Of a stretch of DNA of 64,000 nucleotides, positions 1-64,000 are shown in pieces. This DNA is from a virus. A model generated the notes under the pieces. The model was not told the origin of the DNA. It searched no databases and worked only from the letters and a program-made list of their open reading frames with translations. The position numbers were made by a program, and so were the translations under genes. The stretch covers positions 36,126 through 100,125 of the IMG/VR virus record IMGVR_UViG_3300033978_000457; one strand, given 5' to 3'. How positions within the stretch are numbered: position 1 is the first letter of the stretch; the number at the start of each line of letters is the position of its first letter.

Positions 1-182
1 AACCTAAAAATTTGAGTGATTAGTTTCTTACTACCTGGGTTTAGCTTCTGGTTATAGTCTTTGATATCGTCAGCCAGAGGGACTTCCTCTGGCTGCCAAT
101 GCATTCTATTTTGAGCCTTATAATAATCATATGCCCATGGGTAGGAAAAAGGGCGGTAGTATTCTCTGGTTTCTGTTAACAT
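1..182 (-). CDS. nrdB: Ribonucleotide reductase class I beta subunit (NrdB), N-terminal part
   Basis: Partial gene, first 60 codons, cut by the window edge. The reading frame opens with ATG at 182 and begins MLTETREYYRPFSYPWAYDY, which resembles the N-terminus of NrdB small subunits (PFxYPWAYD followed by a helix entering the di-iron fold). The diiron ligands would lie outside the window. Its ATG sits four bases past the nrdA stop, so the two subunits are translationally coupled. Identity rests on this short stretch plus the nrdA partner immediately upstream. Confidence 0.8.
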   Translation of the reverse strand, partial: MLTETREYYRPFSYPWAYDYYKAQNRMHWQPEEVPLADDIKDYNQKLNPGSKKLITQIFR

Positions 183-185
183 GTG

Positions 186-1973
186 TCAGCCTTCGCACGC
201 TAGACACTCTTGCGTGTCTACTGGTTTACTAAAGTCAAAAGTATGTTTGACTGTAGATTTTGATAGTTTATCTGATTGTCTTTCGGCTTCGGAACGAAGA
301 TAGTAAAGACTCTTAAGCCCTTTTTTCCATGCCAGCAAATGAACATAGTGTAGCTCTTGCTTGCTTACATTCGCTGGGAAGAATAGGTTTATAGACTGAG
401 CCTGGCAGATAAATTCTTGTCTATCCGCAGCTAGTTCAACAAGCCATCTCTGGTCAATTTCCGAAGCTGTTTTAAACACATCTTTTTCCCAATCAGATAG
501 AAACTCAAGATGTTGAACAGAGCCTTTATTTTCTACGATAGAAGCCCATGTCTCATCTGTATTTTTGCCGTGGGCTTCCAGTACTTTTTCTAGATGTTTA
601 TTTTTGTGGGTATTTGTCCCACTCATTGTTTTTTGGTTGTAGGCGTTAGCAGCATACGGTTCCACGCCTGGAGAAGTGTTTCCACATATAATGCTGCTAC
701 TTGCATTGGGAGCAATGGCGAGAAGATGGGCATTACGTACGTTTTCGTAACCTTTTGCGTCTGGGCAGGGGCCTCTTTCGTCTGCGAGTTTTCTTGTTTC
801 TGCATTTGCTTTTTCCTTTATATTAGAAAATATTTTCATATTTATAGATTTAGCCATTGGAGTTTCAATAGGAATGTTCTTACTTTGTAGGTAAGAGTGA
901 AAGCCCATTGCCCCTAGACCCAGTGATCTTTCTCGCATAGCGCTGTAAATCGCTTTGTAGAGTTGCTCAGGAGCGTTATCAATAAAGTGCTGTATAACAT
1001 TGTCCAGCATACGAATAAGATCGCCAATAAAGTATTCATCATTCTTCCATTCGTCAAACTTTTCTACGTTGACGGAAGAAAGACAGCAAACGGCAGTTCT
1101 ATTTGCGTCAGTTGCTAGAGTAATCTCTGTACACAGATTTGATTGACGAACTTTTAAACCTAGCTTACGCTGGTAGTCTGGTAGCGAGTCATTCATTGTA
1201 TCGCCCCATACCATGTAGGGCTCGCCTGTTTCGGCGCGGTTTTGCAAGATTTTAATCCAAAGAGATTTGGCAGATACTGTTTTTGTTACTCTCTTGGATT
1301 TAGGGTCGATAAGCGCCCAAGAATCGTCAAACTCTTCACCTAAAGCTTTAGCTTGTGTGGCGCGTTCAATAATTCTCATAAACTTATCGGAAATTACTAC
1401 GCCATGATGTAGGTTAAGACACGCACGGTTAATGTCACCAGTAGGTCTACGAATGTCTAGGAACTCTTCGATTTCAGGGTGTGAAATATCAAGATAGGCA
1501 GCGTTTGAGCCCCTACGTGTAACGCCCTGTGAGAACGCTAGCATTAGAGAGTCTGTAACTTTCATGAATGGCACTAGTCCGGTTGACTCCGACCCGCTGG
1601 AGGTTTTCTCTCCTGTCGATCTAATATCTCCCCAGTAAGTACCGATTCCTCCTCCCACTGATGAGAGGAAGGCGTCTTCCGTGAAAATTTCTGTAATACC
1701 CTTCCTATTGTCGTCAACATAATTAAGAAAACAAGAAATAGGGAGCCCACGAGAACTGCCACCGTTGCTAAGAAGAGGAGTAGCAAACATAAACCAATGT
1801 AAGCTAGCGTAGTCATAAAGTCTTTGAGCATGTTCCTCATTGTCGGCAAATGTCATCGCTGCTCGCGCAAATGCCTCTTGTGGCGATGTTTCGCCGGGCA
1901 GTAAGTATCTATCTCCTAGTGTTTTGATGCTGAACTCATCCAGCAAATCGTCTCTTTCGTAATTAATTCGCAC
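186..1973 (-). CDS. nrdA: Ribonucleotide reductase class I alpha subunit (NrdA)
   Basis: Reduces ribonucleoside diphosphates to deoxyribonucleotides with NrdB. 595 residues, shorter than E. coli NrdA (about 760) because the N-terminal ATP-cone is absent, so overall activity control by ATP/dATP is probably lost. Visible landmarks: ISCF with a redox cysteine near residue 81, the catalytic-loop cysteine in NLCTEI near 281, a second redox cysteine in AVCCLSS near 297, a Tyr-Tyr radical-transfer pair in SLYYLRSE, and a C-terminal CLACEG redox tail. It overlaps the deformylase gene by 11 nt and is coupled to nrdB downstream. It supplies dNTPs for the adjoining replication block. Confidence 0.97.
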   Translation of the reverse strand: MRINYERDDLLDEFSIKTLGDRYLLPGETSPQEAFARAAMTFADNEEHAQRLYDYASLHWFMFATPLLSNGGSSRGLPISCFLNYVDDNRKGITEIFTEDAFLSSVGGGIGTYWGDIRSTGEKTSSGSESTGLVPFMKVTDSLMLAFSQGVTRRGSNAAYLDISHPEIEEFLDIRRPTGDINRACLNLHHGVVISDKFMRIIERATQAKALGEEFDDSWALIDPKSKRVTKTVSAKSLWIKILQNRAETGEPYMVWGDTMNDSLPDYQRKLGLKVRQSNLCTEITLATDANRTAVCCLSSVNVEKFDEWKNDEYFIGDLIRMLDNVIQHFIDNAPEQLYKAIYSAMRERSLGLGAMGFHSYLQSKNIPIETPMAKSINMKIFSNIKEKANAETRKLADERGPCPDAKGYENVRNAHLLAIAPNASSSIICGNTSPGVEPYAANAYNQKTMSGTNTHKNKHLEKVLEAHGKNTDETWASIVENKGSVQHLEFLSDWEKDVFKTASEIDQRWLVELAADRQEFICQAQSINLFFPANVSKQELHYVHLLAWKKGLKSLYYLRSEAERQSDKLSKSTVKHTFDFSKPVDTQECLACEG

Positions 1974-2400
1974 TATAATCCTTTATTAGCTTGCCACGAA
2001 TGTGGTCTACTTCGTGAAGAAAACACCTGGCGTACAAGCCATCTAACTTAGTTTTTATCGTCTTGCCCTTAAGATTTACGTAACTTGCATCAACTGTCTT
2101 AGGCCTAGACAATTTTATACGCTCCCCTGTGCAGGAGAGGCAGCCTTCTAACATAGCCTCTAACTCAAAAGATAGGTGCTCTACTTTAGGGTTTATCATA
2201 TGAACATCCCCTACTATACATAAGGGCATATGAATACCAATTTGTACGGCCGCAATACCCAGCCCCTTTTCTTCTTTCATAACTTTTTCCATTATAGAAA
2301 AGGCTATGTCTATGCTATCTCGATAATCGTGAAACCGTATAGGTTTACTATGATCTACTTTAAGCCTAGGGTCAGGGTAGGTTACTAGAGAATATGCCAT
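1963..2400 (-). CDS. def: Peptide deformylase
   Basis: Removes the N-formyl group from nascent proteins. All three family motifs are present in 145 residues: GLGIAAVQIG (motif I, about residues 46-55), EGCLS with the metal-binding Cys near 87 (motif II) and HEVDH near 129-133 (motif III). It lacks the C-terminal extension of long bacterial deformylases, as is usual for phage versions. Overlaps the exonuclease gene upstream and nrdA downstream. Part of a large translation-oriented gene set in this genome. Confidence 0.95.
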   Translation of the reverse strand: MAYSLVTYPDPRLKVDHSKPIRFHDYRDSIDIAFSIMEKVMKEEKGLGIAAVQIGIHMPLCIVGDVHMINPKVEHLSFELEAMLEGCLSCTGERIKLSRPKTVDASYVNLKGKTIKTKLDGLYARCFLHEVDHIRGKLIKDYSAN

Positions 2401-3217
2401 TTAATTGTGCTTTCAGCGCGGGGAGTTGCTCCCCAATAGCGTCTACGTGAAAAGACCTGAGATCCATAAGTTCATAAGATAGAAGCATAGAATCTTTTGA
2501 CTTATTTAGATTTTGAATATACGCTGCTTTACCGGGCAGGGGCAGAGCTTCGATAAGATCAAATACCGTACCGTATTCTGCAATAAGTTTAGCAGCACGA
2601 ACTGGTCCTACTCCATCCACTCCTGGAACGTCATCACCCTTGTCTCCAACAAGTGTCTTGAGATGTATATAGTCGTCGGGGCCTACGGGATGTTCCCATG
2701 TATCCACGGTAATTTCTTTGCGCGTAACCGTGGAAAAACGGGATACGTCTTCTTCGATGAGAAGGTCCCAGTCTGCGTCGGAGGAAATAAGCCAGATGGA
2801 ATTGATGTCGAGATTATATTTGTTTTCTACGATGAACGCAGCAATATCATCAGCTTCAACTCCTGGGTATCGAACAAGTGGGATATTACCAAGCTCAGAA
2901 AGTGTTCGCTCATAATAGCCGAAAAATTCTTGAGCAGCTTTTTTCTCTGCTTCAGTTTCTTTCTCGTATTTAAGCTTTCTAGAGCCTTTGTAGCCGGGGT
3001 GCTTTTCTTTACGCCACTTAGAACCCCCTGGACCGTCAGCAACCACCAATATTCGACCGCACTCGTAAGATTTAGCTAGCGAGCGGACTGTGTCAAGGAA
3101 CCCGTCTGGCATATCGGAAGGACGTGAGGCATGTTTCCACCTAAAAGCTAAGTTAAGAGCGTCTACGATTAGTACGTTCTTGGGGTCGCGAGGCTCTGAC
3201 TCGAAGTTTTTAGCCAT
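2372..3217 (-). CDS. 5'-3' exonuclease / flap endonuclease (T5 D15-like)
   Basis: FEN-type nuclease that removes RNA primers and flaps. Recognisable blocks: VLIVDALNLAFRWKH near the N-terminus, VVADGPGGSKWR, the acidic cluster GVEADDIAAF, SSDADWDLL, and the helix-hairpin-helix TLVGDKGDDVPGVDGVGP. The frame is open upstream to 3253, but I place the start at ATG 3217 (MAKNFE): it has a GGA element just upstream and overlaps the preceding gene by only 8 nt. Same order as D14-D15 in T5. Confidence 0.93.
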   Translation of the reverse strand: MAKNFESEPRDPKNVLIVDALNLAFRWKHASRPSDMPDGFLDTVRSLAKSYECGRILVVADGPGGSKWRKEKHPGYKGSRKLKYEKETEAEKKAAQEFFGYYERTLSELGNIPLVRYPGVEADDIAAFIVENKYNLDINSIWLISSDADWDLLIEEDVSRFSTVTRKEITVDTWEHPVGPDDYIHLKTLVGDKGDDVPGVDGVGPVRAAKLIAEYGTVFDLIEALPLPGKAAYIQNLNKSKDSMLLSYELMDLRSFHVDAIGEQLPALKAQLNGIFSSNLP

Positions 3218-3644
3218 AGTGTTTCCATTCTTTTTGTAACCATTCTTCACCAAGCATAGTATAGCACCCTTTTGCCTTCCAATGCAAGTAGTTTATTACG
3301 GTTCTCGGTTCGCGATCTACAGTAACAAACCATTTAGACCTGTCGTACTTGAAAAACAGTATAGGGGTAGCTGGCACTTGGCTAGCTTGATGAACCAACT
3401 TAGTCCACCACTGGTTTAAATTGTTAGTTGTGTTGGTTAGTATTTTGTCCGATAAAGGACTTTCTTTATAGTTCTTAACCTCAATAATATACCTAGGTTT
3501 TTCATTAGGTATATACAGATCGCCTTTTTGGTACTCAAGAGCCCCAGAAGCAGGGGTTCGTTCCCACTGCATTCCGGTGTGCTCTCTCATCATATCTCTT
3601 ACCGCGTACTCTCCTCTAGCGCCTTTAGCGCGTGCATCAACCAT
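3210..3644 (-). CDS. PDDEXK nuclease, Holliday-junction-resolvase-like
   Basis: 144 residues. The N-terminus (KGARGEYAVRDMM) supplies the early Glu, followed by an acidic/basic core: GDLYIPNE then IIEVKNYK, i.e. the D...ExK signature of the restriction-endonuclease fold used by Hjc-type resolvases. It sits between the SbcC-like gene and the 5' exonuclease, where T5 carries D14. The fold is well supported by motif; junction-specific activity is inference. Confidence 0.8.
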   Translation of the reverse strand: MVDARAKGARGEYAVRDMMREHTGMQWERTPASGALEYQKGDLYIPNEKPRYIIEVKNYKESPLSDKILTNTTNNLNQWWTKLVHQASQVPATPILFFKYDRSKWFVTVDREPRTVINYLHWKAKGCYTMLGEEWLQKEWKHYG

Positions 3645-5424
3645 TGTTCAACCTTGACTCTCCGTCTTCTTTCGTAACGGTAATCTTTTGGAGCAAGGGG
3701 TGAGACCAACCATGCGATACTAAGAATGTATTCAAGCCCTCTTCCTGTAGTAATACCTCTACTAATCGATCTTTCCCATACTCATCAAGTACGTTCATTA
3801 CCTCGTCTAGAAATAATATGTTTACTTGAGTTTTAGATATGGAATTCATTAATTTTCTAATTGCTAATAGCGTAGCTGTATTAACGCGGGCAAGTTCTCC
3901 ACTAGATAAGGCTGCTACTTCGATCTCTGCTCCGTCATCGGTTAAACTTACGTTTAACTTGTCCGAAGTTATTGAGAATTGTAGGGTAAATCTTCCATCA
4001 GAAAGCTCACCTAAGTAATTGTTCGTGACATTCTCTAAGTCCTTCACGAGGTTTTCTAATTTGTAGGCTACCAACCCATTGGTCGAAAACGCTTTTTTCA
4101 AAATTTCTAATAAACCGAGTTCGGTGTTTGCTGTTTTTAAGCGCTGTTGTACCTTGGCCAGCTCTTCTCTATGCTCGTTTAATTGTTCAAGAATGACCGA
4201 AATTCGTGCATTGTGCTTCTCGGCTTCCATATTATTTTGGATCGCTGCATCGTAAATTTTCTTGTTTCGACCAAGTTCCGCTTCCATTAATATAATGCGC
4301 TGGTTAATCTCGTCAACATCTTCTAGCGTCTTGGTAAGAGTCCTGTCCACTTTTGTGTATAGAGACTCCCATTCATTCTGCTTATTCTTGGCGTCGGCTA
4401 TGAGATTATTCATATTAGTAACTTCTGCTAGCTTAGCAGTTAGTTGCTCTTTTTTAACCCTAGCAGTCTCTAGGCCGTCTAAAGTTATTGACCTGATCTC
4501 TGCTACTTCGATTTTGTTTATATGCTGTAAACACGTAGGACATTTATCATCTAGAGAATCTAGTTTTGCGATTAAAGCTTTGCGACTTTTAATTTCAAAC
4601 TCTAACCCACCTAGCTCGGTGTTGATACTAGAAGTATCCTCTTTTATTTGTCCTACTAAAGTTTTGTCGAAAGATATGCTTTTTAGTATCTCTGTTAGCT
4701 TGTTATTGGACTCTATCTTTTTATTGGTTTCCTTGGCTCTATTGATTCTGTCTTTTAGACTCCAAAGTTCCTCATTTGCTGGAACTTCAGGTACTAGCAT
4801 CATATCTTTTTTGTCTGGTAGATTTTCATTCTTCTTTATCCAGCTAGATAGGGAATTAATTTGACCCTCTATACGTGCTACAGCTGTTACTGTTTCGGAT
4901 ACAATTTCCTTAAACATAGCATGATAAGAATCATATTCATTTAACCCAAATAGATCAATAAGAAACTTTTTTCTATTGGTATCTGTTGCAGTTAAAAATG
5001 ATAGCCCCTCTGTAGTGCTTTGGTATATAAGGGGTACGAATGTTTTAAAATCCATACCTATTAAAGATTCAATAGTTTTAAAAGTTTCTGTAGCTGTGTG
5101 GGAGCTTATGTCTTCTCCATTCTCAGTCAGTTTAACTTTCAGTGTACCTTTACGTGTTATCTGAATTACATAGTGCTTACCGTTTAAGGTAAAAGGTAGC
5201 TTAATCCAATACGAACCATCTCCTAGCCTATTAGGTATGTCTGCTTTCTTAATACCTTTTGAGTTTTTATTAAAGAAAGCTTCCTGAATGATTAAGGCAA
5301 TAGAAGACTTGCCTGCTCCATTCTCGCCCAATAGTTGGGTAATATTGCTTCCGTTTAGTTTAATAGAGTTGTTGTCCCCGTAGCTGAAAGCGCCACCCCA
5401 ACTAACTTCTTCCATGATAAGCAT
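3637..5424 (-). CDS. SbcC/gp46-like recombination endonuclease ATPase subunit
   Basis: SMC/Rad50-family ATPase, 595 residues. Walker A GENGAGKSS near residue 35, a CPTC zinc hook at the apex of a coiled-coil hairpin (about residue 293), ABC signature LSSGELAR near 507, and Walker B ILFLDEV near 535. The coiled coils are short, typical of phage gp46/D13. Overlaps the SbcD-like gene by 23 nt; the two proteins form the nuclease complex that processes DNA ends. Confidence 0.95.
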   Translation of the reverse strand: MLIMEEVSWGGAFSYGDNNSIKLNGSNITQLLGENGAGKSSIALIIQEAFFNKNSKGIKKADIPNRLGDGSYWIKLPFTLNGKHYVIQITRKGTLKVKLTENGEDISSHTATETFKTIESLIGMDFKTFVPLIYQSTTEGLSFLTATDTNRKKFLIDLFGLNEYDSYHAMFKEIVSETVTAVARIEGQINSLSSWIKKNENLPDKKDMMLVPEVPANEELWSLKDRINRAKETNKKIESNNKLTEILKSISFDKTLVGQIKEDTSSINTELGGLEFEIKSRKALIAKLDSLDDKCPTCLQHINKIEVAEIRSITLDGLETARVKKEQLTAKLAEVTNMNNLIADAKNKQNEWESLYTKVDRTLTKTLEDVDEINQRIILMEAELGRNKKIYDAAIQNNMEAEKHNARISVILEQLNEHREELAKVQQRLKTANTELGLLEILKKAFSTNGLVAYKLENLVKDLENVTNNYLGELSDGRFTLQFSITSDKLNVSLTDDGAEIEVAALSSGELARVNTATLLAIRKLMNSISKTQVNILFLDEVMNVLDEYGKDRLVEVLLQEEGLNTFLVSHGWSHPLLQKITVTKEDGESRLNNG

Positions 5425-6343
5425 TGAAAATCTCCAAAACAGCGCTTCTTGTATCAGCAGGTAGTTTTAAGACTTCTTCCAGATATATGTCTAATTCTTC
5501 TGGTATAGTCTTATCCATTAGATTGATAGTTACTTCTGTATTTCTCTTAACTATCTTTTTGTCTAATAGGTCTGAATGTTCTACTGTACTTAATTGCTGG
5601 AGGTCGCCCTCTATTTCATAAATTGTGTGGTCATACTTAGTTGGAATCATCTCTTCCGAACTAGATACTGTTTTTCTTATTAACTGTGGCAGATCAAATT
5701 TATGCCAAGTCCATTTTGTTAGATCATCTTCATCTATAAGTATGTACCCTGTTTCCACGTTATTTCTATGGAAACTTGTAGTCATTGGGCTGCCGGGGTA
5801 AACAATATTACGCTGACTATTGCTATGACTATGCAAATCCCCCGCGTATACAATAGGAAATCTTGCGAATTTTTCAAGGTCCACCTCTGGTTTGACATGG
5901 GGAGGAATCTCACCTCTTACGTGGGTAAAAATAGCGTGTTCTGGCAAAGCTTCAATCGCACCTTTTTTATGTAAATCTTCATAAGGTAAAATACTAAATC
6001 GATTGTACGGATCAGTATATGTACCTATTAGTACCTTTACTTTAGGATTTAAAGCGCTAACTACATCTACTAAAGAAGAAAAGAAAGTCTCATTCTTCTT
6101 AGTGGCTTCATGGTTGCCAGAATAACATATAGTTTCTTCGGTACATTGTTGAACAAATTTAAAGAATATACCAAGTTCTGCTAATGAAGGTAATTTATCG
6201 AAAATATCTCCACCTACAATATGCAGGGAGTGTGGTATTTTTGTGAGCTGTTCTAGAAATAAATTATACCTATTGACTGCCCAGTCAACAGGTACATTTT
6301 TTTGCCCTAATTTTATGTGTATATCGGCAGTAAATAATATCAT
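5402..6343 (-). CDS. SbcD/gp47-like recombination endonuclease nuclease subunit
   Basis: Mre11-type metallophosphoesterase, 313 residues, partner of the downstream SbcC-like ATPase. Metal-binding motifs in order: ADIHIKLG (D-x-H) at residues 6-13, GGDIFDK, GNHE, TH in IFTHVRGE, and GDLHSH. The start follows a terminator hairpin that ends the SSB unit. Same order as T5 D12-D13. Confidence 0.95.
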   Translation of the reverse strand: MILFTADIHIKLGQKNVPVDWAVNRYNLFLEQLTKIPHSLHIVGGDIFDKLPSLAELGIFFKFVQQCTEETICYSGNHEATKKNETFFSSLVDVVSALNPKVKVLIGTYTDPYNRFSILPYEDLHKKGAIEALPEHAIFTHVRGEIPPHVKPEVDLEKFARFPIVYAGDLHSHSNSQRNIVYPGSPMTTSFHRNNVETGYILIDEDDLTKWTWHKFDLPQLIRKTVSSSEEMIPTKYDHTIYEIEGDLQQLSTVEHSDLLDKKIVKRNTEVTINLMDKTIPEELDIYLEEVLKLPADTRSAVLEIFNAYHGRS

Positions 6344-6356
6344 GGTACCCTTAGGT

Positions 6357-6384
6357 TAGAAAAGGCGGGCCCGAAAGCCCGCCT
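6357..6384 (-). terminator. Rho-independent terminator after the SSB gene
   Basis: On the minus strand an 8-bp GC-rich stem (AGGCGGGC with GCCCGCCT, 6-nt loop) is followed by TTTTC. It lies 7 nt past the SSB stop codon and 14 nt before the SbcD start, so it should limit read-through from the highly expressed SSB gene. Confidence 0.85.
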
Positions 6385-6390
6385 CTCTGT

Positions 6391-7041
6391 TTAGCTAAAA
6401 TCAGCCGGGATCTCGTCATCCACAGCTTCGCCGGCTTTACCAGTCGGAGCGCCTGCACGAAGATTATCAAGGTACTTCTTGATATCTTCCGGAGGGGCAC
6501 GCTTGAGAACTTCATCAATAGTAGGATGAGTTTCAAACATAGCTGCAATCTCAGCAGCTAGCGGGCCTTTGCTCTTGCTGCACTTCATTTGCTGAAGTGT
6601 GTATTCTACGTTGAACACCTTGGGGCCTGTTTTCGCTTTTGTGAAAACAATTTCCCAGCCGTCTTTGATGCTGCCGGGGTCGCCTAGGTCTTCTACAAGA
6701 CTTACGATAGTATTGAAAAGTTTCTTCTTGTGGTTGAAAATCAAGACCTTAGTTGGGTCTTTCATATCTACACAAAGGCTTGCGTAAGCCCAGTCAGCCT
6801 TAATATCGGGGTAGTATTCTTTAACATGGTCTTTCTCCTTATTATCGAACTTCTCCGTGTCACGATTGAACGCCAGACACTCTACAGGCGATTTCGCCCC
6901 GTCCGCGTTAGGAATCCAATAGATATAACGGCCTAGAACGCCTCCAACAATACGGATACGGTTTTCACCGTCTCTCATTTTGTAGCTTGGTACTTTCTCG
7001 CGCTCTGCTTCGCCTTTTACTGTATTAAATGATAGTGCCAT
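6391..7041 (-). CDS. Single-stranded DNA-binding protein
   Basis: 216 residues. An OB-fold-like N-terminal two thirds (KMRDGENRIRIVGGVLGRYI and following beta-rich sequence) is followed by a flexible Gly/Ala/acidic tail ending DDEIPADFS, the kind of acidic C-terminus that SSB and gp32 proteins use to recruit partners. It lies inside the replication block and ends at a strong terminator. Family assigned from architecture and context; sequence similarity to E. coli SSB is low. Confidence 0.8.
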   Translation of the reverse strand: MALSFNTVKGEAEREKVPSYKMRDGENRIRIVGGVLGRYIYWIPNADGAKSPVECLAFNRDTEKFDNKEKDHVKEYYPDIKADWAYASLCVDMKDPTKVLIFNHKKKLFNTIVSLVEDLGDPGSIKDGWEIVFTKAKTGPKVFNVEYTLQQMKCSKSKGPLAAEIAAMFETHPTIDEVLKRAPPEDIKKYLDNLRAGAPTGKAGEAVDDEIPADFS

Positions 7042-7045
7042 TGTT

Positions 7046-7423
7046 TTATCCTTGTTCGTACATAAAGTGTACTGCTGTATTGGTTATTGTTAATAGTTGG
7101 TTTTTTTCGGGTATAAAAGGTGCTAACCTAATATCCAGGGTAGTTTCTTTAGTCAATAGATATTCAGCTAATGATCGTCTACTAGCTAGCGCGATGTACT
7201 CTACTATTTCTTTTATAGGTATTTCATATTTTTTTACTAGCAGCTTTTCAGGTTCTAATAAAAAAGATAGTCCGTCAAAATCTTTCCAATAATATGGATT
7301 TAATCTTTTCTGTTGTCGTGTGGGCATACCCGTAGGCCAAGTAATAGCAGACATAATCTTAATGATTTCAGTGCTATTGCCTTCGGAAAGCTTTTTTACT
7401 CTTGACCAGTCGAATTGAATCAT
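7046..7423 (-). CDS. Hypothetical protein at the T5 D11 position
   Basis: About 125 residues starting MIQFDWSRVKKLSEG; no recognised domain. It lies between the SF2 helicase and SSB, where T5 has D11, and ends 4 nt before the SSB start. Start choice is awkward: the frame opens further upstream with TTG, but that codon is the -35 box of the promoter at 7425-7453. ATG 7423 falls only two bases after the -10 box, at or just upstream of the expected transcription start. Either the mRNA starts slightly early, or translation begins at ATG 7354. Confidence 0.7.
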   Translation of the reverse strand: MIQFDWSRVKKLSEGNSTEIIKIMSAITWPTGMPTRQQKRLNPYYWKDFDGLSFLLEPEKLLVKKYEIPIKEIVEYIALASRRSLAEYLLTKETTLDIRLAPFIPEKNQLLTITNTAVHFMYEQG

Positions 7424-7424
7424 A

Positions 7425-7453
7425 AGTATAGCACAGCCTCTCGACAAAGTCAA
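7425..7453 (-). promoter_or_regulatory. Sigma70-like promoter with conserved upstream box
   Basis: -35 TTGACT (7448-7453), 17-bp spacer, -10 TATACT (7425-7430). The upstream side reads AAAAAATTAACC, a variant of the A-rich box shared by this promoter class. It drives the D11-like gene and SSB. Expected start near 7418. Confidence 0.85.
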
Positions 7454-7463
7454 GGTTAATTTT

Positions 7464-8741
7464 TTAGAGGTCTATAACCTCATAACCAGCTCTCATAAAA
7501 TAGCCTTTCATGAGTTGTTGCTGCTTCTCTACAGTTTTTCCTATTAAAAGCGGCATCACTACAACTGGGTTTATCTTACCTTCTTGCTTTCGAATCACGC
7601 GCCCTATTAACTGATCCAGTAATGGTTCGTTATTAATAGGGGTGGCAATTATCAGGCAACTTAAGTAATTTTCTGACACACCCTCCGCAAAAATACTCAA
7701 GCTACCATATAGGACGCTATGTGAGCCGTCTCGCATTTTCTCAAGTTGTTTGCCCCTATCTTTTGTAGTGCCGGTAATAAGCACACTTTTAGGGGTTATA
7801 TCGTGGGCTCTTTCTACCAACTTAGTTCTGTTTGAAAGAACTAATACTTTGTGCCCTTTAGCAACGTAACTTGCCGCCATCAGAGCTATTGTTCGTTGGT
7901 AGACTTCGTTATCGGCTAGATCATTTATCTTTACAGCCCAAGGCTGTTCTCCGTCTGCTACTCGTATAGGAAGTTTTACTCGATGAATAGTTGGCACCAT
8001 TCTATTCTCTTCTTCAGGTTTGAATACTTTCTTACTGAAGTAGTCTGGGAATAGTACGTGCAGACCATCTTTACGCTTTGCCGAAGCAGACAACCCTATC
8101 TTGTAAAAGGCATGACTTGCATCAATAAGAGCAGAAAAAGTCCTAGAAGGAATATGGTGGCACTCGTCCACAATAATAGTGCCGAATGACTTATTAATCT
8201 TATCCCCAGCAACTCTATAAAGAGTTTGTATGTTACCAATACTAATAGGCATATTGATATTAAAACGACCACTACCAATAATGCTAGGAGTAAATCCATA
8301 TACTTTTTCGCATTCAGCTATCCACTGATCTCGCAGAGCAAGAGTATGCACTATAACTAGTGTTCTCTGCTCTAGCTTGCCCGCAATTTTTAGTCCTGTA
8401 AAAGTTTTCCCCCAACTTGTATTAGCGTTAATAAAACAGTCAGAAGCTACGTGATCGTGTACAGCGGCTTGATTTGGTCTCAGATCCCATAGAAAAGGCG
8501 GGAAGTCAACAAAATCTAGATAGCGTCTATTAACAATCTCGTAGTCTTCTGGTATTAGGTCCATTCTACCGCTAGGTATGGACATTAGTCCATCTTTTAT
8601 TATCCTAGCATTAGTTAGTATTTTAGGGGGTAGATCATCTCTGTACTGGGGTATCTTATAAGTAAGGGAACGCAGTAAGTGGCTTTGAAGCTCTGGATTA
8701 ACTTCTAGGAATATTCTATTTGTTAAAACTGCTTTTGCCAT
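7464..8741 (-). CDS. SF2 DNA helicase (T5 D10 / UvsW-like)
   Basis: 425 residues. Helicase motifs: NTSWGKTFTGL (motif I, unusual SWGKT P-loop) near residue 110, VDECHHIP (motif II, DECH) near 192, GLSASAKRKDG (motif III), ITGTTKDR and the C-terminal domain with QLIGRVIRKQEGK (motif VI). Likely an ATP-dependent branch-migration or fork-remodelling helicase. Context matches T5 D10. Confidence 0.92.
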   Translation of the reverse strand: MAKAVLTNRIFLEVNPELQSHLLRSLTYKIPQYRDDLPPKILTNARIIKDGLMSIPSGRMDLIPEDYEIVNRRYLDFVDFPPFLWDLRPNQAAVHDHVASDCFINANTSWGKTFTGLKIAGKLEQRTLVIVHTLALRDQWIAECEKVYGFTPSIIGSGRFNINMPISIGNIQTLYRVAGDKINKSFGTIIVDECHHIPSRTFSALIDASHAFYKIGLSASAKRKDGLHVLFPDYFSKKVFKPEEENRMVPTIHRVKLPIRVADGEQPWAVKINDLADNEVYQRTIALMAASYVAKGHKVLVLSNRTKLVERAHDITPKSVLITGTTKDRGKQLEKMRDGSHSVLYGSLSIFAEGVSENYLSCLIIATPINNEPLLDQLIGRVIRKQEGKINPVVVMPLLIGKTVEKQQQLMKGYFMRAGYEVIDL

Positions 8742-8745
8742 GATG

Positions 8746-9231
8746 TTACGTATAAAATACGTGGTCTCCTATAACGACTGTTTTTTCTTTTCCCCACTTG
8801 GGAGAGACGTAGTCAGCGTGGTAATATTTAGCACCGAGGGTAACATCAGTAGGATTTTCTAAAATTGCAATTGCAACGTAGGTTGCAAGCTGGATTGCTT
8901 TTTCTTCCTTCATAATGTCTTTTTTACCGTCGCAGAACCAAGAGAACTGACAACCATTTTTATTTTTTTGCTTTATTACTTGGCATATATCATCAGGAAA
9001 TTGAGGGTCCTTTGTACGATTTAGAACAACTTCCGCTACCGCAAATTGACCCTCAATAGGTTGATTTCTAGCCTCGAAGTATATGTTTTGTGTTAGACAC
9101 TCTATATCTTCTTCTTTATACTGTGGCTCCGTTACTGTAGGAGGAGCTATCTGCTCTTTTACAAACGCATAGTTTGGCGTCCCCGAGCATGCCGCTAACA
9201 GTAATAGGAGTATCAGGCTTAATGTTTTCAT
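8746..9231 (-). CDS. SleB-type cell-wall hydrolase, lipoprotein
   Basis: 161 residues. N-terminal lipoprotein signal MKTLSLILLLLLAACSG with lipobox LAAC, then a Hydrolase_2/SleB domain: IYFEARNQPIEGQFAVAEVV contains the catalytic Glu, followed by LNRTKDP, GCQFSW and YYHADYVSP. Likely cleaves peptidoglycan from the periplasm; membrane anchoring suggests a role in lysis or local wall remodelling. The first 116 nt overlap the end of the PhoH gene in another frame. Confidence 0.9.
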   Translation of the reverse strand: MKTLSLILLLLLAACSGTPNYAFVKEQIAPPTVTEPQYKEEDIECLTQNIYFEARNQPIEGQFAVAEVVLNRTKDPQFPDDICQVIKQKNKNGCQFSWFCDGKKDIMKEEKAIQLATYVAIAILENPTDVTLGAKYYHADYVSPKWGKEKTVVIGDHVFYT

Positions 9232-9871
9232 TGATTTTATGTTTTTCCGTTAGGTAGCGCTTTACAAGCTCACTTCTAACTATATCTTCAACTCCAAACT
9301 CTACTACATCGAACAGGTCTGGCATTTTTTGAAGAATATTCATAAAAGGCTTTAAACCATTAGTTACTAAGTCGGCCTGCCCGGCGTCTCCGCTAAAAGC
9401 AATATTACAATTCTTACCAAGTCTAGTAATAATGGAGTCTAACTCGTGGAAGCTCATGTTTTGAAACTCGTCCACTATCAGAAAAGAATTTTCTGTGTTA
9501 ATTCCTCTTATGAATGAGGTTGATACGAACTCTACTTTTTTCTGTCTTTTAAGCATAGCATACGCGTCGTCTCTTTGGTATAGTTGCGATGCTAAATCCA
9601 TATAAGGTGCTTCATATACTTTAGTTTTATCTGAAGCCGATCCTGGTAGGAACCCTATATTTCTCGTAGGCACAGCGCTACGCATAATAATAACTTTTTC
9701 TTTCCGCTGGGCTTGTACTTCTACTAAGGCTCTATATAGAACTAGTAGAGTTTTTCCAGTGCCGGCAGCCCCATGGACTACTAAGTTTTTATTTGAGGCT
9801 AAAACCTCTTTTTGCCTTGGATTCAAGGCTTTAATGCGAGATAACTGTAAGTTACCATTTGGTGAACTCAT
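9116..9871 (-). CDS. phoH: PhoH-like ATPase
   Basis: 251 residues from MSSPNG. Walker A GAAGTGKTLL and Walker B FLIVDEFQNMS define the PhoH family, which is frequent in phages but of unsettled function (RNA helicase/ATPase activity has been proposed). Start fixed at ATG 9871 by the GGAAGAAA ribosome site five bases upstream. The final 39 codons are read across the signal-peptide region of the SleB gene in a different frame. Confidence 0.93.
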   Translation of the reverse strand: MSSPNGNLQLSRIKALNPRQKEVLASNKNLVVHGAAGTGKTLLVLYRALVEVQAQRKEKVIIMRSAVPTRNIGFLPGSASDKTKVYEAPYMDLASQLYQRDDAYAMLKRQKKVEFVSTSFIRGINTENSFLIVDEFQNMSFHELDSIITRLGKNCNIAFSGDAGQADLVTNGLKPFMNILQKMPDLFDVVEFGVEDIVRSELVKRYLTEKHKINENIKPDTPITVSGMLGDAKLCVCKRADSSSYSNGATV

Positions 9872-10362
9872 TATACTTTCTTCCGGGTTGGTTTTTCCCA
9901 TTCGTACATTATATTATATAACTTCCAAGGAAGGCCTTTATAATACAACATCTGGGCAAATGACCCGACTGGGGGTCTACTAACTAATACTGGAAAGTTT
10001 ATTCCTTCCAAAATTATCAACGAGTAGAAGTCTTTGTAGATAATATTGTCTATCTTGTGACAGACAAGTTCCTGCATCGACGTTCGTCTATAGTTAAATA
10101 CAGACCCTAGGTTATCTATGTACCAGGACTTGGTACTAGCGGTGTCTTTAATAAGCTCTATAACATCTCCGCGGTGTTTTGAGAGCCTATACATTGGGTG
10201 AGGGCTAAGTAGTCTTCTAGCCCCCAGGGTAGCTACGGAGATGTTTCTATCGTCTACTATATTCCCGCCTACAAAGGTTAAACCATCAACCGTTAGGGGT
10301 TCTTGGTCTACTTTCCAGACGGGATAGTTGACTTTATGCAGCGATCTTATCGTCCTCTCCAA
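9871..10362 (-). CDS. Conserved hypothetical protein, TTG start
   Basis: 163 residues when started at TTG 10362, which has AGGAG seven bases upstream inside the polymerase gene; no ATG suits the frame. No recognised motif; the C-terminus is basic (PTRKKV). It overlaps the DNA polymerase by 29 nt and its TAA shares a base with the phoH ATG, so the three genes are tightly coupled. A role in replication is suggested only by position. Confidence 0.7.
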   Translation of the reverse strand: MERTIRSLHKVNYPVWKVDQEPLTVDGLTFVGGNIVDDRNISVATLGARRLLSPHPMYRLSKHRGDVIELIKDTASTKSWYIDNLGSVFNYRRTSMQELVCHKIDNIIYKDFYSLIILEGINFPVLVSRPPVGSFAQMLYYKGLPWKLYNIMYEWEKPTRKKV

Positions 10363-12634
10363 AGAACTTCTCCTCAAATCCGCCTTCAGAATAGTCATCT
10401 GAAATACTGAATTCACATCCAATAGGCATACCTGGGATATTTAGTCCTCTGTCCATTTCGATCAATGCTTTTAGTTTTTTACAGTACTGATCAATGTGTT
10501 CGTCTTTAACTTCCGCAAGCACAGAGTCATGTACTAGAGCAAAGATGCTGGCGTCCAGTTTCTTTACTTCTATATATTCTTGCATTTCAATAGCTGCAAG
10601 AAGGTTAATGTCCGAAGAAGGAGACTGAATTAAGAAGTTAATACCAGAACGAACTTCGTGGGCAATAATGCCTTTGTTATCGCTGTTGATGTTTCTAAGA
10701 CGACGCTTACGGCCAAAGTGGCTGTAAATGAACCCGTCTGCTAGAATTCTTTCTTCTGACGTTTTTAGCCACTTCTTAAGTCGCTTAAACGTCTTGAAGT
10801 AATCGTCAATAGCTTCTTGGGCTTCTGACTTAGTGTAAATAGCTCCAGGGTCAGACTCTTGCATACCTTTAGTAACTGTAGCAGAAATCTTATTAGCGCC
10901 GGCACCATATAGAATACCGAACGAGATAGCCTTAGCAGCCTGACGTTCGCCGGGGAATAGTTTTTTTACATCTTCAACTTTACAAGGAAGATTAAACACT
11001 TTCTTAGCGATAGTAGAGTGGAAGTCCCCACCGCTGCGGAAGACGTCCATAAGCTCAGGGTCGCCGGATAGAACAGCCGCGATATACATCTCGGCTGTGG
11101 TCAAGTCCATTGATACAATCTTGTACCCTGGGCGAGCTTTGATACAGCCTTTAACCGCTGGATTATCCCGCGGCAACTGCTGCATGTTTAATTTTCCGGA
11201 GGAAGACAATCGTCCGCTTGTGGTGGAGTGTAGGTTGAAGCTTGTTCTAAGCTTGCTGTCTCTATCAAGTTCGGGGATGATTTTGTCAAGATAAGTGTTT
11301 TTAATCTTTCCCTGTTTTCGTATGGTGAGTATAAGAGCTGGTATCGGATGAGCTTCTGCGAGTTGTTCAAGGACTTCCGCATTTGTGGAATCCGCTCCAG
11401 TTCCCGTAAGAATTCCAGTTGGTTCAAGTCCGAGATAGTCAAAGAGTAATTTCCTTAATTGTTGAACAGAATTTGGGTTAAATTCGGCCGCTTGATCTCT
11501 CTCAAATTTCGCCACCTCAGGGTATGCCTTGAGCTTCTGTACCGCTTCATCAATTTCCTTTGTCATGGTCTTTTGGGCAAGCTTCAATCGCTCTATATCA
11601 AAAGGAACACCATTGTCTTGAATTTTAGTTAGGAACCTAGAGCCAGGAATGAGGATATTCTCATACATCTTCAGGAGTCTAGGATTGCGCTCAACAGCTC
11701 GACGGAACTTGTCATAGAGAAGAAACGTGACGCAAGCGTCGATGGATGCATAAGGCCACATGATATCGAAGGGGATTAGTCCGTAGTTGAAATCGCCCTT
11801 AAGGATGCCATGAGTTTTGCAGTAATCTGAAATAAACTGCCCTAGGGGTTCTTCGTAGTCCCCATAGTCTGTATATTTAAGCGCTAGCGATTTAAGGCCG
11901 TGGTTGCCAGGCTGCTCGTCTAGCGTATAATGCAGTAGCATGGTATCTTCGAAATTAGGGAAGAACCATCTAAAATGATAAGCAAACCAGCCCATATCGA
12001 ACTTGGCGTTATGAAACACAACAATCTTTGTGTTGAATATTTCGCGCAGTAGCGCATCTACTCGCTCGCTGATACAGTCTACATGAATATACGCGCCCGT
12101 GTTTGGCGCTGCCGAGATCGAAATACCGAGCACTTCCCCGTTTCGTGGGTACAGATCGCTGGTTTCAGAGTCAAGACCTATGTATTTGTAGGGCTGTTCT
12201 TTGCACCATAAAAGGTATTTGAAAGCTTCTGTCTCGTCTTGAATACCTTTAAAGTTCTCCATATTATACTTAGGAGCGGATTTACTACCGGTCACAAAAG
12301 CATTAATAGACTTTACAGAGTCTTCCCAAAGAGGTTTAGCCTCTGGCTTGAAAGCAAGCATAGAAGGGTTGATAGTAGGAATGAATTTATCATTCACTAC
12401 TTTACCAGAGTATTCTGTAACAGAACTTTTACCAGTGAAGAACTTGAATGGTTCTGACCCGATTAGGATCACCCAATCGTAGCCATCAGCGATAGAAGTT
12501 TCAATTACTACGTCCTTCTTAAGAACTTTCTTAAGGGTTGGGTCGTCAGTAAGAGATACCTTATCATAATCAAAACTAAACTGTCTATAGACAGTACTTG
12601 TAGGCTTTGTTTCTACTATTAGTACTCTGGCCAT
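10334..12634 (-). CDS. DNA polymerase, family A, with 3'-5' exonuclease domain
   Basis: 766 residues. Proofreading domain: IGLDSETSDLYP (Exo I, D/E), FHNAKFDMGWFAYH (Exo II) and YASIDACVTFLLYD (Exo III). Polymerase domain: motif A SMDLTTAEMYIA near residue 510, where the usual DYSQIELR is altered; motif B RQAAKAISFGILYGAG; motif C LVHDSVLAEV. The first 130 residues form an extra N-terminal domain. This is the replicative polymerase, corresponding to T5 D9. Confidence 0.96.
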   Translation of the reverse strand: MARVLIVETKPTSTVYRQFSFDYDKVSLTDDPTLKKVLKKDVVIETSIADGYDWVILIGSEPFKFFTGKSSVTEYSGKVVNDKFIPTINPSMLAFKPEAKPLWEDSVKSINAFVTGSKSAPKYNMENFKGIQDETEAFKYLLWCKEQPYKYIGLDSETSDLYPRNGEVLGISISAAPNTGAYIHVDCISERVDALLREIFNTKIVVFHNAKFDMGWFAYHFRWFFPNFEDTMLLHYTLDEQPGNHGLKSLALKYTDYGDYEEPLGQFISDYCKTHGILKGDFNYGLIPFDIMWPYASIDACVTFLLYDKFRRAVERNPRLLKMYENILIPGSRFLTKIQDNGVPFDIERLKLAQKTMTKEIDEAVQKLKAYPEVAKFERDQAAEFNPNSVQQLRKLLFDYLGLEPTGILTGTGADSTNAEVLEQLAEAHPIPALILTIRKQGKIKNTYLDKIIPELDRDSKLRTSFNLHSTTSGRLSSSGKLNMQQLPRDNPAVKGCIKARPGYKIVSMDLTTAEMYIAAVLSGDPELMDVFRSGGDFHSTIAKKVFNLPCKVEDVKKLFPGERQAAKAISFGILYGAGANKISATVTKGMQESDPGAIYTKSEAQEAIDDYFKTFKRLKKWLKTSEERILADGFIYSHFGRKRRLRNINSDNKGIIAHEVRSGINFLIQSPSSDINLLAAIEMQEYIEVKKLDASIFALVHDSVLAEVKDEHIDQYCKKLKALIEMDRGLNIPGMPIGCEFSISDDYSEGGFEEKFFGEDDKIAA

Positions 12635-13470
12635 TCTCTTGTTTTTAACTTTCTGATTTGTTCTTTTGTTAAGCTGCCGGGATCTGCACCCTCGTCGAAA
12701 TAGTTGGTTAACACTATGTTTTTAGTATTAAAACCCATTCCATCGGCTAGTGGTATTATTTTTTCTGCTGCGGCCTGCCCGGCCTCATCTCCGTCAAAAA
12801 GTACATGCAACTCATGTACTCCTAGCATTCTAAGCAGCCCAAGCTTATCCTCATTCATTGTCTGTGTACCAAATGCAGTCATAACAAAAGTTATACCGTT
12901 GTCGTACAATTTAAGCATATCAAATATGCCTTCTACTAGAACTATTGTACTAAACTTTGGTTTGTTAGTCATTGGGTACAAAGGAGCTTGTGCTCCTGGA
13001 GGATGTAGCTTATATTTTGGCTTAGCGAAAGCATCAAACGATCTTGCGGAGAAGTTTATGATTTTACCCGTAATATCGTAGATAGGGAACACTAGTCTAT
13101 TAGGGAAGTCTTCCTCGTATGTAAATGCTTTGAATCTTTTATATGTTGCAGCGGATATACCCCTATAATCATCCTCCCAGAATATTGCATCCTCTGGTAT
13201 CTGCAACCCAACTCTCTCTAGAGTTACCTGCTCGATTTTCTTTTTTAGGGTACTTCGTAGCATATCTAACTTGGATCTGTCTATTCCAAACTTAGCAAAT
13301 ATGTTGCCCCTATGTCCACAAGAAAAGCAATGAAAAATACCAGTAACCCGATCCATTCTCATGGACGGGTTACTGTCATCGTGTTCTGGGTTTAAACATT
13401 TAATAAGAAAATCCTTACCGCTAGGTATGAACGCTATCTTATGCTTTGTGAGTACGTCTTCTACATTCAT
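12619..13470 (-). CDS. DNA primase (zinc-finger and TOPRIM)
   Basis: 283 residues. N-terminal zinc-binding domain CLNPEHDDSNPSMRM followed by FHCFSCGHRG (Cys-His...Cys-x2-Cys), then a TOPRIM domain with VLVEGIFDML (catalytic Glu) and VLFDGDEAGQAAA (DGD). Works with the DnaB-like helicase, which is encoded just upstream. Started by the promoter at 13491-13519, with a GGAA site before ATG 13470. Confidence 0.93.
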   Translation of the reverse strand: MNVEDVLTKHKIAFIPSGKDFLIKCLNPEHDDSNPSMRMDRVTGIFHCFSCGHRGNIFAKFGIDRSKLDMLRSTLKKKIEQVTLERVGLQIPEDAIFWEDDYRGISAATYKRFKAFTYEEDFPNRLVFPIYDITGKIINFSARSFDAFAKPKYKLHPPGAQAPLYPMTNKPKFSTIVLVEGIFDMLKLYDNGITFVMTAFGTQTMNEDKLGLLRMLGVHELHVLFDGDEAGQAAAEKIIPLADGMGFNTKNIVLTNYFDEGADPGSLTKEQIRKLKTREWPEY

Positions 13471-13490
13471 AAGGAATTTCCATTTTTAGT

Positions 13491-13519
13491 AGTATAGCAT
13501 AAAGATTTACTGGTGTCAA
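13491..13519 (-). promoter_or_regulatory. Sigma70-like promoter for primase-polymerase unit
   Basis: -35 TTGACA (13514-13519), 17-bp spacer, -10 TATACT (13491-13496), preceded by the class-specific AAAAATAGTTC box, which overlaps the last codons of the helicase gene. Confidence 0.88.
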
Positions 13520-13522
13520 GAA

Positions 13523-14875
13523 CTATTTTTGCCACTTTCTATCTTCTGCTTCTTCTTTCTCTTCATCTTCCTCTTTAGCGGATACGGTGGCAGAGTCTGG
13601 GCCGATCTTAAGAGTATCCCAGTCCATGCTGGAAGTGAAGTTTGTCTCTGCATTTCTTCTGTCCTTAACACAAGTAAACGTCATAGCACAATCATCTTTC
13701 TGATGCGGGTCTAGCGTGAAGGCTGCGTCGGCCGGATCAAGAATACCCTTAGCAAATCTAGCTTCCCCAGTAGCATCTACCTGATAGGGGCAGACTACGG
13801 GTATACCAAACTTTTGAGCAATATCAGCCTTTAGAAAGTTAGCCACCTCAATCTGTTCGCCCCAATCAAAAGAACCTTTCTTAGATGGTATCTTTGAAAG
13901 CTTGATCTTATTGATGTAGTCGATAATAATTACAGCGGGTTTGATAAGAGGAACTTTACGCTCACATTCAGACCTAATTTTAGCTACAGTCATTTGAGGG
14001 TCATAAACGACTTCAAACCTTGCCTCTTTAAGAGGAAGGGTTATTAGTTTTTTATGAAATTCATCAAAAGAGATATTTAAACTGTAATGTTCTTTATAAA
14101 AATCTTCGCCCCCTTCATACCTAGAGGACCACCACTTAGCTACCCGTACAAGCTCATCTGAGGATAGAGTTCTATTACGAAGCCTATACGCGGACACATT
14201 TGCCCCGATAGAAGCAACACGTTGAATAATATCGCGCTGTTTCATCTCTATCGTAAAGTACATAGAAGATTTTTTCTCTGCCTGCATATTTGCCATGACA
14301 TTAGCGCAAACGAGAGACTTACCCGACCCTCTTCTACCGCCGATCATGATAAGATCCTCTGGCGTGTATTGGATTACGGAGTCAAATTCAGTATTTAACC
14401 CTAAAGGTATGTAACGAGATATAGTCTCTTGGGGCTCGAAAAGTTCTATCCTCTGCATAGTTTCTTGTTCTTCATCAAGATCGATCTTCTTCTCGATGCC
14501 TACAATGATATCTTGTAGTGCTTCAATAGTCTCGGTCGCACTTTCAAACGCTACGGAATTGTCTATAAGTTTCGTTACTCCCTCCAGCACTAGTCGCTGC
14601 GAGTAGTCATTTTTTAGAAACTCTAGTAGAATTGCGGCGTCGGTGTCAACTTCGACCTGCTCAACAATAGCTACTCTCTGAAGTAGCTGTTTGCTTTTTG
14701 CGTCGAACTTAAGCTCTTCGAAGGTAGGTAGTTTGTTAAACCTATCTACGAAAGAGGAAACTTTGTCATATAATGAAGAATATTCTGGAGTAAGATAGTT
14801 TTTTCTGAGAGAAGACCAAGTAGAAATATCTTGCTGGGTTAGTAGCTGCTTAAATAGAGCACTAGCAAGATCCAA
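13523..14875 (-). CDS. Replicative DNA helicase, DnaB-like
   Basis: 450 residues. N-terminal helical domain, then a RecA-like motor: Walker A GGRRGSGKSLVCANVM near residue 179, Walker B AVIIIDYINKI near 313, and CPYQVDATGEARFA as sensor loop. The C-terminus is very acidic (KEEDEEKEEAEDRK). It unwinds the fork ahead of the family A polymerase and interacts with the primase. Confidence 0.93.
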   Translation of the reverse strand: MDLASALFKQLLTQQDISTWSSLRKNYLTPEYSSLYDKVSSFVDRFNKLPTFEELKFDAKSKQLLQRVAIVEQVEVDTDAAILLEFLKNDYSQRLVLEGVTKLIDNSVAFESATETIEALQDIIVGIEKKIDLDEEQETMQRIELFEPQETISRYIPLGLNTEFDSVIQYTPEDLIMIGGRRGSGKSLVCANVMANMQAEKKSSMYFTIEMKQRDIIQRVASIGANVSAYRLRNRTLSSDELVRVAKWWSSRYEGGEDFYKEHYSLNISFDEFHKKLITLPLKEARFEVVYDPQMTVAKIRSECERKVPLIKPAVIIIDYINKIKLSKIPSKKGSFDWGEQIEVANFLKADIAQKFGIPVVCPYQVDATGEARFAKGILDPADAAFTLDPHQKDDCAMTFTCVKDRRNAETNFTSSMDWDTLKIGPDSATVSAKEEDEEKEEAEDRKWQK

Positions 14876-14887
14876 AGTATTTCTCCA

Positions 14888-14920
14888 ACAAAAACGGGGT
14901 GGAAGTCGCCCTCCACCCCG
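14888..14920 (-). terminator. Rho-independent terminator after the D5-like gene
   Basis: 9-bp stem CGGGGTGGA/TCCACCCCG with 8-nt loop; the downstream minus-strand base run is GTTTTTGTT. It lies between the stop at 14945 and the helicase start at 14875, separating the D5-like unit from the helicase. Confidence 0.88.
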
Positions 14921-14944
14921 CTGTTGCTCATTAGACTAAGTTAA

Positions 14945-15667
14945 TTAGGCTTTTGCAGCAGCTTTTGCAGCTTTTGCGGCGCCCGAATAGTCCTTGGCGT
15001 CAACTCCACGACGAGTCAACATTGTCTTTACTCCACGCTCGGAACGATCAACTTTAGCAGCGATTTCCGCTACAGTCATCGAAGCGAGGTCGAGACCTTC
15101 GAAGGCATCTTCTGTTTTCGCAACGTGCTTAGACGCTGGGATTGCAGAGATTTCCTTTGTGCGAAGGAGCGAGAGCGCTTTACCGCGTACCGAAGGTACA
15201 GTACGGTTTAGCTTGGCAGCGATGTCTTCTAGGAAGGCATCAGCATTTGCCATCTTGATGAAAGTAGCTTGTTCGCTGTCGTTGAAGGTACGCTCGTAAA
15301 CCTTCTTCTCAGTTGGCTTAACAGCAGCAGTGAGTTCCATTGAAAGAACTTTACCCTGAATCTGCTTCGCGCTGAATGTGCCGTTGTCAAAAGCGGCTGC
15401 GATTTCTGCAAAGGTGTAGTCGCCGGAGTTTGCAACAAGGAACTCACGTAGAGCGTCTTCCTGTGCTTCCGAGAACGTTTTGCTAGCTACAGTTGCGGAC
15501 TTTTCGACTTCATAACCTTCTTTGCGAAGCTTTGATGCGATCGAACGTGCGCTTGTTTCCAGTTCTACAGCGGCTGCATTTACAGTTTGAATAGATACTG
15601 GTTCTTCGTTTCCTACGTAAGCTACAAGCTTCGCGAGACGGGGTTCATCCCATTTTGGTAGTGCCAT
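14945..15667 (-). CDS. D5-like DNA-binding protein with repeated HTH modules
   Basis: 240 residues containing at least three similar helix-turn-helix units: TSARSIASKLRKEGYEV, YTFAEIAAAF...SAKQIQGKVL and EIAAKVDRSERGVKTMLTRR; a further unit is FLEDIAAKLNRTVPSVRGKA. It ends in an Ala/Lys tail (AKAAKAAAKA). T5 D5, at the same place in the genome, is an abundant DNA-binding protein needed for late expression; the same role is inferred here. Single-module relatives are at 35498-35854, 45741-45905 and 60349-60687. It abuts the ligase gene (TAATG). Confidence 0.75.
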   Translation of the reverse strand: MALPKWDEPRLAKLVAYVGNEEPVSIQTVNAAAVELETSARSIASKLRKEGYEVEKSATVASKTFSEAQEDALREFLVANSGDYTFAEIAAAFDNGTFSAKQIQGKVLSMELTAAVKPTEKKVYERTFNDSEQATFIKMANADAFLEDIAAKLNRTVPSVRGKALSLLRTKEISAIPASKHVAKTEDAFEGLDLASMTVAEIAAKVDRSERGVKTMLTRRGVDAKDYSGAAKAAKAAAKA

Positions 15668-16389
15668 TATATTAGTTCCTTTATATTGTTAACAATGATT
15701 GTGCCATTAGCACGTGCTTTTTCAGTTTTTGCGCTTTCAATCCCAGACTCGTTAACCAGATACTTGGTTGTTTTAGTCACGCTATCTACTGGTGTATATC
15801 CTTTTTCTAAAAGATAAACATGAGCTTCAGCTTTAGTTTTGAAAGACTTTAGTTTTCCAGTGATACATACTGTATCTCCTGTAATACTTTTCTTCTCAGC
15901 TACGAAGGAGAAAGGCAATTCTACCCATTCTTCTGTATCTAGCCAATTGAGAAGATTAGCTGCGGCTTTTGGGCCAAGGATAGAGTTTGCTAATTCTTCT
16001 GTGATTTCATTGATATGATTTATATTAGCACATATCTTATCCGAGGCTGTTTTGCCTATTAGTGGAATACCCATAGCCGGGAGAACTTGGTTTAGGCTCG
16101 CATTTTTACTTTTTTCAATATTTGCATAGAGCTTATTACCTAAGGTTTCTCCGAGAGCCAAAGTAATATCATCTATACTGAGATCATAAAGCTCAGGAAT
16201 AGAAGTGACATCTAACTTACGAATTGCTGCGGGTCCTAGCCCGATAATTTTGAGGACCTTTCCAAAGTTTTCAATTAATTTGAGTCCTTGTGCGGGGCAG
16301 GCAGCACTTCTACAATAAAGAATGAAGTTGACTGCTACAAGCTCACTACTACAAGATGGACAATGTGTTGGGGCTTCGATCTGTGTCAT
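15667..16389 (-). CDS. NAD-dependent DNA ligase, C-terminal subunit (zinc finger, HhH, BRCT)
   Basis: 240 residues equal to the C-terminal half of LigA. Four-cysteine zinc finger (HCPSCSSEL...YCRSAACPAQ) at the N-terminus, helix-hairpin-helix repeats (GLGPAAIRKLD, GIPLIGKTASDKI, LGPKAAANLL), then a BRCT domain with VCITGKLKSFKTKAEA. The adenylation half is a separate gene at 17847-18809. T5 also encodes its ligase as two polypeptides. Confidence 0.93.
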   Translation of the reverse strand: MTQIEAPTHCPSCSSELVAVNFILYCRSAACPAQGLKLIENFGKVLKIIGLGPAAIRKLDVTSIPELYDLSIDDITLALGETLGNKLYANIEKSKNASLNQVLPAMGIPLIGKTASDKICANINHINEITEELANSILGPKAAANLLNWLDTEEWVELPFSFVAEKKSITGDTVCITGKLKSFKTKAEAHVYLLEKGYTPVDSVTKTTKYLVNESGIESAKTEKARANGTIIVNNIKELI

Positions 16390-16412
16390 ACTTATCTCTT
16401 TACTGTCCTTAT

Positions 16413-16441
16413 AGTATAATCCCGTTGAGCGTCAAAGTCAA
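16413..16441 (-). promoter_or_regulatory. Sigma70-like promoter for ligase C-half and D5-like gene
   Basis: -35 TTGACT (16436-16441), 17-bp spacer, -10 TATACT (16413-16418). The upstream box is AAAAAAATTCC, slightly off the class consensus. Confidence 0.87.
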
Positions 16442-16453
16442 GGAATTTTTTTC

Positions 16454-17122
16454 TTAACTGTGCAAAGAAGAAATATCGATACCATACAAATCTTTGATAA
16501 TTTCACCAGCCTTGATCGCGATTTCTTGATGCTCTTTTTGAGTACCGTTTGCTGAGCGAAGTTGAACAAAGTGAATCCAGCTACGAAGCGTACCGTTCAT
16601 ATAGAGCCTGCTCTTAGTATTTCCTTCTGGAAGTACAGCGCGTGCTTGCTCTTTAGCAATACCGGCTTCAATAGCCCAATTATATGCTTTTTCAGCTTCA
16701 TCATATACCCTATTTTGAGCATACTGCCATGCTGCTTGCAACGCAACGTCATCTGTTTCAATAGAGTTTTGCCTATTTTTTGTATCTTGAAGACGAGCTT
16801 CTCTAACAACATATTGCTCACCAAGTGCTGCGGGGTCAGCGTATCGCTGACTAAACTCCTGAAAGCTGAAAGACCTGTGACGTAGAATCTGACGTGCAAT
16901 GTCCCTAGTAGTTGTGATCTCCATACATACGGAAACCATCTCAAAGGGAGACCAGTGATTATTATCAATAAGATATTTAATCAGCTTAGGAGCTGTATCC
17001 ATTTTATCCTGGTTTGCAGGGTTAGATACTTTAGCACAATAGGCTACTAGATCGAGAGGTTCACTTAGTAGTAGATCCTCAGTGTCTACTGGCTGAGAAT
17101 ACGAAACTAGCTTGACCGACAA
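16454..17122 (-). CDS. thyX: FAD-dependent thymidylate synthase ThyX
   Basis: 222 residues. The ThyX signature appears as RHRSFSFQEFSQRY near residue 84, followed by the C-terminal SRLYMNGTLRSWIHFVQLR. Makes dTMP from dUMP using methylene-tetrahydrofolate and FAD. The start is TTG 17122 with a full AGGAGG five bases upstream, inside the end of the preceding 29-codon ORF. Confidence 0.95.
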   Translation of the reverse strand: MSVKLVSYSQPVDTEDLLLSEPLDLVAYCAKVSNPANQDKMDTAPKLIKYLIDNNHWSPFEMVSVCMEITTTRDIARQILRHRSFSFQEFSQRYADPAALGEQYVVREARLQDTKNRQNSIETDDVALQAAWQYAQNRVYDEAEKAYNWAIEAGIAKEQARAVLPEGNTKSRLYMNGTLRSWIHFVQLRSANGTQKEHQEIAIKAGEIIKDLYGIDISSLHS

Positions 17123-17123
17123 A

Positions 17124-17213
17124 TCAGCCTCCTGTGAACATAATATAAATTTGGTAGATTAGAGCGGCCACGGCAAGTGATACGCCCATCGCTAGTATGA
17201 ATCTATTTCTCAT
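17124..17213 (-). CDS. 29-residue single-pass membrane peptide
   Basis: ATG 17213 overlaps the stop of the coiled-coil gene upstream, and the TGA lies between the thyX ribosome site and its TTG. The product MRNRFILAMGVSLAVAALIY... has one hydrophobic helix with a basic N-terminus. Support is the coupling on both sides and the clean hydrophobic pattern; function unknown. Confidence 0.55.
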   Translation of the reverse strand: MRNRFILAMGVSLAVAALIYQIYIMFTGG

Positions 17214-17406
17214 TTAGCTTTTCTCTGAGTTTGCGGTTTAGTCTTTTTAACCGCTTAACTTCTTGCTCTAGCTGACCAATTTTATCAGAGTCTATAGCTT
17301 TCCAAAGACCTGAGAAAATCCCAGCCTTAATAAGGGCATCTTGTGCCTCGTCATCATACTCTACGGTAAATGAACCATTTTTTTCTAGTTTAGCTTCTAA
17401 CAACAT
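17203..17406 (-). CDS. Small coiled-coil hypothetical protein
   Basis: 67 residues. N-terminal beta-type segment (FTVEYDDEAQDALIKAGIF) and a C-terminal Lys/Arg/Leu heptad region (LEQEVKRLKRLNRKLREKL) predicted to form a coiled coil. Overlaps both neighbours. No family recognised. Confidence 0.7.
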   Translation of the reverse strand: MLLEAKLEKNGSFTVEYDDEAQDALIKAGIFSGLWKAIDSDKIGQLEQEVKRLKRLNRKLREKLNEK

Positions 17407-17746
17407 CTAAAACATCCTTAAGTATTGAAATATGAAAACACTCAGTGTGACCGCCGAAACGCTCAGGAGGATAATATCGCTCATGTGCAAATTCTCTATG
17501 AAGTGTTTGCTCCAGGTTGTAAACTTCTTCGAGAGTTCCTTTAATGATTTTTTGGACTCGATGCTCATAGGTACCAAAGCCCCCTGCGCGGGAAGAAACA
17601 GCTTTGTAGCTTTTTCCTTTGGTGATTCCGATTTTGATACACTCACGTTTTTCGTTCCTCTTATTTACGAGCACTAGAATATATAGTACTCCGGGAGATT
17701 TGGCTACATCTGGGTTATTTTTAAAGTATGTAGTACTATAAGACAT
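17390..17746 (-). CDS. T5orf172 / GIY-YIG-like DNA-binding protein
   Basis: 118 residues. GVLYILVLV...CIKIGITKG corresponds to the GIY-YIG opening, and LEQTLHREFAHERYYPPERF with GGHTECF corresponds to the conserved E..LH..F...EwF part of the T5 Orf172/MUG113 domain. Probably DNA-binding or a degenerate nuclease; catalytic competence cannot be decided by eye. Confidence 0.7.
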   Translation of the reverse strand: MSYSTTYFKNNPDVAKSPGVLYILVLVNKRNEKRECIKIGITKGKSYKAVSSRAGGFGTYEHRVQKIIKGTLEEVYNLEQTLHREFAHERYYPPERFGGHTECFHISILKDVLDVVRS

Positions 17747-17854
17747 TTATTTTTTCTTTATACAGATACCACACTTAATATCTTTTTCTCTCAGACGCTT
17801 CTTTAGCTCTTCTAGCGTATAAGTCCTATCGCTGATATTTCTACAGCTACACAC
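17747..17854 (-). CDS. 35-residue zinc-ribbon-like peptide
   Basis: GTG 17854 lies within the last codons of the ligase gene; the TAA is directly followed by the ATG of the next gene. Sequence MCSCRNISDRTYTLEELKKR then ...KCGICIKKK: a CxC pair near the start and a CxxC pair near the end could hold zinc. Precise end-to-end packing supports reality; unverified. Confidence 0.5.
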   Translation of the reverse strand: MCSCRNISDRTYTLEELKKRLREKDIKCGICIKKK

Positions 17855-18809
17855 TATCAACTCGACCTACAATTCTTGGGATGATTTCCCCGGATCGAAT
17901 AAGTTCAACTGTGCATCCGATTTCGAGTCCGAGCCCGCGTATATACTCGATGTTGTGAAGGGTTGCGCGGGATACTGTGGCGTCCCCCACCAGTACGGGT
18001 TCAAGGATGGCAACTGGGGATACCACCCCGGTTCGGCCGACCTGCCATTCAACGTCAATAAGTTTTGTTGTAACCGCAGTAGGTTTTGGTTTAAGAGCAT
18101 AAGCTGCTCGTGGATGTTTTGAAGTGTGTCCGGCAGCTGCGAATTTATCATTACTATTCTCCCTTACAACAAATCCATCTAGTGGGAATTTTTGCTCTAA
18201 CTCTGGAGCTTTTACCGTCTTAAACCCAGCAGTCCAAAGAATACCTAGTGAGTCGTAATAAGTATCTGCTAGATAAGGTTGACAATCATATGCTACTACA
18301 GTTAAGTCTCTGGTCTTAACTTCCTCTACGCTTTTAAGATTCATAGCGCCTGCAGCGTAATTACGTGCATTTTCTATGGTTTTAGGGGCCACCAACTCTG
18401 CGTTAATTTGCACAACTACTGCGGTTGTCGGGAGTTGGATAATAGCTGGCACGAGGTGCCGCAGCTTGGCTGTTACGTCCAAACCTTTAATACCATCGCC
18501 TCTGGTGAGAATTTGGTTGAGGTGGAAAGTATCTTCTCCTGGGTTGCAGTAATAACTCATACTTATGGCGGCGCCATCGAGTTTGGGGGTTTGATACGGA
18601 TCATCTAATACAGGAGCAAGAAGCTCTTCACCGTAATGAACTTTCTGTAGCGAGTACATGCGAAAAAAGTGCGGGACGCCTTTTACAGCGTCCGCACCTA
18701 CTTTATTATAGCCTGATTTCTCAGCAAGGCTGTCAAACTCCTCATCAGATATGATGGGAGTGCCAGCATAGTATGCTGCGCTTGCTTTATCGAGAAGTTC
18801 TTTAATCAT
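17847..18809 (-). CDS. NAD-dependent DNA ligase, N-terminal adenylation subunit
   Basis: 320 residues. Begins with the NAD-binding Ia helices (IKELLDKASAAYYAG...ISDEEFDSL), then the nucleotidyltransferase core with PKLDGAAIS (the lysine that becomes adenylated), ILTRGDGIKG, LDGFVVREN and WQVGRTGVVSPVAIL, ending in an OB fold (GCTVELIRSGEIIPRI). It complements the C-terminal subunit at 15667-16389. ATG 18809 coincides with the expected transcription start, so this mRNA would be leaderless. Confidence 0.94.
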   Translation of the reverse strand: MIKELLDKASAAYYAGTPIISDEEFDSLAEKSGYNKVGADAVKGVPHFFRMYSLQKVHYGEELLAPVLDDPYQTPKLDGAAISMSYYCNPGEDTFHLNQILTRGDGIKGLDVTAKLRHLVPAIIQLPTTAVVVQINAELVAPKTIENARNYAAGAMNLKSVEEVKTRDLTVVAYDCQPYLADTYYDSLGILWTAGFKTVKAPELEQKFPLDGFVVRENSNDKFAAAGHTSKHPRAAYALKPKPTAVTTKLIDVEWQVGRTGVVSPVAILEPVLVGDATVSRATLHNIEYIRGLGLEIGCTVELIRSGEIIPRIVGRVDSV

Positions 18810-18815
18810 TTAAGT

Positions 18816-18844
18816 ATTATGCCATAGCTGGGGTTAAAAGTCAA
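18816..18844 (-). promoter_or_regulatory. Sigma70-like promoter producing a leaderless ligase mRNA
   Basis: -35 TTGACT (18839-18844), 17-bp spacer, -10 CATAAT (18816-18821), upstream box AAAATAGTTC. Seven bases separate the last -10 base from the A of the ligase ATG, so transcription should start on or within a base of the start codon. Confidence 0.85.
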
Positions 18845-19383
18845 GAACTATTTTGCGGAATCCAGTCAGGGACGGGTCGACTTTTCCAAGAGAACATACT
18901 TGATTTTTCGCCTATATAATAGGCTTTGTACGCCGCAATAGAGTCGTCTTGTTTATATTGATCAGGCATAGCTGGAGTAGGCTGTGTAAAAGGTATATTA
19001 GGAATATTATCTGGAGGATAAGATAAGTAATCTACAAGTTCCCCAGATTTATGATGTTTACCATATCTATAGGTATACTCGTCCAGCAGCGCAATAAACA
19101 GCTTAGATAGCCAAATATAGTTTTCTTTGCTGGCTCTAGCCCATACTGCTGATGGGTGATTAACGTGGGTAGCCTTATAGAGAATATCTTCTCTATCGTC
19201 AGGTAGTTCCCAGTTTTTAAGTCGCCTGCCCCCTTCAGACAGTCGTATCCCCTGTACACCATCTATAACTCTATGAGCTGTAGAAAGTAGCTGAGCATAC
19301 TCTAAAATCATTTTTACACAATGTTTGTCGACATGCTCACGAGCACATTTTTCAACATCGTGACTTAGATAGAAAATGTTCAA
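18841..19383 (-). CDS. Conserved phage hypothetical protein
   Basis: 180 residues beginning MNIFYLSHDVEKCAREHVDK. The N-terminal region with HCVKMILEYAQLLSTAHR belongs to a protein type I recall as common in large phages with no assigned function. The stop overlaps the -35 box of the ligase promoter and the start overlaps the PC4-like gene. Confidence 0.8.
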   Translation of the reverse strand: MNIFYLSHDVEKCAREHVDKHCVKMILEYAQLLSTAHRVIDGVQGIRLSEGGRRLKNWELPDDREDILYKATHVNHPSAVWARASKENYIWLSKLFIALLDEYTYRYGKHHKSGELVDYLSYPPDNIPNIPFTQPTPAMPDQYKQDDSIAAYKAYYIGEKSSMFSWKSRPVPDWIPQNSS

Positions 19384-19649
19384 ACGTATAAATCCTCTAG
19401 TAATTCGCTGAAATGTTCTTTGATTGCTTGCTTACTCTCGCCTAATGATAAAATCTCTAGACAAGCTATAAATAGTTGTTTGATATTATCTAAATCTAAT
19501 GGCATAACAACACCATCTTTTCCATGGCACCAGTTTTCATCAAAATCTAAATAATATTTACGTATATGAAGGTACTCTACCCCATTAAATACATTTACTG
19601 TGACTCTCCATTGACAATCATCAGTTTGATAAATTATGCGATCATACAT
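19380..19649 (-). CDS. PC4-like transcriptional coactivator / ssDNA-binding protein
   Basis: 89 residues. The segment VEYLHIRKYYLDFDENW followed by a basic turn and VVMPLDLDNIKQLFIACLEI matches the PC4/p15 pattern (IRKYY...W.PT/KDGI.L...QW..L). Such proteins form dimers that bind single-stranded or melted DNA; in phages they may assist transcription or replication. Confidence 0.75.
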   Translation of the reverse strand: MYDRIIYQTDDCQWRVTVNVFNGVEYLHIRKYYLDFDENWCHGKDGVVMPLDLDNIKQLFIACLEILSLGESKQAIKEHFSELLEDLYV

Positions 19650-19908
19650 TGTTTTTCAATACGCTTGCTAGTGGCGCTACTGATGTTACTAAATCAGCTC
19701 GCACTAGTCTATAAGAATCCGTATCCCACGCCCAGGTTAAAACAGTATTATCTGTTTCTTGGGCATGGGTACGTTTTTCTTTTATATATGGGGTACTGAA
19801 GTCTACTGTAACAACATTATATTTTAACTTATTAGACTCTTGGCCTTTATAAGTAACTATTGCGTCACCTGCTTCTTCAATTTTTCTTCTTAGTTCTTCC
19901 TTATTCAT
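19642..19908 (-). CDS. SH3-barrel-like small hypothetical protein
   Basis: 88 residues from ATG 19908, which has GGAGATATA upstream. Pattern AGDAIVTYKGQESNKL...YNVVTVDF...LTWAWDTDSYRLVRAD resembles the DUF2693-type small beta-barrel, with a strand-turn-strand followed by a W.D.D..R motif. A second member may be at 37462-37695. Function unknown. Confidence 0.65.
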   Translation of the reverse strand: MNKEELRRKIEEAGDAIVTYKGQESNKLKYNVVTVDFSTPYIKEKRTHAQETDNTVLTWAWDTDSYRLVRADLVTSVAPLASVLKNNV

Positions 19909-19937
19909 TATATCTCCAAGCAGTTGTGTAAGTTCTC

Positions 19938-20063
19938 TTACGTTACCGCCTGATACACGAAAATCCAGAAAGCTATTGTAAACAGGAGAGTAAAAATTGC
20001 TCCCCAGTTTACCCGTTTGATTGCCTTTACAATTTGAATACAAATTTCTAGTAAAAGTATCAT
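19938..20063 (-). CDS. 41-residue membrane protein
   Basis: ATG 20063 to TAA 19938. Sequence MILLLEICIQIVKAIKRVNW then a hydrophobic helix (AIFTLLFTIAFWIFVYQ). It lies between the tRNA-like gene and the next ORF, inside the unit driven by the promoter at 20192. Short, weak ribosome site; moderate support. Confidence 0.5.
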   Translation of the reverse strand: MILLLEICIQIVKAIKRVNWGAIFTLLFTIAFWIFVYQAVT

Positions 20064-20079
20064 TTTTATGCCTATTGTT

Positions 20080-20172
20080 TGGTACTTCCGGCGGGAGTCG
20101 AACCCGCATTTTGCGGCTATCTACCGCTAAACACTTTATAAGGGTGGTAGTTTACCATTAACCTACGGAAGC
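20080..20172 (-). tRNA. Aberrant tRNA, possible Ile(UAU), with a long variable arm
   Basis: 93 nt. Acceptor GCTTCCG/CGGAAGT (G-U first pair), A73, encoded CCA, D-arm GGTTAATGGTAAACT, perfect T-arm GCGGG-TTCGACT-CCCGC. The anticodon loop reads CTTATAA, giving UAU, but only three of five stem pairs form, and a type II variable arm (GCGG-TAGATAG-CCGC) follows, unlike any Ile tRNA. An alternative is a 5-bp CTACC/GGTAG helix around a 20-nt insertion. tRNA origin is certain; identity and activity are not. Confidence 0.55.
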
Positions 20173-20191
20173 ATAGTATTACTATCTCAAA

Positions 20192-20220
20192 AGTATATTA
20201 TAATTTGAGACTTATGTCAA
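20192..20220 (-). promoter_or_regulatory. Sigma70-like promoter upstream of the aberrant tRNA
   Basis: -35 TTGACA (20215-20220), 17-bp spacer, -10 TATACT (20192-20197), upstream box AAAAATAGTTC. The first product is the tRNA 13 nt downstream of the expected start. Confidence 0.88.
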
Positions 20221-20244
20221 GAACTATTTTTAAGAACTACTTTA

Positions 20245-21486
20245 TTAAAAAGAGTGCCAATTTTCAAACCCTTTAATATAGAGCTTTTTAAATTTATCTA
20301 TATCATAGAAGTATTCTTTACCAGTTTTTGGCTCACTAGACAAGTCCATATTATTAATTGAGAATGGAACGCTAGCATGAACATACCAATCCTCATAGCT
20401 TTTATCTTCATAGAATGATATATCAGAGACGACTAGTTTATAGTTCTTAGATTTTAAATATTCTCTAGACTTCTCACGTATTTCTTGATTTTCATAATGA
20501 TTGTGCTCAAAAGTAATAGCTTTAAATTTATATTGATCAAATGGAATTTTTAATAGAACATCCATAGAGAGACTCTGCGGAGGGTCTATATCTATTTGTA
20601 GGTAATCTATCACTTTTGGCGCATTTTGCTCAGAAAGTAATTGAACATAGTCTATTTTAAGAGCATCTGTTTGTAGACACAAATTATCTCTTAAAGCTCT
20701 AAATCTTTGTGTTGGACTAAATGCTAAATCTATAGAGATGCCCTTCCAATCAAACTCTCTCTCTAATAAACAAGTATTGCTGTGCAGCTCTGGGTCACCA
20801 CTACCTATTTCTAAATAAAACCCATCTTTTTTTCCTTTAGCTACTAGAAGTGCAAATAAATCTTGGTGAGATTGAGCATAGCTTTTTTGTATATTTTCCG
20901 CGCCCTCAAAAGTTCTTTTTAGTGCAGAAGCTACTAAAGGGCTGTGCCTTGTATAAGCATTAGGGTTACCTACCTGAAGAACATTATATTTTATGAGGTT
21001 TTTGTAGAAAGGAGAAAATTTATCACTATGTACATCCAAACAATGAATTATTTCTCTAGACTCGTCTGTATTGCCTATCCACCAAGCAGATACTGCTTTT
21101 TCAAAAAATAGTCTATAATCTTTCTGCTCACATTTATCAAAACCTACAGAAGCAACCATGTAACAGTCGTGCCATCTTTGCTTTTGTTCGTAAAATTGAG
21201 ATAGAATAAAATAAGGTTCTGGGTTGTTGGGGTCTAGAGCTACTGCTCGTTTTAATAGGCCTTCTACTGTGCCCTCTCTACCGCCCGCTGCCATAAAGTT
21301 TCTAGCTGCCCCGCTTATAGCTGTATATACTTTTTTACGGTCATTGCCCGCAATATCTGCTGCTTTTAGATAGTGCGTTACTGCAGAGGCTAGCTGCCCT
21401 ATTTTTTCATAATAGTTGGCTAAATTTATGTTTGCCTCAAAACTGTATGGGCTACGTATGTATGTATTAATTAAATCTTGGGTCAT
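20245..21486 (-). CDS. TPR-FkbM methyltransferase fusion
   Basis: 413 residues. N-terminal half is tetratricopeptide-like (ANLANYYEKIG-type repeats, LDPNNPEPYFILSQFYEQ). The C-terminal half is an FkbM-type SAM-dependent methyltransferase: FYLEIGSGDPELHSNT (SAM loop), WKGISIDLAF, DYLQIDIDPPQ. FkbM domains usually methylate sugars or glycolipids, and the gene precedes two other sugar-active genes. Start overlaps the next gene by 20 nt. Confidence 0.82.
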   Translation of the reverse strand: MTQDLINTYIRSPYSFEANINLANYYEKIGQLASAVTHYLKAADIAGNDRKKVYTAISGAARNFMAAGGREGTVEGLLKRAVALDPNNPEPYFILSQFYEQKQRWHDCYMVASVGFDKCEQKDYRLFFEKAVSAWWIGNTDESREIIHCLDVHSDKFSPFYKNLIKYNVLQVGNPNAYTRHSPLVASALKRTFEGAENIQKSYAQSHQDLFALLVAKGKKDGFYLEIGSGDPELHSNTCLLEREFDWKGISIDLAFSPTQRFRALRDNLCLQTDALKIDYVQLLSEQNAPKVIDYLQIDIDPPQSLSMDVLLKIPFDQYKFKAITFEHNHYENQEIREKSREYLKSKNYKLVVSDISFYEDKSYEDWYVHASVPFSINNMDLSSEPKTGKEYFYDIDKFKKLYIKGFENWHSF

Positions 21487-22441
21487 ATAAACATTCCTCA
21501 GGCATTTTTAAAATGAAGGCACTATTGTCTTGGAATCCGAAACTTATTAGAACATTCCCGTTTTTAAAAGCTAATCCACAGCAAAATTCTATTTCACAAT
21601 CCATAAAAGAAAAGCATTTCTTTGATACGCTAACTACTTTTAAATCTTTGTCGTAAAAAACTATTCTATGTCTATACTTAGCGTTTTTGCTGCCAAGCTC
21701 ACTATTAAATAGGTATACTTCGTGAGTTATACTTACATATCCGTCTCTAAACGGTACTACATGGGAGCTTCCTCTTAAATCAGCACATGTTTCTATATTG
21801 CTATGGTGTATAGCTACTTGTTTAGTTATGCCATCTTTATACTCTACTATTTCAGTAGGACTATGCCATTTTACATAAGTTATTTCTGGCTTACCTAAAA
21901 CTACTGCCCAGTTCTTTTCACAGTAAGATTCTACTAGCCCAGGTGTAGGTATTCTTTGTCTAGATACTTCCTTACATACTCCATCGATATACTCTAACTC
22001 TGAGAGTTCCATACGACCTTCACCGTTAGTTGTAGTATCCCTTCTAACGCCAGTTATATAAAATTTACCCTCGTGTTTAAACAACCTACCATCCTCTAGG
22101 CCAACGAACTCCCATATAGGGTCCTTGTCAAGGGCGCTAGTATCTATTTTAGAATAATTTAAAATATTTAGATCATCGTCTAACTCTGCAAAATAATTGA
22201 AGGTTCTTAAGTACGGGTCTGCTTCTGGGTGTAAATACTGTAACGGGCCATATAAATGGTAAAATTTTTGACTTTCGCTATGATATAGAATATAATTCAA
22301 TACTCTAATGTTGACGTAAGTTTTATCCCCATCAACGAACACAGAGGGGTTCATAATACCCATCCCATTAGTTTCTTGGCTGGGCAGAATTAATTGCTTT
22401 ACCGTTCCCCCATTGTCTAGGGCTAACTGTGCTAAGTTCAT
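21467..22441 (-). CDS. GH130-like five-bladed propeller glycosidase/phosphorylase
   Basis: 324 residues with propeller-blade signatures: MNPSVFVDGDKTYVNIRV, FVGLEDGRLFKHEGKFYITG, KPEITYVKW, RGSSHVVPFRDGYVSITHEV and FCCGLAFKNGNVLISFG. Order and spacing resemble GH130/DUF377-type mannoside phosphorylases. It may alter or anchor a host glycan; catalytic residues were not assigned. Confidence 0.65.
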   Translation of the reverse strand: MNLAQLALDNGGTVKQLILPSQETNGMGIMNPSVFVDGDKTYVNIRVLNYILYHSESQKFYHLYGPLQYLHPEADPYLRTFNYFAELDDDLNILNYSKIDTSALDKDPIWEFVGLEDGRLFKHEGKFYITGVRRDTTTNGEGRMELSELEYIDGVCKEVSRQRIPTPGLVESYCEKNWAVVLGKPEITYVKWHSPTEIVEYKDGITKQVAIHHSNIETCADLRGSSHVVPFRDGYVSITHEVYLFNSELGSKNAKYRHRIVFYDKDLKVVSVSKKCFSFMDCEIEFCCGLAFKNGNVLISFGFQDNSAFILKMPEECLYDPRFN

Positions 22442-23175
22442 ATTGAAATCCTTTGTAAATCTATATTATTATTTTTCCACCAATTTAGTATAAACTCATG
22501 TGAGTCATGGTGTAGTGGGCCTTGTCCGTCATACATTACTAATTCTGTGCCTTTATATGTAGACTTGCAATTAACTGTGTCTTCAACAAATAGTGGAAAT
22601 ATGTAAACATTACTATTACTTGGGTCAAGTATAACATTTTCTACTATAGGCAGAAATGATGTTTTTAAGTCTACACAGAAATTATTAGGGGCTATTACAT
22701 GCTGATCTATTACTTTCTTTGCGTAAGAACGCTTTACTATAAAAGCTGCAATACACCAATCATTCCAATTTCTACTTCTTATCTTTGTAGGAGTTTCTAG
22801 CCCCTCTCCGACATTTACTAATTGTATTGCTTCCCAGTTCGTTGGTAATATACTAATAAACTCTTTTAAAGTAAATTTCCAATAATCTAAAGTTTCAAAA
22901 GAAACATCGTCCTCCATTATTATACAGAAGTCGTCTTGGCAAGTATTATACCAATCGTATAAATTATAAAGGTGAGACGCTATAGGCCCATAGCTATTGC
23001 TATGTAGCGCCTGTAACGTCTCACCCTTTAAGCTAAAATCACTTGTCTCAAATCTTTCACAAATAATGAATTTATAGTTATTAGTATATTTATTAATTTG
23101 TCTTACAAAATTATCGCGTCTGTCAGCAGACTCTCTTAGAGTTATAACTCTTATTGTAGGCAGATTATCTAACAA
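22438..23175 (-). CDS. Glycosyltransferase family 25-like
   Basis: 245 residues. IRVITLRESADRRDNF at the N-terminus and FCIIMEDDVSF (EDD metal motif) near residue 82 fit GT25 enzymes that add galactose to LPS or collagen-like proteins; NNFCVDLK is the likely third motif. Located directly downstream of a virion gene block containing collagen-like proteins, so glycosylation of virion proteins is a reasonable guess. Confidence 0.75.
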   Translation of the reverse strand: MLDNLPTIRVITLRESADRRDNFVRQINKYTNNYKFIICERFETSDFSLKGETLQALHSNSYGPIASHLYNLYDWYNTCQDDFCIIMEDDVSFETLDYWKFTLKEFISILPTNWEAIQLVNVGEGLETPTKIRSRNWNDWCIAAFIVKRSYAKKVIDQHVIAPNNFCVDLKTSFLPIVENVILDPSNSNVYIFPLFVEDTVNCKSTYKGTELVMYDGQGPLHHDSHEFILNWWKNNNIDLQRISI

Positions 23176-23189
23176 GTTATCCTTTGATT

Positions 23190-25346
23190 TTATGGTTTTT
23201 CTACTGCTTTTGCTGCTTCGGCTGCTGCAACTGCTGCTGCTTCTGCAGCTACTCTTGCTGCTTCTTCGGCTGCTGCAACTGCTGCTGCTTCTGCTTCTGC
23301 AGCTACTCGTGCTGCTTCTTCAGCTGCTGCAACTGCTGCTGCTTCTTCTGCCGCTTTTGCTGCTAAAGCTGCTTCTGCAGCTGCTACTTGTTCAGCTAGT
23401 GCTACTTCTGCGGCTATTCTAGCTGCTTCGGCCGCTTCTACTGCTGCTGCTTGTTCTGCTGCAATTCTTGCTTCTTCAGCTGCTCGTGCTGCTTCTTCGG
23501 CTGCTATTCTTGCTGCCTCGGCGGCTGCTACCTCTTCAGCGGCTACTCGTGCGGCTTCAGCTTCTGCTGCTAATCGTGCTGCTTCTTCGGCTGCTGTTGC
23601 CTCTTCAGCGGCTACTCGTGCTGCTTCAGCTTCTACCGCTAATCGTGCTGCTTCTTCGGCTGCTGTTGCCTCTTCAGCGGCTACTCGTGCTGCTTCAGCT
23701 TCTGCCGCTAATCGTGCTGCTTCTTCAGCTGCTATTCGTGCTGCCTCGGCTGCTGCTGCCTCTTCGGCGACTACTCGCGCTGCTTCGGCTTCTGCTGCTA
23801 ATCGTGCTGCTTCTGCTAATGCTGCTTCTTCGGCTGCTATTCTTGCTGCCTCGGCGGCTGCTACCTCTTCAGCGGCTACTCGTGCGGCTTCAGCTTCTGC
23901 TGCTAATCGTGCTGCTTCGGCTTCTGCTGCTAATCGTGCTACCTCTTCAGCGGCTACTCGTGCGGCTTCAGCTTCTGCTGCTAATCGTGCTGCTTCGGCT
24001 TCTGCTGCTAATCGTGCTACTTCTTCGGCTGCTGCTTCTTCGGCTGTTATTCTTGCTGCCTCGGCGGCTGCTACCTCTTCAGCGGCTACTCGTGCGGCTT
24101 CAGCTTCTGCTGCTAATCGTGCTGCTTCGGCTTCTGCTGCTAATCGTGCTACTTCTTCGGCTGCTGCTGCTGCCTCTTCAGCGGCTACTCGTGCTGCTTC
24201 AGCTTCTGCTGCTAATCGTGCTGCTTCTGCTAATGCTGCTTCTTCGGCTGCTATTCTTGCTGCCTCGGCGGCTGCTACCTCTTCAGCGGCTACTCGTGCG
24301 GCTTCAGCTTCTGCTGCTAATCGTGCTGCTTCTTCGGCTGCTGCTGCCTCTTCGGCGGCTACTCGCGCTGCTTCGGCTTCTGCTGCTAATCGTGCTGCTT
24401 CTTCGGCTGCTATTCGTGCTGCCTCAACTGCTGCTGCTTCTTCGGCGGCTACTCGCGCTGCTTCTATAGCTACTCTTGCTGCCTCAACTGCTGCTGCTTC
24501 TTCAGCTGCTACACGAGCTGCTTCAACCGCCTCTAGTCGTGCTGCTTCTTCTGCTGCTATACGAGTTACTTCAGCAGCTGCTGCTTCTTCTGCTGCTACA
24601 CGAGCTGCTTCAATTGCTGCTGCTACACGAGCTGCTTCAGCTGCTGCTGCTTCAGCTGCTGCACGTTCTTCAGCTTCTTTAGCAGCTTTCTTTTGTTGTT
24701 TTCGAGTTTCTGATTCTTCTACGTTTGCAGACTCAGCAACTTTTTTAGCTTCTTGAATAAGTTTTGTAGCAAAAGTTGATGCTTTTAAATCTGCCTCTTT
24801 TTTAAGAAAATCAGCTGCTTTTGCAACTAAATCAGCAGCTTCTTGTTTCCGCTCATTTATCTTAGCTAATAGGCCGCTAACCATCTTTTCTAGGTCGCGT
24901 ACTTCTTCTAGTACTTCATTTGCTTTTAGAGTAGCTTTAGCTGCTTTATGAGTAACTTCTTCAATTTGTTTTTCCTTTTTATTTTCTTTGCTAAAATCTT
25001 CTTCTTCCATTTTTTTAGTTGGAGTATTGATGAACATATCTAATAAATTAAAAGGTTTTAAAATACCTTTACCGTCTAAGTATTGAACTGGCACAGTTAA
25101 AAATCCATTTGAATTTTGTACAGGAGCAGTTACTATGAACGCGGCATAAGCTTTTTTATTATCTGACTGAAATAAAATTGTATCTCCAACAAAAATATCT
25201 TCTTCGCTTAAAGAATTAAAGTCCTCATCTTTATGGTCTAAAAAAATAAAATTAGCTTCTTTTATTTCTGTTGCATTTAGTCTAAAGGACCCAAGTCCTG
25301 GGTCTCCTGGGTTTATGTAGTCACTATATCTAAATAATCTTTTCAT
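23190..25346 (-). CDS. Giant Ala/Glu/Arg-rich helical protein, probable virion fibre
   Basis: 718 residues. About 115 N-terminal residues form a folded domain (MKRLFRYSDYINPGDPGLGS). Then an acidic/basic helical linker, and from about residue 225 roughly 480 residues of near-perfect AARxAAEEAA/AARLAAEAE repeats with no Pro or Gly. Such sequence should form one very long alpha-helix or coiled coil, as in TolA. The DNA repeats are well conserved, implying recent expansion. The N-terminal domain probably docks to the virion. Confidence 0.8.
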   Translation of the reverse strand: MKRLFRYSDYINPGDPGLGSFRLNATEIKEANFIFLDHKDEDFNSLSEEDIFVGDTILFQSDNKKAYAAFIVTAPVQNSNGFLTVPVQYLDGKGILKPFNLLDMFINTPTKKMEEEDFSKENKKEKQIEEVTHKAAKATLKANEVLEEVRDLEKMVSGLLAKINERKQEAADLVAKAADFLKKEADLKASTFATKLIQEAKKVAESANVEESETRKQQKKAAKEAEERAAAEAAAAEAARVAAAIEAARVAAEEAAAAEVTRIAAEEAARLEAVEAARVAAEEAAAVEAARVAIEAARVAAEEAAAVEAARIAAEEAARLAAEAEAARVAAEEAAAAEEAARLAAEAEAARVAAEEVAAAEAARIAAEEAALAEAARLAAEAEAARVAAEEAAAAAEEVARLAAEAEAARLAAEAEAARVAAEEVAAAEAARITAEEAAAEEVARLAAEAEAARLAAEAEAARVAAEEVARLAAEAEAARLAAEAEAARVAAEEVAAAEAARIAAEEAALAEAARLAAEAEAARVVAEEAAAAEAARIAAEEAARLAAEAEAARVAAEEATAAEEAARLAVEAEAARVAAEEATAAEEAARLAAEAEAARVAAEEVAAAEAARIAAEEAARAAEEARIAAEQAAAVEAAEAARIAAEVALAEQVAAAEAALAAKAAEEAAAVAAAEEAARVAAEAEAAAVAAAEEAARVAAEAAAVAAAEAAKAVEKP

Positions 25347-25378
25347 GTTTTTCCTATAGATAATAAATTATCTCTTTG

Positions 25379-25534
25379 TCATACTATTCTTGAAAAATAA
25401 GTTCCGTTTTGTCCTATTAGCATAAACGGTGGAGAAGTGCCGCCACCACTTACAGGTAACTTACTAAATGGTAGTAAACCAGAAGGTAGTCTAGGAGGTA
25501 AGAAAAATCTAGGACGAAATACTCCGTTGCTCAT
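25379..25534 (-). CDS. 51-residue small virion-region protein
   Basis: ATG 25534 to TGA 25379. Pro/Phe/Leu-rich (FRPRFFLPPRLPSGLLPFS) with a Gly-rich turn and ending MLIGQNGTYFSRIV. Positioned between two virion genes and cotranscribed with them. No family recognised. Confidence 0.6.
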   Translation of the reverse strand: MSNGVFRPRFFLPPRLPSGLLPFSKLPVSGGGTSPPFMLIGQNGTYFSRIV

Positions 25535-25554
25535 CGTATTCTACCCTTCTTTAT

Positions 25555-26025
25555 TTACGAAACTTCTTCGAACCAAATAGTTCCGCTTACGGTAATACTG
25601 TCTGCTGGTGTAGTTTCAAGTTCCAGTGTCCAGCGATCTCCAGCTTTTATATATGGGCGCGTTTCGGGCGTATATATCATCATATACGGAACACGAACGT
25701 TCCAAACATGGTCTTCTAATTCTGTAATAGTACCAGCCGTCATTTTAGTTGTGTTATTTACTTCGATAGTAGCACCACATGCTGTGTCGTCTACACCTAG
25801 AGGGGCAGCAGTAGGCACAGTGCCACCGCTACCTGTAGTGGATCCAACACCTCGGTTACAGGTAAGGACAAGGCCTTCTTCCTGTGCATCCCCTACTTCC
25901 GTTGATTGGGAAATAGACCAAGCATGTACTTTTATTGGTTTATTTGTTCCCGCTAAGACTTCAAAGAAATCTTGCTGAGCGGTAACTGCTATTGATTTAA
26001 AAACTGCAGTATACATTCTTCCCAT
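25555..26025 (-). CDS. Probable virion surface protein
   Basis: 156 residues, Thr/Val/Gly-rich and predicted all-beta; four Cys-poor strands with a Gly-rich loop (GVGSTTGSGGTVPTAAP). No signal peptide. It lies within the adhesion/fibre block. Decoration or fibre-tip role is inferred from context only. Confidence 0.7.
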   Translation of the reverse strand: MGRMYTAVFKSIAVTAQQDFFEVLAGTNKPIKVHAWSISQSTEVGDAQEEGLVLTCNRGVGSTTGSGGTVPTAAPLGVDDTACGATIEVNNTTKMTAGTITELEDHVWNVRVPYMMIYTPETRPYIKAGDRWTLELETTPADSITVSGTIWFEEVS

Positions 26026-26029
26026 ATTT

Positions 26030-26785
26030 TTACCTCATTAGTAAATGTTGAAATACATTATTAATTCTTGCCTCAATTGGCAGCCCAAATTTTTCTTGCC
26101 CAGTGTCTCTCAGGACACAGACTACAGATGCCCAACTCTCATTACCCGCATTTTGCCCAGTGGTTGACGCAGCTATATCAACAGCTCCAGAAGTCCAATT
26201 TACGCTCATTAAACCTACACGAGAATCAGCCGTCTCTACAATACTTGACTGAATAAAATTATTTACAGATGCAATGGTCCAAGCAGTTGTCAAACTATTT
26301 CCTGCGGCGCCTCCAGCAGCAACAACAACAGCTCCAGTTGTTGTTGGTGTTATACTAGGAGGATTTACTCTAGAAGAGCCTGCCCCTGCAGAACCTGCAG
26401 TAGCCGTTCCATTAAATGGTTGAGTTAAACTAATTCCTCGCCAAACATGAATAGCATAGGCTCCCCCATCTTCAATATTTCCAGTTGGTCCTATTAATAC
26501 TTGTGTATCAGGCGTTGCAGGCATAAATTTGTAATATAAACTTAACCTTGTATTATTATTATCAGTGCCATTTGCGGTACCAATTAATATATATCCTGAA
26601 GTTGCAATGCTAGGCGTTGCAGGCGTACCTCCAGATGCATAGTTAATAGCAACAATAACTAAATCATTTGCAGAAACTCCAGCATCGCTGCCCCCAGTTA
26701 GACCGGAGTTGAGGGCAACTGTTGTGTCTCCAGTAGTTGCCCCTAAGAACCCTGCGGTTTTGCCTCCTACGTATGAAATGGCCAT
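26030..26785 (-). CDS. Probable virion surface protein, beta-rich
   Basis: 251 residues with Gly/Ala/Thr-rich beta-strands (MAISYVGGKTAGFLGATTGD, VVVAAGGAAGNSLTTAW, WASVVCVLRDTG), a composition typical of lectin-like jelly-roll phage adhesins. A short C-terminal basic helix (EARINNVFQHLLMR) could be an assembly segment. No specific family recognised. Confidence 0.7.
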   Translation of the reverse strand: MAISYVGGKTAGFLGATTGDTTVALNSGLTGGSDAGVSANDLVIVAINYASGGTPATPSIATSGYILIGTANGTDNNNTRLSLYYKFMPATPDTQVLIGPTGNIEDGGAYAIHVWRGISLTQPFNGTATAGSAGAGSSRVNPPSITPTTTGAVVVAAGGAAGNSLTTAWTIASVNNFIQSSIVETADSRVGLMSVNWTSGAVDIAASTTGQNAGNESWASVVCVLRDTGQEKFGLPIEARINNVFQHLLMR

Positions 26786-26788
26786 TTA

Positions 26789-28564
26789 TTACGTTCCAAT
26801 CAGAGTTACTTTTAGCCCTTTTGCCGTGCCGTCACCAATTTGATCAACATCTATAGTAATTTCAGCATCGTCTGCTAATGATGTATCTGATATTACTGCT
26901 GCGGTAGCAGCAGTAGTTGAGGTTTTTTCTGTATTATCAATAGTTAGTTTAGTTGATAATATACTAGTGGCTTCTTCGTTGACATCTACTGTAAAAATAT
27001 TACCAGATGTTTGGGCTACGTTTAAATTTCCTCTAATACTTGTAAGTGTCATTGCAAAAGGCATACGGAAAGTAACTTTACTTGTACCTGCTGTAATTGC
27101 TGTAGTTTCATCACTAGCTGCAATTATGAGTATTTTAGAGTTTACAGGTCCTTGGGTGCCTTGCGCACCTGTAGTACCTTGAATGCTTGCTCCTGTAGTA
27201 CCTTGAATACCTTGAGTACCAATTATGCCTTGAATACCTTGACTACCAGCACCTGTAATGCCTTGAGTACCTTGCGCACCTGTAATACCCTGAATACCAG
27301 CACCTGCAGTGCCTTGAGTACCTTGAGTACCAGCACCTGCAATACCCTGAATACCTTGAGCACCTGCAGTGCCTTGAGTACCTTGACTACCAGCACCTGC
27401 AATACCCTGAATACCTTGAGTACCGGCACCTGTAATACCTTGAGTACCTTGAGTACCTTGAGTACCCGTGTTACCTGTTATACCTTGAGTACCTGTATTG
27501 CCTGTTGTACCCTGAGTACCTTGAGCACCAGTGTTACCTGTTGTACCCTGAGTACCAGTGTTACCAGTGTTACCTGTTGTACCCTGAGTACCTTGACGGC
27601 CTTGAATACCTTGAGCACCTTGGACACCTTGAGTACCCTGTGGACCTTGAGTGCCTTGTATACCTTGAGAACCAGTTATACCCTGAGTACCGGCACCTGT
27701 AATACCTTGAATACCTTGAGCACCCTGAGAACCAGTTATACCTTGAATACCTTGAGTACCAGCGCCTGTAGTGCCTTGAATACCTTGAGTACCTTGAATA
27801 CCTGTAATACCTTGACTACCAGCACCTGTAATACCTTGGGTGCCTTGAGTACCAGCGCCCATAGTACCTTGCATACCTTGGGAACCAGTTATGCCTTGAA
27901 TACCTTGAGAACCAGCACCTGTAGTGCCTTGAATACCTTGAGTACCTTGAATACCTGTAATACCTTGACTACCAGCACCTGTAATACCTTGGGTGCCTTG
28001 AGTACCAGCGCCCATAGTACCTTGCGTACCTTGGGAACCAGTTATGCCTTGAATACCTTGAGAACCAGCACCTGTAGCGCCCTGAGAACCTGTAGTGCCT
28101 TGACGGCCTTGAGTACCTTGACTACCAGCACCTGTAATACCTTGGGTGCCTTGAGTACCAGCGCCCATAGTACCTTGCGTACCTTGGAAACCAGTTATGC
28201 CTTGAATACCTTGAGAACCAGCACCTGTAATGCCTTGGGTACCTTGAGTACCTATGGTGCCTTGTGTACCTTGACGGCCTTGAGTGCCTTGAGTGCCTTG
28301 AATACCTTGAGTGCCTATAGTACCTTGGACACCGCTAGCGCCTTGAGTCCCTTCGACGCCTTGACTTCCTGTAGTACCTTGAGTACCGGCGCCTGTAGTA
28401 CCTTGAGTACCTTGTGCGCCGGCACCCCCACCTTGAATTCCTTGAATACCTTGACTTCCTGTTACACCATTTGCGCTCCATACAGTACCATTCCAAACGT
28501 ATCTAGTACCGTTTGGGGCAATATATTGATCATCTATGCTTGGAGAATTAGGAAAATTTATCAA
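26789..28564 (-). CDS. Collagen-like tail fibre protein
   Basis: 591 residues. N-terminal 35 residues carry the phage fibre motif GTRYVWNGTVW. Residues about 40-470 are Gly-X-Y triplets dominated by GTQ, GIQ and GAQ, e.g. [12 protein letters not shown]. The last 115 residues form a globular beta domain (KILIIAASDETTAITAGTSK). Such proteins form collagen triple helices with threonine and glutamine in place of hydroxyproline. A second collagen-like protein is at 31781-33532. Confidence 0.9.
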   Translation of the reverse strand: MINFPNSPSIDDQYIAPNGTRYVWNGTVWSANGVTGSQGIQGIQGGGAGAQGTQGTTGAGTQGTTGSQGVEGTQGASGVQGTIGTQGIQGTQGTQGRQGTQGTIGTQGTQGITGAGSQGIQGITGFQGTQGTMGAGTQGTQGITGAGSQGTQGRQGTTGSQGATGAGSQGIQGITGSQGTQGTMGAGTQGTQGITGAGSQGITGIQGTQGIQGTTGAGSQGIQGITGSQGMQGTMGAGTQGTQGITGAGSQGITGIQGTQGIQGTTGAGTQGIQGITGSQGAQGIQGITGAGTQGITGSQGIQGTQGPQGTQGVQGAQGIQGRQGTQGTTGNTGNTGTQGTTGNTGAQGTQGTTGNTGTQGITGNTGTQGTQGTQGITGAGTQGIQGIAGAGSQGTQGTAGAQGIQGIAGAGTQGTQGTAGAGIQGITGAQGTQGITGAGSQGIQGIIGTQGIQGTTGASIQGTTGAQGTQGPVNSKILIIAASDETTAITAGTSKVTFRMPFAMTLTSIRGNLNVAQTSGNIFTVDVNEEATSILSTKLTIDNTEKTSTTAATAAVISDTSLADDAEITIDVDQIGDGTAKGLKVTLIGT

Positions 28565-28605
28565 TTATTTTACCTTATAGAAAAATATAAAATTTTTCTT
28601 TCTTT

Positions 28606-31458
28606 TTAGAAGTTTATCATCATTCTACAGAGTAGAGTTGTAGTATTTAGGAAAGTATATAGGTAACCAACGTCACCTAGAGGGTCTTCGATATATTCTA
28701 GGAAGTTACCATTATGTGCAGCACCGTTTAACAGAGTCGTTGTACCTATTCCAGTAACTTCTTGTGTCCGAACATCCATAGCAAAGAGACGTGTTGGGCC
28801 CGAAGCAACGTTTCTTGTTAAGAATACTCTATCGCCCCCATCATAACAATATGATGAACCTGCTGTATATGATTCTGATTGAGGGTGAATAGTGATACCA
28901 AAATCCCATTTTCCAGTTGTAATATCATAGCGATCAATTTGGTTAGCACCACCACCACGTGGTGAGTAGATATATCTAGCTCTATTATTTGTACTGTTGT
29001 GAGCCCAAACAAGATCAATACCCGTACTACGAACTGGTATGGACAATATACAATAAGCAGTTGTTGCATCTGGCGTACCGGTAATAGTTAGTGCAGTAGC
29101 TGTATTTGCAGTAATTACGCTTTCAGTTCCACCAAGTGTGCCTGCCATAAAACGAATACGTTTACCTGCCCAGTAATTTGTAGTCCAGTTTTTTGTTGTT
29201 GCCTCTGTAAGCGTAGAGGCGGCACCAGCCGTGGCTAGTCCCCAGGAGTCAGCAATTTCATATTTTGTGGTTGCATCTGGAGTAAAAGATTGTGTTGTAT
29301 ATGTTAAAGTTGTTGCTGTGTTTGATGTAATTGAGATACGACCTGAGCCATATCCAGTACCCGCCTCAACTTTAAATAGATAACCAGCCCAGCAATTTAC
29401 TGGCCAATTTTTGCTTGAATCTACAAGAGTAGTAGCAGAGCCACCTGATGCACGACCATACGCTGCTTCAACACCCTGCCTACGTTGATCATCCACACCA
29501 AAAGCTTTAGTATCTTGGATGTAGTAACGAGATGTACCGTTTGCACCAGCCACAATCGTTGCAACTGTAAGAGATGTAGCTGTGTTTGAAACGATCCAAC
29601 GAGTCTGAGTAGCACCTGCTAAACCTGCAGCTTGAAGAATCACTGTTCTTCCAACGTGCTCGTTTACGATCCAGTTCTTAGATGGATCAACAATGACAGT
29701 TGTAGACTGCGAGGCTGTAGCTGCCATTGATGCCGCTTCTGATGTAGCAACAGAGAATGACGTTATTCCGTTAACACCGATAACCGTGTAAGCTGCGTTC
29801 CATCCTGCGCTGTTGCACCCAGCAAATGTAACACTATCACCAGATTTGATGAAGTGGTTAGTTGCCGTTGTAATTAGTGCTGTTGGGCCAACTGTCGTGA
29901 TTTCGATTGTACATCCAGATCCGGTACCACCGGTTGTAGCTCTACCTGTACCGACCGCGAATCCTGTAGCTGTTCCTGAATGCTGAAGAGCAATACTCGT
30001 AACAGCACCAGAAGCTCCAACTCCAGTCACGATAACCTGAGCACCAGTACCACCAACCGAACAAGTTAGAACGTCACCAAGCGAATAATTTGTGCCTGCT
30101 GCCGTTGGCGTAGCGTTTACTGCTTGAATACCAAGCGCAATACGTGCTCCGGTAGTTACGCCAAATGGAATCCAACCCCCAGCAGTACCATTAAGTGCAC
30201 AAGTGATGTTAGCTGCGACCCCATCATCAAAGTTAAGCCCACTCATCCAATAATCGTTTTCAATGGAGTAAGCAAACATTGAACTGACTGAGCCAATCAT
30301 CGTGAAAAATTTGTCATAATCAGGCCAAATTTCATAGTCGCTAGTAGAGTCTGGGGTTACAGTCCAGTCTCTGTTTAATTGAAATACTGTAGCGGTGTTG
30401 CCAACAATTCTACGATGTTGACCAATGCCTAAACCTGATTTGATATAAAGACGATAATTTACGTAGCGATCAACTGGCATAGCTGCGCCAGCATCAGTTA
30501 CCGTTCTAGCGGTGGCTGAAAGTGCGCCTAGTTTAGCTGTTACTAAAGCTGCGCCAACTTTGCCTGTTCTTTCGCAGGCAAAATCGGTCATAGCTGCGGA
30601 TGGAAGAATAGTAGCAGGTAATGATTTTTGTTGCCATGTGTCTGCAGCAATATCGTAGTAATACAACGTTGGTGCGGTTGCGCTTCCAATAAATGCGTAT
30701 ATACCGCCTGTTTTAATAGTGGCAAAAGAAGAATAATTTGGTATTGTATCCCATGCAGTAACTGTATAGCTTGCGGAAAGGATTTCAAAGTGAGATTGTG
30801 TACCAGCTGTGCTGATTGGGAGTGCGTAGGGAGCTACAGCTAAGTAAGATTGATTGTTCCAGTGATCGTGTGGCATAAGGTTAGCATCAGAAACGTACAG
30901 CGTTGTTGCATCGTTATAAAGAATCTTCTTATAACCTGTAACGCCGGTGCTGAATGTAATCGCTACTGTGTAGCCAGCCCACTGATTTATTCGCCATTTC
31001 TTTGTAGAATCTGCAATGCTAGCTGCTGCTGCAGTTGTTACAACACCGAAATCATGAATAGTATCTCCAACGTAAGTTAGGGTTTTTTCCTGCCCCGTTC
31101 CTGGCCCTTGAATAATTCTAAGAGTTTCACCGTTAAATTTACCTGTACCAATACCCCCAATTTGCACTGTGGTTGATGTAGCAGAAATAATTCGGGCGTG
31201 ATGCCCGCGATTTTTAGTAACACGGAGTTTAGTTCCAACAGCTGGCAGACCTGGACAGGTTGCAAGCTGAATAAATGTATCTGCCCAAACATCGTATTTG
31301 TAAAACGCGCTACCAACTAGAATATAGATAAATCTACTGTCTGCTGAATCTTCTGGAGATGTCATGGCGCTAATACCGCTAACCGCTACCGGACTTTGAC
31401 TCATCAATTCAAAGAATGGAAGATCAATAGTTTTCTTATTATTATTTTCAAATGCCAT
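28606..31458 (-). CDS. Large virion protein with repeated beta modules
   Basis: 950 residues. A kelch/propeller-like N-terminal part (RFIYILVGSAFYKYDVWADT) and at least four copies of a module that starts D.(S/T)K.W..N.W.G: STKKWRINQWAG, PSKNWIVNEHVG, SSKNWPVNCWAG, TTKNWTTNYWAG, each followed by SNTATxLT. The C-terminus returns to propeller-like sequence (RYDITTGKWDFG). Probably a receptor-binding or long fibre protein. Confidence 0.8.
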   Translation of the reverse strand: MAFENNNKKTIDLPFFELMSQSPVAVSGISAMTSPEDSADSRFIYILVGSAFYKYDVWADTFIQLATCPGLPAVGTKLRVTKNRGHHARIISATSTTVQIGGIGTGKFNGETLRIIQGPGTGQEKTLTYVGDTIHDFGVVTTAAAASIADSTKKWRINQWAGYTVAITFSTGVTGYKKILYNDATTLYVSDANLMPHDHWNNQSYLAVAPYALPISTAGTQSHFEILSASYTVTAWDTIPNYSSFATIKTGGIYAFIGSATAPTLYYYDIAADTWQQKSLPATILPSAAMTDFACERTGKVGAALVTAKLGALSATARTVTDAGAAMPVDRYVNYRLYIKSGLGIGQHRRIVGNTATVFQLNRDWTVTPDSTSDYEIWPDYDKFFTMIGSVSSMFAYSIENDYWMSGLNFDDGVAANITCALNGTAGGWIPFGVTTGARIALGIQAVNATPTAAGTNYSLGDVLTCSVGGTGAQVIVTGVGASGAVTSIALQHSGTATGFAVGTGRATTGGTGSGCTIEITTVGPTALITTATNHFIKSGDSVTFAGCNSAGWNAAYTVIGVNGITSFSVATSEAASMAATASQSTTVIVDPSKNWIVNEHVGRTVILQAAGLAGATQTRWIVSNTATSLTVATIVAGANGTSRYYIQDTKAFGVDDQRRQGVEAAYGRASGGSATTLVDSSKNWPVNCWAGYLFKVEAGTGYGSGRISITSNTATTLTYTTQSFTPDATTKYEIADSWGLATAGAASTLTEATTKNWTTNYWAGKRIRFMAGTLGGTESVITANTATALTITGTPDATTAYCILSIPVRSTGIDLVWAHNSTNNRARYIYSPRGGGANQIDRYDITTGKWDFGITIHPQSESYTAGSSYCYDGGDRVFLTRNVASGPTRLFAMDVRTQEVTGIGTTTLLNGAAHNGNFLEYIEDPLGDVGYLYTFLNTTTLLCRMMINF

Positions 31459-31459
31459 G

Positions 31460-31777
31460 TTATACTGTCCACTTCACATTGGCGCGGGGGCCTACTGCGT
31501 ATCCTACGCGATTTTGAGATTTCATTTGGTCAAATGCCGAAACACCACCAATAGCCGCAATGTTATTTAGTGCTGCAACTGTAGTTACTGTAGTTACTGT
31601 AGTTACTGTAGTTACTGCAGCTAAAGTTGGTAAGGTTGGAATGCTGGCTTCGACCTGTAAACGATTAGAGCCGCCACCAACAACGTTTCCTAGTGGTTTA
31701 AGTAATCGAAAAATTTGACGCAATAACCCTAAACTGTCATCTTGCGCCATACCTTCTAAAGGCTTTTTATCCGCCAT
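31460..31777 (-). CDS. Small virion-block protein with VTT repeats
   Basis: 105 residues. A helical N-terminus (DSLGLLRQIFRLLKPLG) and a repeat of V-T-T (AAVTTVTTVTTVTTVAAL) that looks like a trimeric-helix linker, then a short basic tail. Flanked by fibre genes; likely a fibre connector or chaperone. Confidence 0.65.
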   Translation of the reverse strand: MADKKPLEGMAQDDSLGLLRQIFRLLKPLGNVVGGGSNRLQVEASIPTLPTLAAVTTVTTVTTVTTVAALNNIAAIGGVSAFDQMKSQNRVGYAVGPRANVKWTV

Positions 31778-31780
31778 AAT

Positions 31781-33532
31781 TTATGTCCCATCACTTATCG
31801 TTAAATCCACGATGTTGCCTAGAGCGTCTGTTTCCCACCACATCCAAATACCGGTAGCAACGGGTCTAGTTTGTTGTACGTAGACTTCTGTAGCTCCACC
31901 CGGACCCCCGCCGGAACCTGAGGGACCTTGTATGCCCTGTGTTCCTGCACCTGTACTACCTTGAATACCTGTAGCACCTTGAATACCTGTAGCACCTTGA
32001 ATGCCTGTAGCACCTTGTGACCCTGCGCCTGTAGTGCCTTGAGTGCCTTGAGTGCCAGTAGCACCTTGGGTGCCGGTAGCACCTTGGCTGCCGGCGCCTG
32101 TAGTACCTTGTATGCCCTGCGCTCCTTGTGATCCAACAGAACTAATTAGTACTGCAAGGTGAACATTATTAGCAAATCCTGTTGTTCCAACTCCTCCCGA
32201 AGAAAGCAGGGTAACAGGGTATGTAACATACGCGTTAGAAGTGTTGGCATTTACAACAGTTGGGTTACCAGAAAGTTGCCAACTTTGAAAATCAGCACTT
32301 TCAATTTTAGACTGTATTCTGAATTGGCTACCTGAGGTTAGTGCAGCTAGGATAAATTCTATATCAACGCCATCATCGTTGATGTGAAAAAAGTTAATTT
32401 GCGTAGCACTAGTTTGAGTCGCATTATTCCATAACAAGTGACCTGAAAGAGGCTGACCACTAGTAGTATTAGCATCGGCTCTATAGGTAAAGACGGATGT
32501 AGATCCGCCTAAGGAACCCTGAGTACCTGTAGCACCTTGTGTACCTATAATACCCTGGGTGCCCTGAGTACCCTGAGTACCTTGAATACCTATAGCGCCT
32601 TGAATACCTATAGCGCCTTGAGTGCCTGTAGTGCCTTGTGACCCTGCGCCTGTAGTACCTTGTATTCCTGTAGCGCCTTGAGTGCCTACAGCGCCTTGGG
32701 CTCCTGTATCACCTTGTGTGCCTTGGGCTCCTACGTCCCCTTGTGTGCCCTGGGCTCCTACGTCCCCTTGTGTGCCTGCGTCCCCTTGTATGCCTGTAGC
32801 GCCTTGCGCCCCTTCGCCTGTAGCGCCTTGAGTACCTATAGCACCTTGAGTACCTGTAGCACCTTGAGTACCTATAGCACCTTGTGTTCCTGCACCTGTA
32901 GTTCCTTGAGCTCCTGTAGCTCCTTGTATACCTGTACCTATAGCACCTTGAGTACCTGTAGCACCTTGTGTTCCTGCACCTGTGGTTCCTTGAGTTCCTG
33001 TAGCTCCTTGTATACCTGTACCTGTAGCACCTTGAGTACCTATAGCACCCTGCGTTCCTACGCCTGTAGTACCTTGAGCACCAGTAGTACCTTGAGTACC
33101 TGCTCCTATAGTGCCTTGGGTACCCTGAGCACCCTGAGCACCCTGAGAACCAGTTATACCTTGAATACCTTGAGTACCCGCACCTATAATACCTTGGGTA
33201 CCTTGAACACCAGTTATACCTTGAGTGCCTTGAGTACCCGCACCTATACTACCCTGGGTGCCTTGAGAGCCTAGTATACCTTGAGCACCTTGAGAGCCCG
33301 TTATGCCTTGAATACCTTGAGCTCCAGCACCTGTAGTGCCTTGGGTACCTTGGGTACCTACTGTTCCTAAAATACCGGCTGTACCTTGAGTACCTATAGT
33401 ACCTTGAGTACCCTGCACTCCCTGTATGCCAGGCACTCCCTGATCAACAGGCAAAGCTAGTTGTACTACAACTTCATTTTCTATTACTTCAAGTGTTATC
33501 GTTTGGCCAGGCACTAGTACATAGTTTGTCAC
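31781..33532 (-). CDS. Second collagen-like fibre protein
   Basis: 583 residues. N-terminal strand segment ([17 protein letters not shown]), a long Gly-X-Y region ([12 protein letters not shown]-type triplets), an interrupting globular beta domain at about residues 350-460 ([20 protein letters not shown]), a short second collagen stretch, then a C-terminal domain with [18 protein letters not shown], a motif shared with other phage tail-fibre tips. The two collagen proteins share triplet usage and may be paralogues. Confidence 0.88.
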
Positions 33533-33885
33533 TAAACTGTTACCTCTGGCGTCAGGGTAATTTTGCCCTGCATCGCTCTTGTCACATCACCACTGGGCAA
33601 TACTACTTCTATGTCATATACATAACTTGTAGCTTCTAATGCGCTAGTGTCTGCAGCTATTAAAGTTATCCCAAAAACTCCTGTTGCAGTGTTTAAGAAC
33701 GCTTTTCCATTTGCTATAGTGCAAGATAGGCTAGCAGTAGTTGATGTGTGGTTTTTCTTTAATGCCCCACGAATTGTAGCGCCCGTTAAATCTACGGGCA
33801 CATCGTTAACTACATAACGCATACGAATAGGGTAATCAGCACCTTGCGGAACTACATAATCTCTAACAACTGGATCAGCAATCAA
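33532..33885 (-). CDS. Baseplate/tail Ig-like protein (BppU-type N-domain)
   Basis: 117 residues. [20 protein letters not shown]...[13 protein letters not shown] and [22 protein letters not shown] match the small beta-sandwich found at the N-terminus of phage upper baseplate proteins. First gene of the fibre block; its ATG is close to a terminator, and no class promoter precedes it. Confidence 0.7.
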
Positions 33886-33921
33886 GATACTCCCTTTTGA
33901 ACCTGCATCAATTTAGATACG

Positions 33922-33953
33922 AGAAAAAGGGTAGCAGATGGCATCTGCTCCCC
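33922..33953 (-). terminator. Terminator between tRNA unit and fibre block
   Basis: Stem AGCAGAT/ATCTGCT extended by GGG/CCC pairs, 3-nt loop, then TTTTT on the minus strand. It separates the Gly-tRNA region from the virion genes at 33885. Confidence 0.85.
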
Positions 33954-34099
33954 TCTCAAAAAATTCATAATGCGGAAAGATTTTGGGCCTATGGGTACCA
34001 TCCCTAGTCTTTCCGGCGATCTTAGATCGCTCTCCCCAGGGTTAAATGGGGCACCCGATTTGCCTTACGTTACCACACGCAGTTTTGTCGGGACATATT
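33954..34099 (-). other. Structured gene-free segment
   Basis: No ORF. Contains a 41-nt element closed by GGAAAGA/TCTTTCC (33974-34014), a 15-nt hairpin GCGATCTTAGATCGC, and CCCC/GGGG arms. This resembles the multibranched RNAs elsewhere in the tRNA regions. Function unknown. Confidence 0.5.
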
Positions 34100-34171
34100 T
34101 GGTATGAGGAGTAAGATTTGCACTTACATTGCTCCAAGCAAATGGAGGTCTTAGATTTAGATGATCCTCAT
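34100..34171 (-). tRNA. Aberrant tRNA-like gene, nonstandard anticodon loop
   Basis: 72 nt with acceptor ATGAGGA/TCCTCAT, A73 and encoded CCA; one base separates it from the CCA of the Gly tRNA upstream. T-arm GTAAG-TGCAAAT-CTTAC is intact. The D-arm is reduced to three pairs and lacks the GG loop. The anticodon arm CTCCA/TGGAG leaves a 6-nt loop (TTTGCT), or with four pairs an 8-nt loop. Either would be unusual for decoding. Could be a pseudogene or a specialised tRNA. Confidence 0.55.
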
Positions 34172-34172
34172 A

Positions 34173-34247
<75 letters not shown>

Positions 34248-34287
34248 AAATTATTCTTTAACATCAAATAGATAAAACTTGAGCATA

Positions 34288-34437
34288 CTAACTTTTCTTG
34301 CGAATTGGTTGCGCAGCCACTCTATTCTGGCTCGCATATCTAGTGTCATGTACAACCTTTACAAGAGATTCTCGATCCCTGACTTCGGGGTGCTTCTCTT
34401 GATATGCTTTTAACAGTTTTTCTTCTAGTTCGGTCAT
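34288..34437 (-). CDS. 49-residue hypothetical protein
   Basis: MTELEEKLLKAYQEKHPEVR..., charged and helical, basic C-terminus (PIRKKS). The frame is open further upstream, but that extension lies in the Ser tRNA, so ATG 34437 is preferred. Function unknown. Confidence 0.6.
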   Translation of the reverse strand: MTELEEKLLKAYQEKHPEVRDRESLVKVVHDTRYASQNRVAAQPIRKKS

Positions 34438-34452
34438 TTCTCTTTTCTCATA

Positions 34453-34539
34453 TGGCGGATAGCGGTCGGTCTCGATCCACAGTGCTTTCACACCCAACCG
34501 CTTTCAAGGCGGTGCCCAGTCCCACTGAGTTCACTATCC
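34453..34539 (-). tRNA. tRNA-Ser(TGA)
   Basis: Acceptor GGATAGT/GCTATCC, G73, encoded CCA, anticodon loop CTTGAAA on an ACCGC/GCGGT stem, type II variable arm. The T-loop is GATCGAG-like rather than TTCGA, a deviation shared by several tRNAs here. Confidence 0.9.
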
Positions 34540-34546
34540 AAAATAA

Positions 34547-34612
34547 TTTCGGCACAAAACCCGCTAAGCGGTGAGGCCGGGATTTTCCGAATCCTATCAA
34601 CAGAGCCGGAAA
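34547..34612 (-). ncRNA. Structured RNA element between tRNA-Ser and the 106-nt RNA
   Basis: Closed by GCCGAAA with TTTC(C)GGC (one bulge). Inside are hairpins GGATT-CGGAA-AATCC and CCGC-TTA-GCGG, the latter followed by GTTTTG. Could be a separate small RNA or a processing spacer/terminator. Confidence 0.45.
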
Positions 34613-34614
34613 GA

Positions 34615-34720
34615 AACTTATTTGAGGGGAGCAGCACGTTAATCTACTTGCCAATACTCTAACATAGGTACCTATGCGCCGGCGAGCTCTTGCTTTGGTA
34701 GTGCCACCCTCAAATAAGTT
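34615..34720 (-). ncRNA. 106-nt RNA closed by a perfect 14-bp helix
   Basis: AACTTATTTGAGGG (34615-34628) pairs perfectly with CCCTCAAATAAGTT (34707-34720). The interior holds a 14-nt palindrome around GGTACC. In the same transcript, the minus-strand segment 34789-34781 (AATAAGTTC) is complementary to the first strand of this helix, offering an alternative pairing. First stable element after the promoter at 34805. Confidence 0.6.
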
Positions 34721-34804
34721 CGCTTGTCTCTTCTCAATCGTCGCTGGGCTAAAGCCAGGTCACATCTGTCCGAGCATCAAGAACTTATTCTTTATCGTCC
34801 TTAC

Positions 34805-34833
34805 AGTATAGCTCGGACCCATCACAAAGTCAA
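34805..34833 (-). promoter_or_regulatory. Sigma70-like promoter for the 34-kb RNA cluster
   Basis: -35 TTGACT (34828-34833), 17-bp spacer, -10 TATACT (34805-34810), perfect upstream box AAAAAATAGTTC. The spacer GTCC is complementary to GGAC just after the start. Confidence 0.9.
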
Positions 34834-35054
34834 GAACTATTTTTTAAGTTCTGCATTTCAAGAGATAGCTGATAAAGTAGTCGAATTTGCTCATCATGTG
34901 TCAGAAATTTATAGGGATCATAAAGACAGAAATCCCCTGCAGACCTAGGTTCTTGAGTAAGGAAGACACATTCTCTAGGATAATCAGTAGAGTTGGTCAG
35001 CACTCCAAAATCGATCTGCTTTCGACCGATATCATGAATAATTACCTTCATCAT
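34830..35054 (-). CDS. Hypothetical protein
   Basis: 74 residues, MMKVIIHDIGRKQIDFGVLT; C-terminal helix. Starts within the stop of the upstream gene (4-nt overlap) and ends inside the -35 box of the promoter at 34805-34833. No family recognised. Confidence 0.7.
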   Translation of the reverse strand: MMKVIIHDIGRKQIDFGVLTNSTDYPRECVFLTQEPRSAGDFCLYDPYKFLTHDEQIRLLYQLSLEMQNLKNSS

Positions 35055-35362
35055 TTTTGGCGAGCCTTAGCGTATACATGCCAGACGTAGTTGCCATTAT
35101 CCTCTAGATACGTGCCTAGAAATTCAAATCCTTCATCAATGGGTTCCCCAGTGCCGTAGATTCTAATCTCTGCTATAACTTTAACAGTTGACTCAGGGCA
35201 ATGTTGAACCCAAACCATGGGACTATCTTTTTGAATCGCAGCATAAAGAAACTTTGCTGGCATCCCTAGCTCAATCTCACCTGAAAAGGCGGAGAACTTG
35301 TGGACGACTCGCTTCGGAGAAGGAGCAAGCATATGCTCAAGAGTTAGACCAGTCGCAGTCAT
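35051..35362 (-). CDS. Hypothetical protein (DUF7352-like)
   Basis: 103 residues. Pattern VHKFSAFSGEIELGMPAKFLYAA followed by two beta hairpins and GTYLEDNGNYVWHVY is typical of a small phage protein family of unknown function. Follows the Pro tRNA on the minus strand. Confidence 0.7.
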   Translation of the reverse strand: MTATGLTLEHMLAPSPKRVVHKFSAFSGEIELGMPAKFLYAAIQKDSPMVWVQHCPESTVKVIAEIRIYGTGEPIDEGFEFLGTYLEDNGNYVWHVYAKARQK

Positions 35363-35379
35363 AATGTTTCCTTAAAAAA

Positions 35380-35457
35380 TGGTCGGGGTGGCGGGGATCG
35401 AACTCGCGAAACCTCTCGCTCCCAAAGCGAGCGCTCTACCATCTGAGCTACACCCCG
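35380..35457 (-). tRNA. tRNA-Pro(TGG)
   Basis: Acceptor CGGGGTG/CACCCCG, A73, encoded CCA, anticodon loop TTTGGGA on a CTCGC/GCGAG stem, T-loop TTCGATC. Confidence 0.95.
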
Positions 35458-35466
35458 AGAATAGTG

Positions 35467-35490
35467 TGAGGCCGATATGGCTCGGCCTCA
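35467..35490 (-). promoter_or_regulatory. Strong hairpin between the HTH gene and tRNA-Pro
   Basis: Perfect 9-bp stem TGAGGCCGA/TCGGCCTCA with 6-nt loop, but no uridine run. More likely an mRNA 3'-end stabiliser or tRNA processing signal than a terminator. Confidence 0.6.
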
Positions 35491-35497
35491 AGCCCTC

Positions 35498-35854
35498 TTA
35501 CTTGAAGAGTGTAGTAAAGTACTGAGCAGCTTTGCCAGTTAGTTTGCTAATGACTTCTTCATTAACTTCTTTGCCAGCAGCTTCAATAGCTGCGGTAAGC
35601 GCCGCATGAGCAGATTCTTTGGAAACGCGAGTTCCCGCAGCTTTCGTTCCACTCTCTTTATCAGCTTTCTTAGCTGGGGTACCTTTCGTCACATAAACAC
35701 CTGCTTTTGACAGGATCATGCGAACAGAGTTAGGTGTGAATCCCATGTTCTCCGCAACATCAGCAACAATTTGCACTGAAGTTTCAGGGGTAGGATCTTG
35801 GTCTAGATACTGCTTAATAGCATCAGCTTTAAGTTCGTCGTTCCAGGTTGACAA
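35498..35854 (-). CDS. HTH DNA-binding protein, D5-like
   Basis: 118 residues from TTG 35854, which has AAGGAG upstream. N-terminal HTH: IVADVAENMGFTPNSVRMIL followed by SKAGVYV; then a Lys/Ala linker and a helical C-terminus. The HTH resembles the modules of the 14945-15667 protein. Has its own class promoter. Probably a transcription regulator. Confidence 0.7.
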   Translation of the reverse strand: MSTWNDELKADAIKQYLDQDPTPETSVQIVADVAENMGFTPNSVRMILSKAGVYVTKGTPAKKADKESGTKAAGTRVSKESAHAALTAAIEAAGKEVNEEVISKLTGKAAQYFTTLFK

Positions 35855-35882
35855 TGTAGTTTACTCCTTGATTGTTATGAAC

Positions 35883-35911
35883 ATAATAGCACGCCTCAGG
35901 TTTGAGGTCAA
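35883..35911 (-). promoter_or_regulatory. Sigma70-like promoter for the HTH gene
   Basis: -35 TTGACC (35906-35911), 17-bp spacer, -10 TATTAT (35883-35888), upstream box AAAAAATAGCTC. The box lies in the end of the preceding gene. Confidence 0.87.
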
Positions 35912-35914
35912 GAG

Positions 35915-36577
35915 CTATTTTTTAGATATCAACTGTTTAGTTGAAATATATTTACTTAGGTGAGCTAGCGATCCTAGTTCTTCTAGACGATGAGAAGCAT
36001 AGTAGCCCCCAATTCGACCAGATTCTGTAGGCTCAAAGATGTAGCACTGATAGCTATCAGTACCATCTCTATTTTTAGCTAGATCGACTTTAATGAACTC
36101 ACACGCTGCATGGCGTGTAGCAGACCATAAAATCTCCCCCGGCTTAGGAGGCTCTAGCATTACACACTCATCTGGCAGAAACGCTGACTTAAACAGATCG
36201 TCTCCTTTGGCACGCTCAGGCACTCCAATATTGTCTAGAACCTTCTTGATAACAGATGGCCCTCGAAACGTGAATTCCGAAATATCTGAAATTGGGTACC
36301 CTTGCAAAAAAGACAGAACAATAGTAGAGATCTCACTATCAGTAAGTGGAGTATTTTTTGTTCTCTCGAAGTTTTTCTTTCTTCGAGCTGCCTTTTCTTG
36401 ATATTCTTCAATAATATTCTTTAGTCGAGTAGTATTATAGCTGATATTCAGAGCTTCGCAAGCTTCTTTCTTAGAAATAGGCTTTTCGCCCTCAAGAAGA
36501 CCGATAACACGCTCAATAGTCGCGTCATCAAGCTTTTCGTGCTCTTTTTTCTTTACGCCTTTTTTGTTGGCGGCCAT
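35915..36577 (-). CDS. HTH-containing DNA-binding protein
   Basis: 220 residues. Lys-rich N-terminus, then two HTH-like units: SKKEACEALNISYNTTRLKN and a second near YPISDISEFTFRGPSVIKKV. C-terminal half has a beta-rich domain (CVMLEPPKPGEILWSATR). Possibly a phage transcription regulator related to T5-group proteins; no exact family. Confidence 0.7.
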   Translation of the reverse strand: MAANKKGVKKKEHEKLDDATIERVIGLLEGEKPISKKEACEALNISYNTTRLKNIIEEYQEKAARRKKNFERTKNTPLTDSEISTIVLSFLQGYPISDISEFTFRGPSVIKKVLDNIGVPERAKGDDLFKSAFLPDECVMLEPPKPGEILWSATRHAACEFIKVDLAKNRDGTDSYQCYIFEPTESGRIGGYYASHRLEELGSLAHLSKYISTKQLISKK

Positions 36578-36804
36578 GTTCTAGTTCTCCATACTAGTTC
36601 AATTACTTCCATACTAGTATCATCCGGGTGACCTTCTGTGCTTAATTCCCACATATGGTACTTGTTACGGATATAACGCCCAAGAGTATGATGATACTGA
36701 ATCAGGTCCCGAGGATTGCAGGTAAAGAATCTGCGTAAGTCGTCCCCAGTCCAAGTTTCCATGATTTCATCATACACCTCTTTAGCGATGAAGTCAAGAG
36801 TCAT
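36553..36804 (-). CDS. DUF6794-like small protein
   Basis: 83 residues. NPRDLIQYHHTLGRYIRNKYHMWEL matches the pattern L..FHHGLGR.IRN..GLW of a widespread small phage/bacterial family. Function unknown. Overlaps both neighbours. Confidence 0.7.
   Translation of the reverse strand: MTLDFIAKEVYDEIMETWTGDDLRRFFTCNPRDLIQYHHTLGRYIRNKYHMWELSTEGHPDDTSMEVIELVWRTRTWPPTKKA
36769..36797 (-). promoter_or_regulatory. Probable internal promoter
   Basis: -35 TTGACT (36792-36797), exactly 17 bp, -10 TATGAT (36769-36774), preceded by AAAATGACTC, a variant of the class box. Lies within the 83-residue gene and would drive the 220-residue HTH gene. Confidence 0.6.
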
Positions 36805-36967
36805 TTTCTGCGTCTTCTTCCGGAAAGATTTCTTCCGCTTCTAGCACTGGATCTTCTATCAGTAACGGGTCTAGAATAGTAAATATTTCGTCTTCAACAA
36901 CAGGTAAGGTTGTAGGCTCTAAAACTACAGGTTTTGTAACTGGTTTTTTACCATAATATCTTGACAT
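36794..36967 (-). CDS. 57-residue acidic protein
   Basis: ATG 36967 to TGA 36794. Basic start MSRYYGKKPVTKPVVLEP, then strongly acidic (EAEEIFPEEDAEND). Exactly abuts the upstream gene and overlaps the downstream ATG. Disordered; possible nucleic-acid mimic or adaptor, speculative. Confidence 0.6.
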   Translation of the reverse strand: MSRYYGKKPVTKPVVLEPTTLPVVEDEIFTILDPLLIEDPVLEAEEIFPEEDAENDS

Positions 36968-37480
36968 TTATTTTTCCATAGTTTCGTCGTCATCTACAGG
37001 AAGGTCGTCTTTCCCAATTCCGCGAAGCTGCATGGTCATTAGCGCTAGAGCATTCCAGGCTACATGACCCAAGTGATGACATTTAGTTTCTTTGTCGTAT
37101 TGTTCTCCGCTTACCCAAGCATCTAAGTGCCTGTGCAAGCTTCCTAGAGTTTCGGACCAGCTCAGTCCTTTTTCCCAGTTGCGAGGCTCGTATTTATTTG
37201 CGCCTACTGTAAGAATCTGCGCTAGTGATCGAATCCACGATTGTGGAATAAGATCAAAGCGTGTTTTGCCAGTATTAAAGCGCATACCTAGGTTTGTTTT
37301 TTTAGCGGCTTCTTGTTCCCACGGGAGTAGATCCCGTTCATTTACTAGAACCCACATTTTTCCGTTCCAGGTTAGTTCTTCTTCATCCAGATTTTGAGCT
37401 GCTTCCGCTAATGCGCCTCCACGTGGTTTGGTGTCCCCGTGTTTGAGATTAGGTATCATTCTCATAAAATTACTTCCCAT
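36968..37480 (-). CDS. dATP/dGTP diphosphohydrolase-like protein
   Basis: 170 residues. Core: NTGKTRFDLIPQSW...ILTVGANKYEPRNWEKG...SLHRHLDAWVSGE...CHHLGHVAWNALALM. This is the DUF5664/PF18909 pattern, MazG-like all-alpha pyrophosphohydrolases including MazZ, which act on purine dNTPs. Here it most likely trims dNTP pools; no purZ-type gene is visible nearby, so base-Z synthesis is not indicated. Confidence 0.8.
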   Translation of the reverse strand: MGSNFMRMIPNLKHGDTKPRGGALAEAAQNLDEEELTWNGKMWVLVNERDLLPWEQEAAKKTNLGMRFNTGKTRFDLIPQSWIRSLAQILTVGANKYEPRNWEKGLSWSETLGSLHRHLDAWVSGEQYDKETKCHHLGHVAWNALALMTMQLRGIGKDDLPVDDDETMEK

Positions 37481-37695
37481 TTAGTTTCGAGGTTAAGAGT
37501 GCGCCAGCCTTCTTTTTCAATATCGTATACTACGATATGATTTTCATTCTTCTGGCCCGTAGATGTCCCATTCACTTCCGGAATCAGATCCGGCTTCAGT
37601 GTACAGAACATCTTTCTTGTGCTTCCGTCCTTTTTTACGAACGAGATCGTCAGCTCTTTTTCTCGCAACAAATTTAAGAGGTTTTCTTTGTTCAT
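37462..37695 (-). CDS. DUF2693 SH3-barrel-like protein
   Basis: 77 residues from ATG 37695 with AAGGTG upstream. ELTISFVKKDGSTRKMFCTL...DLIPE and VVYDIEKEGWRTLNLE match the DUF2693 pattern. It overlaps the next gene by 152 nt in a different frame, unusually long. Confidence 0.75.
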   Translation of the reverse strand: MNKENLLNLLREKELTISFVKKDGSTRKMFCTLKPDLIPEVNGTSTGQKNENHIVVYDIEKEGWRTLNLETKWEVIL

Positions 37696-37876
37696 TTGGC
37701 ACCTTAAAATAATTAGCCGCTCGGATGAGCATTTTGTAGTCTTTAATATCACCTTTTAGAGGCACTTCTGCGCTATGAAGATAGACCTCTAAATTATCTG
37801 CAAGTGCATCTAGGCGTGCGACAACAATTTTATCTGCTTCGTCGCCGTCTAAAGACACTTCTACAGTCATTTTCAT
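37544..37876 (-). CDS. Hypothetical protein overlapping the DUF2693 gene
   Basis: 110 residues from ATG 37876 (GGAG upstream). The first 60 residues (MKMTVEVSLDGDEADKIVVA...) resemble a common small phage protein whose usual end is near FKVPNE; beyond that, 50 residues are read through the DUF2693 gene out of frame and are basic (RKRADDLVRKKGRKHKK). Confidence 0.7.
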   Translation of the reverse strand: MKMTVEVSLDGDEADKIVVARLDALADNLEVYLHSAEVPLKGDIKDYKMLIRAANYFKVPNEQRKPLKFVARKRADDLVRKKGRKHKKDVLYTEAGSDSGSEWDIYGPEE

Positions 37877-37886
37877 TTTAATCTCC

Positions 37887-37917
37887 AAGAAAGGCTTGCC
37901 CGCTTTCGCGGGCAAGC
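37887..37917 (-). terminator. Terminator after the beta-barrel gene
   Basis: 10-bp perfect stem GCTTGCCCGC/GCGGGCAAGC with GAAA tetraloop followed by CTTTCTT on the minus strand, 8 nt after the stop at 37925. Confidence 0.9.
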
Positions 37918-37924
37918 TTGTTAA

Positions 37925-38467
37925 TTAGAATTTACGAACTAGGTCTACGCCGAATCCGGTAGTCTTAACATTCTTCTCGTCCCAGACCATAACGCTGCCG
38001 CCAACTTTTAGCTGGTCGTTAACTGTATAGAACACTGTTCCACGTAGGCGGTCTAGGTTCTTACCGCCGCTAGGATCACGAACGCGGTAAGCTGCTTCCC
38101 AGCTATACTGTTCGTCGATTTTGCCGAAAGCACCAACTTCTGCACCTACGAAGCTGCGATTGCTGCCTTCTGTAGTTACGCCTAGTTCACCCTTTACGAA
38201 AGGTGTTACACCCCAAAGAACGATTGGAGAGTGGTAACGTGCACCAGCTACTAGTTCGGATTTACCGCCGAAGTCATCCTTAGCCATTGTAGACTTTAGT
38301 TCTAGGCTGGCAATAACTGGGCCCATAGGCTTAGCTACTTCCATTCTTACAGCAGCGCGCTGTTCCTTAGAAACTTCTTTCTCTAGCCCTAGAGTTACCG
38401 TTTGAGCTAGTGCGGGTGTGCCGATTAGGGCAAGTGCGGCTACGGCCGCGAGCATTAGATTTTTCAT
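37925..38467 (-). CDS. Outer-membrane beta-barrel-like protein with signal peptide
   Basis: 180 residues. Cleavable signal MKNLMLAAVAALALIGTPAL ending ALA-Q. The mature part has alternating hydrophobic strands (VTLGLEKEV, VIASLELKST, SELVAGARYHS, FVGAEVGAFG, YSWEAAYRVR, LKVGGSVMVW) and ends in phenylalanine (GVDLVRKF), the C-terminal signature recognised by the BAM complex. Eight strands would make an OmpX/OmpA-size barrel. Followed by a strong terminator, suggesting high expression. Possible role: receptor masking or superinfection exclusion (inference). Confidence 0.8.
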   Translation of the reverse strand: MKNLMLAAVAALALIGTPALAQTVTLGLEKEVSKEQRAAVRMEVAKPMGPVIASLELKSTMAKDDFGGKSELVAGARYHSPIVLWGVTPFVKGELGVTTEGSNRSFVGAEVGAFGKIDEQYSWEAAYRVRDPSGGKNLDRLRGTVFYTVNDQLKVGGSVMVWDEKNVKTTGFGVDLVRKF

Positions 38468-38691
38468 TCATTTCCTTTTGCAACTTGTGTTGCAATCCTG
38501 AAACCCATGGTTTCGTCCTCGTGGTAGTCACTAATATAGTCGCGTAGTACGACCATCATAGCTGTCGCAAGGTCGATTTCTTCGCCTTCCATTGCATAAG
38601 CTACTTTTTCGTATGCTATTCGCATAAGATTGTCATCTTCATCCTCTTCAAACATTTGTTCGAAGTTATTGTCCTTCAAGTTCACCGTCAT
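38464..38691 (-). CDS. Acidic hypothetical protein
   Basis: 75 residues, strongly acidic (EQMFEEDEDDNLMRIAYEKV). Helical. Overlaps both neighbours by a few bases. No family. Confidence 0.65.
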   Translation of the reverse strand: MTVNLKDNNFEQMFEEDEDDNLMRIAYEKVAYAMEGEEIDLATAMMVVLRDYISDYHEDETMGFRIATQVAKGNE

Positions 38692-39121
38692 ACGCCTTTT
38701 TTACGATTAAAGATTCTTTACCTGTATCAACAATAAACGCATCAATATGCGAGAAGTCATTGCGCTCTGCAATCGTTATTCGCTGGTTACCAATAATACA
38801 GAGAAAAGGTTTTGTAGCATCAAAGGGTCTAAGGTTTGAGAGACCTCTAGTTGCTTCCTTATATTCTTGAGCTGTATTATATGTAAGGATTACTGGGTAC
38901 TTCATTTCATTCAAGACACTAATCTCCAGCTCGGGACTTGGGTCTTGAGTTACTGCTAGCGCGATCAACCCGCGGGGGATGGGCTTTGCAGTTAGTTTTT
39001 TATTGTGAATTTCTGGAATACCATCTTCCCTGAAAAAGAAAAAAGTATATTCTATTTCTTTGACTTCTGCCTCAAGAACATATTCCCTAATCTGTTGGGA
39101 GTTCTGAGGTTGCTCGTTCAT
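38666..39121 (-). CDS. Hypothetical protein
   Basis: 151 residues from ATG 39121 (GGATGGGA upstream). Alpha/beta composition with FFFFREDGIPEIHNKKL and FLCIIGNQRITIAERNDF. No recognised motif. Overlaps the o-spanin gene. Confidence 0.65.
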   Translation of the reverse strand: MNEQPQNSQQIREYVLEAEVKEIEYTFFFFREDGIPEIHNKKLTAKPIPRGLIALAVTQDPSPELEISVLNEMKYPVILTYNTAQEYKEATRGLSNLRPFDATKPFLCIIGNQRITIAERNDFSHIDAFIVDTGKESLIVKKAYDGELEGQ

Positions 39122-39374
39122 AATAGTCCCATCCTTCAATAAGTAAGTCAATGTACTTTCCTGTCTTTTTAATATTCTCATTTAAAGTATCGAAAGCCTC
39201 AGGCGTCAGCACAAAGAGGGGAGGGTCCGCGGTAAATTCTACTAGCACCGGTTTTAGGTCCGGCGGAGCAGGTTTATCGGGTTGAGCCTCAAGATAAAGC
39301 GGTTTATACTCAGTTCGGGGAGTTGCGCAGGCTGAAATCAACAGCGCTGGAATTAATATCGTCAAATAACGCAT
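39087..39374 (-). CDS. Rz1-like outer-membrane spanin lipoprotein
   Basis: 95 residues. Lipoprotein signal MRYLTILIPALLISACATP with lipobox LISAC, followed by Pro-rich mature sequence (DKPAPPDLKPVL). Its start lies inside the upstream i-spanin gene in another frame, the classical Rz/Rz1 overlap. With Rz it would fuse inner and outer membranes at lysis. Confidence 0.85.
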   Translation of the reverse strand: MRYLTILIPALLISACATPRTEYKPLYLEAQPDKPAPPDLKPVLVEFTADPPLFVLTPEAFDTLNENIKKTGKYIDLLIEGWDYYERATSELPTD

Positions 39375-39696
39375 TGAGTTCCTTATTAGCCTCGGTGGAT
39401 ACTTTTTCAGGTGGAACAGTTTTAATAATCTCCTTAAATACAGTAACAGGCTTGTTTATGTACTTAACTTCGATCTCTGCTTTACGATTTTGATAGTCTT
39501 TTAACTCCGCGGACAATCGAACTCGCTCTCTCATAGAGAGATCAATGGTTGCCTCTAGTTTTTGCACTTTTTCCACCAAAAGTACTTTTTCATTGCGTAA
39601 GCCCTCAATTTGGGTATTTTGATACATTATAAAGCCGCCAACAGCCAACGCTGCTACTGCTCCACCTAAAATGCCCCATATATTAACTCCGGCCAT
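39310..39696 (-). CDS. Rz-like inner-membrane spanin
   Basis: 128 residues. N-terminal transmembrane helix (IWGILGGAVAALAVGGFIMY), then a periplasmic coiled coil (VEKVQKLEATIDLSMRERVR). Size, topology and overlap with the lipoprotein gene fit an i-spanin. Confidence 0.85.
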   Translation of the reverse strand: MAGVNIWGILGGAVAALAVGGFIMYQNTQIEGLRNEKVLLVEKVQKLEATIDLSMRERVRLSAELKDYQNRKAEIEVKYINKPVTVFKEIIKTVPPEKVSTEANKELNALFDDINSSAVDFSLRNSPN

Positions 39697-39717
39697 TTGT
39701 TTCCTTTAAATTTATAA

Positions 39718-39747
39718 TACCAGCCACACCGTAAAGTATGGCTGGTA
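39718..39747 (-). terminator. Hairpin terminator candidate after tmRNA
   Basis: 9-bp stem TACCAGCCA/TGGCTGGTA with 12-nt loop followed by TTATAAATTT on the minus strand. It closes the tmRNA coding piece. Confidence 0.65.
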
Positions 39748-39749
39748 CT

Positions 39750-40075
39750 ACGTCCAGAGTTTCTGTTTCTAGGCCTCTGTAACTCCCAATAAGGGTTACG
39801 CCGCTAAGCGCATGTCCTCAAATGCTACGTTGTCGTTTGCATTTAGTTGTTTTTGAACTTCTAACGGAGTTCATTCGAGTTGTCCACTATTTTACAACGC
39901 CAGTCGATCCTATGTCGCCCCCATCAAAAACATACCAACCCCTATCCGAGGCCCCACTGATAGTTGGGCTTAGCTCTAAGCTCTATCAGAAGCCGTCGAG
40001 TTACCGAGGTATGCTTTTGGTGGAGGCGCCGGGTACTGCCCCCGGGTGTTGCCGCCTTATCGTCGTTTCATACAA
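39750..40075 (-). ncRNA. ssrA: Circularly permuted (two-piece) tmRNA
   Basis: Gene order is acceptor piece, loop, coding piece. Acceptor piece (about 40075-40018): T-arm CCGGG-GGCAGTA-CCCGG, 3' strand CGCCTCC, A73, CCA ending at 40018. An intervening loop of about 95 nt (40017-39923) would be removed. The coding piece starts at 39922 with GGGGGCG, which pairs with the acceptor strand over 7 bp. The tag frame (39840-39796) reads ANDNVAFEDMRLAA then TAA. The 3' end of the coding piece is approximate. It would rescue stalled ribosomes and tag proteins for ClpXP. Confidence 0.93.
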
Positions 40076-40585
40076 CTATAATTTAGGTTTATTGATAATA
40101 TCAATAGAAGCTTGAGTTGTGTCGATGATCACGTCTTTTTGACTAATGATCTCTTCCATGATCTTAGACACTTCATTACTAGTAAGTCCTAGTGAATCTT
40201 GTGCCTCAAAAAGTTTTGCGGAAAAAGCAGAAGCATGAAGAGAATACTGAACTTTCATATCCCGAAGAATTTTAGCAAGTTCAACAACTGCCTTAGGGTA
40301 CTTGTTTTCCACTGCATTAACAATAGTTTCAACAGTAATCACAGGCTTCTTAACTTCTTTTTCTAATGCTTCCTGCATCATAACCTTTCCAACATAACCC
40401 GGCGTTCTATAATCTACAGGCTCAACGCTGCCCGTAATTCCTATTGCGCCCTTTGCCTCATCAGTATAGGACGGTTCAGGAGTAATGTCAAGTACCATAT
40501 TCTGATATTGAGACAGCACTCCATTTCGATCCCTAACTGGAAGGAGCTTTCTAAAAAAATCAGTCGTTTTATTCTTGAAGTTCAT
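40076..40585 (-). CDS. Hypothetical protein upstream of tmRNA
   Basis: 169 residues; basic N-terminus (NFKNKTTDFFRKLLPVRDRN), then mostly helical with KYPKAVVELAKILRDMKVQY. No family. The TAG stop touches the tmRNA, so the two are probably cotranscribed. Confidence 0.75.
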   Translation of the reverse strand: MNFKNKTTDFFRKLLPVRDRNGVLSQYQNMVLDITPEPSYTDEAKGAIGITGSVEPVDYRTPGYVGKVMMQEALEKEVKKPVITVETIVNAVENKYPKAVVELAKILRDMKVQYSLHASAFSAKLFEAQDSLGLTSNEVSKIMEEIISQKDVIIDTTQASIDIINKPKL

Positions 40586-40600
40586 TTTCTTTTCCTTAAA

Positions 40601-41752
40601 TTAAGGGAGCATTTTATGGGCGTCGCTGCCCGTATCATCTTCGTGTCTAGACCTGAAATATTTTCTCAGATCGTCTCTAAGTTTAAGGTCTTCGGTCCAT
40701 AACTGAACTAAGCCCTGACTATCTTTATACGCATCTACAGTTGGATCATATTGATGCTTCACTAGAATTTGCCATCTGCTGTTATAGCCCCGGTTTGATT
40801 TCTTGCCGTGGTAGCCGTGCGTTATAAGACCAGCCATATAACCAACATCGTGCTTAATATAACGCTCAGCACGATCCTGCCATTCTAGTACTTGTTCTTT
40901 GTATTTTGGGTGTACGTCAGGATGGTAGGATTTATCCGCCTCTCCAATAAGCGCACAAGCCATGTGACGGTCGGCTGATCCAAGAATTGCGAAGTCGATG
41001 AGCCCGCCAAGGGCGTCAAGGGCTTCTCTACGAGCCGCCCAGGCGTACCCAGGGTGTCCCTCATCGAAGCCATAGCCACCATAGCCATTATAACCTGGCT
41101 TTGTTCCTTTTTTCTTGGATCCATTACCAGAAGCATTAAATGTTACCTTTCCATGGTACCAATCGTGAATAAATCCACTATGCATTTGCATAGGTTCGTG
41201 TCTTAGAGACAAATCCTGTGCATATGAGAACATTTGAATCAGCATGTAGTGCTGAAGTTGTTCTATAGTTTCGTTAACCCAGTCTTCTCTTGTAAAAGCA
41301 ACGTCTGCATCAACCCATGCTACATATTCCCAGTCTGCTGGAAGTTTTTGTATTACTAGGTTTAGCATGTTCTCTTTGTGCCATAGCTCAAAGTAAGAAC
41401 GTAATTGTAAATGTCTGCAATTTTTAGGGTTTGTAAGAACGTGGGGTCTATCCCCAAAGGCCATTTCTACCGTGTAGAGAATGGCACCTGCGTCTTCTAC
41501 TTTTTGCGCAAATTTTTTATATAAGTCAATGCGTGACTTGGTACGTAAAGGATTAGACACACAAGTTACTACATATAACTTTCTGTTTCCTTTATGCCCA
41601 GGAGAATCAGCCTCTCTATCTGACGCCTCTGGATATCTGAGAGACGGGTGCAAGTGGTTATGCCTCCCGCCTCTCTTCAGAGATTCTGCCCAATCTGCGT
41701 CTTCTATATAGACACCTTCTGCGTGAGGTGTTATAGAATGTTTTTTTGACAA
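40601..41752 (-). CDS. Glycosyltransferase-like protein
   Basis: 383 residues. LYVVTCVSNPLRTKSRIDLY opens a nucleotide-sugar fold; WEYVAWVDADVAFTREDW holds a DxD motif; GHPGYAWAARREALD and LITHGYHGKK are later active-site elements. Phages use such enzymes to decorate DNA or virion/host surface glycans; the substrate is not readable here. Confidence 0.75.
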   Translation of the reverse strand: MSKKHSITPHAEGVYIEDADWAESLKRGGRHNHLHPSLRYPEASDREADSPGHKGNRKLYVVTCVSNPLRTKSRIDLYKKFAQKVEDAGAILYTVEMAFGDRPHVLTNPKNCRHLQLRSYFELWHKENMLNLVIQKLPADWEYVAWVDADVAFTREDWVNETIEQLQHYMLIQMFSYAQDLSLRHEPMQMHSGFIHDWYHGKVTFNASGNGSKKKGTKPGYNGYGGYGFDEGHPGYAWAARREALDALGGLIDFAILGSADRHMACALIGEADKSYHPDVHPKYKEQVLEWQDRAERYIKHDVGYMAGLITHGYHGKKSNRGYNSRWQILVKHQYDPTVDAYKDSQGLVQLWTEDLKLRDDLRKYFRSRHEDDTGSDAHKMLP

Positions 41753-41764
41753 AATTCTCCCTTA

Positions 41765-42409
41765 TTACGTTGCTGTGAACGTGAAGTTAGCAGGAACTGC
41801 TGCACCAAATGGGTCTGTAGCAATAACACGTAGAGTATAAGACGCGCCTACGTTTGGTGAAGTACCAGAGAATGTACGCGTTGAAGCCGTAAACGTTAAC
41901 CATGCTGGTAGTGCGCTGCCGTCTTGTAATGTCGCTGTATAAGTTAGCCTATCGGCCACTCTTACAGTACCAGTACCTGTTGCAGTAGTAGAGTTCTTTG
42001 TAAAATATACTCCAACGGTAGCGCTTGCTGCACCTATAGCAACATAGTTAGTTGCTGTTCCACCAACTGTAACAATAACATAGCGTCTACCTTCTATAGT
42101 AGCTGTTGCGTTTAAAACTGGCTGTAGATCCGCAAAGGTATTTTCTGGAATTACGTATGTCCATAGAGTATTTCTAGCTGCAGTTTGTGTTGAAACTGCG
42201 TTAGCGACTGTGGGCGCTACGTTAGCATCGCGCGCATTAACAATACCTCTGCTGTACGCTCTGCTAGCTCCGCCAAAAGTTCTACGAAGTTGCATTGTTG
42301 TATATTCAGGGTTTAAAGCTGCATAAGCAGCATTTGTTGGTACAGCTGCTATGCTGTAAGTACTAAATGTGTTAGCCACACTTGTAAGCCTGTCTGTAAT
42401 TCGGCCCAT
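41765..42409 (-). CDS. Virion protein with C-terminal He_PIG/Ig-like domain
   Basis: 214 residues. C-terminal 60 residues (LTYTATLQDGSALPAWLTFT...FSGTSPNVGASYTLRVIATD) match the cadherin/He_PIG beta-sandwich. N-terminal part carries helices with MQLRRTFGGASRAYSRGI. Separate unit with its own promoter. Confidence 0.75.
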   Translation of the reverse strand: MGRITDRLTSVANTFSTYSIAAVPTNAAYAALNPEYTTMQLRRTFGGASRAYSRGIVNARDANVAPTVANAVSTQTAARNTLWTYVIPENTFADLQPVLNATATIEGRRYVIVTVGGTATNYVAIGAASATVGVYFTKNSTTATGTGTVRVADRLTYTATLQDGSALPAWLTFTASTRTFSGTSPNVGASYTLRVIATDPFGAAVPANFTFTAT

Positions 42410-42455
42410 ATAAAATCTCCTTATATGTCGGCCGGATAATTCGAGCCTTAATTGT

Positions 42456-42484
42456 ATTATAAGATAGTTAAGTCACTAAGTCAA
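42456..42484 (-). promoter_or_regulatory. Sigma70-like promoter for the He_PIG protein
   Basis: -35 TTGACT (42479-42484), 17-bp spacer, consensus -10 TATAAT (42456-42461). The upstream region AAAAATTTTTC differs from the class box. The leader carries AAGGAG before ATG 42409. Confidence 0.88.
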
Positions 42485-42500
42485 GAAAAATTTTTCTTGA
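42481..42500. promoter_or_regulatory. 20-bp perfect palindrome overlapping the -35 box
   Basis: TCAAGAAAAATTTTTCTTGA is fully self-complementary and includes four bases of the -35 hexamer. It places a second TTGACA on the + strand. Likely an operator or a divergent-promoter core. Confidence 0.6.
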
Positions 42501-42502
42501 CA

Positions 42503-42644
42503 TTATTTTGTAGTGTCAAATTTAATAATACCTTTTTTCTCTAGCGTATCTATTGTATACGATATACCGTCTAACGTGCCTATTTTGTAGGCTAGGGCTA
42601 AAGCTATAGCAAATAGTATTAATACTCCTATTACTTCAAACATG
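42503..42644 (-). pseudogene. Frameshifted small membrane protein gene
   Basis: From ATG 42644, frame 0 gives MFEVIGVLILFAIAF then diverges. A +1 shift within a TTTT run near 42600 restores a 46-residue product (…ALALAYKIGTLDGISYTIDT…KGIIKFD) whose end is typical of a small phage membrane protein family. Either sequencing error, a true mutation or programmed shift. Its stop lies just before the palindrome at 42481. Confidence 0.55.
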
Positions 42645-43008
42645 CAATCTTTTCTAAATCGGGAGGAAAATAGTTAGGTCCTTTTAGAACTTTTCCGTCT
42701 TCCCGATAGATGGGTCTGCCATCTTCTCCGAGCTTGCTCATATTAGAGCGGTGAACTTCTTGAAAGCCCATATCAATCTGCTCTGGAGTAAATCCCAATC
42801 TCATAAGGTTGCCATAAGCAAAATAAAGAGTATCAATCCCAGCATCCAGTTGGGCCGTGCGGTCTGTTCCCGCTTCGTCCATTTCATCTAGTTCTTCCTC
42901 AATAAGGCGGCGGCCTAGCGCTTTAGATTCTCCAAGTCCCATCATGTTTGGTAGTTGACCGTATGTAATCATAAAGTCTTCTACTAGTTCCGCGTTAGTT
43001 ATTTTCAT
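42631..43008 (-). CDS. MazG-like nucleotide pyrophosphohydrolase
   Basis: 125 residues. All-alpha NTP-PPase pattern: RRLIEEELDEMDEA (E-x2-E metal helix) and QLDAGIDTLYFAYGNLMRLG (D-x3-D helix), followed by a C-terminal hook. Hydrolyses (d)NTPs or alarmone-type nucleotides. Complements the dNTP hydrolase at 36968. Confidence 0.85.
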   Translation of the reverse strand: MKITNAELVEDFMITYGQLPNMMGLGESKALGRRLIEEELDEMDEAGTDRTAQLDAGIDTLYFAYGNLMRLGFTPEQIDMGFQEVHRSNMSKLGEDGRPIYREDGKVLKGPNYFPPDLEKIACLK

Positions 43009-43324
43009 TTAATTCCTTAGCTTCTTCGCCCGGTTTGGGAATGTATACTAATGTTTCCATAGACTGTAGCTTAGTGTCGATCTCAGAGATTTTAAGTTTA
43101 ATAGCCTCATCTATACCAGCTTGACTATTTTTATAATCGATCTCAGACTGCACGCTTACTAGCGTTACAGCCAGCACTGTATTAAGAATAAACCCTGCCA
43201 TTAGGCCAAACAAAAAGCTTTGCGCTTTATGTTGCTTAATGATAAAGTTTTCTATTCGTTCCACTTGCGCATCAGGCGCGAAAGCGTCTCGATTGAAAGA
43301 ACTATTTTTTCTCTTATGTACCAT
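42995..43324 (-). CDS. Single-pass membrane protein
   Basis: 109 residues: basic cytoplasmic N-terminus (MVHKRKNSSFNRD), one hydrophobic helix (SFLFGLMAGFILNTVLAVTL), then a coiled-coil periplasmic tail. Topology is spanin/holin-like, but no family recognised. Confidence 0.7.
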   Translation of the reverse strand: MVHKRKNSSFNRDAFAPDAQVERIENFIIKQHKAQSFLFGLMAGFILNTVLAVTLVSVQSEIDYKNSQAGIDEAIKLKISEIDTKLQSMETLVYIPKPGEEAKELNENN

Positions 43325-43346
43325 ATGAAGTATCCAAAAGCGTCCA

Positions 43347-43421
43347 TTATTGTTTATTCATCCACTCTACAACTTTGTTCCAATTAACCGAAATTGATTT
43401 AGCTTGTTCTTGTACAGTCAT
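43347..43421 (-). CDS. 24-residue peptide, translationally coupled
   Basis: ATG 43421 overlaps the TGA of the SLOG gene (ATGA). Product MTVQEQAKSISVNWNKVVEW... The coupling is the main evidence; amphipathic, function unknown. Confidence 0.4.
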   Translation of the reverse strand: MTVQEQAKSISVNWNKVVEWMNKQ

Positions 43422-43825
43422 CGTTGATAACTCCCATAAAGTCGCTCAATGACGGGAATGTCATTATTCTTAGCTTGTTGAATCATATTCCTAGTGCCGG
43501 CTCCGCCGTTGAAAGCGAGCACTTTGTCAGGTTTACCTTCTACGATCATACGTCTATTCCGGCGGGGACCGGCGGCTCGACCGTATTTTGCCCATTCTGT
43601 TTCGCTGATAGGGTATTTTTCTAGTCTTATTCCCATATCCTTGGCAAACTCAGCCGCTACTGTATCAGCGCCTGTGGCCATGCCAGATATAATAGTATCT
43701 AGATGCCTATGCCACAGAGCTGCCATGCCTGCGGGGCAAAGTAATTCTGTAATATGTTTGCGGATGAAATTTCTTTCCTCCGCAAACAGACCAAAGTTTC
43801 TACCACCGCAGACTAGAAGTCTCAT
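43418..43825 (-). CDS. SLOG-domain protein (DUF2493/YspA-like)
   Basis: 135 residues. LLVCGGRNFG at the N-terminus and TIISGMATGADTVAAEFA, then KYGRAAGPRRNRRMI and VLAFNGGAGTRNM: the nucleotide-binding SLOG fold with GG and PxRN motifs. Proposed sensors or processors of nucleotide ligands. Confidence 0.85.
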   Translation of the reverse strand: MRLLVCGGRNFGLFAEERNFIRKHITELLCPAGMAALWHRHLDTIISGMATGADTVAAEFAKDMGIRLEKYPISETEWAKYGRAAGPRRNRRMIVEGKPDKVLAFNGGAGTRNMIQQAKNNDIPVIERLYGSYQR

Positions 43826-44364
43826 TTTTCAGCAGCCATTCTTGCTTTAAGTTCACCAAGTTCAATAGGACGGAAGTCGATGTTTTCTACCGAGACGCAA
43901 AAGTAACGCGTGTCGATTTTACCCCATTTGGGGTCTAGAACCCGCGTTCCGTGGAGGTGCCCGTGAACATTTCCTCCGCACCATCGTGCAACGGAATCTG
44001 GGTGTAGCGGGATGTGGGAGAGGATAAGGTCATCCAGCTTGTGCGATCCAAGAATGTCTTCGAAAAAAGGACTGTAATCGTCAAGTTTGAAGATGTCATG
44101 ATTTCCTCTGACAAGTTTCTTTCTTCCCTTTAGAGCATGTAGAATACTTAGATTCTTACGTGCAATAACCACGTCACCAAGATGGTAAACGCGGTCTTCG
44201 TCGCTTACTACAGCGTTCCACCGTTGGACCATTTCGCGGTCCATTTCTTCCGTACTAGTGAATGGTCTTAGAGGCGTGCCATCCGATTTCTTAAAAGTTG
44301 ACCACGTTTTTTCGTGTCCGAAATGCGTGTCACTTATCAGCCACGTTTTTGTCATCTTCTTCAT
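43822..44364 (-). CDS. Calcineurin-like metallophosphoesterase
   Basis: 180 residues. Motifs WLISDTHFGH, VYHLGDVV, VRGNHD, LILSHIPLH and NVHGHLHG give the complete metal centre. Similar small phage enzymes are annotated as phosphatases or 2',3'-cyclic phosphodiesterases; substrate unknown. Confidence 0.88.
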   Translation of the reverse strand: MKKMTKTWLISDTHFGHEKTWSTFKKSDGTPLRPFTSTEEMDREMVQRWNAVVSDEDRVYHLGDVVIARKNLSILHALKGRKKLVRGNHDIFKLDDYSPFFEDILGSHKLDDLILSHIPLHPDSVARWCGGNVHGHLHGTRVLDPKWGKIDTRYFCVSVENIDFRPIELGELKARMAAEK

Positions 44365-44524
44365 CTTCTTCTAATTCGAACCACATCATATCAGCAAAGA
44401 GCCGATCAATGTTCTCTTGTAGTTGGTAAGCTTGCTGCTCCATGAGCAGGGGCAAGTTAATGAGGAGTTCCCCATCAAAAGAAACTTCCCACATATTATT
44501 TTTAAAATTTACATCAATCAACAT
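44330..44524 (-). CDS. Acidic hypothetical protein
   Basis: 64 residues. Short beta hairpin (VNFKNNMWEVSFDGELLI), helix, then acidic tail (FELEEDEEDDKNVADK). Overlaps both neighbours. Confidence 0.65.
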   Translation of the reverse strand: MLIDVNFKNNMWEVSFDGELLINLPLLMEQQAYQLQENIDRLFADMMWFELEEDEEDDKNVADK

Positions 44525-44748
44525 TTGTCAAGCCTTTCAAGTTCTGAATCAATAAAATGACGTGCCATTTTTAGACAGTTTCGTGGATTCTGTGGAGCCC
44601 AAGACGATACGTCAAAGGGGTAATACCCTAGCGCCACGTCCCGATCTCCTTGAGTTCCTGCGGCATAATACCGGAGGTAGGCAATCGCTGCCCATACTAA
44701 TTCATTATCTACGAAGCCGTTATTCGCTTCATCCACCACTTCAATCAT
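44518..44748 (-). CDS. Conserved phage hypothetical protein
   Basis: 76 residues. ELVWAAIAYLRYYAAG...GYYPFDVSSWAPQNPRNCLKMA...IDSELERLDK matches a common phage family with a W/P-rich centre and ending in ERLD. Function unknown. Confidence 0.75.
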   Translation of the reverse strand: MIEVVDEANNGFVDNELVWAAIAYLRYYAAGTQGDRDVALGYYPFDVSSWAPQNPRNCLKMARHFIDSELERLDKC

Positions 44749-44878
44749 CCATACTCCCCGTATAAATAGCGATTGTTACGAATAACACCGAGAACATAAT
44801 TAACTCGTCTTTGCCCAGTAGGCTAAGAGAGAATGGAAGGCCCCAATGTTCAAAGTCTAAATACGCCCTAACTCTCAT
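44741..44878 (-). CDS. 45-residue membrane protein
   Basis: ATG 44878 overlaps the end of the bS21-like gene. Product MRVRAYLDFEHWGLPFSLSL... ends in a hydrophobic helix (LIMFSVLFVTIAIYTGS). Preferred over a longer frame open to 45016, which merely shadows the bS21-like gene. Confidence 0.6.
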   Translation of the reverse strand: MRVRAYLDFEHWGLPFSLSLLGKDELIMFSVLFVTIAIYTGSMDD

Positions 44879-45086
44879 TTGCTTCAGCATCCTGCGTAAG
44901 TCGCTCTTGAAGTTCTTTACGAAGTCGAATTCTCGCCGCGGCCATCCTAGCTCGACGTTTTTTTCCCTTCGAGACGAAGCCATCTGACCTCTCGATGTAG
45001 CGACGGAGGTCGCCATCTTCAGTGACTTTTTTGCTTAGAAGCGACATCGCTTTAGCTGTATTATTTTTACGTACTTGTACGTGCAT
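44868..45086 (-). CDS. bS21-like ribosomal protein
   Basis: 72 residues. N-terminal MHVQVRKNNTAKAMSLLSKK aligns with the bacterial bS21 opening (V.VR.NN...AL..LKKK), followed by a short charged turn and long basic helix (GKKRRARMAAARIRLRKEL), as in S21. bS21 binds the 30S platform next to the anti-Shine-Dalgarno; a phage copy could alter mRNA selection by host ribosomes. The C-terminus is more acidic than in bacterial S21. Confidence 0.8.
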   Translation of the reverse strand: MHVQVRKNNTAKAMSLLSKKVTEDGDLRRYIERSDGFVSKGKKRRARMAAARIRLRKELQERLTQDAEANES

Positions 45087-45095
45087 CTTCGATCC

Positions 45096-45530
45096 TTAAT
45101 CGTTTAATATGATTAAATGGTAAATGAACTTAACATCACCATTTTCCTGCTCTTCATGTTCTACATATAAATTTTGGGTAAGGCACTGTGAAATTTGCTC
45201 TGCAGCAACTTTCATCAACATGTCTTCATCTAGGTTAGGTAGGGCACTTTGCTCTACATTAATGTAGAAGTTGATGACTTTAAACGATTTGTTTAGCGTC
45301 TCAACAGCACTAGCGTAAGCTTCTAACTGAGGCTCAAGTTTGCCCTCTACTTCATCACCAGCACGTAGTTTATCTAGTGTAGCTAGAAGCTCTTTCTTGC
45401 CCTGAGTGTGGCCAGAGACCCAAATAGGGTTCTGGTAAGTCTCCATAAGGAGAGGGCCCCAGCTCTTAGCCCATGCTAGCATTTCCTCATCAGTTTTAAT
45501 GGCTTCCCATTCTTTTCTGACGGTGATCAT
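45096..45530 (-). CDS. Hypothetical protein
   Basis: 144 residues, alpha/beta. Trp-rich N-terminus (KEWEAIKTDEEMLAWAKSWG), C-terminal strands. No family recognised. ATG overlaps the stop of the upstream gene. Confidence 0.7.
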   Translation of the reverse strand: MITVRKEWEAIKTDEEMLAWAKSWGPLLMETYQNPIWVSGHTQGKKELLATLDKLRAGDEVEGKLEPQLEAYASAVETLNKSFKVINFYINVEQSALPNLDEDMLMKVAAEQISQCLTQNLYVEHEEQENGDVKFIYHLIILND

Positions 45531-45748
45531 GATTCCCTATCGCCGGGGTTTCTAGAAACTCTTTTTGCCTTGTTATTTGCTAGCATATACTCCAGTCGGG
45601 TAATACGATCTTGGTGGGATTCCACCACTCCCATAGTACGTTCGTGGAGCTTAATCAAACGGCTTATCATAACTTGCTGCTCTTTGATGTGCGTCAGCAA
45701 ATTGTCCAAAGTTTGACCATCAGCGGTCATGTACTTTTCTTCAGTCAT
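45527..45748 (-). CDS. Small helical protein
   Basis: 73 residues from ATG 45748 with AAGGG upstream; predicted coiled coil (LLTHIKEQQVMISRLIKLHE). Overlaps the small HTH gene by 8 nt. Confidence 0.65.
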   Translation of the reverse strand: MTEEKYMTADGQTLDNLLTHIKEQQVMISRLIKLHERTMGVVESHQDRITRLEYMLANNKAKRVSRNPGDRES

Positions 45749-45905
45749 CTTTAACCCTTTTAAAAGTCCATCCACGTTTTCGTAGGTAGGACACCTGATT
45801 GCGTACAGCTTGTACGCTTCTTCCTAGTTTTTCTGCCAGTTCTTCGACCGGAATTTCATTATACTCTTTTTTAAGAAGTAATCTTTCCACCTGAGTCCAC
45901 TGCAT
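45741..45905 (-). CDS. 54-residue HTH protein
   Basis: ATG 45905 to TGA 45741, reading MQWTQVERLLLKKEYNEIPV, then ELAEKLGRSVQAVRNQVSYL and RKRGW. This is a compact HTH close to the modules in the D5-like proteins (ELA..LgRS..AVR...). Overlaps its neighbours on both sides by few bases. Probably a small DNA-binding regulator. Confidence 0.7.
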   Translation of the reverse strand: MQWTQVERLLLKKEYNEIPVEELAEKLGRSVQAVRNQVSYLRKRGWTFKRVKDD

Positions 45906-46095
45906 TAATAAGCTCCATTACTTTAAGCATTGTAGCTTTACGCTCACGAACTAGAAAAGTTTTTGTCTCTAGATAACTGGTCATAACTTCGAGCAGTTTA
46001 GCACGTGGAAGATTTTTCTCCATTTGAATCTTGGTGTAAGCCTCTACAACGGGCCACCAGTAATCAACGACTTTTTGGGATTTTTCCGGCAACAT
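45871..46095 (-). CDS. Hypothetical helical protein
   Basis: 74 residues from ATG 46095 (GGAGAAATAAC upstream): MLPEKSQKVVDYWWPVVEAY. All-alpha. First gene of the 46116 promoter unit. Confidence 0.65.
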   Translation of the reverse strand: MLPEKSQKVVDYWWPVVEAYTKIQMEKNLPRAKLLEVMTSYLETKTFLVRERKATMLKVMELINAVDSGGKITS

Positions 46096-46115
46096 GTTAT
46101 TTCTCCATTTCAATA

Positions 46116-46144
46116 ACTATAGCACCAACTTGACTCTATGTCAA
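46116..46144 (-). promoter_or_regulatory. Sigma70-like promoter for the 42.6-46.1 kb unit
   Basis: -35 TTGACA (46139-46144), 17-bp spacer, -10 TATAGT (46116-46121). The upstream side reads AAATTTGAGTC rather than the class box. Confidence 0.83.
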
Positions 46145-46193
46145 GACTCAAATTTTGATACTCAAACGATAATTAACATCATTTAATTATCTT

Positions 46194-46850
46194 TTATATA
46201 AAATTACCTTTTAATTTATACTTTAAGGGGAATCTTTTCACCTTAAAATTTGAGCGTTCTATTAAAAGTCTAAACAAAGACTCTGGGTGATAATAATTTC
46301 TACTTATATAAGTAGGCACAAAATTAAAGAAATCCGCAAGAGATTCCATAACATAAGGATTAGCTACGCAAAGAACATCGTTATAACCACCCCTGTGATC
46401 AAATCCTTCTGGTATATACACAGTATAGTCTTCCGGATAAATATCTGGAAAAGGCTCAGCCAGCTCGATATCCATTCTAGTTCTTATTACTCTTTTATAG
46501 TCATAACTTTGCGCTATATGGTTTACTTTAAACATTTTGTAAAACATAAAGTATACATTTTGAGCCACAGCCTCTTCAGCAAGCGCGCCGTCATAAGCTA
46601 CTGCCGCACCTGCATTAAATTCTTTTGGTGAAAAGTGTTCAACCTCTAGTATTTTAGGCCAGTAGTGTTTATATACCTCGTCTAGTGACATAGTATCAGG
46701 TATATGCGAATTGTCTCTAGTTAGAATAGTATTAGGGCCCCAAGTGGAAATGAATACGTCAGACGCTTCACCTAGAAACCTATTGAAAGGTTCTACGCAT
46801 CTAACTGCATCTCTAATTTGGCCAAATAATTGAACTTGTGTGTCTCTCAT
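46194..46850 (-). CDS. Glycan-cassette protein, glycosyltransferase-like
   Basis: 218 residues. VQLFGQIRDAVRCVEPFNRF, DVFISTWGPNT and RVIRTRMDIELAEPF (with a D-x-E) resemble enzymes found in polysaccharide loci that act on sugar chains. First ORF of a five-gene glycan module reading toward lower coordinates from 49085. Confidence 0.6.
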   Translation of the reverse strand: MRDTQVQLFGQIRDAVRCVEPFNRFLGEASDVFISTWGPNTILTRDNSHIPDTMSLDEVYKHYWPKILEVEHFSPKEFNAGAAVAYDGALAEEAVAQNVYFMFYKMFKVNHIAQSYDYKRVIRTRMDIELAEPFPDIYPEDYTVYIPEGFDHRGGYNDVLCVANPYVMESLADFFNFVPTYISRNYYHPESLFRLLIERSNFKVKRFPLKYKLKGNFI

Positions 46851-47428
46851 CTTGAAAAATAAATATTAGCTTCTTTGCCGTTTTCTGTATCCCAAGTGTA
46901 GGTAAATCCATTACTTGTCAAAAACTTGCCAACATTATCTAATGTATTATCTGTGTTATACAGATTTACCGTTAATGCTACTTCACAGCGTCCAGCTAAT
47001 ATACTCCCTATTCTAGCACCTAAACTTTGTAGTACAATTAGATCATTCCCCTGAGCATCGATCCATAAATAATCAACCAATCCTATATTATGTGTAGCCA
47101 TAAATGTATCAAGTCTAGTCTTGTAAACTTTATACGTATGGGTCACATTAAAATCTGGTCGCCCTTCCCAAAGATCATGTATTTTTGGGTTAAAATCATG
47201 TAGCGATGAGCAGCCCCAATCTCCTTGACCCGCTACCTTAAACGTGCCCCAACCATTTTCGTAGTCAACAGCAGCACATACTGGGTAATAATGCTTATAC
47301 TTAGACAGTCGCTTTGATAAATCTAAGTGTAACTCTGGTGTAGGCTCAAAAGCATACACCCAATATCCCTGATTAAGAAAAGACTCAGTATCTCTACCGT
47401 TATTAGAACCAACTTCTATCGCTATCAT
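46847..47428 (-). CDS. FkbM-family methyltransferase
   Basis: 193 residues. MIAIEVGSNNGRDTESFL (SAM loop), VYAFEPTPELHLDL (acidic residue after strand 2) and VDYLWIDAQGND (D in strand 4) are the FkbM/Methyltransf_21 landmarks. Likely O-methylates a sugar. 4-nt overlaps on both sides. Confidence 0.85.
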   Translation of the reverse strand: MIAIEVGSNNGRDTESFLNQGYWVYAFEPTPELHLDLSKRLSKYKHYYPVCAAVDYENGWGTFKVAGQGDWGCSSLHDFNPKIHDLWEGRPDFNVTHTYKVYKTRLDTFMATHNIGLVDYLWIDAQGNDLIVLQSLGARIGSILAGRCEVALTVNLYNTDNTLDNVGKFLTSNGFTYTWDTENGKEANIYFSR

Positions 47429-47850
47429 AAGCTATCCCTATATCTAATAGGCCAATCAGTACAAATACCGTAGTTACTAAACTCATCATTAAGCTCAGGA
47501 AGTACAGCAATACTATTCTTAATAGGTTGCACTCCAGGGTAGGCCCAAAGTATGCCATAACTAGTATAAACTACGTCATCTTTATCATGCCAAAATCTGT
47601 GCAGAGTTTCTAGTTCTAGAGCTTCCTTGTTCTTGCAATGAACCCACAATAAAGCTGCCCTATCTTCTAACCAACTTAAGGGTACCAAGTATTCTGGCTC
47701 GTCATGCCCAAGGTAAAGTTTGTTTTCTATCTTTCTTAGGTCAATCTCTACTTCAAAATCCATCTCTAGAGCTCTATCAATAAACTCGGGGTGATTTTCC
47801 ATGGCGGAAAGTGGGCCGTTTAAATTACCTCTGTGAGATATTATTATCAA
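47425..47850 (-). CDS. GDPD-like phosphodiesterase
   Basis: 141 residues. IISHRGNLNGPL and FEVEIDLRKIENKLYLGHDE match the GDPD H-R-G and E.D....D...H core. Short for the family (about 240), so it is a minimal version common in sugar-nucleotide loci. Substrate unknown. Confidence 0.72.
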   Translation of the reverse strand: MIIISHRGNLNGPLSAMENHPEFIDRALEMDFEVEIDLRKIENKLYLGHDEPEYLVPLSWLEDRAALLWVHCKNKEALELETLHRFWHDKDDVVYTSYGILWAYPGVQPIKNSIAVLPELNDEFSNYGICTDWPIRYRDSL

Positions 47851-48535
47851 GATAGCTCCTTAAGTCCTCTGGCGTTCCTAACCCTTGCATCTTTGATACT
47901 TGTTGAATGGTAATTCTTTTACCGTCTTGTATTGCTTCGTTATATACTGGGCAAATATAGAACTCTCCATTAGTTCGTATATTTTTCTGTATCATTTGGT
48001 GGGCGTACTTGACGTAGTCTGCTCCGCTTTTCCAATAATAAATACCTACAGTAGCATCATCACTAATAGGATTTTTTTCGGCTACTTGTTCTACCAGTTC
48101 GCCCGATACTTTTGCAAAGGACCATTTAGGGTTTGTATCTTTGAAAGTTAATATACCACCATCGTATTGAGAAAATAGCTTAATGGTCTCTGCACTGTTC
48201 CATTCAATTAGCTGGTCACTGTTTGCAATAAGAAGCGGTATGTTGTAATTTATATGATCTTCTGCAAGCAGAGAAGTGCACGCTGCACCCTCTGTTATGC
48301 TATCTACTACGATTATCTTACAAGAAGGAGCAAACGATCTAAGCTCATACTCCAAGTTATACTCGTAGTAATGCTCCCTTAAAACTAGGAAGATATACCT
48401 GGCTTTAGTAATACCTATGTTTTCATACACTAACTGTATCATAGGTTTGCCGTTAATTTTGATCAATGGCTTTGGTAATTTATAGTGCTCTAGAAATCTA
48501 GAACCCCTACCAGCCATTGGAATTAATATATTCAT
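47825..48535 (-). CDS. Sugar nucleotidyltransferase
   Basis: 236 residues. ILIPMAGRGSRFLEHYKLPK is the G-x-G-x-R...K-P signature of NTP_transferase; LIANSDQLIEW supplies the metal Asp. Activates a sugar phosphate to NDP-sugar for the cassette. Confidence 0.88.
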   Translation of the reverse strand: MNILIPMAGRGSRFLEHYKLPKPLIKINGKPMIQLVYENIGITKARYIFLVLREHYYEYNLEYELRSFAPSCKIIVVDSITEGAACTSLLAEDHINYNIPLLIANSDQLIEWNSAETIKLFSQYDGGILTFKDTNPKWSFAKVSGELVEQVAEKNPISDDATVGIYYWKSGADYVKYAHQMIQKNIRTNGEFYICPVYNEAIQDGKRITIQQVSKMQGLGTPEDLRSYLDNNISQR

Positions 48536-49085
48536 TAAGTACCTTTACTAAGTGGTCTCTATTTTGAATTTTTATAACTTCGCTAGCCCTACTATCCCAT
48601 GCTGCTTTAAGTCCTATAGGACTGTCCTCGAAAATAACAGAGTGAAGCATTGGAAAATGATCTATTAATTCATTATAAATTTCAGGATCTGGTTTAGGTT
48701 TGACAACATCTTCGTTACTACGTATAAATAAAAATAAATGCCCTACACCTAGGTTTTTCAACGCAGTAAGTATAGAGCTTCTAATTGAGTTACTAGCTAC
48801 ACATAAAATATTGTGCTCTGCTAGTTTACTTAGCAGAGCAATTAATTCTTTATCTTCTTTTACATTATCGAAAGATGTGTATTTTTGTTTTGTTTTTGCA
48901 ACTTCTTCTGGGGCTCCAAGCATGTCCAATTTCGTGAGAGTTGGAAGACCATTGTATTTACTTAAATGATCTTCATAGGAGATTGGTAGATAATTATGTT
49001 CAATTAGAGCCTTATTTAAGGCTTCAAAATGCATATCCTTAGTATCTACTAGAACCCCATCGAGATCAAAGATCATCAGTTGCAT
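48507..49085 (-). CDS. HAD-superfamily sugar phosphatase
   Basis: 192 residues from ATG 49085 (AGGA upstream). LMIFDLDGVLVDTKDMHFEA (DxD), CVASNSIRSS, KPKPDPEIY (Lys) and IFEDSPIGLKAA complete the HAD motifs, beta-phosphoglucomutase-like. Likely acts on a sugar phosphate in the same pathway. Confidence 0.88.
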   Translation of the reverse strand: MQLMIFDLDGVLVDTKDMHFEALNKALIEHNYLPISYEDHLSKYNGLPTLTKLDMLGAPEEVAKTKQKYTSFDNVKEDKELIALLSKLAEHNILCVASNSIRSSILTALKNLGVGHLFLFIRSNEDVVKPKPDPEIYNELIDHFPMLHSVIFEDSPIGLKAAWDSRASEVIKIQNRDHLVKVLNEYINSNGW

Positions 49086-49356
49086 CAAAACATCCTGGGA
49101 AGATTTCGCGCGCGAGTGCGTTGCCTTCATGGAAGTGAACAGCTCCCCAATATTCTGAGCTATTGAGTTTAATTGGCAGAAACCGAATAGACCCTCCGTT
49201 ATCAAACGTAAGTCGATTAGAAGCATACTGGTTGTCTACGTCTTGAGTAAGATTTAGAGCGCGCATGATTTCGTTAACGCACTCGTCTTCTGTATCATAG
49301 CACATGAGTACTCTAGAGCCTGCTAGCGCGGCCTCTACTGCTTCTTCAATTGTCAT
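49066..49356 (-). CDS. Hypothetical protein
   Basis: 96 residues, MTIEEAVEAALAGSRVLMCY; alpha/beta. No motif recognised. Ends within the start of the HAD gene. Confidence 0.65.
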   Translation of the reverse strand: MTIEEAVEAALAGSRVLMCYDTEDECVNEIMRALNLTQDVDNQYASNRLTFDNGGSIRFLPIKLNSSEYWGAVHFHEGNALAREIFPGCFDATDDL

Positions 49357-49498
49357 TTTCTTTCCTCTTTGCTAGTTCTTCTTGAACCTGCCCTATGTTA
49401 AAAATGCCGCCACGGTAATAAAATCTGCCCGACCTTTTAACTCTATGAGCTGCCTCCCAGCTCTCTAGAACAAATAGTGGGACCATTCTAATATTCAA
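49346..49498 (-). CDS. 50-residue protein, TTG start
   Basis: TTG 49498 overlaps the TGA of the membrane protein upstream and has GGAG seven bases before it. Product MNIRMVPLFVLESWEAAHRV..., basic. A longer frame to 49576 only shadows the membrane protein. Confidence 0.55.
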   Translation of the reverse strand: MNIRMVPLFVLESWEAAHRVKRSGRFYYRGGIFNIGQVQEELAKRKENDN

Positions 49499-49617
49499 AG
49501 TATAACTCCAATAACCATGACCACCACAACAAGCCAGCATATACCAAGGAAGGCCCAGCGGCCCGCCTTGGTACATAGTGCTAGTAACATTAAGAGGCCT
49601 AATATTGCGTTAGACAT
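49495..49617 (-). CDS. 40-residue membrane protein
   Basis: ATG 49617 to TGA 49495. Two short hydrophobic stretches (AILGLLMLLALC and ICWLVVVVMVIGVIL) around a basic turn. Overlaps the end of the phosphoesterase gene by 8 nt. Confidence 0.6.
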   Translation of the reverse strand: MSNAILGLLMLLALCTKAGRWAFLGICWLVVVVMVIGVIL

Positions 49618-50422
49618 CAAAGCAGGCTTCCGGGTTAAACTTAGGGTTCACTGCACGGTTAAAGTAACCATATGGGTTACCAAGCACGTTTGTTTCGCCG
49701 ATCATATAATCAATTTTGTGATGCATATGACCATGAACCCAGAACTTCAGGTTCTTAGCAGCAAGCACGTCTGCATCGAGTGCAGTGTAGTACGCGCCGT
49801 TAAGTTCACTGCCATACCGGCCGTTGCGAAACTCCGGAGCCACAGATTTGTAGCTAGGAGCCATGTGAGTCATGACAACAGCGGCATCGTAGTCGCCGTC
49901 AAGACGATCGAAGATGTACTGTTTGCTGATGCGATGCTTATGAAGACTCTTCCAAGGGGTGTTTCCAGCCCAAGTAATGTAGTCATTCATGCCTTGTGCG
50001 GCTGCAGTGATCGTGTCCAGGTTTTCGTTGTCGAAGTCTGTCCAAAGCGGGGCACCGATGAAACGAATCTTGCGCTCCATACCATGCTCGTCTGTTTCAT
50101 AGAGATCAATACGATTGTTGTCTAGATGAAAGAGATTCTTATAGCGCTCAAGAGCGGGGGTAAGAACAGCAATAGGGTCAGCGTTAGGGTCCGTCCAGTT
50201 GTAGCCTTCGTGGTTGCCGCTAGTATAAAGCACAGTCTTATACTTTTTGCACACTTCTTCTAGGAAGTAGTGATACCGCGCAGCGACGTTAGGCTTGCTG
50301 TCAAAATGGTTTGCAAGAAAGATATCGCCTGCCAGCAGCAGGACGTCAGCTTTCACTTTATTTCGTGGAATGAATGTGTTGCCGAACTCTAGATGAAGGT
50401 CGGACATATATGCAACACGCAT
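49610..50422 (-). CDS. Metallophosphoesterase
   Basis: 270 residues. Motifs YMSDLHLEF, LLAGDIF, SGNHEGYN, VVMTHMAPS and WVHGHMHH give a full calcineurin-like metal centre. Distinct from the smaller enzyme at 43822. Substrate unknown. Confidence 0.9.
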   Translation of the reverse strand: MRVAYMSDLHLEFGNTFIPRNKVKADVLLLAGDIFLANHFDSKPNVAARYHYFLEEVCKKYKTVLYTSGNHEGYNWTDPNADPIAVLTPALERYKNLFHLDNNRIDLYETDEHGMERKIRFIGAPLWTDFDNENLDTITAAAQGMNDYITWAGNTPWKSLHKHRISKQYIFDRLDGDYDAAVVMTHMAPSYKSVAPEFRNGRYGSELNGAYYTALDADVLAAKNLKFWVHGHMHHKIDYMIGETNVLGNPYGYFNRAVNPKFNPEACFDV

Positions 50423-50427
50423 TGTAA

Positions 50428-50817
50428 TTACTTTCTAGGATGTTTAGGGGGCCAGCCATTTACATGTCCAAGCTCGTGGCACATAAGGTTGGCATATTGT
50501 CCGCCGCCTTTAAAAGTGCAGGGGTTTGGTAATGTGTCTGGAAATGTAACAAACGTATCTTTGTCGGCTAGTTTGCTACAAACAAGTTTTGCGTATCTTG
50601 AGCGATTTTCGCAAGCTAGAGGCATAGTCATTAGTTCTACACTAGCGCAAGCTGTTGCTTCTCTGTCTCCAGTTAATCGCTGACATTTTTTCTGAACAGC
50701 TTTTTCTGACAGAAATTCAATACGCACAGCAGTATCTTTTTGATAATTAACTGGTGGTTGTGTAATTTTTGTTCCGCTGGGGAGTATAAACGCGGCAAGA
50801 ATTAGTGCTTTAGACAT
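50428..50817 (-). CDS. Secreted HExxH metalloprotease-like protein
   Basis: 129 residues. Short hydrophobic N-terminus (SKALILAAFIL) and a C-terminal MCHELGHVNGWPPKHP zinc-binding motif (HExxH with a third His after G). Several Cys suggest periplasmic disulphides. Widespread phage type, function undetermined. Confidence 0.7.
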   Translation of the reverse strand: MSKALILAAFILPSGTKITQPPVNYQKDTAVRIEFLSEKAVQKKCQRLTGDREATACASVELMTMPLACENRSRYAKLVCSKLADKDTFVTFPDTLPNPCTFKGGGQYANLMCHELGHVNGWPPKHPRK

Positions 50818-50841
50818 AAAAAAATCTCCGAGTTAGCTATA

Positions 50842-50870
50842 ATCATAGCCCATCTCGGAGACAAAGTCAA
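50842..50870 (-). promoter_or_regulatory. Promoter nested inside a terminator hairpin, copy 1
   Basis: -35 TTGACT (50865-50870), 17-bp spacer, -10 TATGAT (50842-50847), upstream box AAAAAATAATTC. An 8-bp inverted repeat (50825-50832 with 50854-50861) spans the spacer and the leader and is followed by TTTTTTT, so read-through RNA would form a terminator, while RNA starting here contains only the second arm, which is also the GGAG ribosome site for the gene at 50817. Confidence 0.82.
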
Positions 50871-50901
50871 GAATTATTTTTTGTGTGCCTTCTTAAATAG
50901 A

Positions 50902-51096
50902 TCAATATCCGCATCTTCCTGTGACAAACTTATCTTCACCGTCTCGGCCGAACCACTTCCACATCATGCATTTACTGCCTAGGCATTTTGTAATGCCTTC
51001 GTCATAGCTGCTTCTATTGAAAGAAGTTTCGCTGCCTCTCATGCGCCCAAACGGGCACCACTTCTTCTTAGCTTCATCTTCAGTATAATAAGTCAT
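50902..51096 (-). CDS. Cys/Trp-rich zinc-binding-like protein
   Basis: 64 residues from ATG 51096. WCPFGRM...GITKCLGSKCMMWKWFG...GRCGY has a C...C-x4-C...C pattern common to a small phage family. Start overlaps the TAA of the upstream gene (TAATG). Confidence 0.7.
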   Translation of the reverse strand: MTYYTEDEAKKKWCPFGRMRGSETSFNRSSYDEGITKCLGSKCMMWKWFGRDGEDKFVTGRCGY

Positions 51097-51269
51097 TAGT
51101 AAAAATTCTCCCAAATTGCTTGTAGCAAAATCCAAGTTACAAATGCCACAAGAGAGATGCTCCAAATTATCCACGTAACCCCCAGCGCCCAAGTGACACC
51201 AAGATAGTGTGCTGCCAACCCTACTGGCACAGTCAGCACTACGAAGGTCAGAATCAATCTAGGGATCAT
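51096..51269 (-). CDS. 57-residue membrane protein
   Basis: ATG 51269 to TAA 51096: MIPRLILTFVVLTVPVGLAA then a second hydrophobic helix (VTWIIWSISLVAFVTWILLQ). Two-pass. Coupled at both ends (4-nt and 1-nt overlaps). Could be a small holin/antiholin-type protein; unproven. Confidence 0.65.
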   Translation of the reverse strand: MIPRLILTFVVLTVPVGLAAHYLGVTWALGVTWIIWSISLVAFVTWILLQAIWENFY

Positions 51270-51523
51270 TTAAGCATTGTCCTCAACTTTTCAGCAACTG
51301 CACGTGCTGCATCAAACTCGACCGTTTTACGGTCAGCGACACGTATGACGCCTTCTAGTGCATCTAGCGCCTCAAGTAATGCCTCATAAGAGGGCAAAGT
51401 TTCCCTAGCGTATTCATATGCACACATTACATCAAACTCGTCCGCCTCAACTGGGCGTCCAGCAATTTCGCTATGCATTTTTAACATTTTTGCAAGGATC
51501 GCTTGCGCTACTTGTTGAATCAT
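51266..51523 (-). CDS. Hypothetical helical protein
   Basis: 85 residues, MIQQVAQAILAKMLKMHSEI, all-alpha, ends AEKLRTMLK. Overlaps neighbours by 4 nt on each side. Confidence 0.7.
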   Translation of the reverse strand: MIQQVAQAILAKMLKMHSEIAGRPVEADEFDVMCAYEYARETLPSYEALLEALDALEGVIRVADRKTVEFDAARAVAEKLRTMLK

Positions 51524-51801
51524 TTTTTCCTCCCAATTGCAGTCAGGTCGTCGCTAGCACCAATATACATATATGCACCCTTGTTGCAGATAGGGGCAGA
51601 CGAGAGAAGCTTACGTTGGATCTCAGCGCGCACAGAGTTAGTCTCGTTGTGCATAGCTATGAGCAGCGACTCTTTTTCTTGAACGCACACTACGCCTACG
51701 AGGTCGCTCGTAGGGGGTAGAGTGGTGTCGGGCACATACCGCTCGGGCATGTTCCATGACTTGCCGCGGAGTGGCTTGCGTCTAGTTACCTTCTTCTTCA
51801 T
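51520..51801 (-). CDS. Basic hypothetical protein
   Basis: 93 residues with a basic N-terminus (MKKKVTRRKPLRGKSW) and alpha/beta body. Started from the nested promoter at 51826 with GGAG seven bases before ATG. Confidence 0.7.
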   Translation of the reverse strand: MKKKVTRRKPLRGKSWNMPERYVPDTTLPPTSDLVGVVCVQEKESLLIAMHNETNSVRAEIQRKLLSSAPICNKGAYMYIGASDDLTAIGRKK

Positions 51802-51825
51802 AAAAAATCTCCGAGTTAAGCTATA

Positions 51826-51854
51826 ATCATAGCCTATCTCGGAGACAAAGTCAA
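51826..51854 (-). promoter_or_regulatory. Promoter nested inside a terminator hairpin, copy 2
   Basis: -35 TTGACT (51849-51854), 17-bp spacer, -10 TATGAT (51826-51831), box AAAAAATAACTC. Arms TCTCCGAG/CTCGGAGA at 51808-51815 and 51838-51845, with an inner AGGCTAT/ATAGCTT helix, then TTTTTT. About 55 of 60 bases match copy 1, so it is a recent duplication. Confidence 0.82.
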
Positions 51855-52318
51855 GAGTTATTTTTTAGTAGTGTCCTTGCCTTATCAATATCACGGTAGC
51901 ACACACCATATTCCCAGTTAGTCTGAACCAGCGGCTGTTCTGGTTTAAAATCCCCGTCATCGTCTAGAATGACATGCTTAGTCACGCCTGGGTTATCATG
52001 CAACCACTCATCTACTTCTTGTCCGCGAAATCCCCCACGGAGTTGGGGAGTTGCGCCAATTACAGGCGCATGAAGCCCCCTATATGCAAACATTCTTTGA
52101 ATCTCAACTAGCGTATGAAATTTGCGCCAAGTAGAAGAAATAACAATATACAAAGAAAATTCTGTGCAAAGTGCATTTACAAGTTTGCAAGCAACTGGGT
52201 CTAGGTCCTCGGCATGGCGATGCATAAGCCCACCATGAACGATGATATTTTCTTTGTTAACGATAAACCACTCACGCGAGTTAAGCACGCCGTCGATATC
52301 AAGGAATAGAACTTTCAT
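51851..52318 (-). CDS. HAD-like phosphatase domain protein
   Basis: 155 residues from ATG 52318. VLFLDIDGVLNSREWF (DxD), VISSTWRK (motif II Ser/Thr) and HVILDDDGDF (motif IV) match HAD domains often annotated as Swiss-Army-knife RNA repair phosphatases. Could act in nucleic acid repair. Confidence 0.82.
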   Translation of the reverse strand: MKVLFLDIDGVLNSREWFIVNKENIIVHGGLMHRHAEDLDPVACKLVNALCTEFSLYIVISSTWRKFHTLVEIQRMFAYRGLHAPVIGATPQLRGGFRGQEVDEWLHDNPGVTKHVILDDDGDFKPEQPLVQTNWEYGVCYRDIDKARTLLKNNS

Positions 52319-52628
52319 TTGCTTTCCTAAACAGGTCAATAATATCTTGTTTGGTAGTCGAGTGATGATCGTTAAATACAGCAATATTATGGTGGAACTC
52401 CTCTGGTAGAGCGTCTTCTACCAAGTGCTCTGTAGCAAACTCGAGCCCATGGTTTTCTACGTCATTAAGCTCATAACGAGCACGCCCAATAAATCCTAGA
52501 GCACAGAAGCTACAAGCATCTTCGCTCCACGTATCTACAACCTCGCCGCGAGCGTCTCTAGCGTATGTCTTTTGGGTCCACTCGTACTTATCTAGAAGTT
52601 CGATTGCCTTCGTTAGTACTTTGTTCAT
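52299..52628 (-). CDS. DUF6197-like protein
   Basis: 109 residues from ATG 52628. AIELLDKYEWTQKTYARDARG...SFCALGFIGRARYEL follows the pattern L.ar.W.qg.yard..G...FCalGAi.rA of DUF6197. Function unknown. Confidence 0.75.
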   Translation of the reverse strand: MNKVLTKAIELLDKYEWTQKTYARDARGEVVDTWSEDACSFCALGFIGRARYELNDVENHGLEFATEHLVEDALPEEFHHNIAVFNDHHSTTKQDIIDLFRKANESSIP

Positions 52629-53118
52629 ATTCATCATCCTCTTTTTCAAAGCTAGAACGTCTATAGTCGCCGCTATCAATGCTGTCACGAATCTGATTCT
52701 CAATTTCATCATCGTAATTATCTTCTGGTAACGCTAGTCTCACCAGTCTACCAACATTCATTATAGCCCAGTGTGCTTTGCGCTCAACCTCACAAGGAGA
52801 GCAGTTGTTGCACTTATCGTGGCAGGAGCATAAAACAAATCCACCACATTCACACTTTTTCTTTTCCAACATTATTGGTAGTATCTTACTAAAGAACCAA
52901 GGTTTAATGTACCTGTCTTTAGGCGATGAACCTACATCATTTTTCCAGCGAAAATATATAATCTTATTGATAGGAAGGCCTTCAATTCCGTGCAGTACGG
53001 TTCGTCCGAACTTTTCACAGCTATCAAAATCATTCACATCAAAAGCAAGTTCCACATCTTTGAATGTGGCGTTTCTGGGATCGCTGCCTTCGGAGTGTAG
53101 GGTAAGTGTACTTTTCAT
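52588..53118 (-). CDS. Cys-rich hypothetical protein, leaderless mRNA
   Basis: 176 residues. Central Cys cluster CECGGFVLCSCHDKCNNCSP could bind zinc; C-terminus acidic and disordered. ATG 53118 coincides with the expected transcription start of the promoter at 53125-53153, and no ribosome site can exist upstream. Confidence 0.75.
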   Translation of the reverse strand: MKSTLTLHSEGSDPRNATFKDVELAFDVNDFDSCEKFGRTVLHGIEGLPINKIIYFRWKNDVGSSPKDRYIKPWFFSKILPIMLEKKKCECGGFVLCSCHDKCNNCSPCEVERKAHWAIMNVGRLVRLALPEDNYDDEIENQIRDSIDSGDYRRSSFEKEDDEYEQSTNEGNRTSR

Positions 53119-53124
53119 GCTTTC

Positions 53125-53153
53125 AGCATAGCAGGTTTCGACTTCCTAGTCAA
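53125..53153 (-). promoter_or_regulatory. Sigma70-like promoter, leaderless
   Basis: -35 TTGACT (53148-53153), 17-bp spacer, -10 TATGCT (53125-53130), box AAAAATAGCTC. Seven bases from the -10 end to the A of the start codon. Confidence 0.86.
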
Positions 53154-53238
53154 GAGCTATTTTTCACGTCAACTAGAGAAGCGGATCGACGTTCGTCAGG
53201 GTTTCAATAAGTTCTACCTAGAGATCACAAAAATTTTA

Positions 53239-53267
53239 GTTGACTTATTTGAAAAGTCATGGTACTA
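53239..53267 (+). promoter_or_regulatory. Plus-strand sigma70-like promoter
   Basis: TTGACT (53239-53244), 17 bp, TACTAT (53262-53267), preceded by AAAAATTTTAG, similar to the minus-strand class box. Divergent from the promoter at 53125. Only good + strand promoter seen in the window. Confidence 0.75.
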
Positions 53268-53273
53268 TAGTAG

Positions 53274-53650
53274 TACAAGAGCTGAGAAGGACAGAATTAA
53301 TCCCTACCTGTCTGGAGAGCGGTGGGCTGACGCGAGCCATTTTTGTACTATTCGCTAAGCGAGCAGTTCAGCCACACCGCTCTCGTACAGACGTAATTTG
53401 ATTTAATAAAATACACATCATGGCAAGAGCGCCGCAATCCGTGCGTTAAAAACACACCATCTCGGGTCATTTTCAAGCCCCGAAATCCGTTCATTTTGTA
53501 TTGCTGAGCACAGGACTGGGTAAATTATACAGGCTCTCATGGAGCTTTGAGAAACCTAGACGGTGGGAGGGATACATACCCACATTCCGCCCGCCGCCGC
53601 GACACCACCGACCACAAAAAACCCGCTGGGATTGCTCCTAGCGGGTTTCT
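53274..53650 (+). ncRNA. Plus-strand noncoding transcript candidate
   Basis: Follows the + promoter and ends at the bidirectional hairpin at 53620-53647. No ORF longer than about 10 codons has a ribosome site. Contains a long hairpin: 53315-53330 pairs with 53368-53384 (16 bp, one bulge) around a 37-nt loop. Could be a regulatory or antisense RNA; this stretch holds no minus-strand gene either. Confidence 0.5.
53615..53650 (-). terminator. Bidirectional terminator
   Basis: AACCCGCT/AGCGGGTT stem with inner GGGA/TCCT pairs; TTTTTT on the minus strand and TTTCTCGTTT on the plus strand. Ends the holin-like gene at 53658 and probably the + transcript. Confidence 0.9.
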
Positions 53651-53657
53651 CGTTTAT

Positions 53658-54050
53658 TTATGTACGTAACGGTAGGTTAGCCGTCTCAGGGGCTAGTAGT
53701 CCTAGTCGAGCCTTCACCATTGCCTCTAGGGCTGTAGGTGTAATGCCAAACTGCTCTAGTGCATCTGGTGTTCGTTCAACAACATACTGTAGAACAGTAG
53801 CGATAAACGCATTGTCGAACTTGACCTCTAGGTTATTCTCTTTTACCTTTTGGGTTGCGTAGCCAATACCGTAGTTAATGGCTTCCTGGAGAATCTTTCT
53901 AGCAGCCTCTTCGGTAACAAGCACTCCAAAAGGAGTTTTAGCTTGAATCCAATCAACAAGAGGTTTTGCTAGTGCATTTAATATAACAAGCAATGCGGGC
54001 ACGCCAAAAGCGATGATCCATACTGCTAGTTCGTTAAAGTTAACAGACAT
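53658..54050 (-). CDS. Holin-like protein (LLH superfamily)
   Basis: 130 residues. One strong N-terminal transmembrane helix (LAVWIIAFGVPALLVILNAL), then an amphipathic cytoplasmic region with EEAARKILQEAINYGIGYAT, typical of LL-H-type holins. The lysis genes are dispersed: spanins at 39 kb, SleB at 9 kb. Confidence 0.65.
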   Translation of the reverse strand: MSVNFNELAVWIIAFGVPALLVILNALAKPLVDWIQAKTPFGVLVTEEAARKILQEAINYGIGYATQKVKENNLEVKFDNAFIATVLQYVVERTPDALEQFGITPTALEAMVKARLGLLAPETANLPLRT

Positions 54051-54076
54051 TTTTTCTTTCTAAGCTGCGTGCGAAC

Positions 54077-54475
54077 TTAAGCTGCGGCGGAGGCCGCCGC
54101 CCTTATTTTCGCCGAACTTGGTAGTCCTCTATCAATCACTTGATAGGAGACAATATTTGCGCCGAAATAAGTTTCGACAAACGCTAGTACATCTTCTGCG
54201 TCAAAGTCCTTGCACGAATACAAGTCCATTTGTAGCATTCCAGGATAAGGGTTGCCAGGCACATTATCCCAAATATGAATGCTTGCATGAGAAGTTGTGA
54301 TCACAACTACTCCTGTAACGCCACTGTTGTGTGGGTCGTCACAGTACTTTGCCTTGGCAGGCATAAAGATTTCCATATCAACTAGTTTAACCAGCTGAGT
54401 TAGGAAGCTCTCGATAACTCCTTCCGACTTTGGTGGGTTGTCAACGAGTGCTGTCAGTACGAGATGCTTATGCAT
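54077..54475 (-). CDS. S-adenosylmethionine decarboxylase-like protein
   Basis: 132 residues from ATG 54475. VVVITTSHASIHIWD corresponds to the SpeD/SpeH cleavage motif (E-S-H-x-x-x-H-T) in which Ser gives the pyruvoyl group; MLQMDLYSCKDFD corresponds to the D.FTCG strand, and length matches short SpeH-type enzymes. The usual Glu before Ser is Thr and the catalytic Cys context is altered, so activity needs testing. Would feed spermidine synthesis. Confidence 0.72.
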   Translation of the reverse strand: MHKHLVLTALVDNPPKSEGVIESFLTQLVKLVDMEIFMPAKAKYCDDPHNSGVTGVVVITTSHASIHIWDNVPGNPYPGMLQMDLYSCKDFDAEDVLAFVETYFGANIVSYQVIDRGLPSSAKIRAAASAAA

Positions 54476-54601
54476 ATAAATGACTCCGAAAGGACTTTCA
54501 ACCTCCCACGGAGATGGGGAAGTTTGACAGTCCAAGAATGGTCAACTTGACCGATTGTCGGGCTGCCGTCCAGACTCTCGTCCGCCTAGCTCCAAATGAT
54601 T
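54476..54601 (-). promoter_or_regulatory. Structured leader of the AdoMet decarboxylase gene
   Basis: 126 nt without ORF. Successive hairpins: CCGAC-AA-TCGG region, GGTCAA-G-TTGACC, CAAACTTCCC/GGGAGGTTG, and a final hairpin near the GGAG ribosome site. The arrangement would suit a regulatory leader. No known SAM riboswitch was matched by eye. Confidence 0.45.
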
Positions 54602-55039
54602 TTACGTAAGGTGATCCGCAGCATGGCTAGCTGCAAAAGAGTCAGGCTTGATCTTAGCATTTAGGCCTAGACCTCTAGCATAAGATAATACCTCTTTAAC
54701 CGCAACGTTTGACTTGTGTTTAGGGTTGGGGTTAATATCTAAATGGACCTCTAGTTGACGCCCATTTAACTCTTCTAGAACCTCTAGCGCAAGACCAAAT
54801 GCAAAATTTGCTTCGTTCTGTAGTCTTTGCTTTAGGTTTCCGTATTCGGGAAGAGTATAGTCGTGGTGTATAATTCTAGCGCCATTTGCGCTATTCATAT
54901 GCACGATGAAAACTACAACGTAATGTGCGGTTTTGCGGCCGTCTTTTTGTCTGCTAACCGAACTATCGCACCCAATGTAGAAGCTACTTGATGCACTTGC
55001 GGTTTGAATAGCTTCTTTACATTTATCTACGAATTCCAT
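54602..55039 (-). CDS. RNase H-like YkuK-family protein
   Basis: 145 residues. FYIGCDSSVSRQKDGRKTAH then YVVVFIVHM, with downstream LEVHLDINPNPKHKSN: the RNase H fold pattern of YkuK/DUF458. Nuclease activity not established for the family. Confidence 0.8.
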   Translation of the reverse strand: MEFVDKCKEAIQTASASSSFYIGCDSSVSRQKDGRKTAHYVVVFIVHMNSANGARIIHHDYTLPEYGNLKQRLQNEANFAFGLALEVLEELNGRQLEVHLDINPNPKHKSNVAVKEVLSYARGLGLNAKIKPDSFAASHAADHLT

Positions 55040-55054
55040 TGTAGTCCTTTGTGT

Positions 55055-55129
55055 TGGCGATCACGGTAGGACTCGAACCCACATAATTGTGCTTAGAAGG
55101 CACATGCCTATCCTTTAGACTACGTGATC
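55055..55129 (-). tRNA. tRNA-Arg(TCT)
   Basis: Acceptor GATCACG/CGTGATC, G73, encoded CCA, anticodon loop CTTCTAA on TGTGC/GCACA, T-loop TTCGAGT. Confidence 0.95.
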
Positions 55130-55219
55130 AGTACGTTTATAAATAAATTTGTCTGTTGGCTTAACAGAGTCCCACAGCATTAGTGCCATACCAAGGACTA
55201 CTTGAATTACGAAAAGCAT
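55115..55219 (-). CDS. 34-residue membrane peptide ending inside tRNA-Arg
   Basis: ATG 55219 to TAA 55115: MLFVIQVVLGMALMLWDSVK..., hydrophobic N-terminal half. The last five codons and stop are the 5' end of the Arg tRNA. Overlaps the upstream stop. Confidence 0.45.
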   Translation of the reverse strand: MLFVIQVVLGMALMLWDSVKPTDKFIYKRTDHVV

Positions 55220-55545
55220 TAGTCTAATTCCCTTTTTGTTATTTGTTTACCTATGCGGCGCGTATCTTTAGAAGATTGACGCTTGAGCGCACGATTGTTT
55301 CTGCGCTTAGCCCCAGTTTCATTAAACGTATCCATTTTACCAGAACCATCTGGCTTAGCAGACTCAAAACGCCAGTAGCCACGAGACTTCTCGTTTTTAC
55401 CATCAGCACCCTTCTCAGTGAGTTTCTGGTCCCTGCGCTCACGAGCTTCTCTAGCGGCGTTCCGATATAGATTTACCCCAAGGCTTGCCCATGTTCTTAG
55501 GGTGCGCTTGGGGTATACGTGATTATTTCGTTTTGTGTCACTCAT
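55219..55545 (-). CDS. Basic hypothetical protein
   Basis: 108 residues from ATG 55545 (MSDTKRNNHVYPKRTL...). Very rich in Arg/Lys; probably nucleic-acid-binding or ribosome-associated. No family. Confidence 0.65.
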   Translation of the reverse strand: MSDTKRNNHVYPKRTLRTWASLGVNLYRNAAREARERRDQKLTEKGADGKNEKSRGYWRFESAKPDGSGKMDTFNETGAKRRNNRALKRQSSKDTRRIGKQITKRELD

Positions 55546-55552
55546 TTTAAAC

Positions 55553-55689
55553 AGTCCTAGCAAGCCGGTGGGGTATCTGGGATTAGTGATATCCTATTCT
55601 ACCCGTAGGTAGAACTCCTTGCCCATCCTCCGTTTAACGTATGGCCTGTTACGTCTGCCCGTCGGCACTTTCCTTACTACGCTAGGACT
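55553..55689 (-). ncRNA. 137-nt structured RNA element
   Basis: Closed by AGTCCTAGC/GCTAGGACT (9 bp). Interior includes a hairpin around TTCTACCTACGGGTAGAA and GC-rich arms. Fills the gap between tRNA-Thr and the basic protein gene exactly. No ORF. Confidence 0.55.
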
Positions 55690-55701
55690 CTTTAAAGTGA
55701 G

Positions 55702-55775
55702 TGGTGCTTCTTCTGAGAATCGAACTCAGGATTGAGGATTACAAAACCACCGGTATACCATTTACCTAAAGAAGC
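55702..55775 (-). tRNA. tRNA-Thr(TGT)
   Basis: Acceptor GCTTCTT/AAGAAGC, A73, encoded CCA, T-loop TTCGATT. Loop TTTGTAA gives UGU, but the anticodon stem has two U-U mismatches. Confidence 0.82.
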
Positions 55776-55822
55776 ATGTGGAGTGTAAGTTTTGATTAGC
55801 ATTTCTCCAGTGGCTAATTCTA

Positions 55823-56119
55823 TTATACTACAACTGCAGTAGGAGCGCTGTCTCTGTATCCTGGGCCCTTAGCGTTACTGGCACGCACTGTGCAAATAAT
55901 TCTACGCCCAACATCCCCAGCTACAACTACGTATGTATTACCTGTTGCAGTACCTGTACCGTTCCAAGAATAAGTGTATGACAGCGGTGTATTAGTCCAA
56001 GTTCCGTTAGATACCGTCAATGTTTGGCCCACCGCAGCAGTTCCAGTTATAGCAGGAGCTACTGTATTTTTAGGCCTTAAAAGGCGACGACGACGTCTAC
56101 TAGGTAATACTTCTTGCAT
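55823..56119 (-). CDS. Ig-like domain protein in the tRNA array
   Basis: 98 residues. Basic start MQEVLPSRRRRRLLRPKN, then AVGQTLTVSNGTWTNTPLSY, TYSWNGTGTATGNTYVVVAG and CTVRASNAKG: the bacterial/phage Ig-like repeat (G.tL....G.W...P....Y.W). A surface-type domain amid tRNAs is unusual; could be a decoration protein. Confidence 0.75.
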   Translation of the reverse strand: MQEVLPSRRRRRLLRPKNTVAPAITGTAAVGQTLTVSNGTWTNTPLSYTYSWNGTGTATGNTYVVVAGDVGRRIICTVRASNAKGPGYRDSAPTAVVV

Positions 56120-56239
56120 ACGATTCCTTTAAAGGCTGCTCGATTGAGGGCTCTTACCCCACCATTCGCTAGGCATCGCTCATCCTAGTGGTGTATTCTC
56201 ACCCGTATCTTAGTTGGGACCAAGCCGTTATGATTTTGA
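56120..56239 (-). ncRNA. Structured spacer between Ig gene and tRNA-Arg(ACG)
   Basis: No ORF. A bulged hairpin CACCA-CTAGG...CCTAG-CGAA-TGGTG occupies 56166-56200. The bulge motif GCGAATG recurs in the neighbouring 93-nt element. Possibly the leader of the Ig-like gene. Confidence 0.45.
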
Positions 56240-56314
56240 TGGCGTTCCAAGAGAGAGTCGAACTCCCGACCTAACCGTTCGTAGCGGTTTGCTCTTCCTC
56301 TGAGCTACTGGAAC
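56240..56314 (-). tRNA. tRNA-Arg(ACG)
   Basis: Acceptor GTTCCAG/TTGGAAC, G73, encoded CCA, loop CTACGAA on AACCG/CGGTT, T-loop TTCGACT. Confidence 0.95.
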
Positions 56315-56322
56315 ATATTGAA

Positions 56323-56415
56323 TTAGGTAGAGCTGCAGTTCATGAGAACCCTAGCTGAGAGGGTGTGTGACATTCGCTTAGCCCACACAACTCGTTAGTG
56401 GGTACTCGTACCTAA
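56323..56415 (-). ncRNA. 93-nt four-helix RNA element
   Basis: Closing helix TTAGGTA/TACCTAA (7 bp). Three inner hairpins: GTGTG/CACAC with a GCGAATG loop, ACCCT-CTCAGCT-AGGGT (5 bp, 7-nt loop) and GTTC-TCAT-GAAC. Cloverleaf-like but without tRNA consensus loops. Ends within 10 nt of tRNAs on both sides. Confidence 0.55.
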
Positions 56416-56418
56416 AGA

Positions 56419-56494
56419 TGGCGGTTCTGACGGGTACCGACCCCGCTAATGTCCGGTTGACAACCGGGTGTGTTTACCAATTCACCACAGAACC
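56419..56494 (-). tRNA. tRNA-Asp(GTC)
   Basis: Acceptor GGTTCTG/CAGAACC, G73, encoded CCA, loop TTGTCAA. T-loop is GTCGGTA, deviating from TTCRA. Confidence 0.92.
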
Positions 56495-56503
56495 AATAAT
56501 GGA

Positions 56504-56564
56504 TTAGAAGGTAACGGCTTACACGCTACAGCTGGCTGGAGGCATTTCTGACACTCCCTTCTAA
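56504..56564 (-). ncRNA. 61-nt structured RNA element
   Basis: Closing helix TTAGAAGG/CCTTCTAA (8 bp), interior GAGTGTCAGAAATGCCTCC and a GCTGTAGCGTGTAAGC hairpin. Lies between tRNA-Asp and the 214-nt element. Confidence 0.5.
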
Positions 56565-56569
56565 ATGTA

Positions 56570-56783
56570 TAATATATAAGAGAGTTGTGCTTCTTCTTTT
56601 TCCCAATAGTCTTTTTCTGAGCGTCGACGCCCGTGTGAGAAAGAATCTAAGGTAGTGATAGCAGGATTGAAGCTGCTAGAAGTGGCACTTAAACCGCGCA
56701 ACTATAGAAACGTGCTTACCCGTCTTCACACGGTCCGACATTCCGCCTATAGCCTGTAGCTAACACAACTCACTTATATATTA
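56570..56783 (-). ncRNA. 214-nt structured RNA closed by a 19-bp helix
   Basis: 56570-56589 pairs with 56764-56783 (11 + 8 bp around one A-A mismatch). Inside, CCGTGTGA and TCACACGG form a second long-range helix, so the molecule is multi-branched. It starts 4 nt after the Glu tRNA CCA and contains no credible ORF. Longest such RNA here. Confidence 0.65.
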
Positions 56784-56786
56784 TCA

Positions 56787-56861
56787 TGGAAGTCCCTGCG
56801 GGTTCCGACCCCGCTTCCCGTGAGTGAAAATCACGGATCCTAGCCACTAGACGAAGGGACC
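56787..56861 (-). tRNA. tRNA-Glu(TTC)
   Basis: Acceptor GGTCCCT/AGGGACT, U73, encoded CCA, loop TTTTCAC on CGTGA/TCACG. T-loop GTCGGAA deviates from consensus as in tRNA-Asp. Confidence 0.93.
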
Positions 56862-56881
56862 ATCTCTGATCTTGTATACGT

Positions 56882-56910
56882 AGTATAGCTCCGATTGAGC
56901 TCGTAGTCAA
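56882..56910 (-). promoter_or_regulatory. Sigma70-like promoter for tRNA/structured-RNA unit
   Basis: -35 TTGACT (56905-56910), 17-bp spacer, -10 TATACT (56882-56887), perfect box AAAAAATAGTTC. Drives tRNA-Glu and all elements down to about 53.6 kb. Confidence 0.9.
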
Positions 56911-56935
56911 GAACTATTTTTTAAATCTTAGAAGG

Positions 56936-57010
56936 TGGCACGAGGGGAGAGAATCGAACTCTCATCTACGGTTTTGGAGACCGTCATTCTAGCCGTTGAA
57001 CTACACTCGC
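56936..57010 (-). tRNA. tRNA-Trp(CCA)
   Basis: Acceptor GCGAGTG/CCCTCGT with one U-C mismatch, G73, encoded CCA, loop CTCCAAA on ACGGT/ACCGT, T-loop TTCGATT. Confidence 0.93.
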
Positions 57011-57027
57011 GCACAGCCCTCTAAACT

Positions 57028-57198
57028 TTACTCAGCAACTCGTGTAGGCTCATCAACAGGTGGAGTTACAGGAAGAGGCTGAGGCTCAGAACCTGGACCT
57101 GCATCAGCAGGAGGAGGAATTACGTCTGGCTTGGGCTCGCTATTGGAGCAAGCAGTAGCCATAAGAGCAAGAGCGATAGTTGCAGTAATAAGTTTCAT
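57028..57198 (-). CDS. Small Pro-rich lipoprotein
   Basis: 56 residues from ATG 57198. Signal MKLITATIALALMATACSN with lipobox, then Pro/Glu-rich disordered tail (PPPADAGPGSEPQPLPVTPP). Envelope-located; possible role in exclusion or lysis timing. No homologue recognised. Confidence 0.75.
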   Translation of the reverse strand: MKLITATIALALMATACSNSEPKPDVIPPPADAGPGSEPQPLPVTPPVDEPTRVAE

Positions 57199-57225
57199 TT
57201 TAGTCCTTTCAGTTACAATTAAAGA

Positions 57226-57308
57226 TGGTGTCCACGGAGAGACTCGAACTCTCACGATTACTCGCTGGATTCTAAGTCCAGTGCGTCTACCAATTCCGCC
57301 ACGAGGAC
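57226..57308 (-). tRNA. tRNA-Leu(TAG)
   Basis: Acceptor GTCCTCG/CGTGGAC (one mismatch), A73, encoded CCA, loop CTTAGAA on CTGGA/TCCAG, Leu-type D-arm and variable arm, T-loop TTCGAGT. Confidence 0.95.
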
Positions 57309-57314
57309 ATTGTA

Positions 57315-57397
57315 TGGTGGGCAGCTGTGGTTACGATCCACTCCCCAAAGGACGGGTTTTACAGACCCGATGCTGAAACCATCAGCTTTAGCTACCC
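57315..57397 (-). tRNA. tRNA-Tyr(GTA)
   Basis: Acceptor GGGTAGC/GCTGCCC, A73, encoded CCA, loop CTGTAAA on CGGGT/ACCCG, short type II variable arm. T-loop ATCGTAA is nonconsensus. Confidence 0.92.
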
Positions 57398-57619
57398 AAA
57401 GTATTTCTCTACGGACCATTGACCAAGCTCGGTGTACCCACCAATAACTACACCATCAACCACTACGCATGGGACGGTAGGCCAAATCTGTTTGTATTCT
57501 TCACTAGTAATATCTTCACCAACCCTAACCTGGATGTAATTAATTGCTAGCATATTAAGTAAATTGCGTGCTTTTACACAATAAGGGCAATCTTCTTTAG
57601 TATATAGAACAATTTGCAT
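57392..57619 (-). CDS. Glutaredoxin
   Basis: 75 residues. VLYTKEDCPYCVKARNLL holds the CPYC active site, TVPCVVVDGVVIGGYTEL the cis-Pro and GG glutathione site. Electron donor for the phage ribonucleotide reductase. Its TAG stop is bases 4-6 of tRNA-Tyr. Confidence 0.95.
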   Translation of the reverse strand: MQIVLYTKEDCPYCVKARNLLNMLAINYIQVRVGEDITSEEYKQIWPTVPCVVVDGVVIGGYTELGQWSVEKYFG

Positions 57620-57634
57620 TAGGTTTCCTTATGT

Positions 57635-57708
57635 TGGAGCGGACTACGAGATTCGAACTCGTTTCGACGGGTTGGAAACCCGAGGCACAACCCATATACC
57701 AAATCCGC
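57635..57708 (-). tRNA. tRNA-Gly(TCC)
   Basis: Acceptor GCGGATT/AGTCCGC, U73, encoded CCA, loop TTTCCAA, T-loop TTCGAAT. Confidence 0.95.
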
Positions 57709-57714
57709 TAAAAA

Positions 57715-57792
57715 TGGCTGGTAGCATTGGACTCGAACCAATCTCATTCCCGGTTAACAGCCGGGCACCCTCACCTGGAGAGCTAGCTACCA
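57715..57792 (-). tRNA. tRNA-Asn(GTT)
   Basis: Acceptor TGGTAGC/GCTACCA, G73, encoded CCA, loop CTGTTAA on CCCGG/CCGGG, T-loop TTCGAGT. Confidence 0.96.
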
Positions 57793-57972
57793 AGAAGAAT
57801 AGTCCGTAATATCTACTTTAACGAGAATAAACGGATCGTCTATAAATCTAAACATAGCATCTACGGCAATCCCTATGCCAGTTTGATGCTCAATAAGACC
57901 AGCAAAATAAATGTCATCCGAAGTGGCAAGTATAGTATCAATATGCCCATGCTCTACTTCGTTAAGCGTCAT
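57787..57972 (-). CDS. 61-residue hypothetical protein ending in tRNA-Asn
   Basis: MTLNEVEHGHIDTILATSDD... alpha/beta. The final TGG TAG is the start of the Asn tRNA. Function unknown. Confidence 0.65.
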   Translation of the reverse strand: MTLNEVEHGHIDTILATSDDIYFAGLIEHQTGIGIAVDAMFRFIDDPFILVKVDITDYSSW

Positions 57973-57988
57973 TTTAAATTCCTATGAT

Positions 57989-58064
57989 TGGCTGGGGCTG
58001 ATGGACTCGAACCACCGCATGGTAGAATCAAAGTCTACTGCCTTACCAGCTTGGCTAAGCCCCA
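57989..58064 (-). tRNA. tRNA-Gln(TTG)
   Basis: Acceptor TGGGGCT/AGCCCCA, G73, encoded CCA, loop CTTTGAT on GTAGA/TCTAC, T-loop TTCGAGT. Confidence 0.95.
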
Positions 58065-58069
58065 GCAAA

Positions 58070-58145
58070 TGGTGGACCCTATCGGACTCGAACCGATCAC
58101 CTCCTGCGTGCAAAGCAGGCGCTCTCCCAGATGAGCTAAGGGCCC
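58070..58145 (-). tRNA. tRNA-Ala(TGC)
   Basis: Acceptor GGGCCCT/AGGGTCC, A73, encoded CCA, loop TTTGCAC on CCTGC/GCAGG, T-loop TTCGAGT. Confidence 0.96.
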
Positions 58146-58322
58146 TTATTTAATCCTAATCTTCTGCACCCTAGTTTTAGGAGCTGCATCTTCCATTCTA
58201 TGCTTATGGTCTAGCCAACCAGCAGCCCACTCTGTAGCTTTCCAACTACCTCTATCGTAGGGATTCCGCTCTATGGGTACACCTTCGATGCGGGCCATTC
58301 TTCCTAGGCTGTATTCTTCCAT
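58146..58322 (-). CDS. Ribosome modulation factor (RMF)-like protein, copy 1
   Basis: 58 residues, ATG 58322 to TAA 58146, ending exactly at the Ala tRNA. Core GRMARIEGVPIERNPYDRGS followed by EWAAGWLDHKHR matches the RMF pattern G...A..G......PY.......W..GW, and the tail is basic (KTRVQKIRIK). RMF binds 30S/70S and forms inactive ribosome dimers. Activity here is inference. Confidence 0.72.
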   Translation of the reverse strand: MEEYSLGRMARIEGVPIERNPYDRGSWKATEWAAGWLDHKHRMEDAAPKTRVQKIRIK

Positions 58323-58335
58323 AAGTCACCTATAA

Positions 58336-58421
58336 TGGCGGAAAGCTGAGGTCTCGATCCCCAAACCTTTCGGTTCGCTTCCTTTAGCAAAGGAGCACAG
58401 ACCCTGTCTGCTTAACTTTCC
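58336..58421 (-). tRNA. tRNA-Ser(GCT)
   Basis: Acceptor GGAAAGT/GCTTTCC, G73, encoded CCA, loop TTGCTAA, long variable arm. Confidence 0.93.
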
Positions 58422-58627
58422 GTATTTTCTGCTCCGAAGAGATTAGTCCACTCTTCAGGTGTCACACCTGTCATAAGGAATTCCCGCTCACCTGCTGTCA
58501 GGTTCGGGAATGCATCTTGAATGAGAGGTCCGAAACCGCTTGCCCAAGTGGCGTAGGCTTCGGGGTCAATGTTCAGTTCCATGGTGTTAGCCGCGCCAGT
58601 AAAGGCAGAGATACGACCGATCTTCAT
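58412..58627 (-). CDS. Hypothetical protein ending in tRNA-Ser
   Basis: 71 residues, MKIGRISAFTGAANTMELNI..., with AGEREFLMTGVTPEEW. The TAA lies in the acceptor/D region of tRNA-Ser (10-nt overlap). Resembles small phage proteins with a GVTPEEW helix; function unknown. Confidence 0.7.
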   Translation of the reverse strand: MKIGRISAFTGAANTMELNIDPEAYATWASGFGPLIQDAFPNLTAGEREFLMTGVTPEEWTNLFGAENTES

Positions 58628-58651
58628 TTAGTTCTCCATCATTGAACAAAC

Positions 58652-58680
58652 AGTATAACCCGCATTGAGCGGGTTGTCAA
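58652..58680 (-). promoter_or_regulatory. Sigma70-like promoter with a hairpin spacer
   Basis: -35 TTGACA (58675-58680), -10 TATACT (58652-58657), box AAAAAAAAGTTC. The 17-bp spacer is itself an inverted repeat, ACCCGC-TCAAT-GCGGGT. Confidence 0.88.
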
Positions 58681-58895
58681 GAACTTTTTTTTAAGCTGTC
58701 TTCGTATTTTTTTGCCTTTTTAAAAGCTTCTCTAAATGCACGTTTAGGATTGTTTGCTATAGCAACGCATAGCACTGGCTCAAAAGCTAGCACATCCTTT
58801 GCTAAAATGACTTCCCACAGGTCTAGTCCTTGAGATATAGTCATTCGCCAATCTTCACCAAGTTTACGAAGGTCTTGCTCTTGCTCTACTAGCAT
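58677..58895 (-). CDS. Hypothetical helical protein
   Basis: 72 residues, MLVEQEQDLRKLGEDWRMTI; all-alpha with basic C-terminus (KRAFREAFKKAKKYEDS). Ends in the -35 of the promoter at 58652-58680. Confidence 0.7.
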   Translation of the reverse strand: MLVEQEQDLRKLGEDWRMTISQGLDLWEVILAKDVLAFEPVLCVAIANNPKRAFREAFKKAKKYEDSLKKSS

Positions 58896-58905
58896 CTTTA
58901 ACTCC

Positions 58906-58983
58906 TGGAGGAAAGGGTGGGATTCAAACCCACGGTTTTAAGGATTTGCAGTCCCTTGCGTTGGGTCACTCCGCCACCTTCCC
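58906..58983 (-). tRNA. tRNA-Cys(GCA)
   Basis: Acceptor GGGAAGG/CCTTTCC, U73, encoded CCA, loop CTGCAAA on AGGGA/TCCTT, T-loop TTTGAAT. Confidence 0.94.
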
Positions 58984-59074
58984 GAAAATATCAACTAGGT
59001 CCACTCAGGGGTTACAGCCCCTCGCTTCGCCCCCTGTAAGGAACCGCGCTGCGATATCCTGCGCGCCTATTCTT
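58984..59074 (-). other. Structured spacer between tRNA-Lys(CTT) and tRNA-Cys
   Basis: 91 nt, no ORF. Arms TACAG/CTGTA and CAGGGG/CCCCTG can form around 59000-59035; another GCGC-rich arm lies at 59050-59065. Fits the pattern of structured RNA between tRNAs. Confidence 0.4.
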
Positions 59075-59150
59075 TGGAGAACCAGGTGAGACTCGAACTC
59101 ACGTAAAGGAGATTAAGAGCCTCCCGCTAAACCACCTCAGCTACTGGTTC
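59075..59150 (-). tRNA. tRNA-Lys(CTT)
   Basis: Acceptor GAACCAG/CTGGTTC, U73, encoded CCA, loop CTCTTAA, T-loop TTCGAGT. Shares its acceptor stem with tRNA-Lys(TTT). Confidence 0.95.
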
Positions 59151-59318
59151 AATAGTGTAATATACTTCGCCTAGCGAGTCATCTTCAGCGTCTACCCTTA
59201 GATATTCTGCTACTAGCTCGACAGCTTCTTCTATAGAAGGTATCTCTATAGCAAAAGCTCTATGATCATCAGTATAACCGTACTCGTCTAGAGTATGGGT
59301 CAATATTCGGTATTTCAT
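59127..59318 (-). CDS. Hypothetical protein whose C-terminus is encoded by tRNA-Lys
   Basis: 63 residues from ATG 59318, MKYRILTHTLDEYGYTDDHR, alpha/beta. The last eight codons (EPVAEVV and stop) are the acceptor and D-arm of tRNA-Lys(CTT), a 24-nt overlap. Confidence 0.65.
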   Translation of the reverse strand: MKYRILTHTLDEYGYTDDHRAFAIEIPSIEEAVELVAEYLRVDAEDDSLGEVYYTIEPVAEVV

Positions 59319-59333
59319 AGTTACCTCTAAAAT

Positions 59334-59408
59334 TGGAGAACCAGGAGAATTTCGAAATCTCAACCTGCGGATTAAAAGCCCGACGCTCTGCCTTTGAGCT
59401 ACTGGTTC
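59334..59408 (-). tRNA. tRNA-Lys(TTT)
   Basis: Acceptor GAACCAG/CTGGTTC, U73, encoded CCA, loop CTTTTAA, T-loop TTCGAAA. Confidence 0.94.
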
Positions 59409-59414
59409 ATTATT

Positions 59415-59490
59415 TGGTACGCGGTGAGGGATTTGAACCCCCGACCAAGCCGTTATGAGCGGCCGGCTCTAACCACTGAGCTAACCGCGT
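59415..59490 (-). tRNA. tRNA-Met(CAT), or Ile2 if modified
   Basis: Acceptor ACGCGGT/ACCGCGT, A73, encoded CCA, loop CTCATAA, T-loop TTCAAAT. No initiator features (no 1-72 mismatch). Elongator Met or lysidine-modified Ile cannot be distinguished by eye. Confidence 0.93.
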
Positions 59491-59757
59491 TTAAAACATT
59501 CCGTCGTGCAGCTCTGGGTCATAAGGTTCTGCCCAGCCTTCGATGTGCTCTGTATAGCTGTCCTGATGCTCTTCGTCTTCAAACTCTTCGGGAGCATCTT
59601 CTATCGGGTAGTACCCGTATGACTCTGCATGTTGCAATGCCATGTCCCACACAACGCTATTTAAGTCTTCTTGTGTGTGGTCGTCAGGCATTTCCAGCAT
59701 TTCAGCACACTCTGTGCCCACTGTGGCAGCAAACATATGCACTACGTACTTTTTCAT
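59491..59757 (-). CDS. Acidic hypothetical protein
   Basis: 88 residues, MKKYVVHMFAATVGTECAEM..., then strongly acidic (EEFEDEEHQDSYTEHIEGWA). Stop abuts the Met tRNA. Resembles small acidic phage proteins; function unknown. Confidence 0.7.
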   Translation of the reverse strand: MKKYVVHMFAATVGTECAEMLEMPDDHTQEDLNSVVWDMALQHAESYGYYPIEDAPEEFEDEEHQDSYTEHIEGWAEPYDPELHDGMF

Positions 59758-59774
59758 TGCTTTTCTCTATAAAA

Positions 59775-59849
59775 TGGTACCCGGTGACGGGATTGAACCG
59801 CCGACAATTCCCGTGTAAAGGGAGCACTCTACCGCTGAGTTAACCGGGC
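59775..59849 (-). tRNA. tRNA-Val(TAC)
   Basis: Acceptor GCCCGGT/ACCGGGT, A73, encoded CCA, loop TTTACAC on CTCCC/GGGAA, T-loop TTCAATC. Confidence 0.95.
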
Positions 59850-59860
59850 TTAAAATTTGG

Positions 59861-60021
59861 TCAGTGTGCCATCTAGGCGTCTCCGGCCCACGCCGGTGTT
59901 CTAAGCTTTACCCTGTTGTCTCCTGTACACCTGTGCACGGATAACAAGCCTACGCTAGGGAATCTGCAACCTACTCTGCCCGTTAACAAGGCTACCCTCA
60001 GTTCCACTAAACTAACACTGA
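59861..60021 (-). ncRNA. 161-nt structured RNA element
   Basis: Closing helix TCAGTGT/ACACTGA (7 bp). Internal arms include ACACCGGCGTGGGCCGG and a GTGCACAGGTGTAC hairpin. Fills the gap between tRNA-Ile and tRNA-Val. No ORF. Confidence 0.5.
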
Positions 60022-60024
60022 TTC

Positions 60025-60098
60025 TGGTACTTCTTAAAAGAATCGAACTTTTATCTAACGCCTATCAAGCGCCTGCTCTACCATTGAGCTAAAGAAGT
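60025..60098 (-). tRNA. tRNA-Ile(GAT)
   Basis: Acceptor ACTTCTT/AAGAAGT, A73, encoded CCA, loop TTGATAG, T-loop TTCGATT. Confidence 0.94.
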
Positions 60099-60101
60099 AT
60101 A

Positions 60102-60251
60102 TTATTGTACTGGCTTGATCATGTAGTAGTGTTCTTCGTCCTCGAACTCATCTGCATCGAGATAAGAATCTACTAGCTCGTCGGCCTCTTCACGAGTTAC
60201 ATTACGGTCGATAACTACGCCGTCCATGTATACGTTGTATTTCTTTTCCAT
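60102..60251 (-). CDS. 49-residue acidic protein
   Basis: ATG 60251 to TAA 60102: MEKKYNVYMDGVVIDRNVTR then acidic helix (ADEFEDEEHYYMIK). Sits between two tRNAs with 4- and 15-nt gaps. Confidence 0.7.
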   Translation of the reverse strand: MEKKYNVYMDGVVIDRNVTREEADELVDSYLDADEFEDEEHYYMIKPVQ

Positions 60252-60265
60252 GTTTCACCTGTAAT

Positions 60266-60348
60266 TGGTATCCCCTGCCGGAATCGAACCGGCACTCCGA
60301 AGAAACAGATTTTAAGTCTGCCGCGTCTACCAGTTTCGCCAAGGGGAC
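60266..60348 (-). tRNA. tRNA-Leu(TAA)
   Basis: Acceptor GTCCCCT/AGGGGAT, A73, encoded CCA, loop CTTAAAA on GCAGA/TCTGT, long variable arm, T-loop TTCGATT. Confidence 0.96.
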
Positions 60349-60687
60349 TTAATCTTCTTTACCGAAAGTATCTCTAGTTCTTAGCACTTCTACCATATAA
60401 AGCAAAGAGGGCTTCTGACTCTTGGTTAACCCTACCATCTGCTCATAATCTAGATATAGCATCTCACAAATCTCGTGAACAAGCTCTTCCTTAGAGACGG
60501 GTTTATCCGCATACTTTGGGGTATACGGCACCTTCTGATAAATCTTAAGACGAGAGAGCTTTCCGATAATTGATCGTGTTGACACTTCAAATTTATCGGC
60601 TAGAAAATCCACTGTCTCCTTAGTAGGAGCGAAAGTGTATTCCTCTATCATGAGAGCGATCTGCTCGTCTGTGTATTTTTTGCTCAC
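60349..60687 (-). CDS. HTH DNA-binding protein, D5-like
   Basis: 112 residues. VDFLADKFEVSTRSIIGKLS is a clear HTH similar to the D5-like modules; upstream helix YTDEQIALMIEEY. C-terminal half helical. TAA directly abuts tRNA-Leu. Confidence 0.75.
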   Translation of the reverse strand: MSKKYTDEQIALMIEEYTFAPTKETVDFLADKFEVSTRSIIGKLSRLKIYQKVPYTPKYADKPVSKEELVHEICEMLYLDYEQMVGLTKSQKPSLLYMVEVLRTRDTFGKED

Positions 60688-60923
60688 TTAAATATCCCAA
60701 AAATTTCTTTTGTTTTGGTAACGGTCCAGATGTTATCTAACAGCTTTTCGTCATTACCACCGGCAGCTACATATTCAGCGCCTAATTTGATATATCTATC
60801 TTCCCAGTTTTCTACTAACTGCCTCACTTGGGCAGACAATTCGTTGATACGAGTTGCTTCATCTTCTAGCAATCGTAAGTGTTTCTCTAGCCCTTTATGT
60901 AGGGGGAATGCTTCTACAGTCAT
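60684..60923 (-). CDS. Helical hypothetical protein
   Basis: 79 residues; coiled-coil-like LEDEATRINELSAQVRQLVE. 4-nt overlap with the HTH gene. Function unknown. Confidence 0.65.
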   Translation of the reverse strand: MTVEAFPLHKGLEKHLRLLEDEATRINELSAQVRQLVENWEDRYIKLGAEYVAAGGNDEKLLDNIWTVTKTKEIFGIFK

Positions 60924-60966
60924 GAAATCTCCACATTCCTACGCGGCCCCGTCTCGCCCGTAGAAT

Positions 60967-61045
60967 GACATTCCGTTCCGGCATGGGAGCCCGGCCAGCA
61001 CTACAAGGTCCGCAGACACAAGAGTGAACATAGCCGCCGAATGTC
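60967..61045 (-). ncRNA. 79-nt structured RNA element
   Basis: Closing helix GACATTC/GAATGTC (7 bp); interior hairpin GGCCGGGCTCCCATGCCGG-type arm and a second arm with GTCTGCGGACC. Directly follows the 137-nt element. Confidence 0.5.
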
Positions 61046-61050
61046 TTACC

Positions 61051-61187
61051 TAAACTTTATGAAGTGTATATAAGGTATTTAACTGCTATAACCACCATTC
61101 TCACTTCGAAGTCTATAAATGGGTTGAGCAATCTAAGCATCCCTGTGCACCAGGGTTGTTTCTCTTATATACACGTCGTAAAGTTTA
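61051..61187 (-). ncRNA. 137-nt structured RNA closed by a 20-bp helix
   Basis: 61051-61074 pairs with 61164-61187: 9 bp, a symmetric 4-nt internal loop, then 11 bp. Inside are CCCTG-GTGCA-CAGGG and an ACTTCGAAGT hairpin flanked by GAGAATGG. No ORF. Architecture parallels the 214-nt RNA at 56570. Confidence 0.62.
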
Positions 61188-61193
61188 CAGAAA

Positions 61194-61268
61194 CATACAG
61201 AGACAAACCAGCATTCTCATCCCGTGAGTCGATCGTACGGGCTGTGCAAGGTTTTATCACTCTGTATG
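61194..61268 (-). ncRNA. 75-nt structured RNA, tRNA-sized
   Basis: Closing helix CATACAGAG/CTCTGTATG (9 bp). Inside, CAGC...GCTG encloses CCCGT-loop-ACGGG followed by GATGAGAAT. No tRNA loops or CCA. Confidence 0.55.
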
Positions 61269-61577
61269 CATCAATAAACTTCTCTGACCAAGCTCCGACC
61301 TTCGCTTGGGCAAGTCTCTAGCAATCTAGAGCCCTATAGAGTTTTGCAAAACTCTTCCACATCATTAAGGTAGGGCCACGACTTCCTACATCACGATGGT
61401 CATTTTTAACGAAAGGATGCTTGCATCCAAAACGCCGGGGCGGTACCGGTCTAACCGCCTATGCACATAATTTGAGTACTACTTATGTGACTGAAGTAGA
61501 CGGGGGCTCTCACCCAACTGGTCCGCACTATCACGGATATCTACTTAGTGGAACGTGATGTTAATGACCTCTTACCA
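61269..61577 (-). other. Gene-free structured segment
   Basis: 309 nt without a convincing ORF. Contains an 18-nt perfect palindrome AGAGTTTTGCAAAACTCT (61338-61355), CTCTAG/CTAGAG and GGATGC/GCATCC hairpins, CACATAA/TTATGTG, GGCGG/CCGCC, and a 53-nt two-hairpin element (61494-61546) closed by AAGTAGA/TCTACTT. Confidence 0.5.
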
Positions 61578-61769
61578 CTATGCGTCAAGTATTAGGACTT
61601 TAAAGTGCGTGCAATACCAATGCACTGAGGAGTAGGAAAATTCCTCGTCTGATTTTGGTACAGACCCTTCCAAGAACACCGTAGCGCCTACCGCGTCTAC
61701 CGGAATAGCCCAGGCTTTCAACCTGCACTTGTCTTGCATTCCTCGTGCGCAAAACCAAACACTATCCAA
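61578..61769 (-). CDS. 63-residue Cys/Trp-containing protein, TTG start
   Basis: TTG 61769 preceded by AAGGGG. Product MDSVWFCARGMQDKCRLKAW, then IPVDAVGATVFLEGSV and YSSVHWYCTHFKVLI. Amino-acid composition looks protein-like, with four Cys/His-type ligands. It is the only ORF in this structured region; could be chance. Confidence 0.5.
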   Translation of the reverse strand: MDSVWFCARGMQDKCRLKAWAIPVDAVGATVFLEGSVPKSDEEFSYSSVHWYCTHFKVLILDA

Positions 61770-62192
61770 TGTACCCCTTTGGCAGGAGCGTATCTTAAAC
61801 TAGAGTACGCACAGTAGTGAGTTACAAGTTTCTCACTAATAGCTGTCTCGCCGCTATTGCCCCTCGTCTATATGTCGGTGGGGTGTACCGGAACTGGAGA
61901 CGAGTAATGCCTTTCGGCACTTATTTACGTCTAGTGCGTTCGATTAATCGCGTCCAATCGCTCCCGTCATGGATCAGGTGGGTTTCAGAGGTCTCTATTG
62001 ACTTACCCATATCTCAACTCTGAGGCAAGGGGTCCCTTACGAGGCTCCCGAAGACTCTGGGCTTTTAGATTTCGCCCTACCTGTGCAACTTGAGGGTGTG
62101 CACAACCGCAGTAAGTGATTAGGTTTTAGCTCACTAGGGCTTTGTTTGTAATACGAGGTCAAGCCCTGTCTACATACAAACAACCATAAATC
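61770..62192 (-). other. Gene-free structured segment
   Basis: 423 nt with no minus-strand ORF. Hairpins include TTGTTTGTA/TACAAACAA, CTCGTCT/AGACGAG enclosing CGGT/ACCG, GTGAG/CTCAC, GCGTA/TACGC and GGGC/GCCC. Probably several small RNAs between the tRNA-like gene and the 63-residue ORF. Confidence 0.5.
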
Positions 62193-62263
62193 GCGCGGTG
62201 AAGGGGTTTGATACCTTCAGCTTCCACCATATCCGGTTCGCGTCTACCTTCCGCCAACCGCGC
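62193..62263 (-). pseudogene. Degenerate Leu-type tRNA
   Basis: Acceptor GCGCGGT/ACCGCGC and a typical Leu D-arm (TTGGCGGAAGGTAGACGC), but the anticodon arm forms only ACC/GGT around GGATAT, the T-loop is enlarged (GAAGG-9 nt-CCTTC) and CCA is not encoded. Probably a tRNA remnant or tRNA-shaped RNA. Confidence 0.5.
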
Positions 62264-62309
62264 TAGATCAAATGGACAGGCTTTGCCCCCTCTTCGATCT
62301 TGAATACAC

Positions 62310-62338
62310 AGTATACACGATATGGGCCCTGCAGTCAA
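62310..62338 (-). promoter_or_regulatory. Sigma70-like promoter for the structured-RNA region
   Basis: -35 TTGACT (62333-62338), 17-bp spacer, -10 TATACT (62310-62315), box AAAAATAGTTC. Second of two tandem promoters. Confidence 0.9.
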
Positions 62339-62358
62339 GAACTATTTTTCAGGCCTCG

Positions 62359-62385
62359 GGGAGAACTTCTTCTGGTTGTTCTCCC
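62359..62385 (-). terminator. Hairpin between tandem promoters
   Basis: GGGAGAAC/GTTCTCCC, 8 bp, 11-nt loop. Not followed by uridines. It forms only in RNA from the upstream promoter at 62397, so it may attenuate or protect that RNA. Confidence 0.5.
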
Positions 62386-62396
62386 ATCGTTTAAAC

Positions 62397-62425
62397 AGTA
62401 TAGCTGAGCTTCAGTCCCCAGTCAA
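62397..62425 (-). promoter_or_regulatory. Sigma70-like promoter, upstream of the tandem pair
   Basis: -35 TTGACT (62420-62425), 17-bp spacer, -10 TATACT (62397-62402), box AAAAAATACTTC. Confidence 0.9.
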
Positions 62426-62442
62426 GAAGTATTTTTTAACTC

Positions 62443-62673
62443 TCAGACCGCGCTGCCCATTGTTATGCCGACAGCGTAGATAAGTGTAATAACTCCCTGC
62501 ACAAAGAACAGGCTCCACTTCTTCCAAATCCACCCTAGATAAAGCCACCCGAGGTTGCCTACTAGGCTAATCCAAAGGTTGAAAGGGTGAATATTAAAAC
62601 TCGTTAGAGCTACCCCGACAATCAGGGTAGCTGTAATGCCCCACTCAAGGGTAAGATCTTTGTTCAGTGTCAT
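62443..62673 (-). CDS. DUF6552-like membrane protein
   Basis: 76 residues from ATG 62673. Three hydrophobic helices with the pattern SFNIHPFNLWISLVGNLGWL and GVITLIYAVGI, as in a small phage family (S.NIYPLn......W.....L.iIY..Gl). Function unknown. Confidence 0.75.
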   Translation of the reverse strand: MTLNKDLTLEWGITATLIVGVALTSFNIHPFNLWISLVGNLGWLYLGWIWKKWSLFFVQGVITLIYAVGITMGSAV

Positions 62674-62674
62674 T

Positions 62675-62881
62675 TCACATCTCGTTAAGTTCTTTGTTGT
62701 GCGCCTTACGCAGAGCAACAGCATATCTCCAGCCATCACCAAATTGTTCTTTGTCAGCCGGAACCAGATCGTCTAGGCACTCGTAGAAAGCATCTGCGTT
62801 GTCTCTACACTCAATAGCGTAGATGAAACCTTCGCGCCATGCAATTGGCTGGCCGAAGAAAATTCGATCAAGTTCTTTCAT
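62675..62881 (-). CDS. RMF-like protein, divergent copy
   Basis: 68 residues. AWREGFIYAIECRDNADAFY...FGDGWRYAVALRKAHNK keeps the (W/R)EGF.YA..C...W/GW..A arrangement of the two neighbouring RMF-like genes but lacks the CPY. Likely a diverged paralogue. 4-nt overlap with the next gene. Confidence 0.5.
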   Translation of the reverse strand: MKELDRIFFGQPIAWREGFIYAIECRDNADAFYECLDDLVPADKEQFGDGWRYAVALRKAHNKELNEM

Positions 62882-63045
62882 ATTTTTTCTCCAAGGTACT
62901 TATCACGAGCCCAAGTCCAACCCTCGTACCAGCTTTCTAGATGGTACTCATTGTCGTAGGGGCAATCGTTTTCGGACACGCCGTGCTCGTAATCTTCGTA
63001 TCCCCGAACCCACTCAGGACTATGCTTTGTAAAATCTACTATCAT
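62878..63045 (-). CDS. Ribosome modulation factor (RMF)-like protein, copy 2
   Basis: 55 residues from ATG 63045 (GAGGGGG upstream). WVRGYEDYEHGVSENDCPYD...SWYEGWTWARDK matches RMF RGYqaG...CPY.......W..GW.eA closely in spacing. Best RMF match in the window. Confidence 0.78.
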   Translation of the reverse strand: MIVDFTKHSPEWVRGYEDYEHGVSENDCPYDNEYHLESWYEGWTWARDKYLGEKI

Positions 63046-63059
63046 AAATAACCCCCTCC

Positions 63060-63118
63060 AGAAAAAGACTAGTGCTTTTGAAATAGACCCTTGTAGAAAA
63101 AGACTAGCCCTTTTCAAA
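63060..63118. repeat. Two 24-bp imperfect direct repeats
   Basis: AGAAAAAGACTAGTGCTTTT at 63060 and AGAAAAAGACTAGCCCTTTT at 63095, each near-palindromic around ACTAG. They lie between the two RMF-like genes, the second overlapping the stop of copy 3. Confidence 0.75.
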
Positions 63119-63301
63119 ATGGTCAGTAATTCTAGCGTCCATAACAATATCGTTGTATTCTTCGCCACGAGCATACGAGTACCCTTCGCACCACATCTCA
63201 GCATCCTTGCTGGCTGGCATATAAGGGCAATCTGCTATCGTTTTAGCACTGAAGAAAGCTTTCCAGCCTTCTTGAAATTTGTTAACAATAACTATAGTCA
63301 T
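63104..63301 (-). CDS. RMF-like protein, copy 3
   Basis: 65 residues from ATG 63301 (GGAG upstream). FQEGWKAFFSAKTIADCPYM...MWCEGYSYARGEEYND follows the same G..A....CPY......W..G(W/Y)..A pattern as copy 2. Different tail (MDARITDHFEKG). Confidence 0.7.
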   Translation of the reverse strand: MTIVIVNKFQEGWKAFFSAKTIADCPYMPASKDAEMWCEGYSYARGEEYNDIVMDARITDHFEKG

Positions 63302-63327
63302 TTTAACACTCCATAAAGTTGTATAAA

Positions 63328-63469
63328 AACTAGTGCAAGTGATCTCGTCTATATCTTTAATCTCTCGCACAACGCTGGTCCTCATCCATCAGGAGCTAGG
63401 CCTGGGCTTTGTTGGATACAGTCACTTTTTCATTGAGAGCGCAAAAGATATGTAGATGTTGCACTAGTT
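63328..63469 (-). ncRNA. 142-nt structured leader/RNA closed by an 11-bp helix
   Basis: AACTAGTGCAA (63328-63338) pairs with TTGCACTAGTT (63459-63469). It lies between the promoter at 63498 and the RMF-like genes. No ORF. May be a regulatory leader or a separate RNA. Confidence 0.55.
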
Positions 63470-63497
63470 ATTATACCACTCCTCCGATCATTTATAG

Positions 63498-63526
63498 AGT
63501 ATAGGTTCAATCGAGGCGGAAGTCAA
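63498..63526 (-). promoter_or_regulatory. Sigma70-like promoter for the RMF-like operon
   Basis: -35 TTGACT (63521-63526), 17-bp spacer, -10 TATACT (63498-63503), box AAAATAGGTC. First promoter seen from the right edge. Confidence 0.88.
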
Positions 63527-63539
63527 GACCTATTTTCGG

Positions 63540-64000
63540 GATTCTCCTGTGAGCCGCACCCCATTTTTGTCCTGTAATTGACAGCGTAAGCGCTTTCCTG
63601 ACCGGGGCCATTCTCGAAAAAACTGTCAAGAAATTTCTTTGAAATTGTCAAAATTGCGTCATTTCACGACGAACCCAGCAGCTTTTCTCTAACTATCTCA
63701 AACCATCGTCGTCGATCGCCAACTATCCCCCGGGCGACGAAACTAAAATAGATTAACCCAAACTATCCACGATTTGCCGGGATTAACGGGATTCATCGGC
63801 GGTAGCTGGGCGCAGTTGAGCGAGAACTATAATATAGTAGTTGACACACTGTTTCAGTTTTGCACTGTCAAGCCCGGCCGAGAAATAAAAAATAGATGTT
63901 GCACTCGCACTGGCGCAGAGCTTGCGCGCGCCGTTGCAATTGAGAATCAGTCGCAACTGGGCTAAAACCTTGAATTCATTGGTTTTTTTGCTGCAAAAAA
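63540..64000. other. Gene-free right end with phased AACYATC repeats
   Basis: No credible ORF on either strand. AACTATC or near copies start at 63691, 63701 (AACCATC), 63721, 63741 (AACTAAA) and 63761, all spaced by multiples of 10 bp. Also two TTGACA sites 23 bp apart on the minus strand (63614-63643 region) with no -10, and a 13-bp repeat TAGATGTTGCACT (63893) shared with 63453. Candidate origin, packaging or regulatory region. Confidence 0.55.

Follow-up and report, generated by a model that had tools for sequence, protein, structure and literature searches.

The tmRNA locus and its phage

The minus strand of the window, i.e., the whole 64,000-nt stretch that was analysed (positions 36126-100125 of the linear 100,125-bp metagenomic contig IMGVR_UViG_3300033978_000457, given in the analysis as IMGVR_UViG_3300034021_000678, a record that may be incomplete), carries a complete permuted (two-piece) tmRNA, on which Rfam covariance models and ARAGORN agree. 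The alpha_tmRNA model (RF01849) matches at 40135-39751, minus strand, with 108.5 bits (E 1.1e-28) over its full length (1-355), above its curated gathering threshold of 50 bits. The tmRNA_permuted model likewise matches in full at 40077-39796 on the minus strand (97.2 bits, E 1.2e-17), and ARAGORN independently called tmRNA* c[39705,40110] with the tag ANDNVAFEDMRLAA. Because of these covariance-model E-values, a chance origin of the match is excluded. The first-pass annotation of this DNA had claimed that the phage encodes a permuted, alpha-subtype tmRNA with its acceptor piece ahead of the coding piece, a shared 7-bp acceptor helix and a readable tag ending in LAA before TAA, and had named an Infernal search with the Rfam alpha-tmRNA model as a check; the two covariance models, ARAGORN and direct reading bear all of this out, and its coordinates hold, with the addition that the strand, which it left unstated, is minus. 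The features of the locus are as follows.

40585-40076, minus: upstream co-directional ORF of 169 aa, an orphan
~40077-40018, minus: acceptor piece (Rfam, ARAGORN, cofold; mature 5' end putative), with the 5' arm of the inter-piece helix (AGUUGU), the T-arm (CCGGG-GGCAGUA-CCCGG), the acceptor 3' strand (CGCCUCC) and an encoded ACCA
40017-39923, minus: intervening segment of 95 nt, bounded by CCA and G1
39922-39755, minus: coding piece (ARAGORN, Rfam, cofold), with G1 at 39922 and 39755 being the end of the 3' hairpin, not a mapped mature end; acceptor 5' strand GGGGGCG (G3 facing U70), D-loop region AUAGGAUCGAC, pre-resume segment, tag frame and 3' hairpin
39840-39796, minus: tag frame including the stop (codons 39840-39799; TAA 39798-39796)
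39779-39755, minus: 3' hairpin CAGAG...AACAGAA...CUCUG, closing the coding piece and bearing the AACAGAA motif in its loop, as alpha tmRNAs do
39747-39718, minus: terminator-like hairpin of 9 bp with a 12-nt loop (UACCAGCCA...UGGCUGGUA, then an AU-rich tail; direct reading)
39696-39310, minus: downstream co-directional ORF of 128 aa with an Rz-like spanin match (phrog_739, E 4e-6)

At the level of sequence the gene is complete, with every feature that defines a two-piece tmRNA. The order of acceptor piece, intervening segment and coding piece was found by ARAGORN, Rfam and direct reading; the 7-bp acceptor helix (GGGGGCG / CGCCUCC-ACCA) is complete and includes the AlaRS identity pair G3-U70 and the encoded CCA, and the gene also has the T-arm, the inter-piece helix and the 3' hairpin. 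The tag starts at the resume codon and ends in a hydrophobic residue, two alanines and a stop (GCA AAC GAC AAC GTA GCA TTT GAG GAC ATG CGC TTA GCG GCG TAA = ANDNVAFEDMRLAA*), so that the full tag would be A+ANDNVAFEDMRLAA when counting the alanine on the charged tmRNA. Of the phage and chromosomal sequences extracted, only 26 lack the AACAGAA loop motif. A cofold of the two pieces gives a 7-bp acceptor stem, a 5-bp T-stem and the 6-bp AGUUGU/ACAACU helix, with an energy that is by itself unexceptional (reached by 26 of 200 mononucleotide shuffles). The two pieces can thus pair as expected in the model, and processing into two base-paired RNAs is predicted, with the 95-nt segment presumably being cut out. 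This segment folds into one long hairpin that lengthens the acceptor stem (-31.2 kcal/mol, z -1.71); the full-length fold has a z of -2.61.

The phage itself is T5-like (a relative of the Demerecviridae, formal family membership not being implied), judging from its TerL (52% identity over 98% to T5-like phages), its DNA polymerase (49% identity over 96%), its size of ~100 kb and its many tRNAs (21 in the window by ARAGORN, besides the tmRNA). SmpB, ClpP and SspB gave no family match in the possibly incomplete record, so host partners would be needed. Environmental T5-like TerL relatives are very common (at least 598 confirmed in viral contigs), and most of the best 80 of these are ~67-70% identical to the window phage. 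Another T5-like contig, IMGVR_UViG_3300032088_000012 (TerL 69% identical), also carries a permuted tmRNA (95.2 bits), and the genes around it match in part: homologues of a PRA-PH-like ORF (window 42631) and a dGTP-diphosphohydrolase-like ORF (window 36968) flank the tmRNA in both contigs, with the former inverted in the relative and the other neighbourhood genes being different. Its tmRNA differs in having the short tag ANDSVYSLAA, the acceptor stem GGGGCUA/UAGCUCC and an alpha_tmRNA score of 44.7 bits, which is under the cut-off. The 169-aa upstream ORF had no family match and a homologue in none of the other viral contigs searched; homologues of the neighbouring 169-aa and 383-aa proteins were found only in the window's own contig.

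Phage and chromosomal tmRNAs compared

The viral set was drawn with one degenerate coding-piece pattern, GGNNNYGANATRGGATCGAC, yielding 120 viral stretches, and the chromosomal set consisted of covariance-model matches from 385 genomes of the class Alphaproteobacteria and 58 genomes of the SAR11 order, the latter assigned from their SAM-V riboswitches. Since 83 of 150 chromosomal rows also match the viral pattern, it does not shut out host-like genes. The chromosomal rows listed come from the upper score range of the class search, so that weak-scoring chromosomal genes are under-sampled. For alignment, the intervening segment was taken out and the pieces were aligned.

Phage and chromosomal genes were found to differ in tag, spacer and score. 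Distinct tags of at least 13 aa make up 58/66 of the phage set vs 8/63 of the chromosomal set, and a large hydrophobic or aromatic residue stands at tag position -5 in 59/66 vs 32/63, counts that are not independent and for which p-values are indicative only, the tag rows being related. The intervening segment has a median of 91.5 nt in phages vs 28 nt in chromosomes, and the phage genes scanned at the cut-off score 57-142 bits with RF01849, whereas the main chromosomal matches listed score roughly 190-312 bits (some unlisted ones score lower). The window gene is typical of the phage set, with its 14-aa tag (...FEDMRLAA), 95-nt segment and 108.5 bits. Its tag keeps both ends, ANDN and LAA, around a centre (VAFEDMR) that the first-pass annotation proposed as a possible means of redirecting tagging and that is the normally variable part of such tags; the unusual trait is its length, which is common to most phage tags and not peculiar to this phage.

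A tree of 261 rows is divided by a single branch (SH-aLRT 99): all 150 chromosomal rows fall to one side and the 110 phage rows to the other, joined there only by the second tmRNA of a Methylobacterium genome, which brings the phage side to 111 rows. Label shuffles required 83 changes on average, and none of 500 was as low as observed. With isolated phages added (118 phage vs 150 chromosomal rows) the split is still a single change (SH-aLRT 73), and careful trees of 143-144 rows need one or two. The tRNA-like end and inter-piece helix alone, which offer too few columns, give three changes instead of one, a caveat on the split; over all trees, the number ranges from 1 to 3 by the rows and columns used, with SH-aLRT of 73-99. 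In every tree the window tmRNA groups with phage tmRNAs, and no other row shares more than about two thirds identity with it. In the careful trees it falls within sets of 60 and of 63 rows that are all from phages (UFB/SH-aLRT 96/86 and 99/88). The AU test did not reject a placement in which the window row joins the basal branch on its chromosomal side (p 0.41). A betaproteobacterial outgroup (one sequence, branch 1.3) attached to the phage rows and did not root the tree, which, being unrooted, gives no direction, either phage from host or host from phage.

Structure is kept while sequence changes. Over 126 phage-type tmRNAs, the T-stem is paired in 97.6% of its cells, and its pairs 1 and 2 are each found as CG, TA, GC and AT, indicating that the structure is kept through compensating changes. 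Acceptor pairing and G3-U70 were used in extracting the sequences and are not independent evidence across the set; T-stem pairing was not so used. The last three tag codons vary synonymously among phage-type relatives with (L/I)AA kept.

Given the split of the tree, the longer phage tags and the longer spacer, it is therefore unlikely that the window gene is a recent host copy, and the phage alpha-type tmRNAs look like a family of their own, carried by phages, and not like genes recently taken from hosts. It has been reported that phage tmRNAs follow host lineages, with phage Melnitz excepted (PMC9004378); the larger sample used here sets the alpha-type tmRNAs of phages apart from every chromosomal one in it. 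A literature search found no paper stating this separation, which does not prove that none exists. A broader proposal is tentative and rather doubtful: that phage alpha-type two-piece tmRNAs form a long-lived phage lineage apart from the ssrA of all sampled Alphaproteobacteria, including SAR11, which might be common to unrelated phage families and have its own tag design (13-14 aa, ending in acidic - Tyr/Met/Phe - Ala/Arg - Leu/Ile-Ala-Ala) that would alter the handling of tagged proteins in infection.

Known relatives and the host

The chromosomal two-piece tmRNA of the Caulobacter type (RF01849) shares with the window gene the piece order, G3-U70, T-loop, D-loop region, ANDN...AA tag and 3' hairpin, and differs in its higher covariance-model scores, tags of mostly 9-12 aa, median segment of 28 nt and position on the other side of the tree. 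The phage tmRNAs of the type found in mycobacteriophage Bxz1 and Bacillus phage G have the one-piece form and belong to a different lineage. Like the window gene, they are phage-encoded (PMC4131195). The window gene adds a member to a published class, because phage-borne two-piece tmRNAs have already been described, e.g., in Methylophilales phage Melnitz (PMC9004378). The ssrA of Melnitz (MZ577097) is likewise alpha-type and two-piece (RF01849 106.7 bits), with a 14-aa tag (ANDNYVPVDYALAA) and a long intervening segment; Melnitz differs in being a T4-like myophage of OM43 with a glutamine riboswitch after its tmRNA, a riboswitch that an Rfam scan did not find at the window tmRNA. In a 2021 phage database, 402 phages have tmRNAs and 53 of 133 unique structures are two-piece, 50 of these 53 being from marine or aquatic samples (PMC9004378); an expanded tmRNA database holds 79 bacteriophage sequences (PMC11915505).

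Roseobacter and Rhodobacter phages, which belong to other families than the window phage, also carry alpha-type permuted tmRNAs with 14-aa tags, e.g., ANENFAPMEMRLAA. That of DSS3_MAL1 is annotated, whereas DSS3P8, vB_RpoS-V10, RcXuper, MD18, RcSimone-Hastad and RcRudolph have no tmRNA annotation; permuted tmRNAs were found unannotated in the isolated alphaproteobacterial phages DSS3P8, vB_RpoS-V10, RcXuper, Phosso and MD18. A DNA-level search for near relatives of the window gene returned only 40-nt matches to two Rhodobacter phages, and these matches are themselves unannotated tmRNAs. RcSimone-Hastad (MW677525; 1100-1513 of the extracted locus) and RcRudolph (OP009285; 1043-1457) have permuted tmRNAs with the tag ANDNVRMDAQALAA and no GenBank annotation, a hypothetical protein (RCRUDOLPH_61) being annotated across that of RcRudolph. 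The unannotated permuted tmRNA of jumbo phage Phosso (tag ANDNVSTKVALAA) was missed by ARAGORN. Directly upstream of the tmRNA of Roseobacter phage DSS3P8 lies a match to GOLLD RNA (150.7 bits against a cut-off of 150; 45-478 of the extracted locus). In addition, Methylobacterium sp. E-065 has a second tmRNA (10336-10789 of the extracted locus; tag ANDNVGMEMRLAA) beside its normal ssrA, which is the row that sits with phages in the main tree; the rows that lie nearest to it by path in the careful trees are of both kinds, chromosomal and phage. Nearby, one ORF has tail-fibre matches and another matches a phage transcription-regulator family, neighbours that are suggestive of a prophage without being proof.

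The permuted form had also been taken to point to the host lineage, which holds only in part. Most isolates with such a tmRNA do infect Alphaproteobacteria, the hosts of those with the alpha type being Ruegeria, Rhodobacter, Phaeobacter, Sinorhizobium and Brevundimonas. However, Betaproteobacteria and Cyanobacteria have permuted tmRNAs as well. Pseudomonas phage PaMx31, whose record is partial and unverified, also carries one (beta_tmRNA 109.3 bits, tag ANDTSFDVRLAA; 740-1160 of the extracted locus); its recorded host, Pseudomonas aeruginosa, is expected to have a one-piece tmRNA. The alpha-type permuted tmRNA of Melnitz likewise belongs to a phage of a non-alphaproteobacterial host, OM43 (PMC9004378). 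Because the window tmRNA groups with phage and not chromosomal tmRNAs, it is not a direct fingerprint of its host, and host inference from the permuted type is weak; an alphaproteobacterial host is nevertheless likely. A search by exact 20-mer for the nearest chromosomal tmRNA gave 15 matches (Finniella-type MAGs, Methylobacterium, Phyllobacteriaceae and others), which were rejected as host evidence, not being close across the whole gene.

Probable function and its alternatives

The gene is probably a functional phage-encoded alpha-type two-piece tmRNA that adds to host tmRNA in infection and comes from a phage-borne lineage, not from a recent host copy. The integrity of the gene, the covariation in its relatives and its phage-side placement are established from the sequences compared; expression, processing, charging, tagging and benefit are predicted. 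The tmRNA would be transcribed together with phage genes, and tRNA-processing enzymes of the host would cut the intervening segment of its precursor. Host AlaRS would then charge the RNA via G3-U70, and host SmpB/EF-Tu would bring it to ribosomes that have stalled on broken or nonstop mRNAs. A+ANDNVAFEDMRLAA would be added there, with the LAA end directing the product to host ClpXP. The benefit may be that ribosome cycling is kept up while mRNA turnover is high in infection, on the assumption that host tmRNA becomes limiting. The tmRNA of the T5-like relative, with its other tag, was counted in favour of a functional gene, and the 108.5 bits, far below the chromosomal range though typical of phages, were counted against it.

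The length of the phage tags makes altered tagging the main rival, i.e., the phage tag would change the fate of the proteins that bear it (ClpXP/ClpA handling that is adaptor-independent, quicker or slower), so that the gain would lie in proteolysis and not merely in rescue. The excess of long tags and of large residues at position -5 in phages fits this, as does the window tag itself, but that tag retains ANDN and (L/I)AA, the ends expected to make the adaptor and ClpX contacts, tag length could drift with lineage, and neither SspB nor ClpP was matched in the phage record; this explanation is given a modest share of belief. The other two are unlikely. A decoy function, in which the RNA would tie up SmpB or sit on stalled ribosomes and thereby inhibit host trans-translation, has a precedent in the role proposed for TLD-only phage tmRNAs, e.g., that of mycobacteriophage DS6A (PMC4131195), but an intact tag frame, stop codon and 3' hairpin in the window gene and relatives that keep the tag ends through synonymous change leave it little probability. 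Slighter still is the chance that a host ssrA was taken up by imprecise excision and is functionless in the phage: although tmRNA genes are often integration sites (PMC11915505) and such an origin was suggested for Melnitz (PMC9004378), the window gene is complete and not a 3' fragment, its structure covaries in phage-type relatives, it lies with phage tmRNAs in all trees, and the T5-like relative has a tmRNA too.

As a single gene, this is one more phage tmRNA, yet in a T5-like phage far from the literature examples found; greater weight falls on the comparison. If the two-piece tmRNAs of phages do form an independent lineage with longer tags, they would be phage genes with their own history instead of captured host housekeeping genes, it would become testable whether the phage tag changes proteolysis or only rescues ribosomes, and caution would be needed in inferring a phage's host from its tmRNA type.

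Several other genes were observed in passing. Long Gly-x-Gln-Gly (collagen-like) repeat proteins or tail-fibre matches lie at window positions 26789-28564 and 31781-33532 and at 9508-14670 of a second viral locus, with several copies within one phage. A 718-aa protein at 25346-23190 (minus) consists mostly of an EAARVAAEEA-type repeat and is perhaps a long charged helical rod. Lastly, the ORF at 54535-54077 (minus) matches S-adenosylmethionine decarboxylase (PF02675, E 2.5e-15).

Follow-up and report, generated by a model that had tools for sequence, protein, structure and literature searches.

A promoter nested in a predicted terminator whose second arm holds the ribosome site: a likely self-insulating gene-start module in a phage genome

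Compact phage genomes need co-directional neighbouring genes to be separated at little cost in DNA. At the locus described here a terminator of the preceding gene would be expected exactly where the promoter and ribosome site of the next one stand, which raises the question of whether a single short element could serve as all three. The locus belongs to a virus contig of 100,125 bp, 64,000 nucleotides of which were analysed (hereafter the window), and is read from the minus strand. The closest isolate relatives of the contig's DNA polymerase are T5-like phages (46-49% identity), and at least 21 tRNAs are encoded. A first-pass annotation had placed GTCTCCGAG in a promoter spacer and CTCGGAGA in the leader, followed by seven T, and all of these parts are present, on the minus strand and in two copies. 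The span it gave, 50825-50870, covers the -35 hexamer through the 3' arm but omits the T-run and the ATG. In minus-strand order copy 1 (50870-50815) reads TTGACT TT GTCTCCGAG ATGGGC TATGAT TATAGCTAA CTCGGAGA TTTTTTT ATG. The features of copy 1 and of copy 2 (51854-51799), in window coordinates, are:

50902-51192, minus: co-directional ORF preceding copy 1, stop 31 nt before the -35 (listed start uncertain)
50865-50870, minus: copy 1, -35 hexamer TTGACT
50854-50862, minus: copy 1, first (5') hairpin arm GTCTCCGAG, within the promoter spacer
50842-50847, minus: copy 1, -10 hexamer TATGAT, 17 nt from the -35, in the upper part of the hairpin
50834-50837, minus: copy 1, putative transcription start region between the two main arms, placed from the -10 position
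50824-50832, minus: copy 1, second (3') arm CTCGGAGAT, i.e. CTCGGAGA(T), with the GGAG ribosome site at 50829-50826
50818-50824, minus: copy 1, run of seven T immediately 3' of the stem
50817-50815, minus: copy 1, start codon ATG
50428-50817, minus: gene downstream of copy 1, 129 aa, ATG at 50817
51851-52384, minus: co-directional gene preceding copy 2, HAD_SAK_2 phosphatase-like (PF18143)
51849-51854, minus: copy 2, -35 hexamer TTGACT
51838-51846, minus: copy 2, first arm GTCTCCGAG, within the spacer
51826-51831, minus: copy 2, -10 hexamer TATGAT
51807-51815, minus: copy 2, second arm CTCGGAGAT, with GGAG at 51812-51809
51802-51807, minus: copy 2, run of six T
51520-51801, minus: gene downstream of copy 2, 93 aa, phrog_4593

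The ORF at 50902-51192 is probably the gene whose transcription copy 1 would end. At copy 2 the two units overlap, the stop codon of the HAD_SAK_2 gene (TGA, 51853-51851) being part of the -35 TTGACT. The genes that follow the two copies are mutually unrelated, and no family match was found for the 129-aa protein. The copies themselves share a near-identical block of about 67 columns, in which they differ by two substitutions and two 1-nt indels; the block takes in an A-rich stretch 5' of the -35 and stops at the ATG. This A-rich stretch (aaaaata.ttc) is found ahead of most promoters of the phage, so that the repeated unit corresponds to the phage's promoter type plus the nested hairpin. In copy 2 a G-to-A change and a T insertion replace an uneven internal loop by pairs that lengthen the inner stem, a suggestive difference, although a single case.

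The predicted read-through RNAs of the two copies (56 nt each) fold at -20.4 and -23.9 kcal/mol (z -5.5 and -7.2), no shuffle being as stable for either copy, and GGAG is paired within the stem. The transcript predicted from the putative start of the element's own promoter is unstructured (0 kcal/mol). The layout is that of an intrinsic terminator, with a G+C-rich 9-bp stem and an inner stem of 6-8 bp followed directly by 7 or 6 T, while the promoter is of the sigma70 type (TTGACT-N17-TATGAT, 10/12). The window contains the exact arm pair twice, 100 dinucleotide shuffles not once; since the two copies are plainly related, chance is judged on one event. Five TTGAC/TATRAT pairs are observed in the window where 0.56 are expected, and pairing between spacer and ribosome site was not found at the window's other promoters.

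These features are likely to make up a self-insulating gene-start module which ends upstream transcription and hides the ribosome site in any RNA that gets past, while transcripts from its own promoter escape both effects. A polymerase arriving from the preceding gene would copy both arms, and the hairpin with its six or seven U would act as an intrinsic terminator ending that unit. In leak-through RNA the GGAG would be held in the stem and the next gene poorly translated. The sigma70-type host promoter, with the first arm between its -35 and -10, would start RNA between the arms; since this RNA lacks the first arm, no terminator would form and GGAG would be exposed. Termination, GGAG hiding and escape from the own promoter would together leave the next gene expressed only from that promoter, with terminator, promoter and ribosome site packed into about 60 bp. 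The first-pass annotation had reasoned that read-through RNA would fold, terminate and hide GGAG, while the promoter's own RNA starts inside the loop and exposes it. Its anatomy and logic hold in both copies, with termination, occlusion and the start site as predicted steps, and the logic gains comparative support from unrelated phages, whose arms differ in sequence, covary, lie specifically in the spacer and go together with a T-run.

This support comes from a scan of all virus contigs with the pattern TTGAC-N18-TATRAT-N6..22-GGAG-N-TTTTT, in which complementarity was not demanded. The comparative set is thus preselected for GGAG and five T; it comprises at least 120 matches, one family contributing 40 of the 120 listed. 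The score given to each match measures a stem in which the -35/-10 spacer pairs with the GGAG arm (threshold at least 16), and the expectation was taken from spacer shuffles. Among the matches listed, 34 of 90 distinct viral sites pass, against 1.45 expected. Collapsing them by similarity of flanking DNA and proteins gave 47 families, of which, again among the matches listed, 9 have a passing representative (0.43 expected). At least 10 families contain one or more passing sites; all are environmental phage contigs and their arm sequences differ. A control pattern without the T-run remained at chance level (1/122 against 0.96 expected), and the reversed control pattern had no match in the 12 contigs positive for the strict pattern. 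Applied to bacterial genomes, the T-run pattern yielded 5/116 (0.91 expected). Bacterial genome contigs that carry the nested arrangement are L337, L391, L407, L365 and L403.

When the first arm was permitted anywhere from 100 nt upstream through the leader, it fell in the -35/-10 spacer for 43 of 47 strong viral stems among the matches listed, and in the leader for one. No other position close by would stop upstream transcripts and yet leave the own transcript untouched. In the same listed matches the stop of the preceding co-directional ORF usually lies 10-18 nt ahead of the -35. Downstream genes encode, among the matches listed, dCMP deaminase and MazG, and some products appear DnaJ-like from their N-terminal sequence; this variety indicates that the arrangement is not bound to one gene. 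The mazG neighbours in cyanophages were rejected as uninformative: there mazG is part of a cluster of replication genes and follows its neighbours closely.

The association across viruses needs the T-run, which suggests that termination is probably the primary selected function, with ribosome-site hiding as a second layer. This leaves some room, although we rate it well below the module reading, for an economical overlap only, in which the terminator of the upstream gene merely happens to occupy the same DNA as the promoter and ribosome site that follow, and hiding is unselected. The chance-level complementarity between viral spacers and ribosome sites when the T-run is absent (1/122) speaks for it, since termination then looks selected in general. 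It is opposed by the T5-like marine contigs (L117, L173, L184, L149 and relatives) of the family with a helicase neighbour described below, in which several other promoters, without a T-run, still pair the spacer with the ribosome site. These precede different genes, for example MGDR and MREF genes, and their own RNA is predicted to be unstructured. Pairing without a T-run supports ribosome-site hiding as a separate function in that family.

Repetition of the block raises another explanation, a boundary cassette for the exchange of gene modules by homologous recombination with regulation secondary. A near-identical block that stops at the ATG and precedes unrelated genes is what such a cassette would look like. 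We nevertheless regard it as improbable, because the strict pattern occurs as a single copy in each of the 12 positive contigs, which belong to other families, whereas the window's contig has two; repetition is therefore no general feature. The cassette is in any case compatible with the self-insulating module.

Covariation bears on whether the inverted repeat acts in RNA or in DNA. In the largest family the element stands after a DnaB-like helicase and before a 98-aa phrog_27048 protein, and 94% of the cells in the alignment of 14 sequences are paired. Two stem positions, one of them adjoining GGAG, swap between C-G and U-A (CG:7/UA:7 and CG:7/UA:6), with 13 double-changed cells. The stem scores 0.285 for covariation; slid partners score 0.02-0.18 (maximum 0.176), and 0/500 shuffles reached the value of the stem. 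Relatedness inflates such shuffle tests, so that more weight falls on the types of pair observed. In the DnaJ family both sides have changed at two positions (GC/AU and GU/UA). A DNA operator for a dimeric phage or host repressor overlapping the promoter, with the RNA hairpin incidental, would account for the perfect 8-bp inverted repeat around the -10, and the two copies might then form a regulon. It is nonetheless quite improbable: the arms of other phages are wholly different, always contain the complement of the ribosome site, are tied to the T-run and lie in the spacer. Moreover arms elsewhere covary and tolerate G-U pairs, which is RNA logic, this evidence coming from the other phages rather than from the window. 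Finally, an attenuator of the own gene, whose transcript would start upstream of the first arm and whose hairpin would switch on a signal, recalls the hairpin, U-run and ribosome site of riboswitch expression platforms but is highly improbable, as RNA from a promoter whose -35 and -10 enclose the first arm cannot include that arm, no credible match to a curated riboswitch or other Rfam leader family lies near the element and no comparably strong second promoter lies directly upstream of it.

In IMG/VR the exact element was found only in the phage's own contig, and protein relatives of the flanking genes only there and in one further contig, L009. The L009 homologue of the gene after copy 2 (74% identity, the one homologue) is not preceded by such a promoter. 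Relatives of the DNA polymerase at 90-100% identity are on fragments without the element region, a blastn search of the element against isolate phages gave chance-level matches only, and the strict pattern is absent from 30 T5-like records, mostly isolate genomes. No relative with the phage's own arms was thus found, and the case for the window rests on thermodynamics and class analogy. In the helicase-neighbour family the helicase matches T5-like phages, and this family and the window seem, by reading of the sequences, to have ligase-like genes in common.

The first-pass annotation knew of no named class of this kind, which is too strong in view of precedents in T4 and in insertion sequences. 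The T4 genes e, soc, 49, I-TevI/II/III and segB, and mobE of Aeh1, have ribosome-site hairpins: in long transcripts that enter from upstream the ribosome site is folded away, while a promoter in the hairpin region gives RNA without the first arm, which is translated (PMC3014915, PMC2988022). Such start-site-dependent hiding is established for T4 e and I-TevI. The element resembles the gene e type in that GGAG is predicted to be paired in read-through RNA and the RNA predicted from the local promoter lacks the first arm. In T4 late or middle promoters serve to delay late genes, whereas here the promoter is of the sigma70 type and not of the TATAAATA late type. Termination at a U-run is not described in the passages of the T4 accounts considered here, whereas here the hairpin also resembles a terminator of the upstream gene. 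On sequence grounds the principle would be the same as in T4 e, the differences being terminator fusion, a sigma70-type promoter and recurrence.

Tn10/IS10 and IS200 are reportedly protected from outside promoters, in work attributed to Davis (1985) and Beuzon (1999). IS200 has a terminator distinct from its ribosome-site hairpin. The insertion elements resemble the module proposed here in making incoming transcription unproductive through RNA structure or termination before the start codon, but their own promoter is not known to lie within a terminator. Insertion sequences are described as using 5' terminators or ribosome-site hiding to block expression from outside (PMC2965389). Naville and Gautheret (2010) proposed that one hairpin could both terminate and hide the ribosome site, none having been demonstrated at that time; their terminators are attenuators of the gene's own transcript, whereas here the promoter lies inside the hairpin and the own RNA would escape (PMC2965389). 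The SAS/ESAS sequences of cluster K mycobacteriophages are also repeated at translation starts, several per genome, with inverted repeats upstream; in contrast to the present element they have a fixed consensus, and their inverted repeats precede the ribosome-site motif without pairing with it (PMC3203893). The 13-bp SAS/ESAS sequence GGGATAGGAGCCC is absent at both gene starts, where CTCGGAGATTTTTT is found.

No description of a promoter nested in a terminator was found in the open-licence literature, and a single hairpin that unites a promoter with a terminator and a ribosome site appears to be undescribed. We lean, with some reserve, towards a broader reading, in which the element represents an undescribed class, a widespread and convergently evolved phage module of about 60 bp that makes each gene answer only to its own promoter. 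If so, two layers, termination and a translation block, would be held in about 60 bp, and the module would be a promoter-nested form of the ribosome-site-hiding terminator that Naville and Gautheret (2010) listed as undemonstrated. It would also flag unit boundaries in uncharacterised phage contigs by sequence alone and provide builders of bacterial gene circuits with a small, insulated part for expression.

Several other features of the window were observed. The minus-strand stretch 34833-34560 begins with a promoter showing an 8-bp spacer-leader match, but no T-run or evident start; near its end is a 15-bp stem (AACTTATTTGAGGG...CCCTCAAATAAGTT), its overall fold has a z of only -0.46, and it is possibly a non-coding RNA. 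At 58680-58652 (minus) the spacer of a TTGACA...TATACT promoter is a perfect 7-bp hairpin (AACCCGCTCAATGCGGGTT, z -3.9) without a T-run. A tandem promoter pair with a GGGAGAAC...GTTCTCCC hairpin between its members lies upstream of the tRNA cluster (62425-62310, minus). The phage also encodes a tmRNA (39751-40135, minus) which matches the alphaproteobacterial, two-piece type, with the ARAGORN tag ANDNVAFEDMRLAA. Long proteins encoded at 26789-28564 and 31781-33532 (minus) are composed of collagen-like G-x-Q-G-T repeats and are probably virion fibres.
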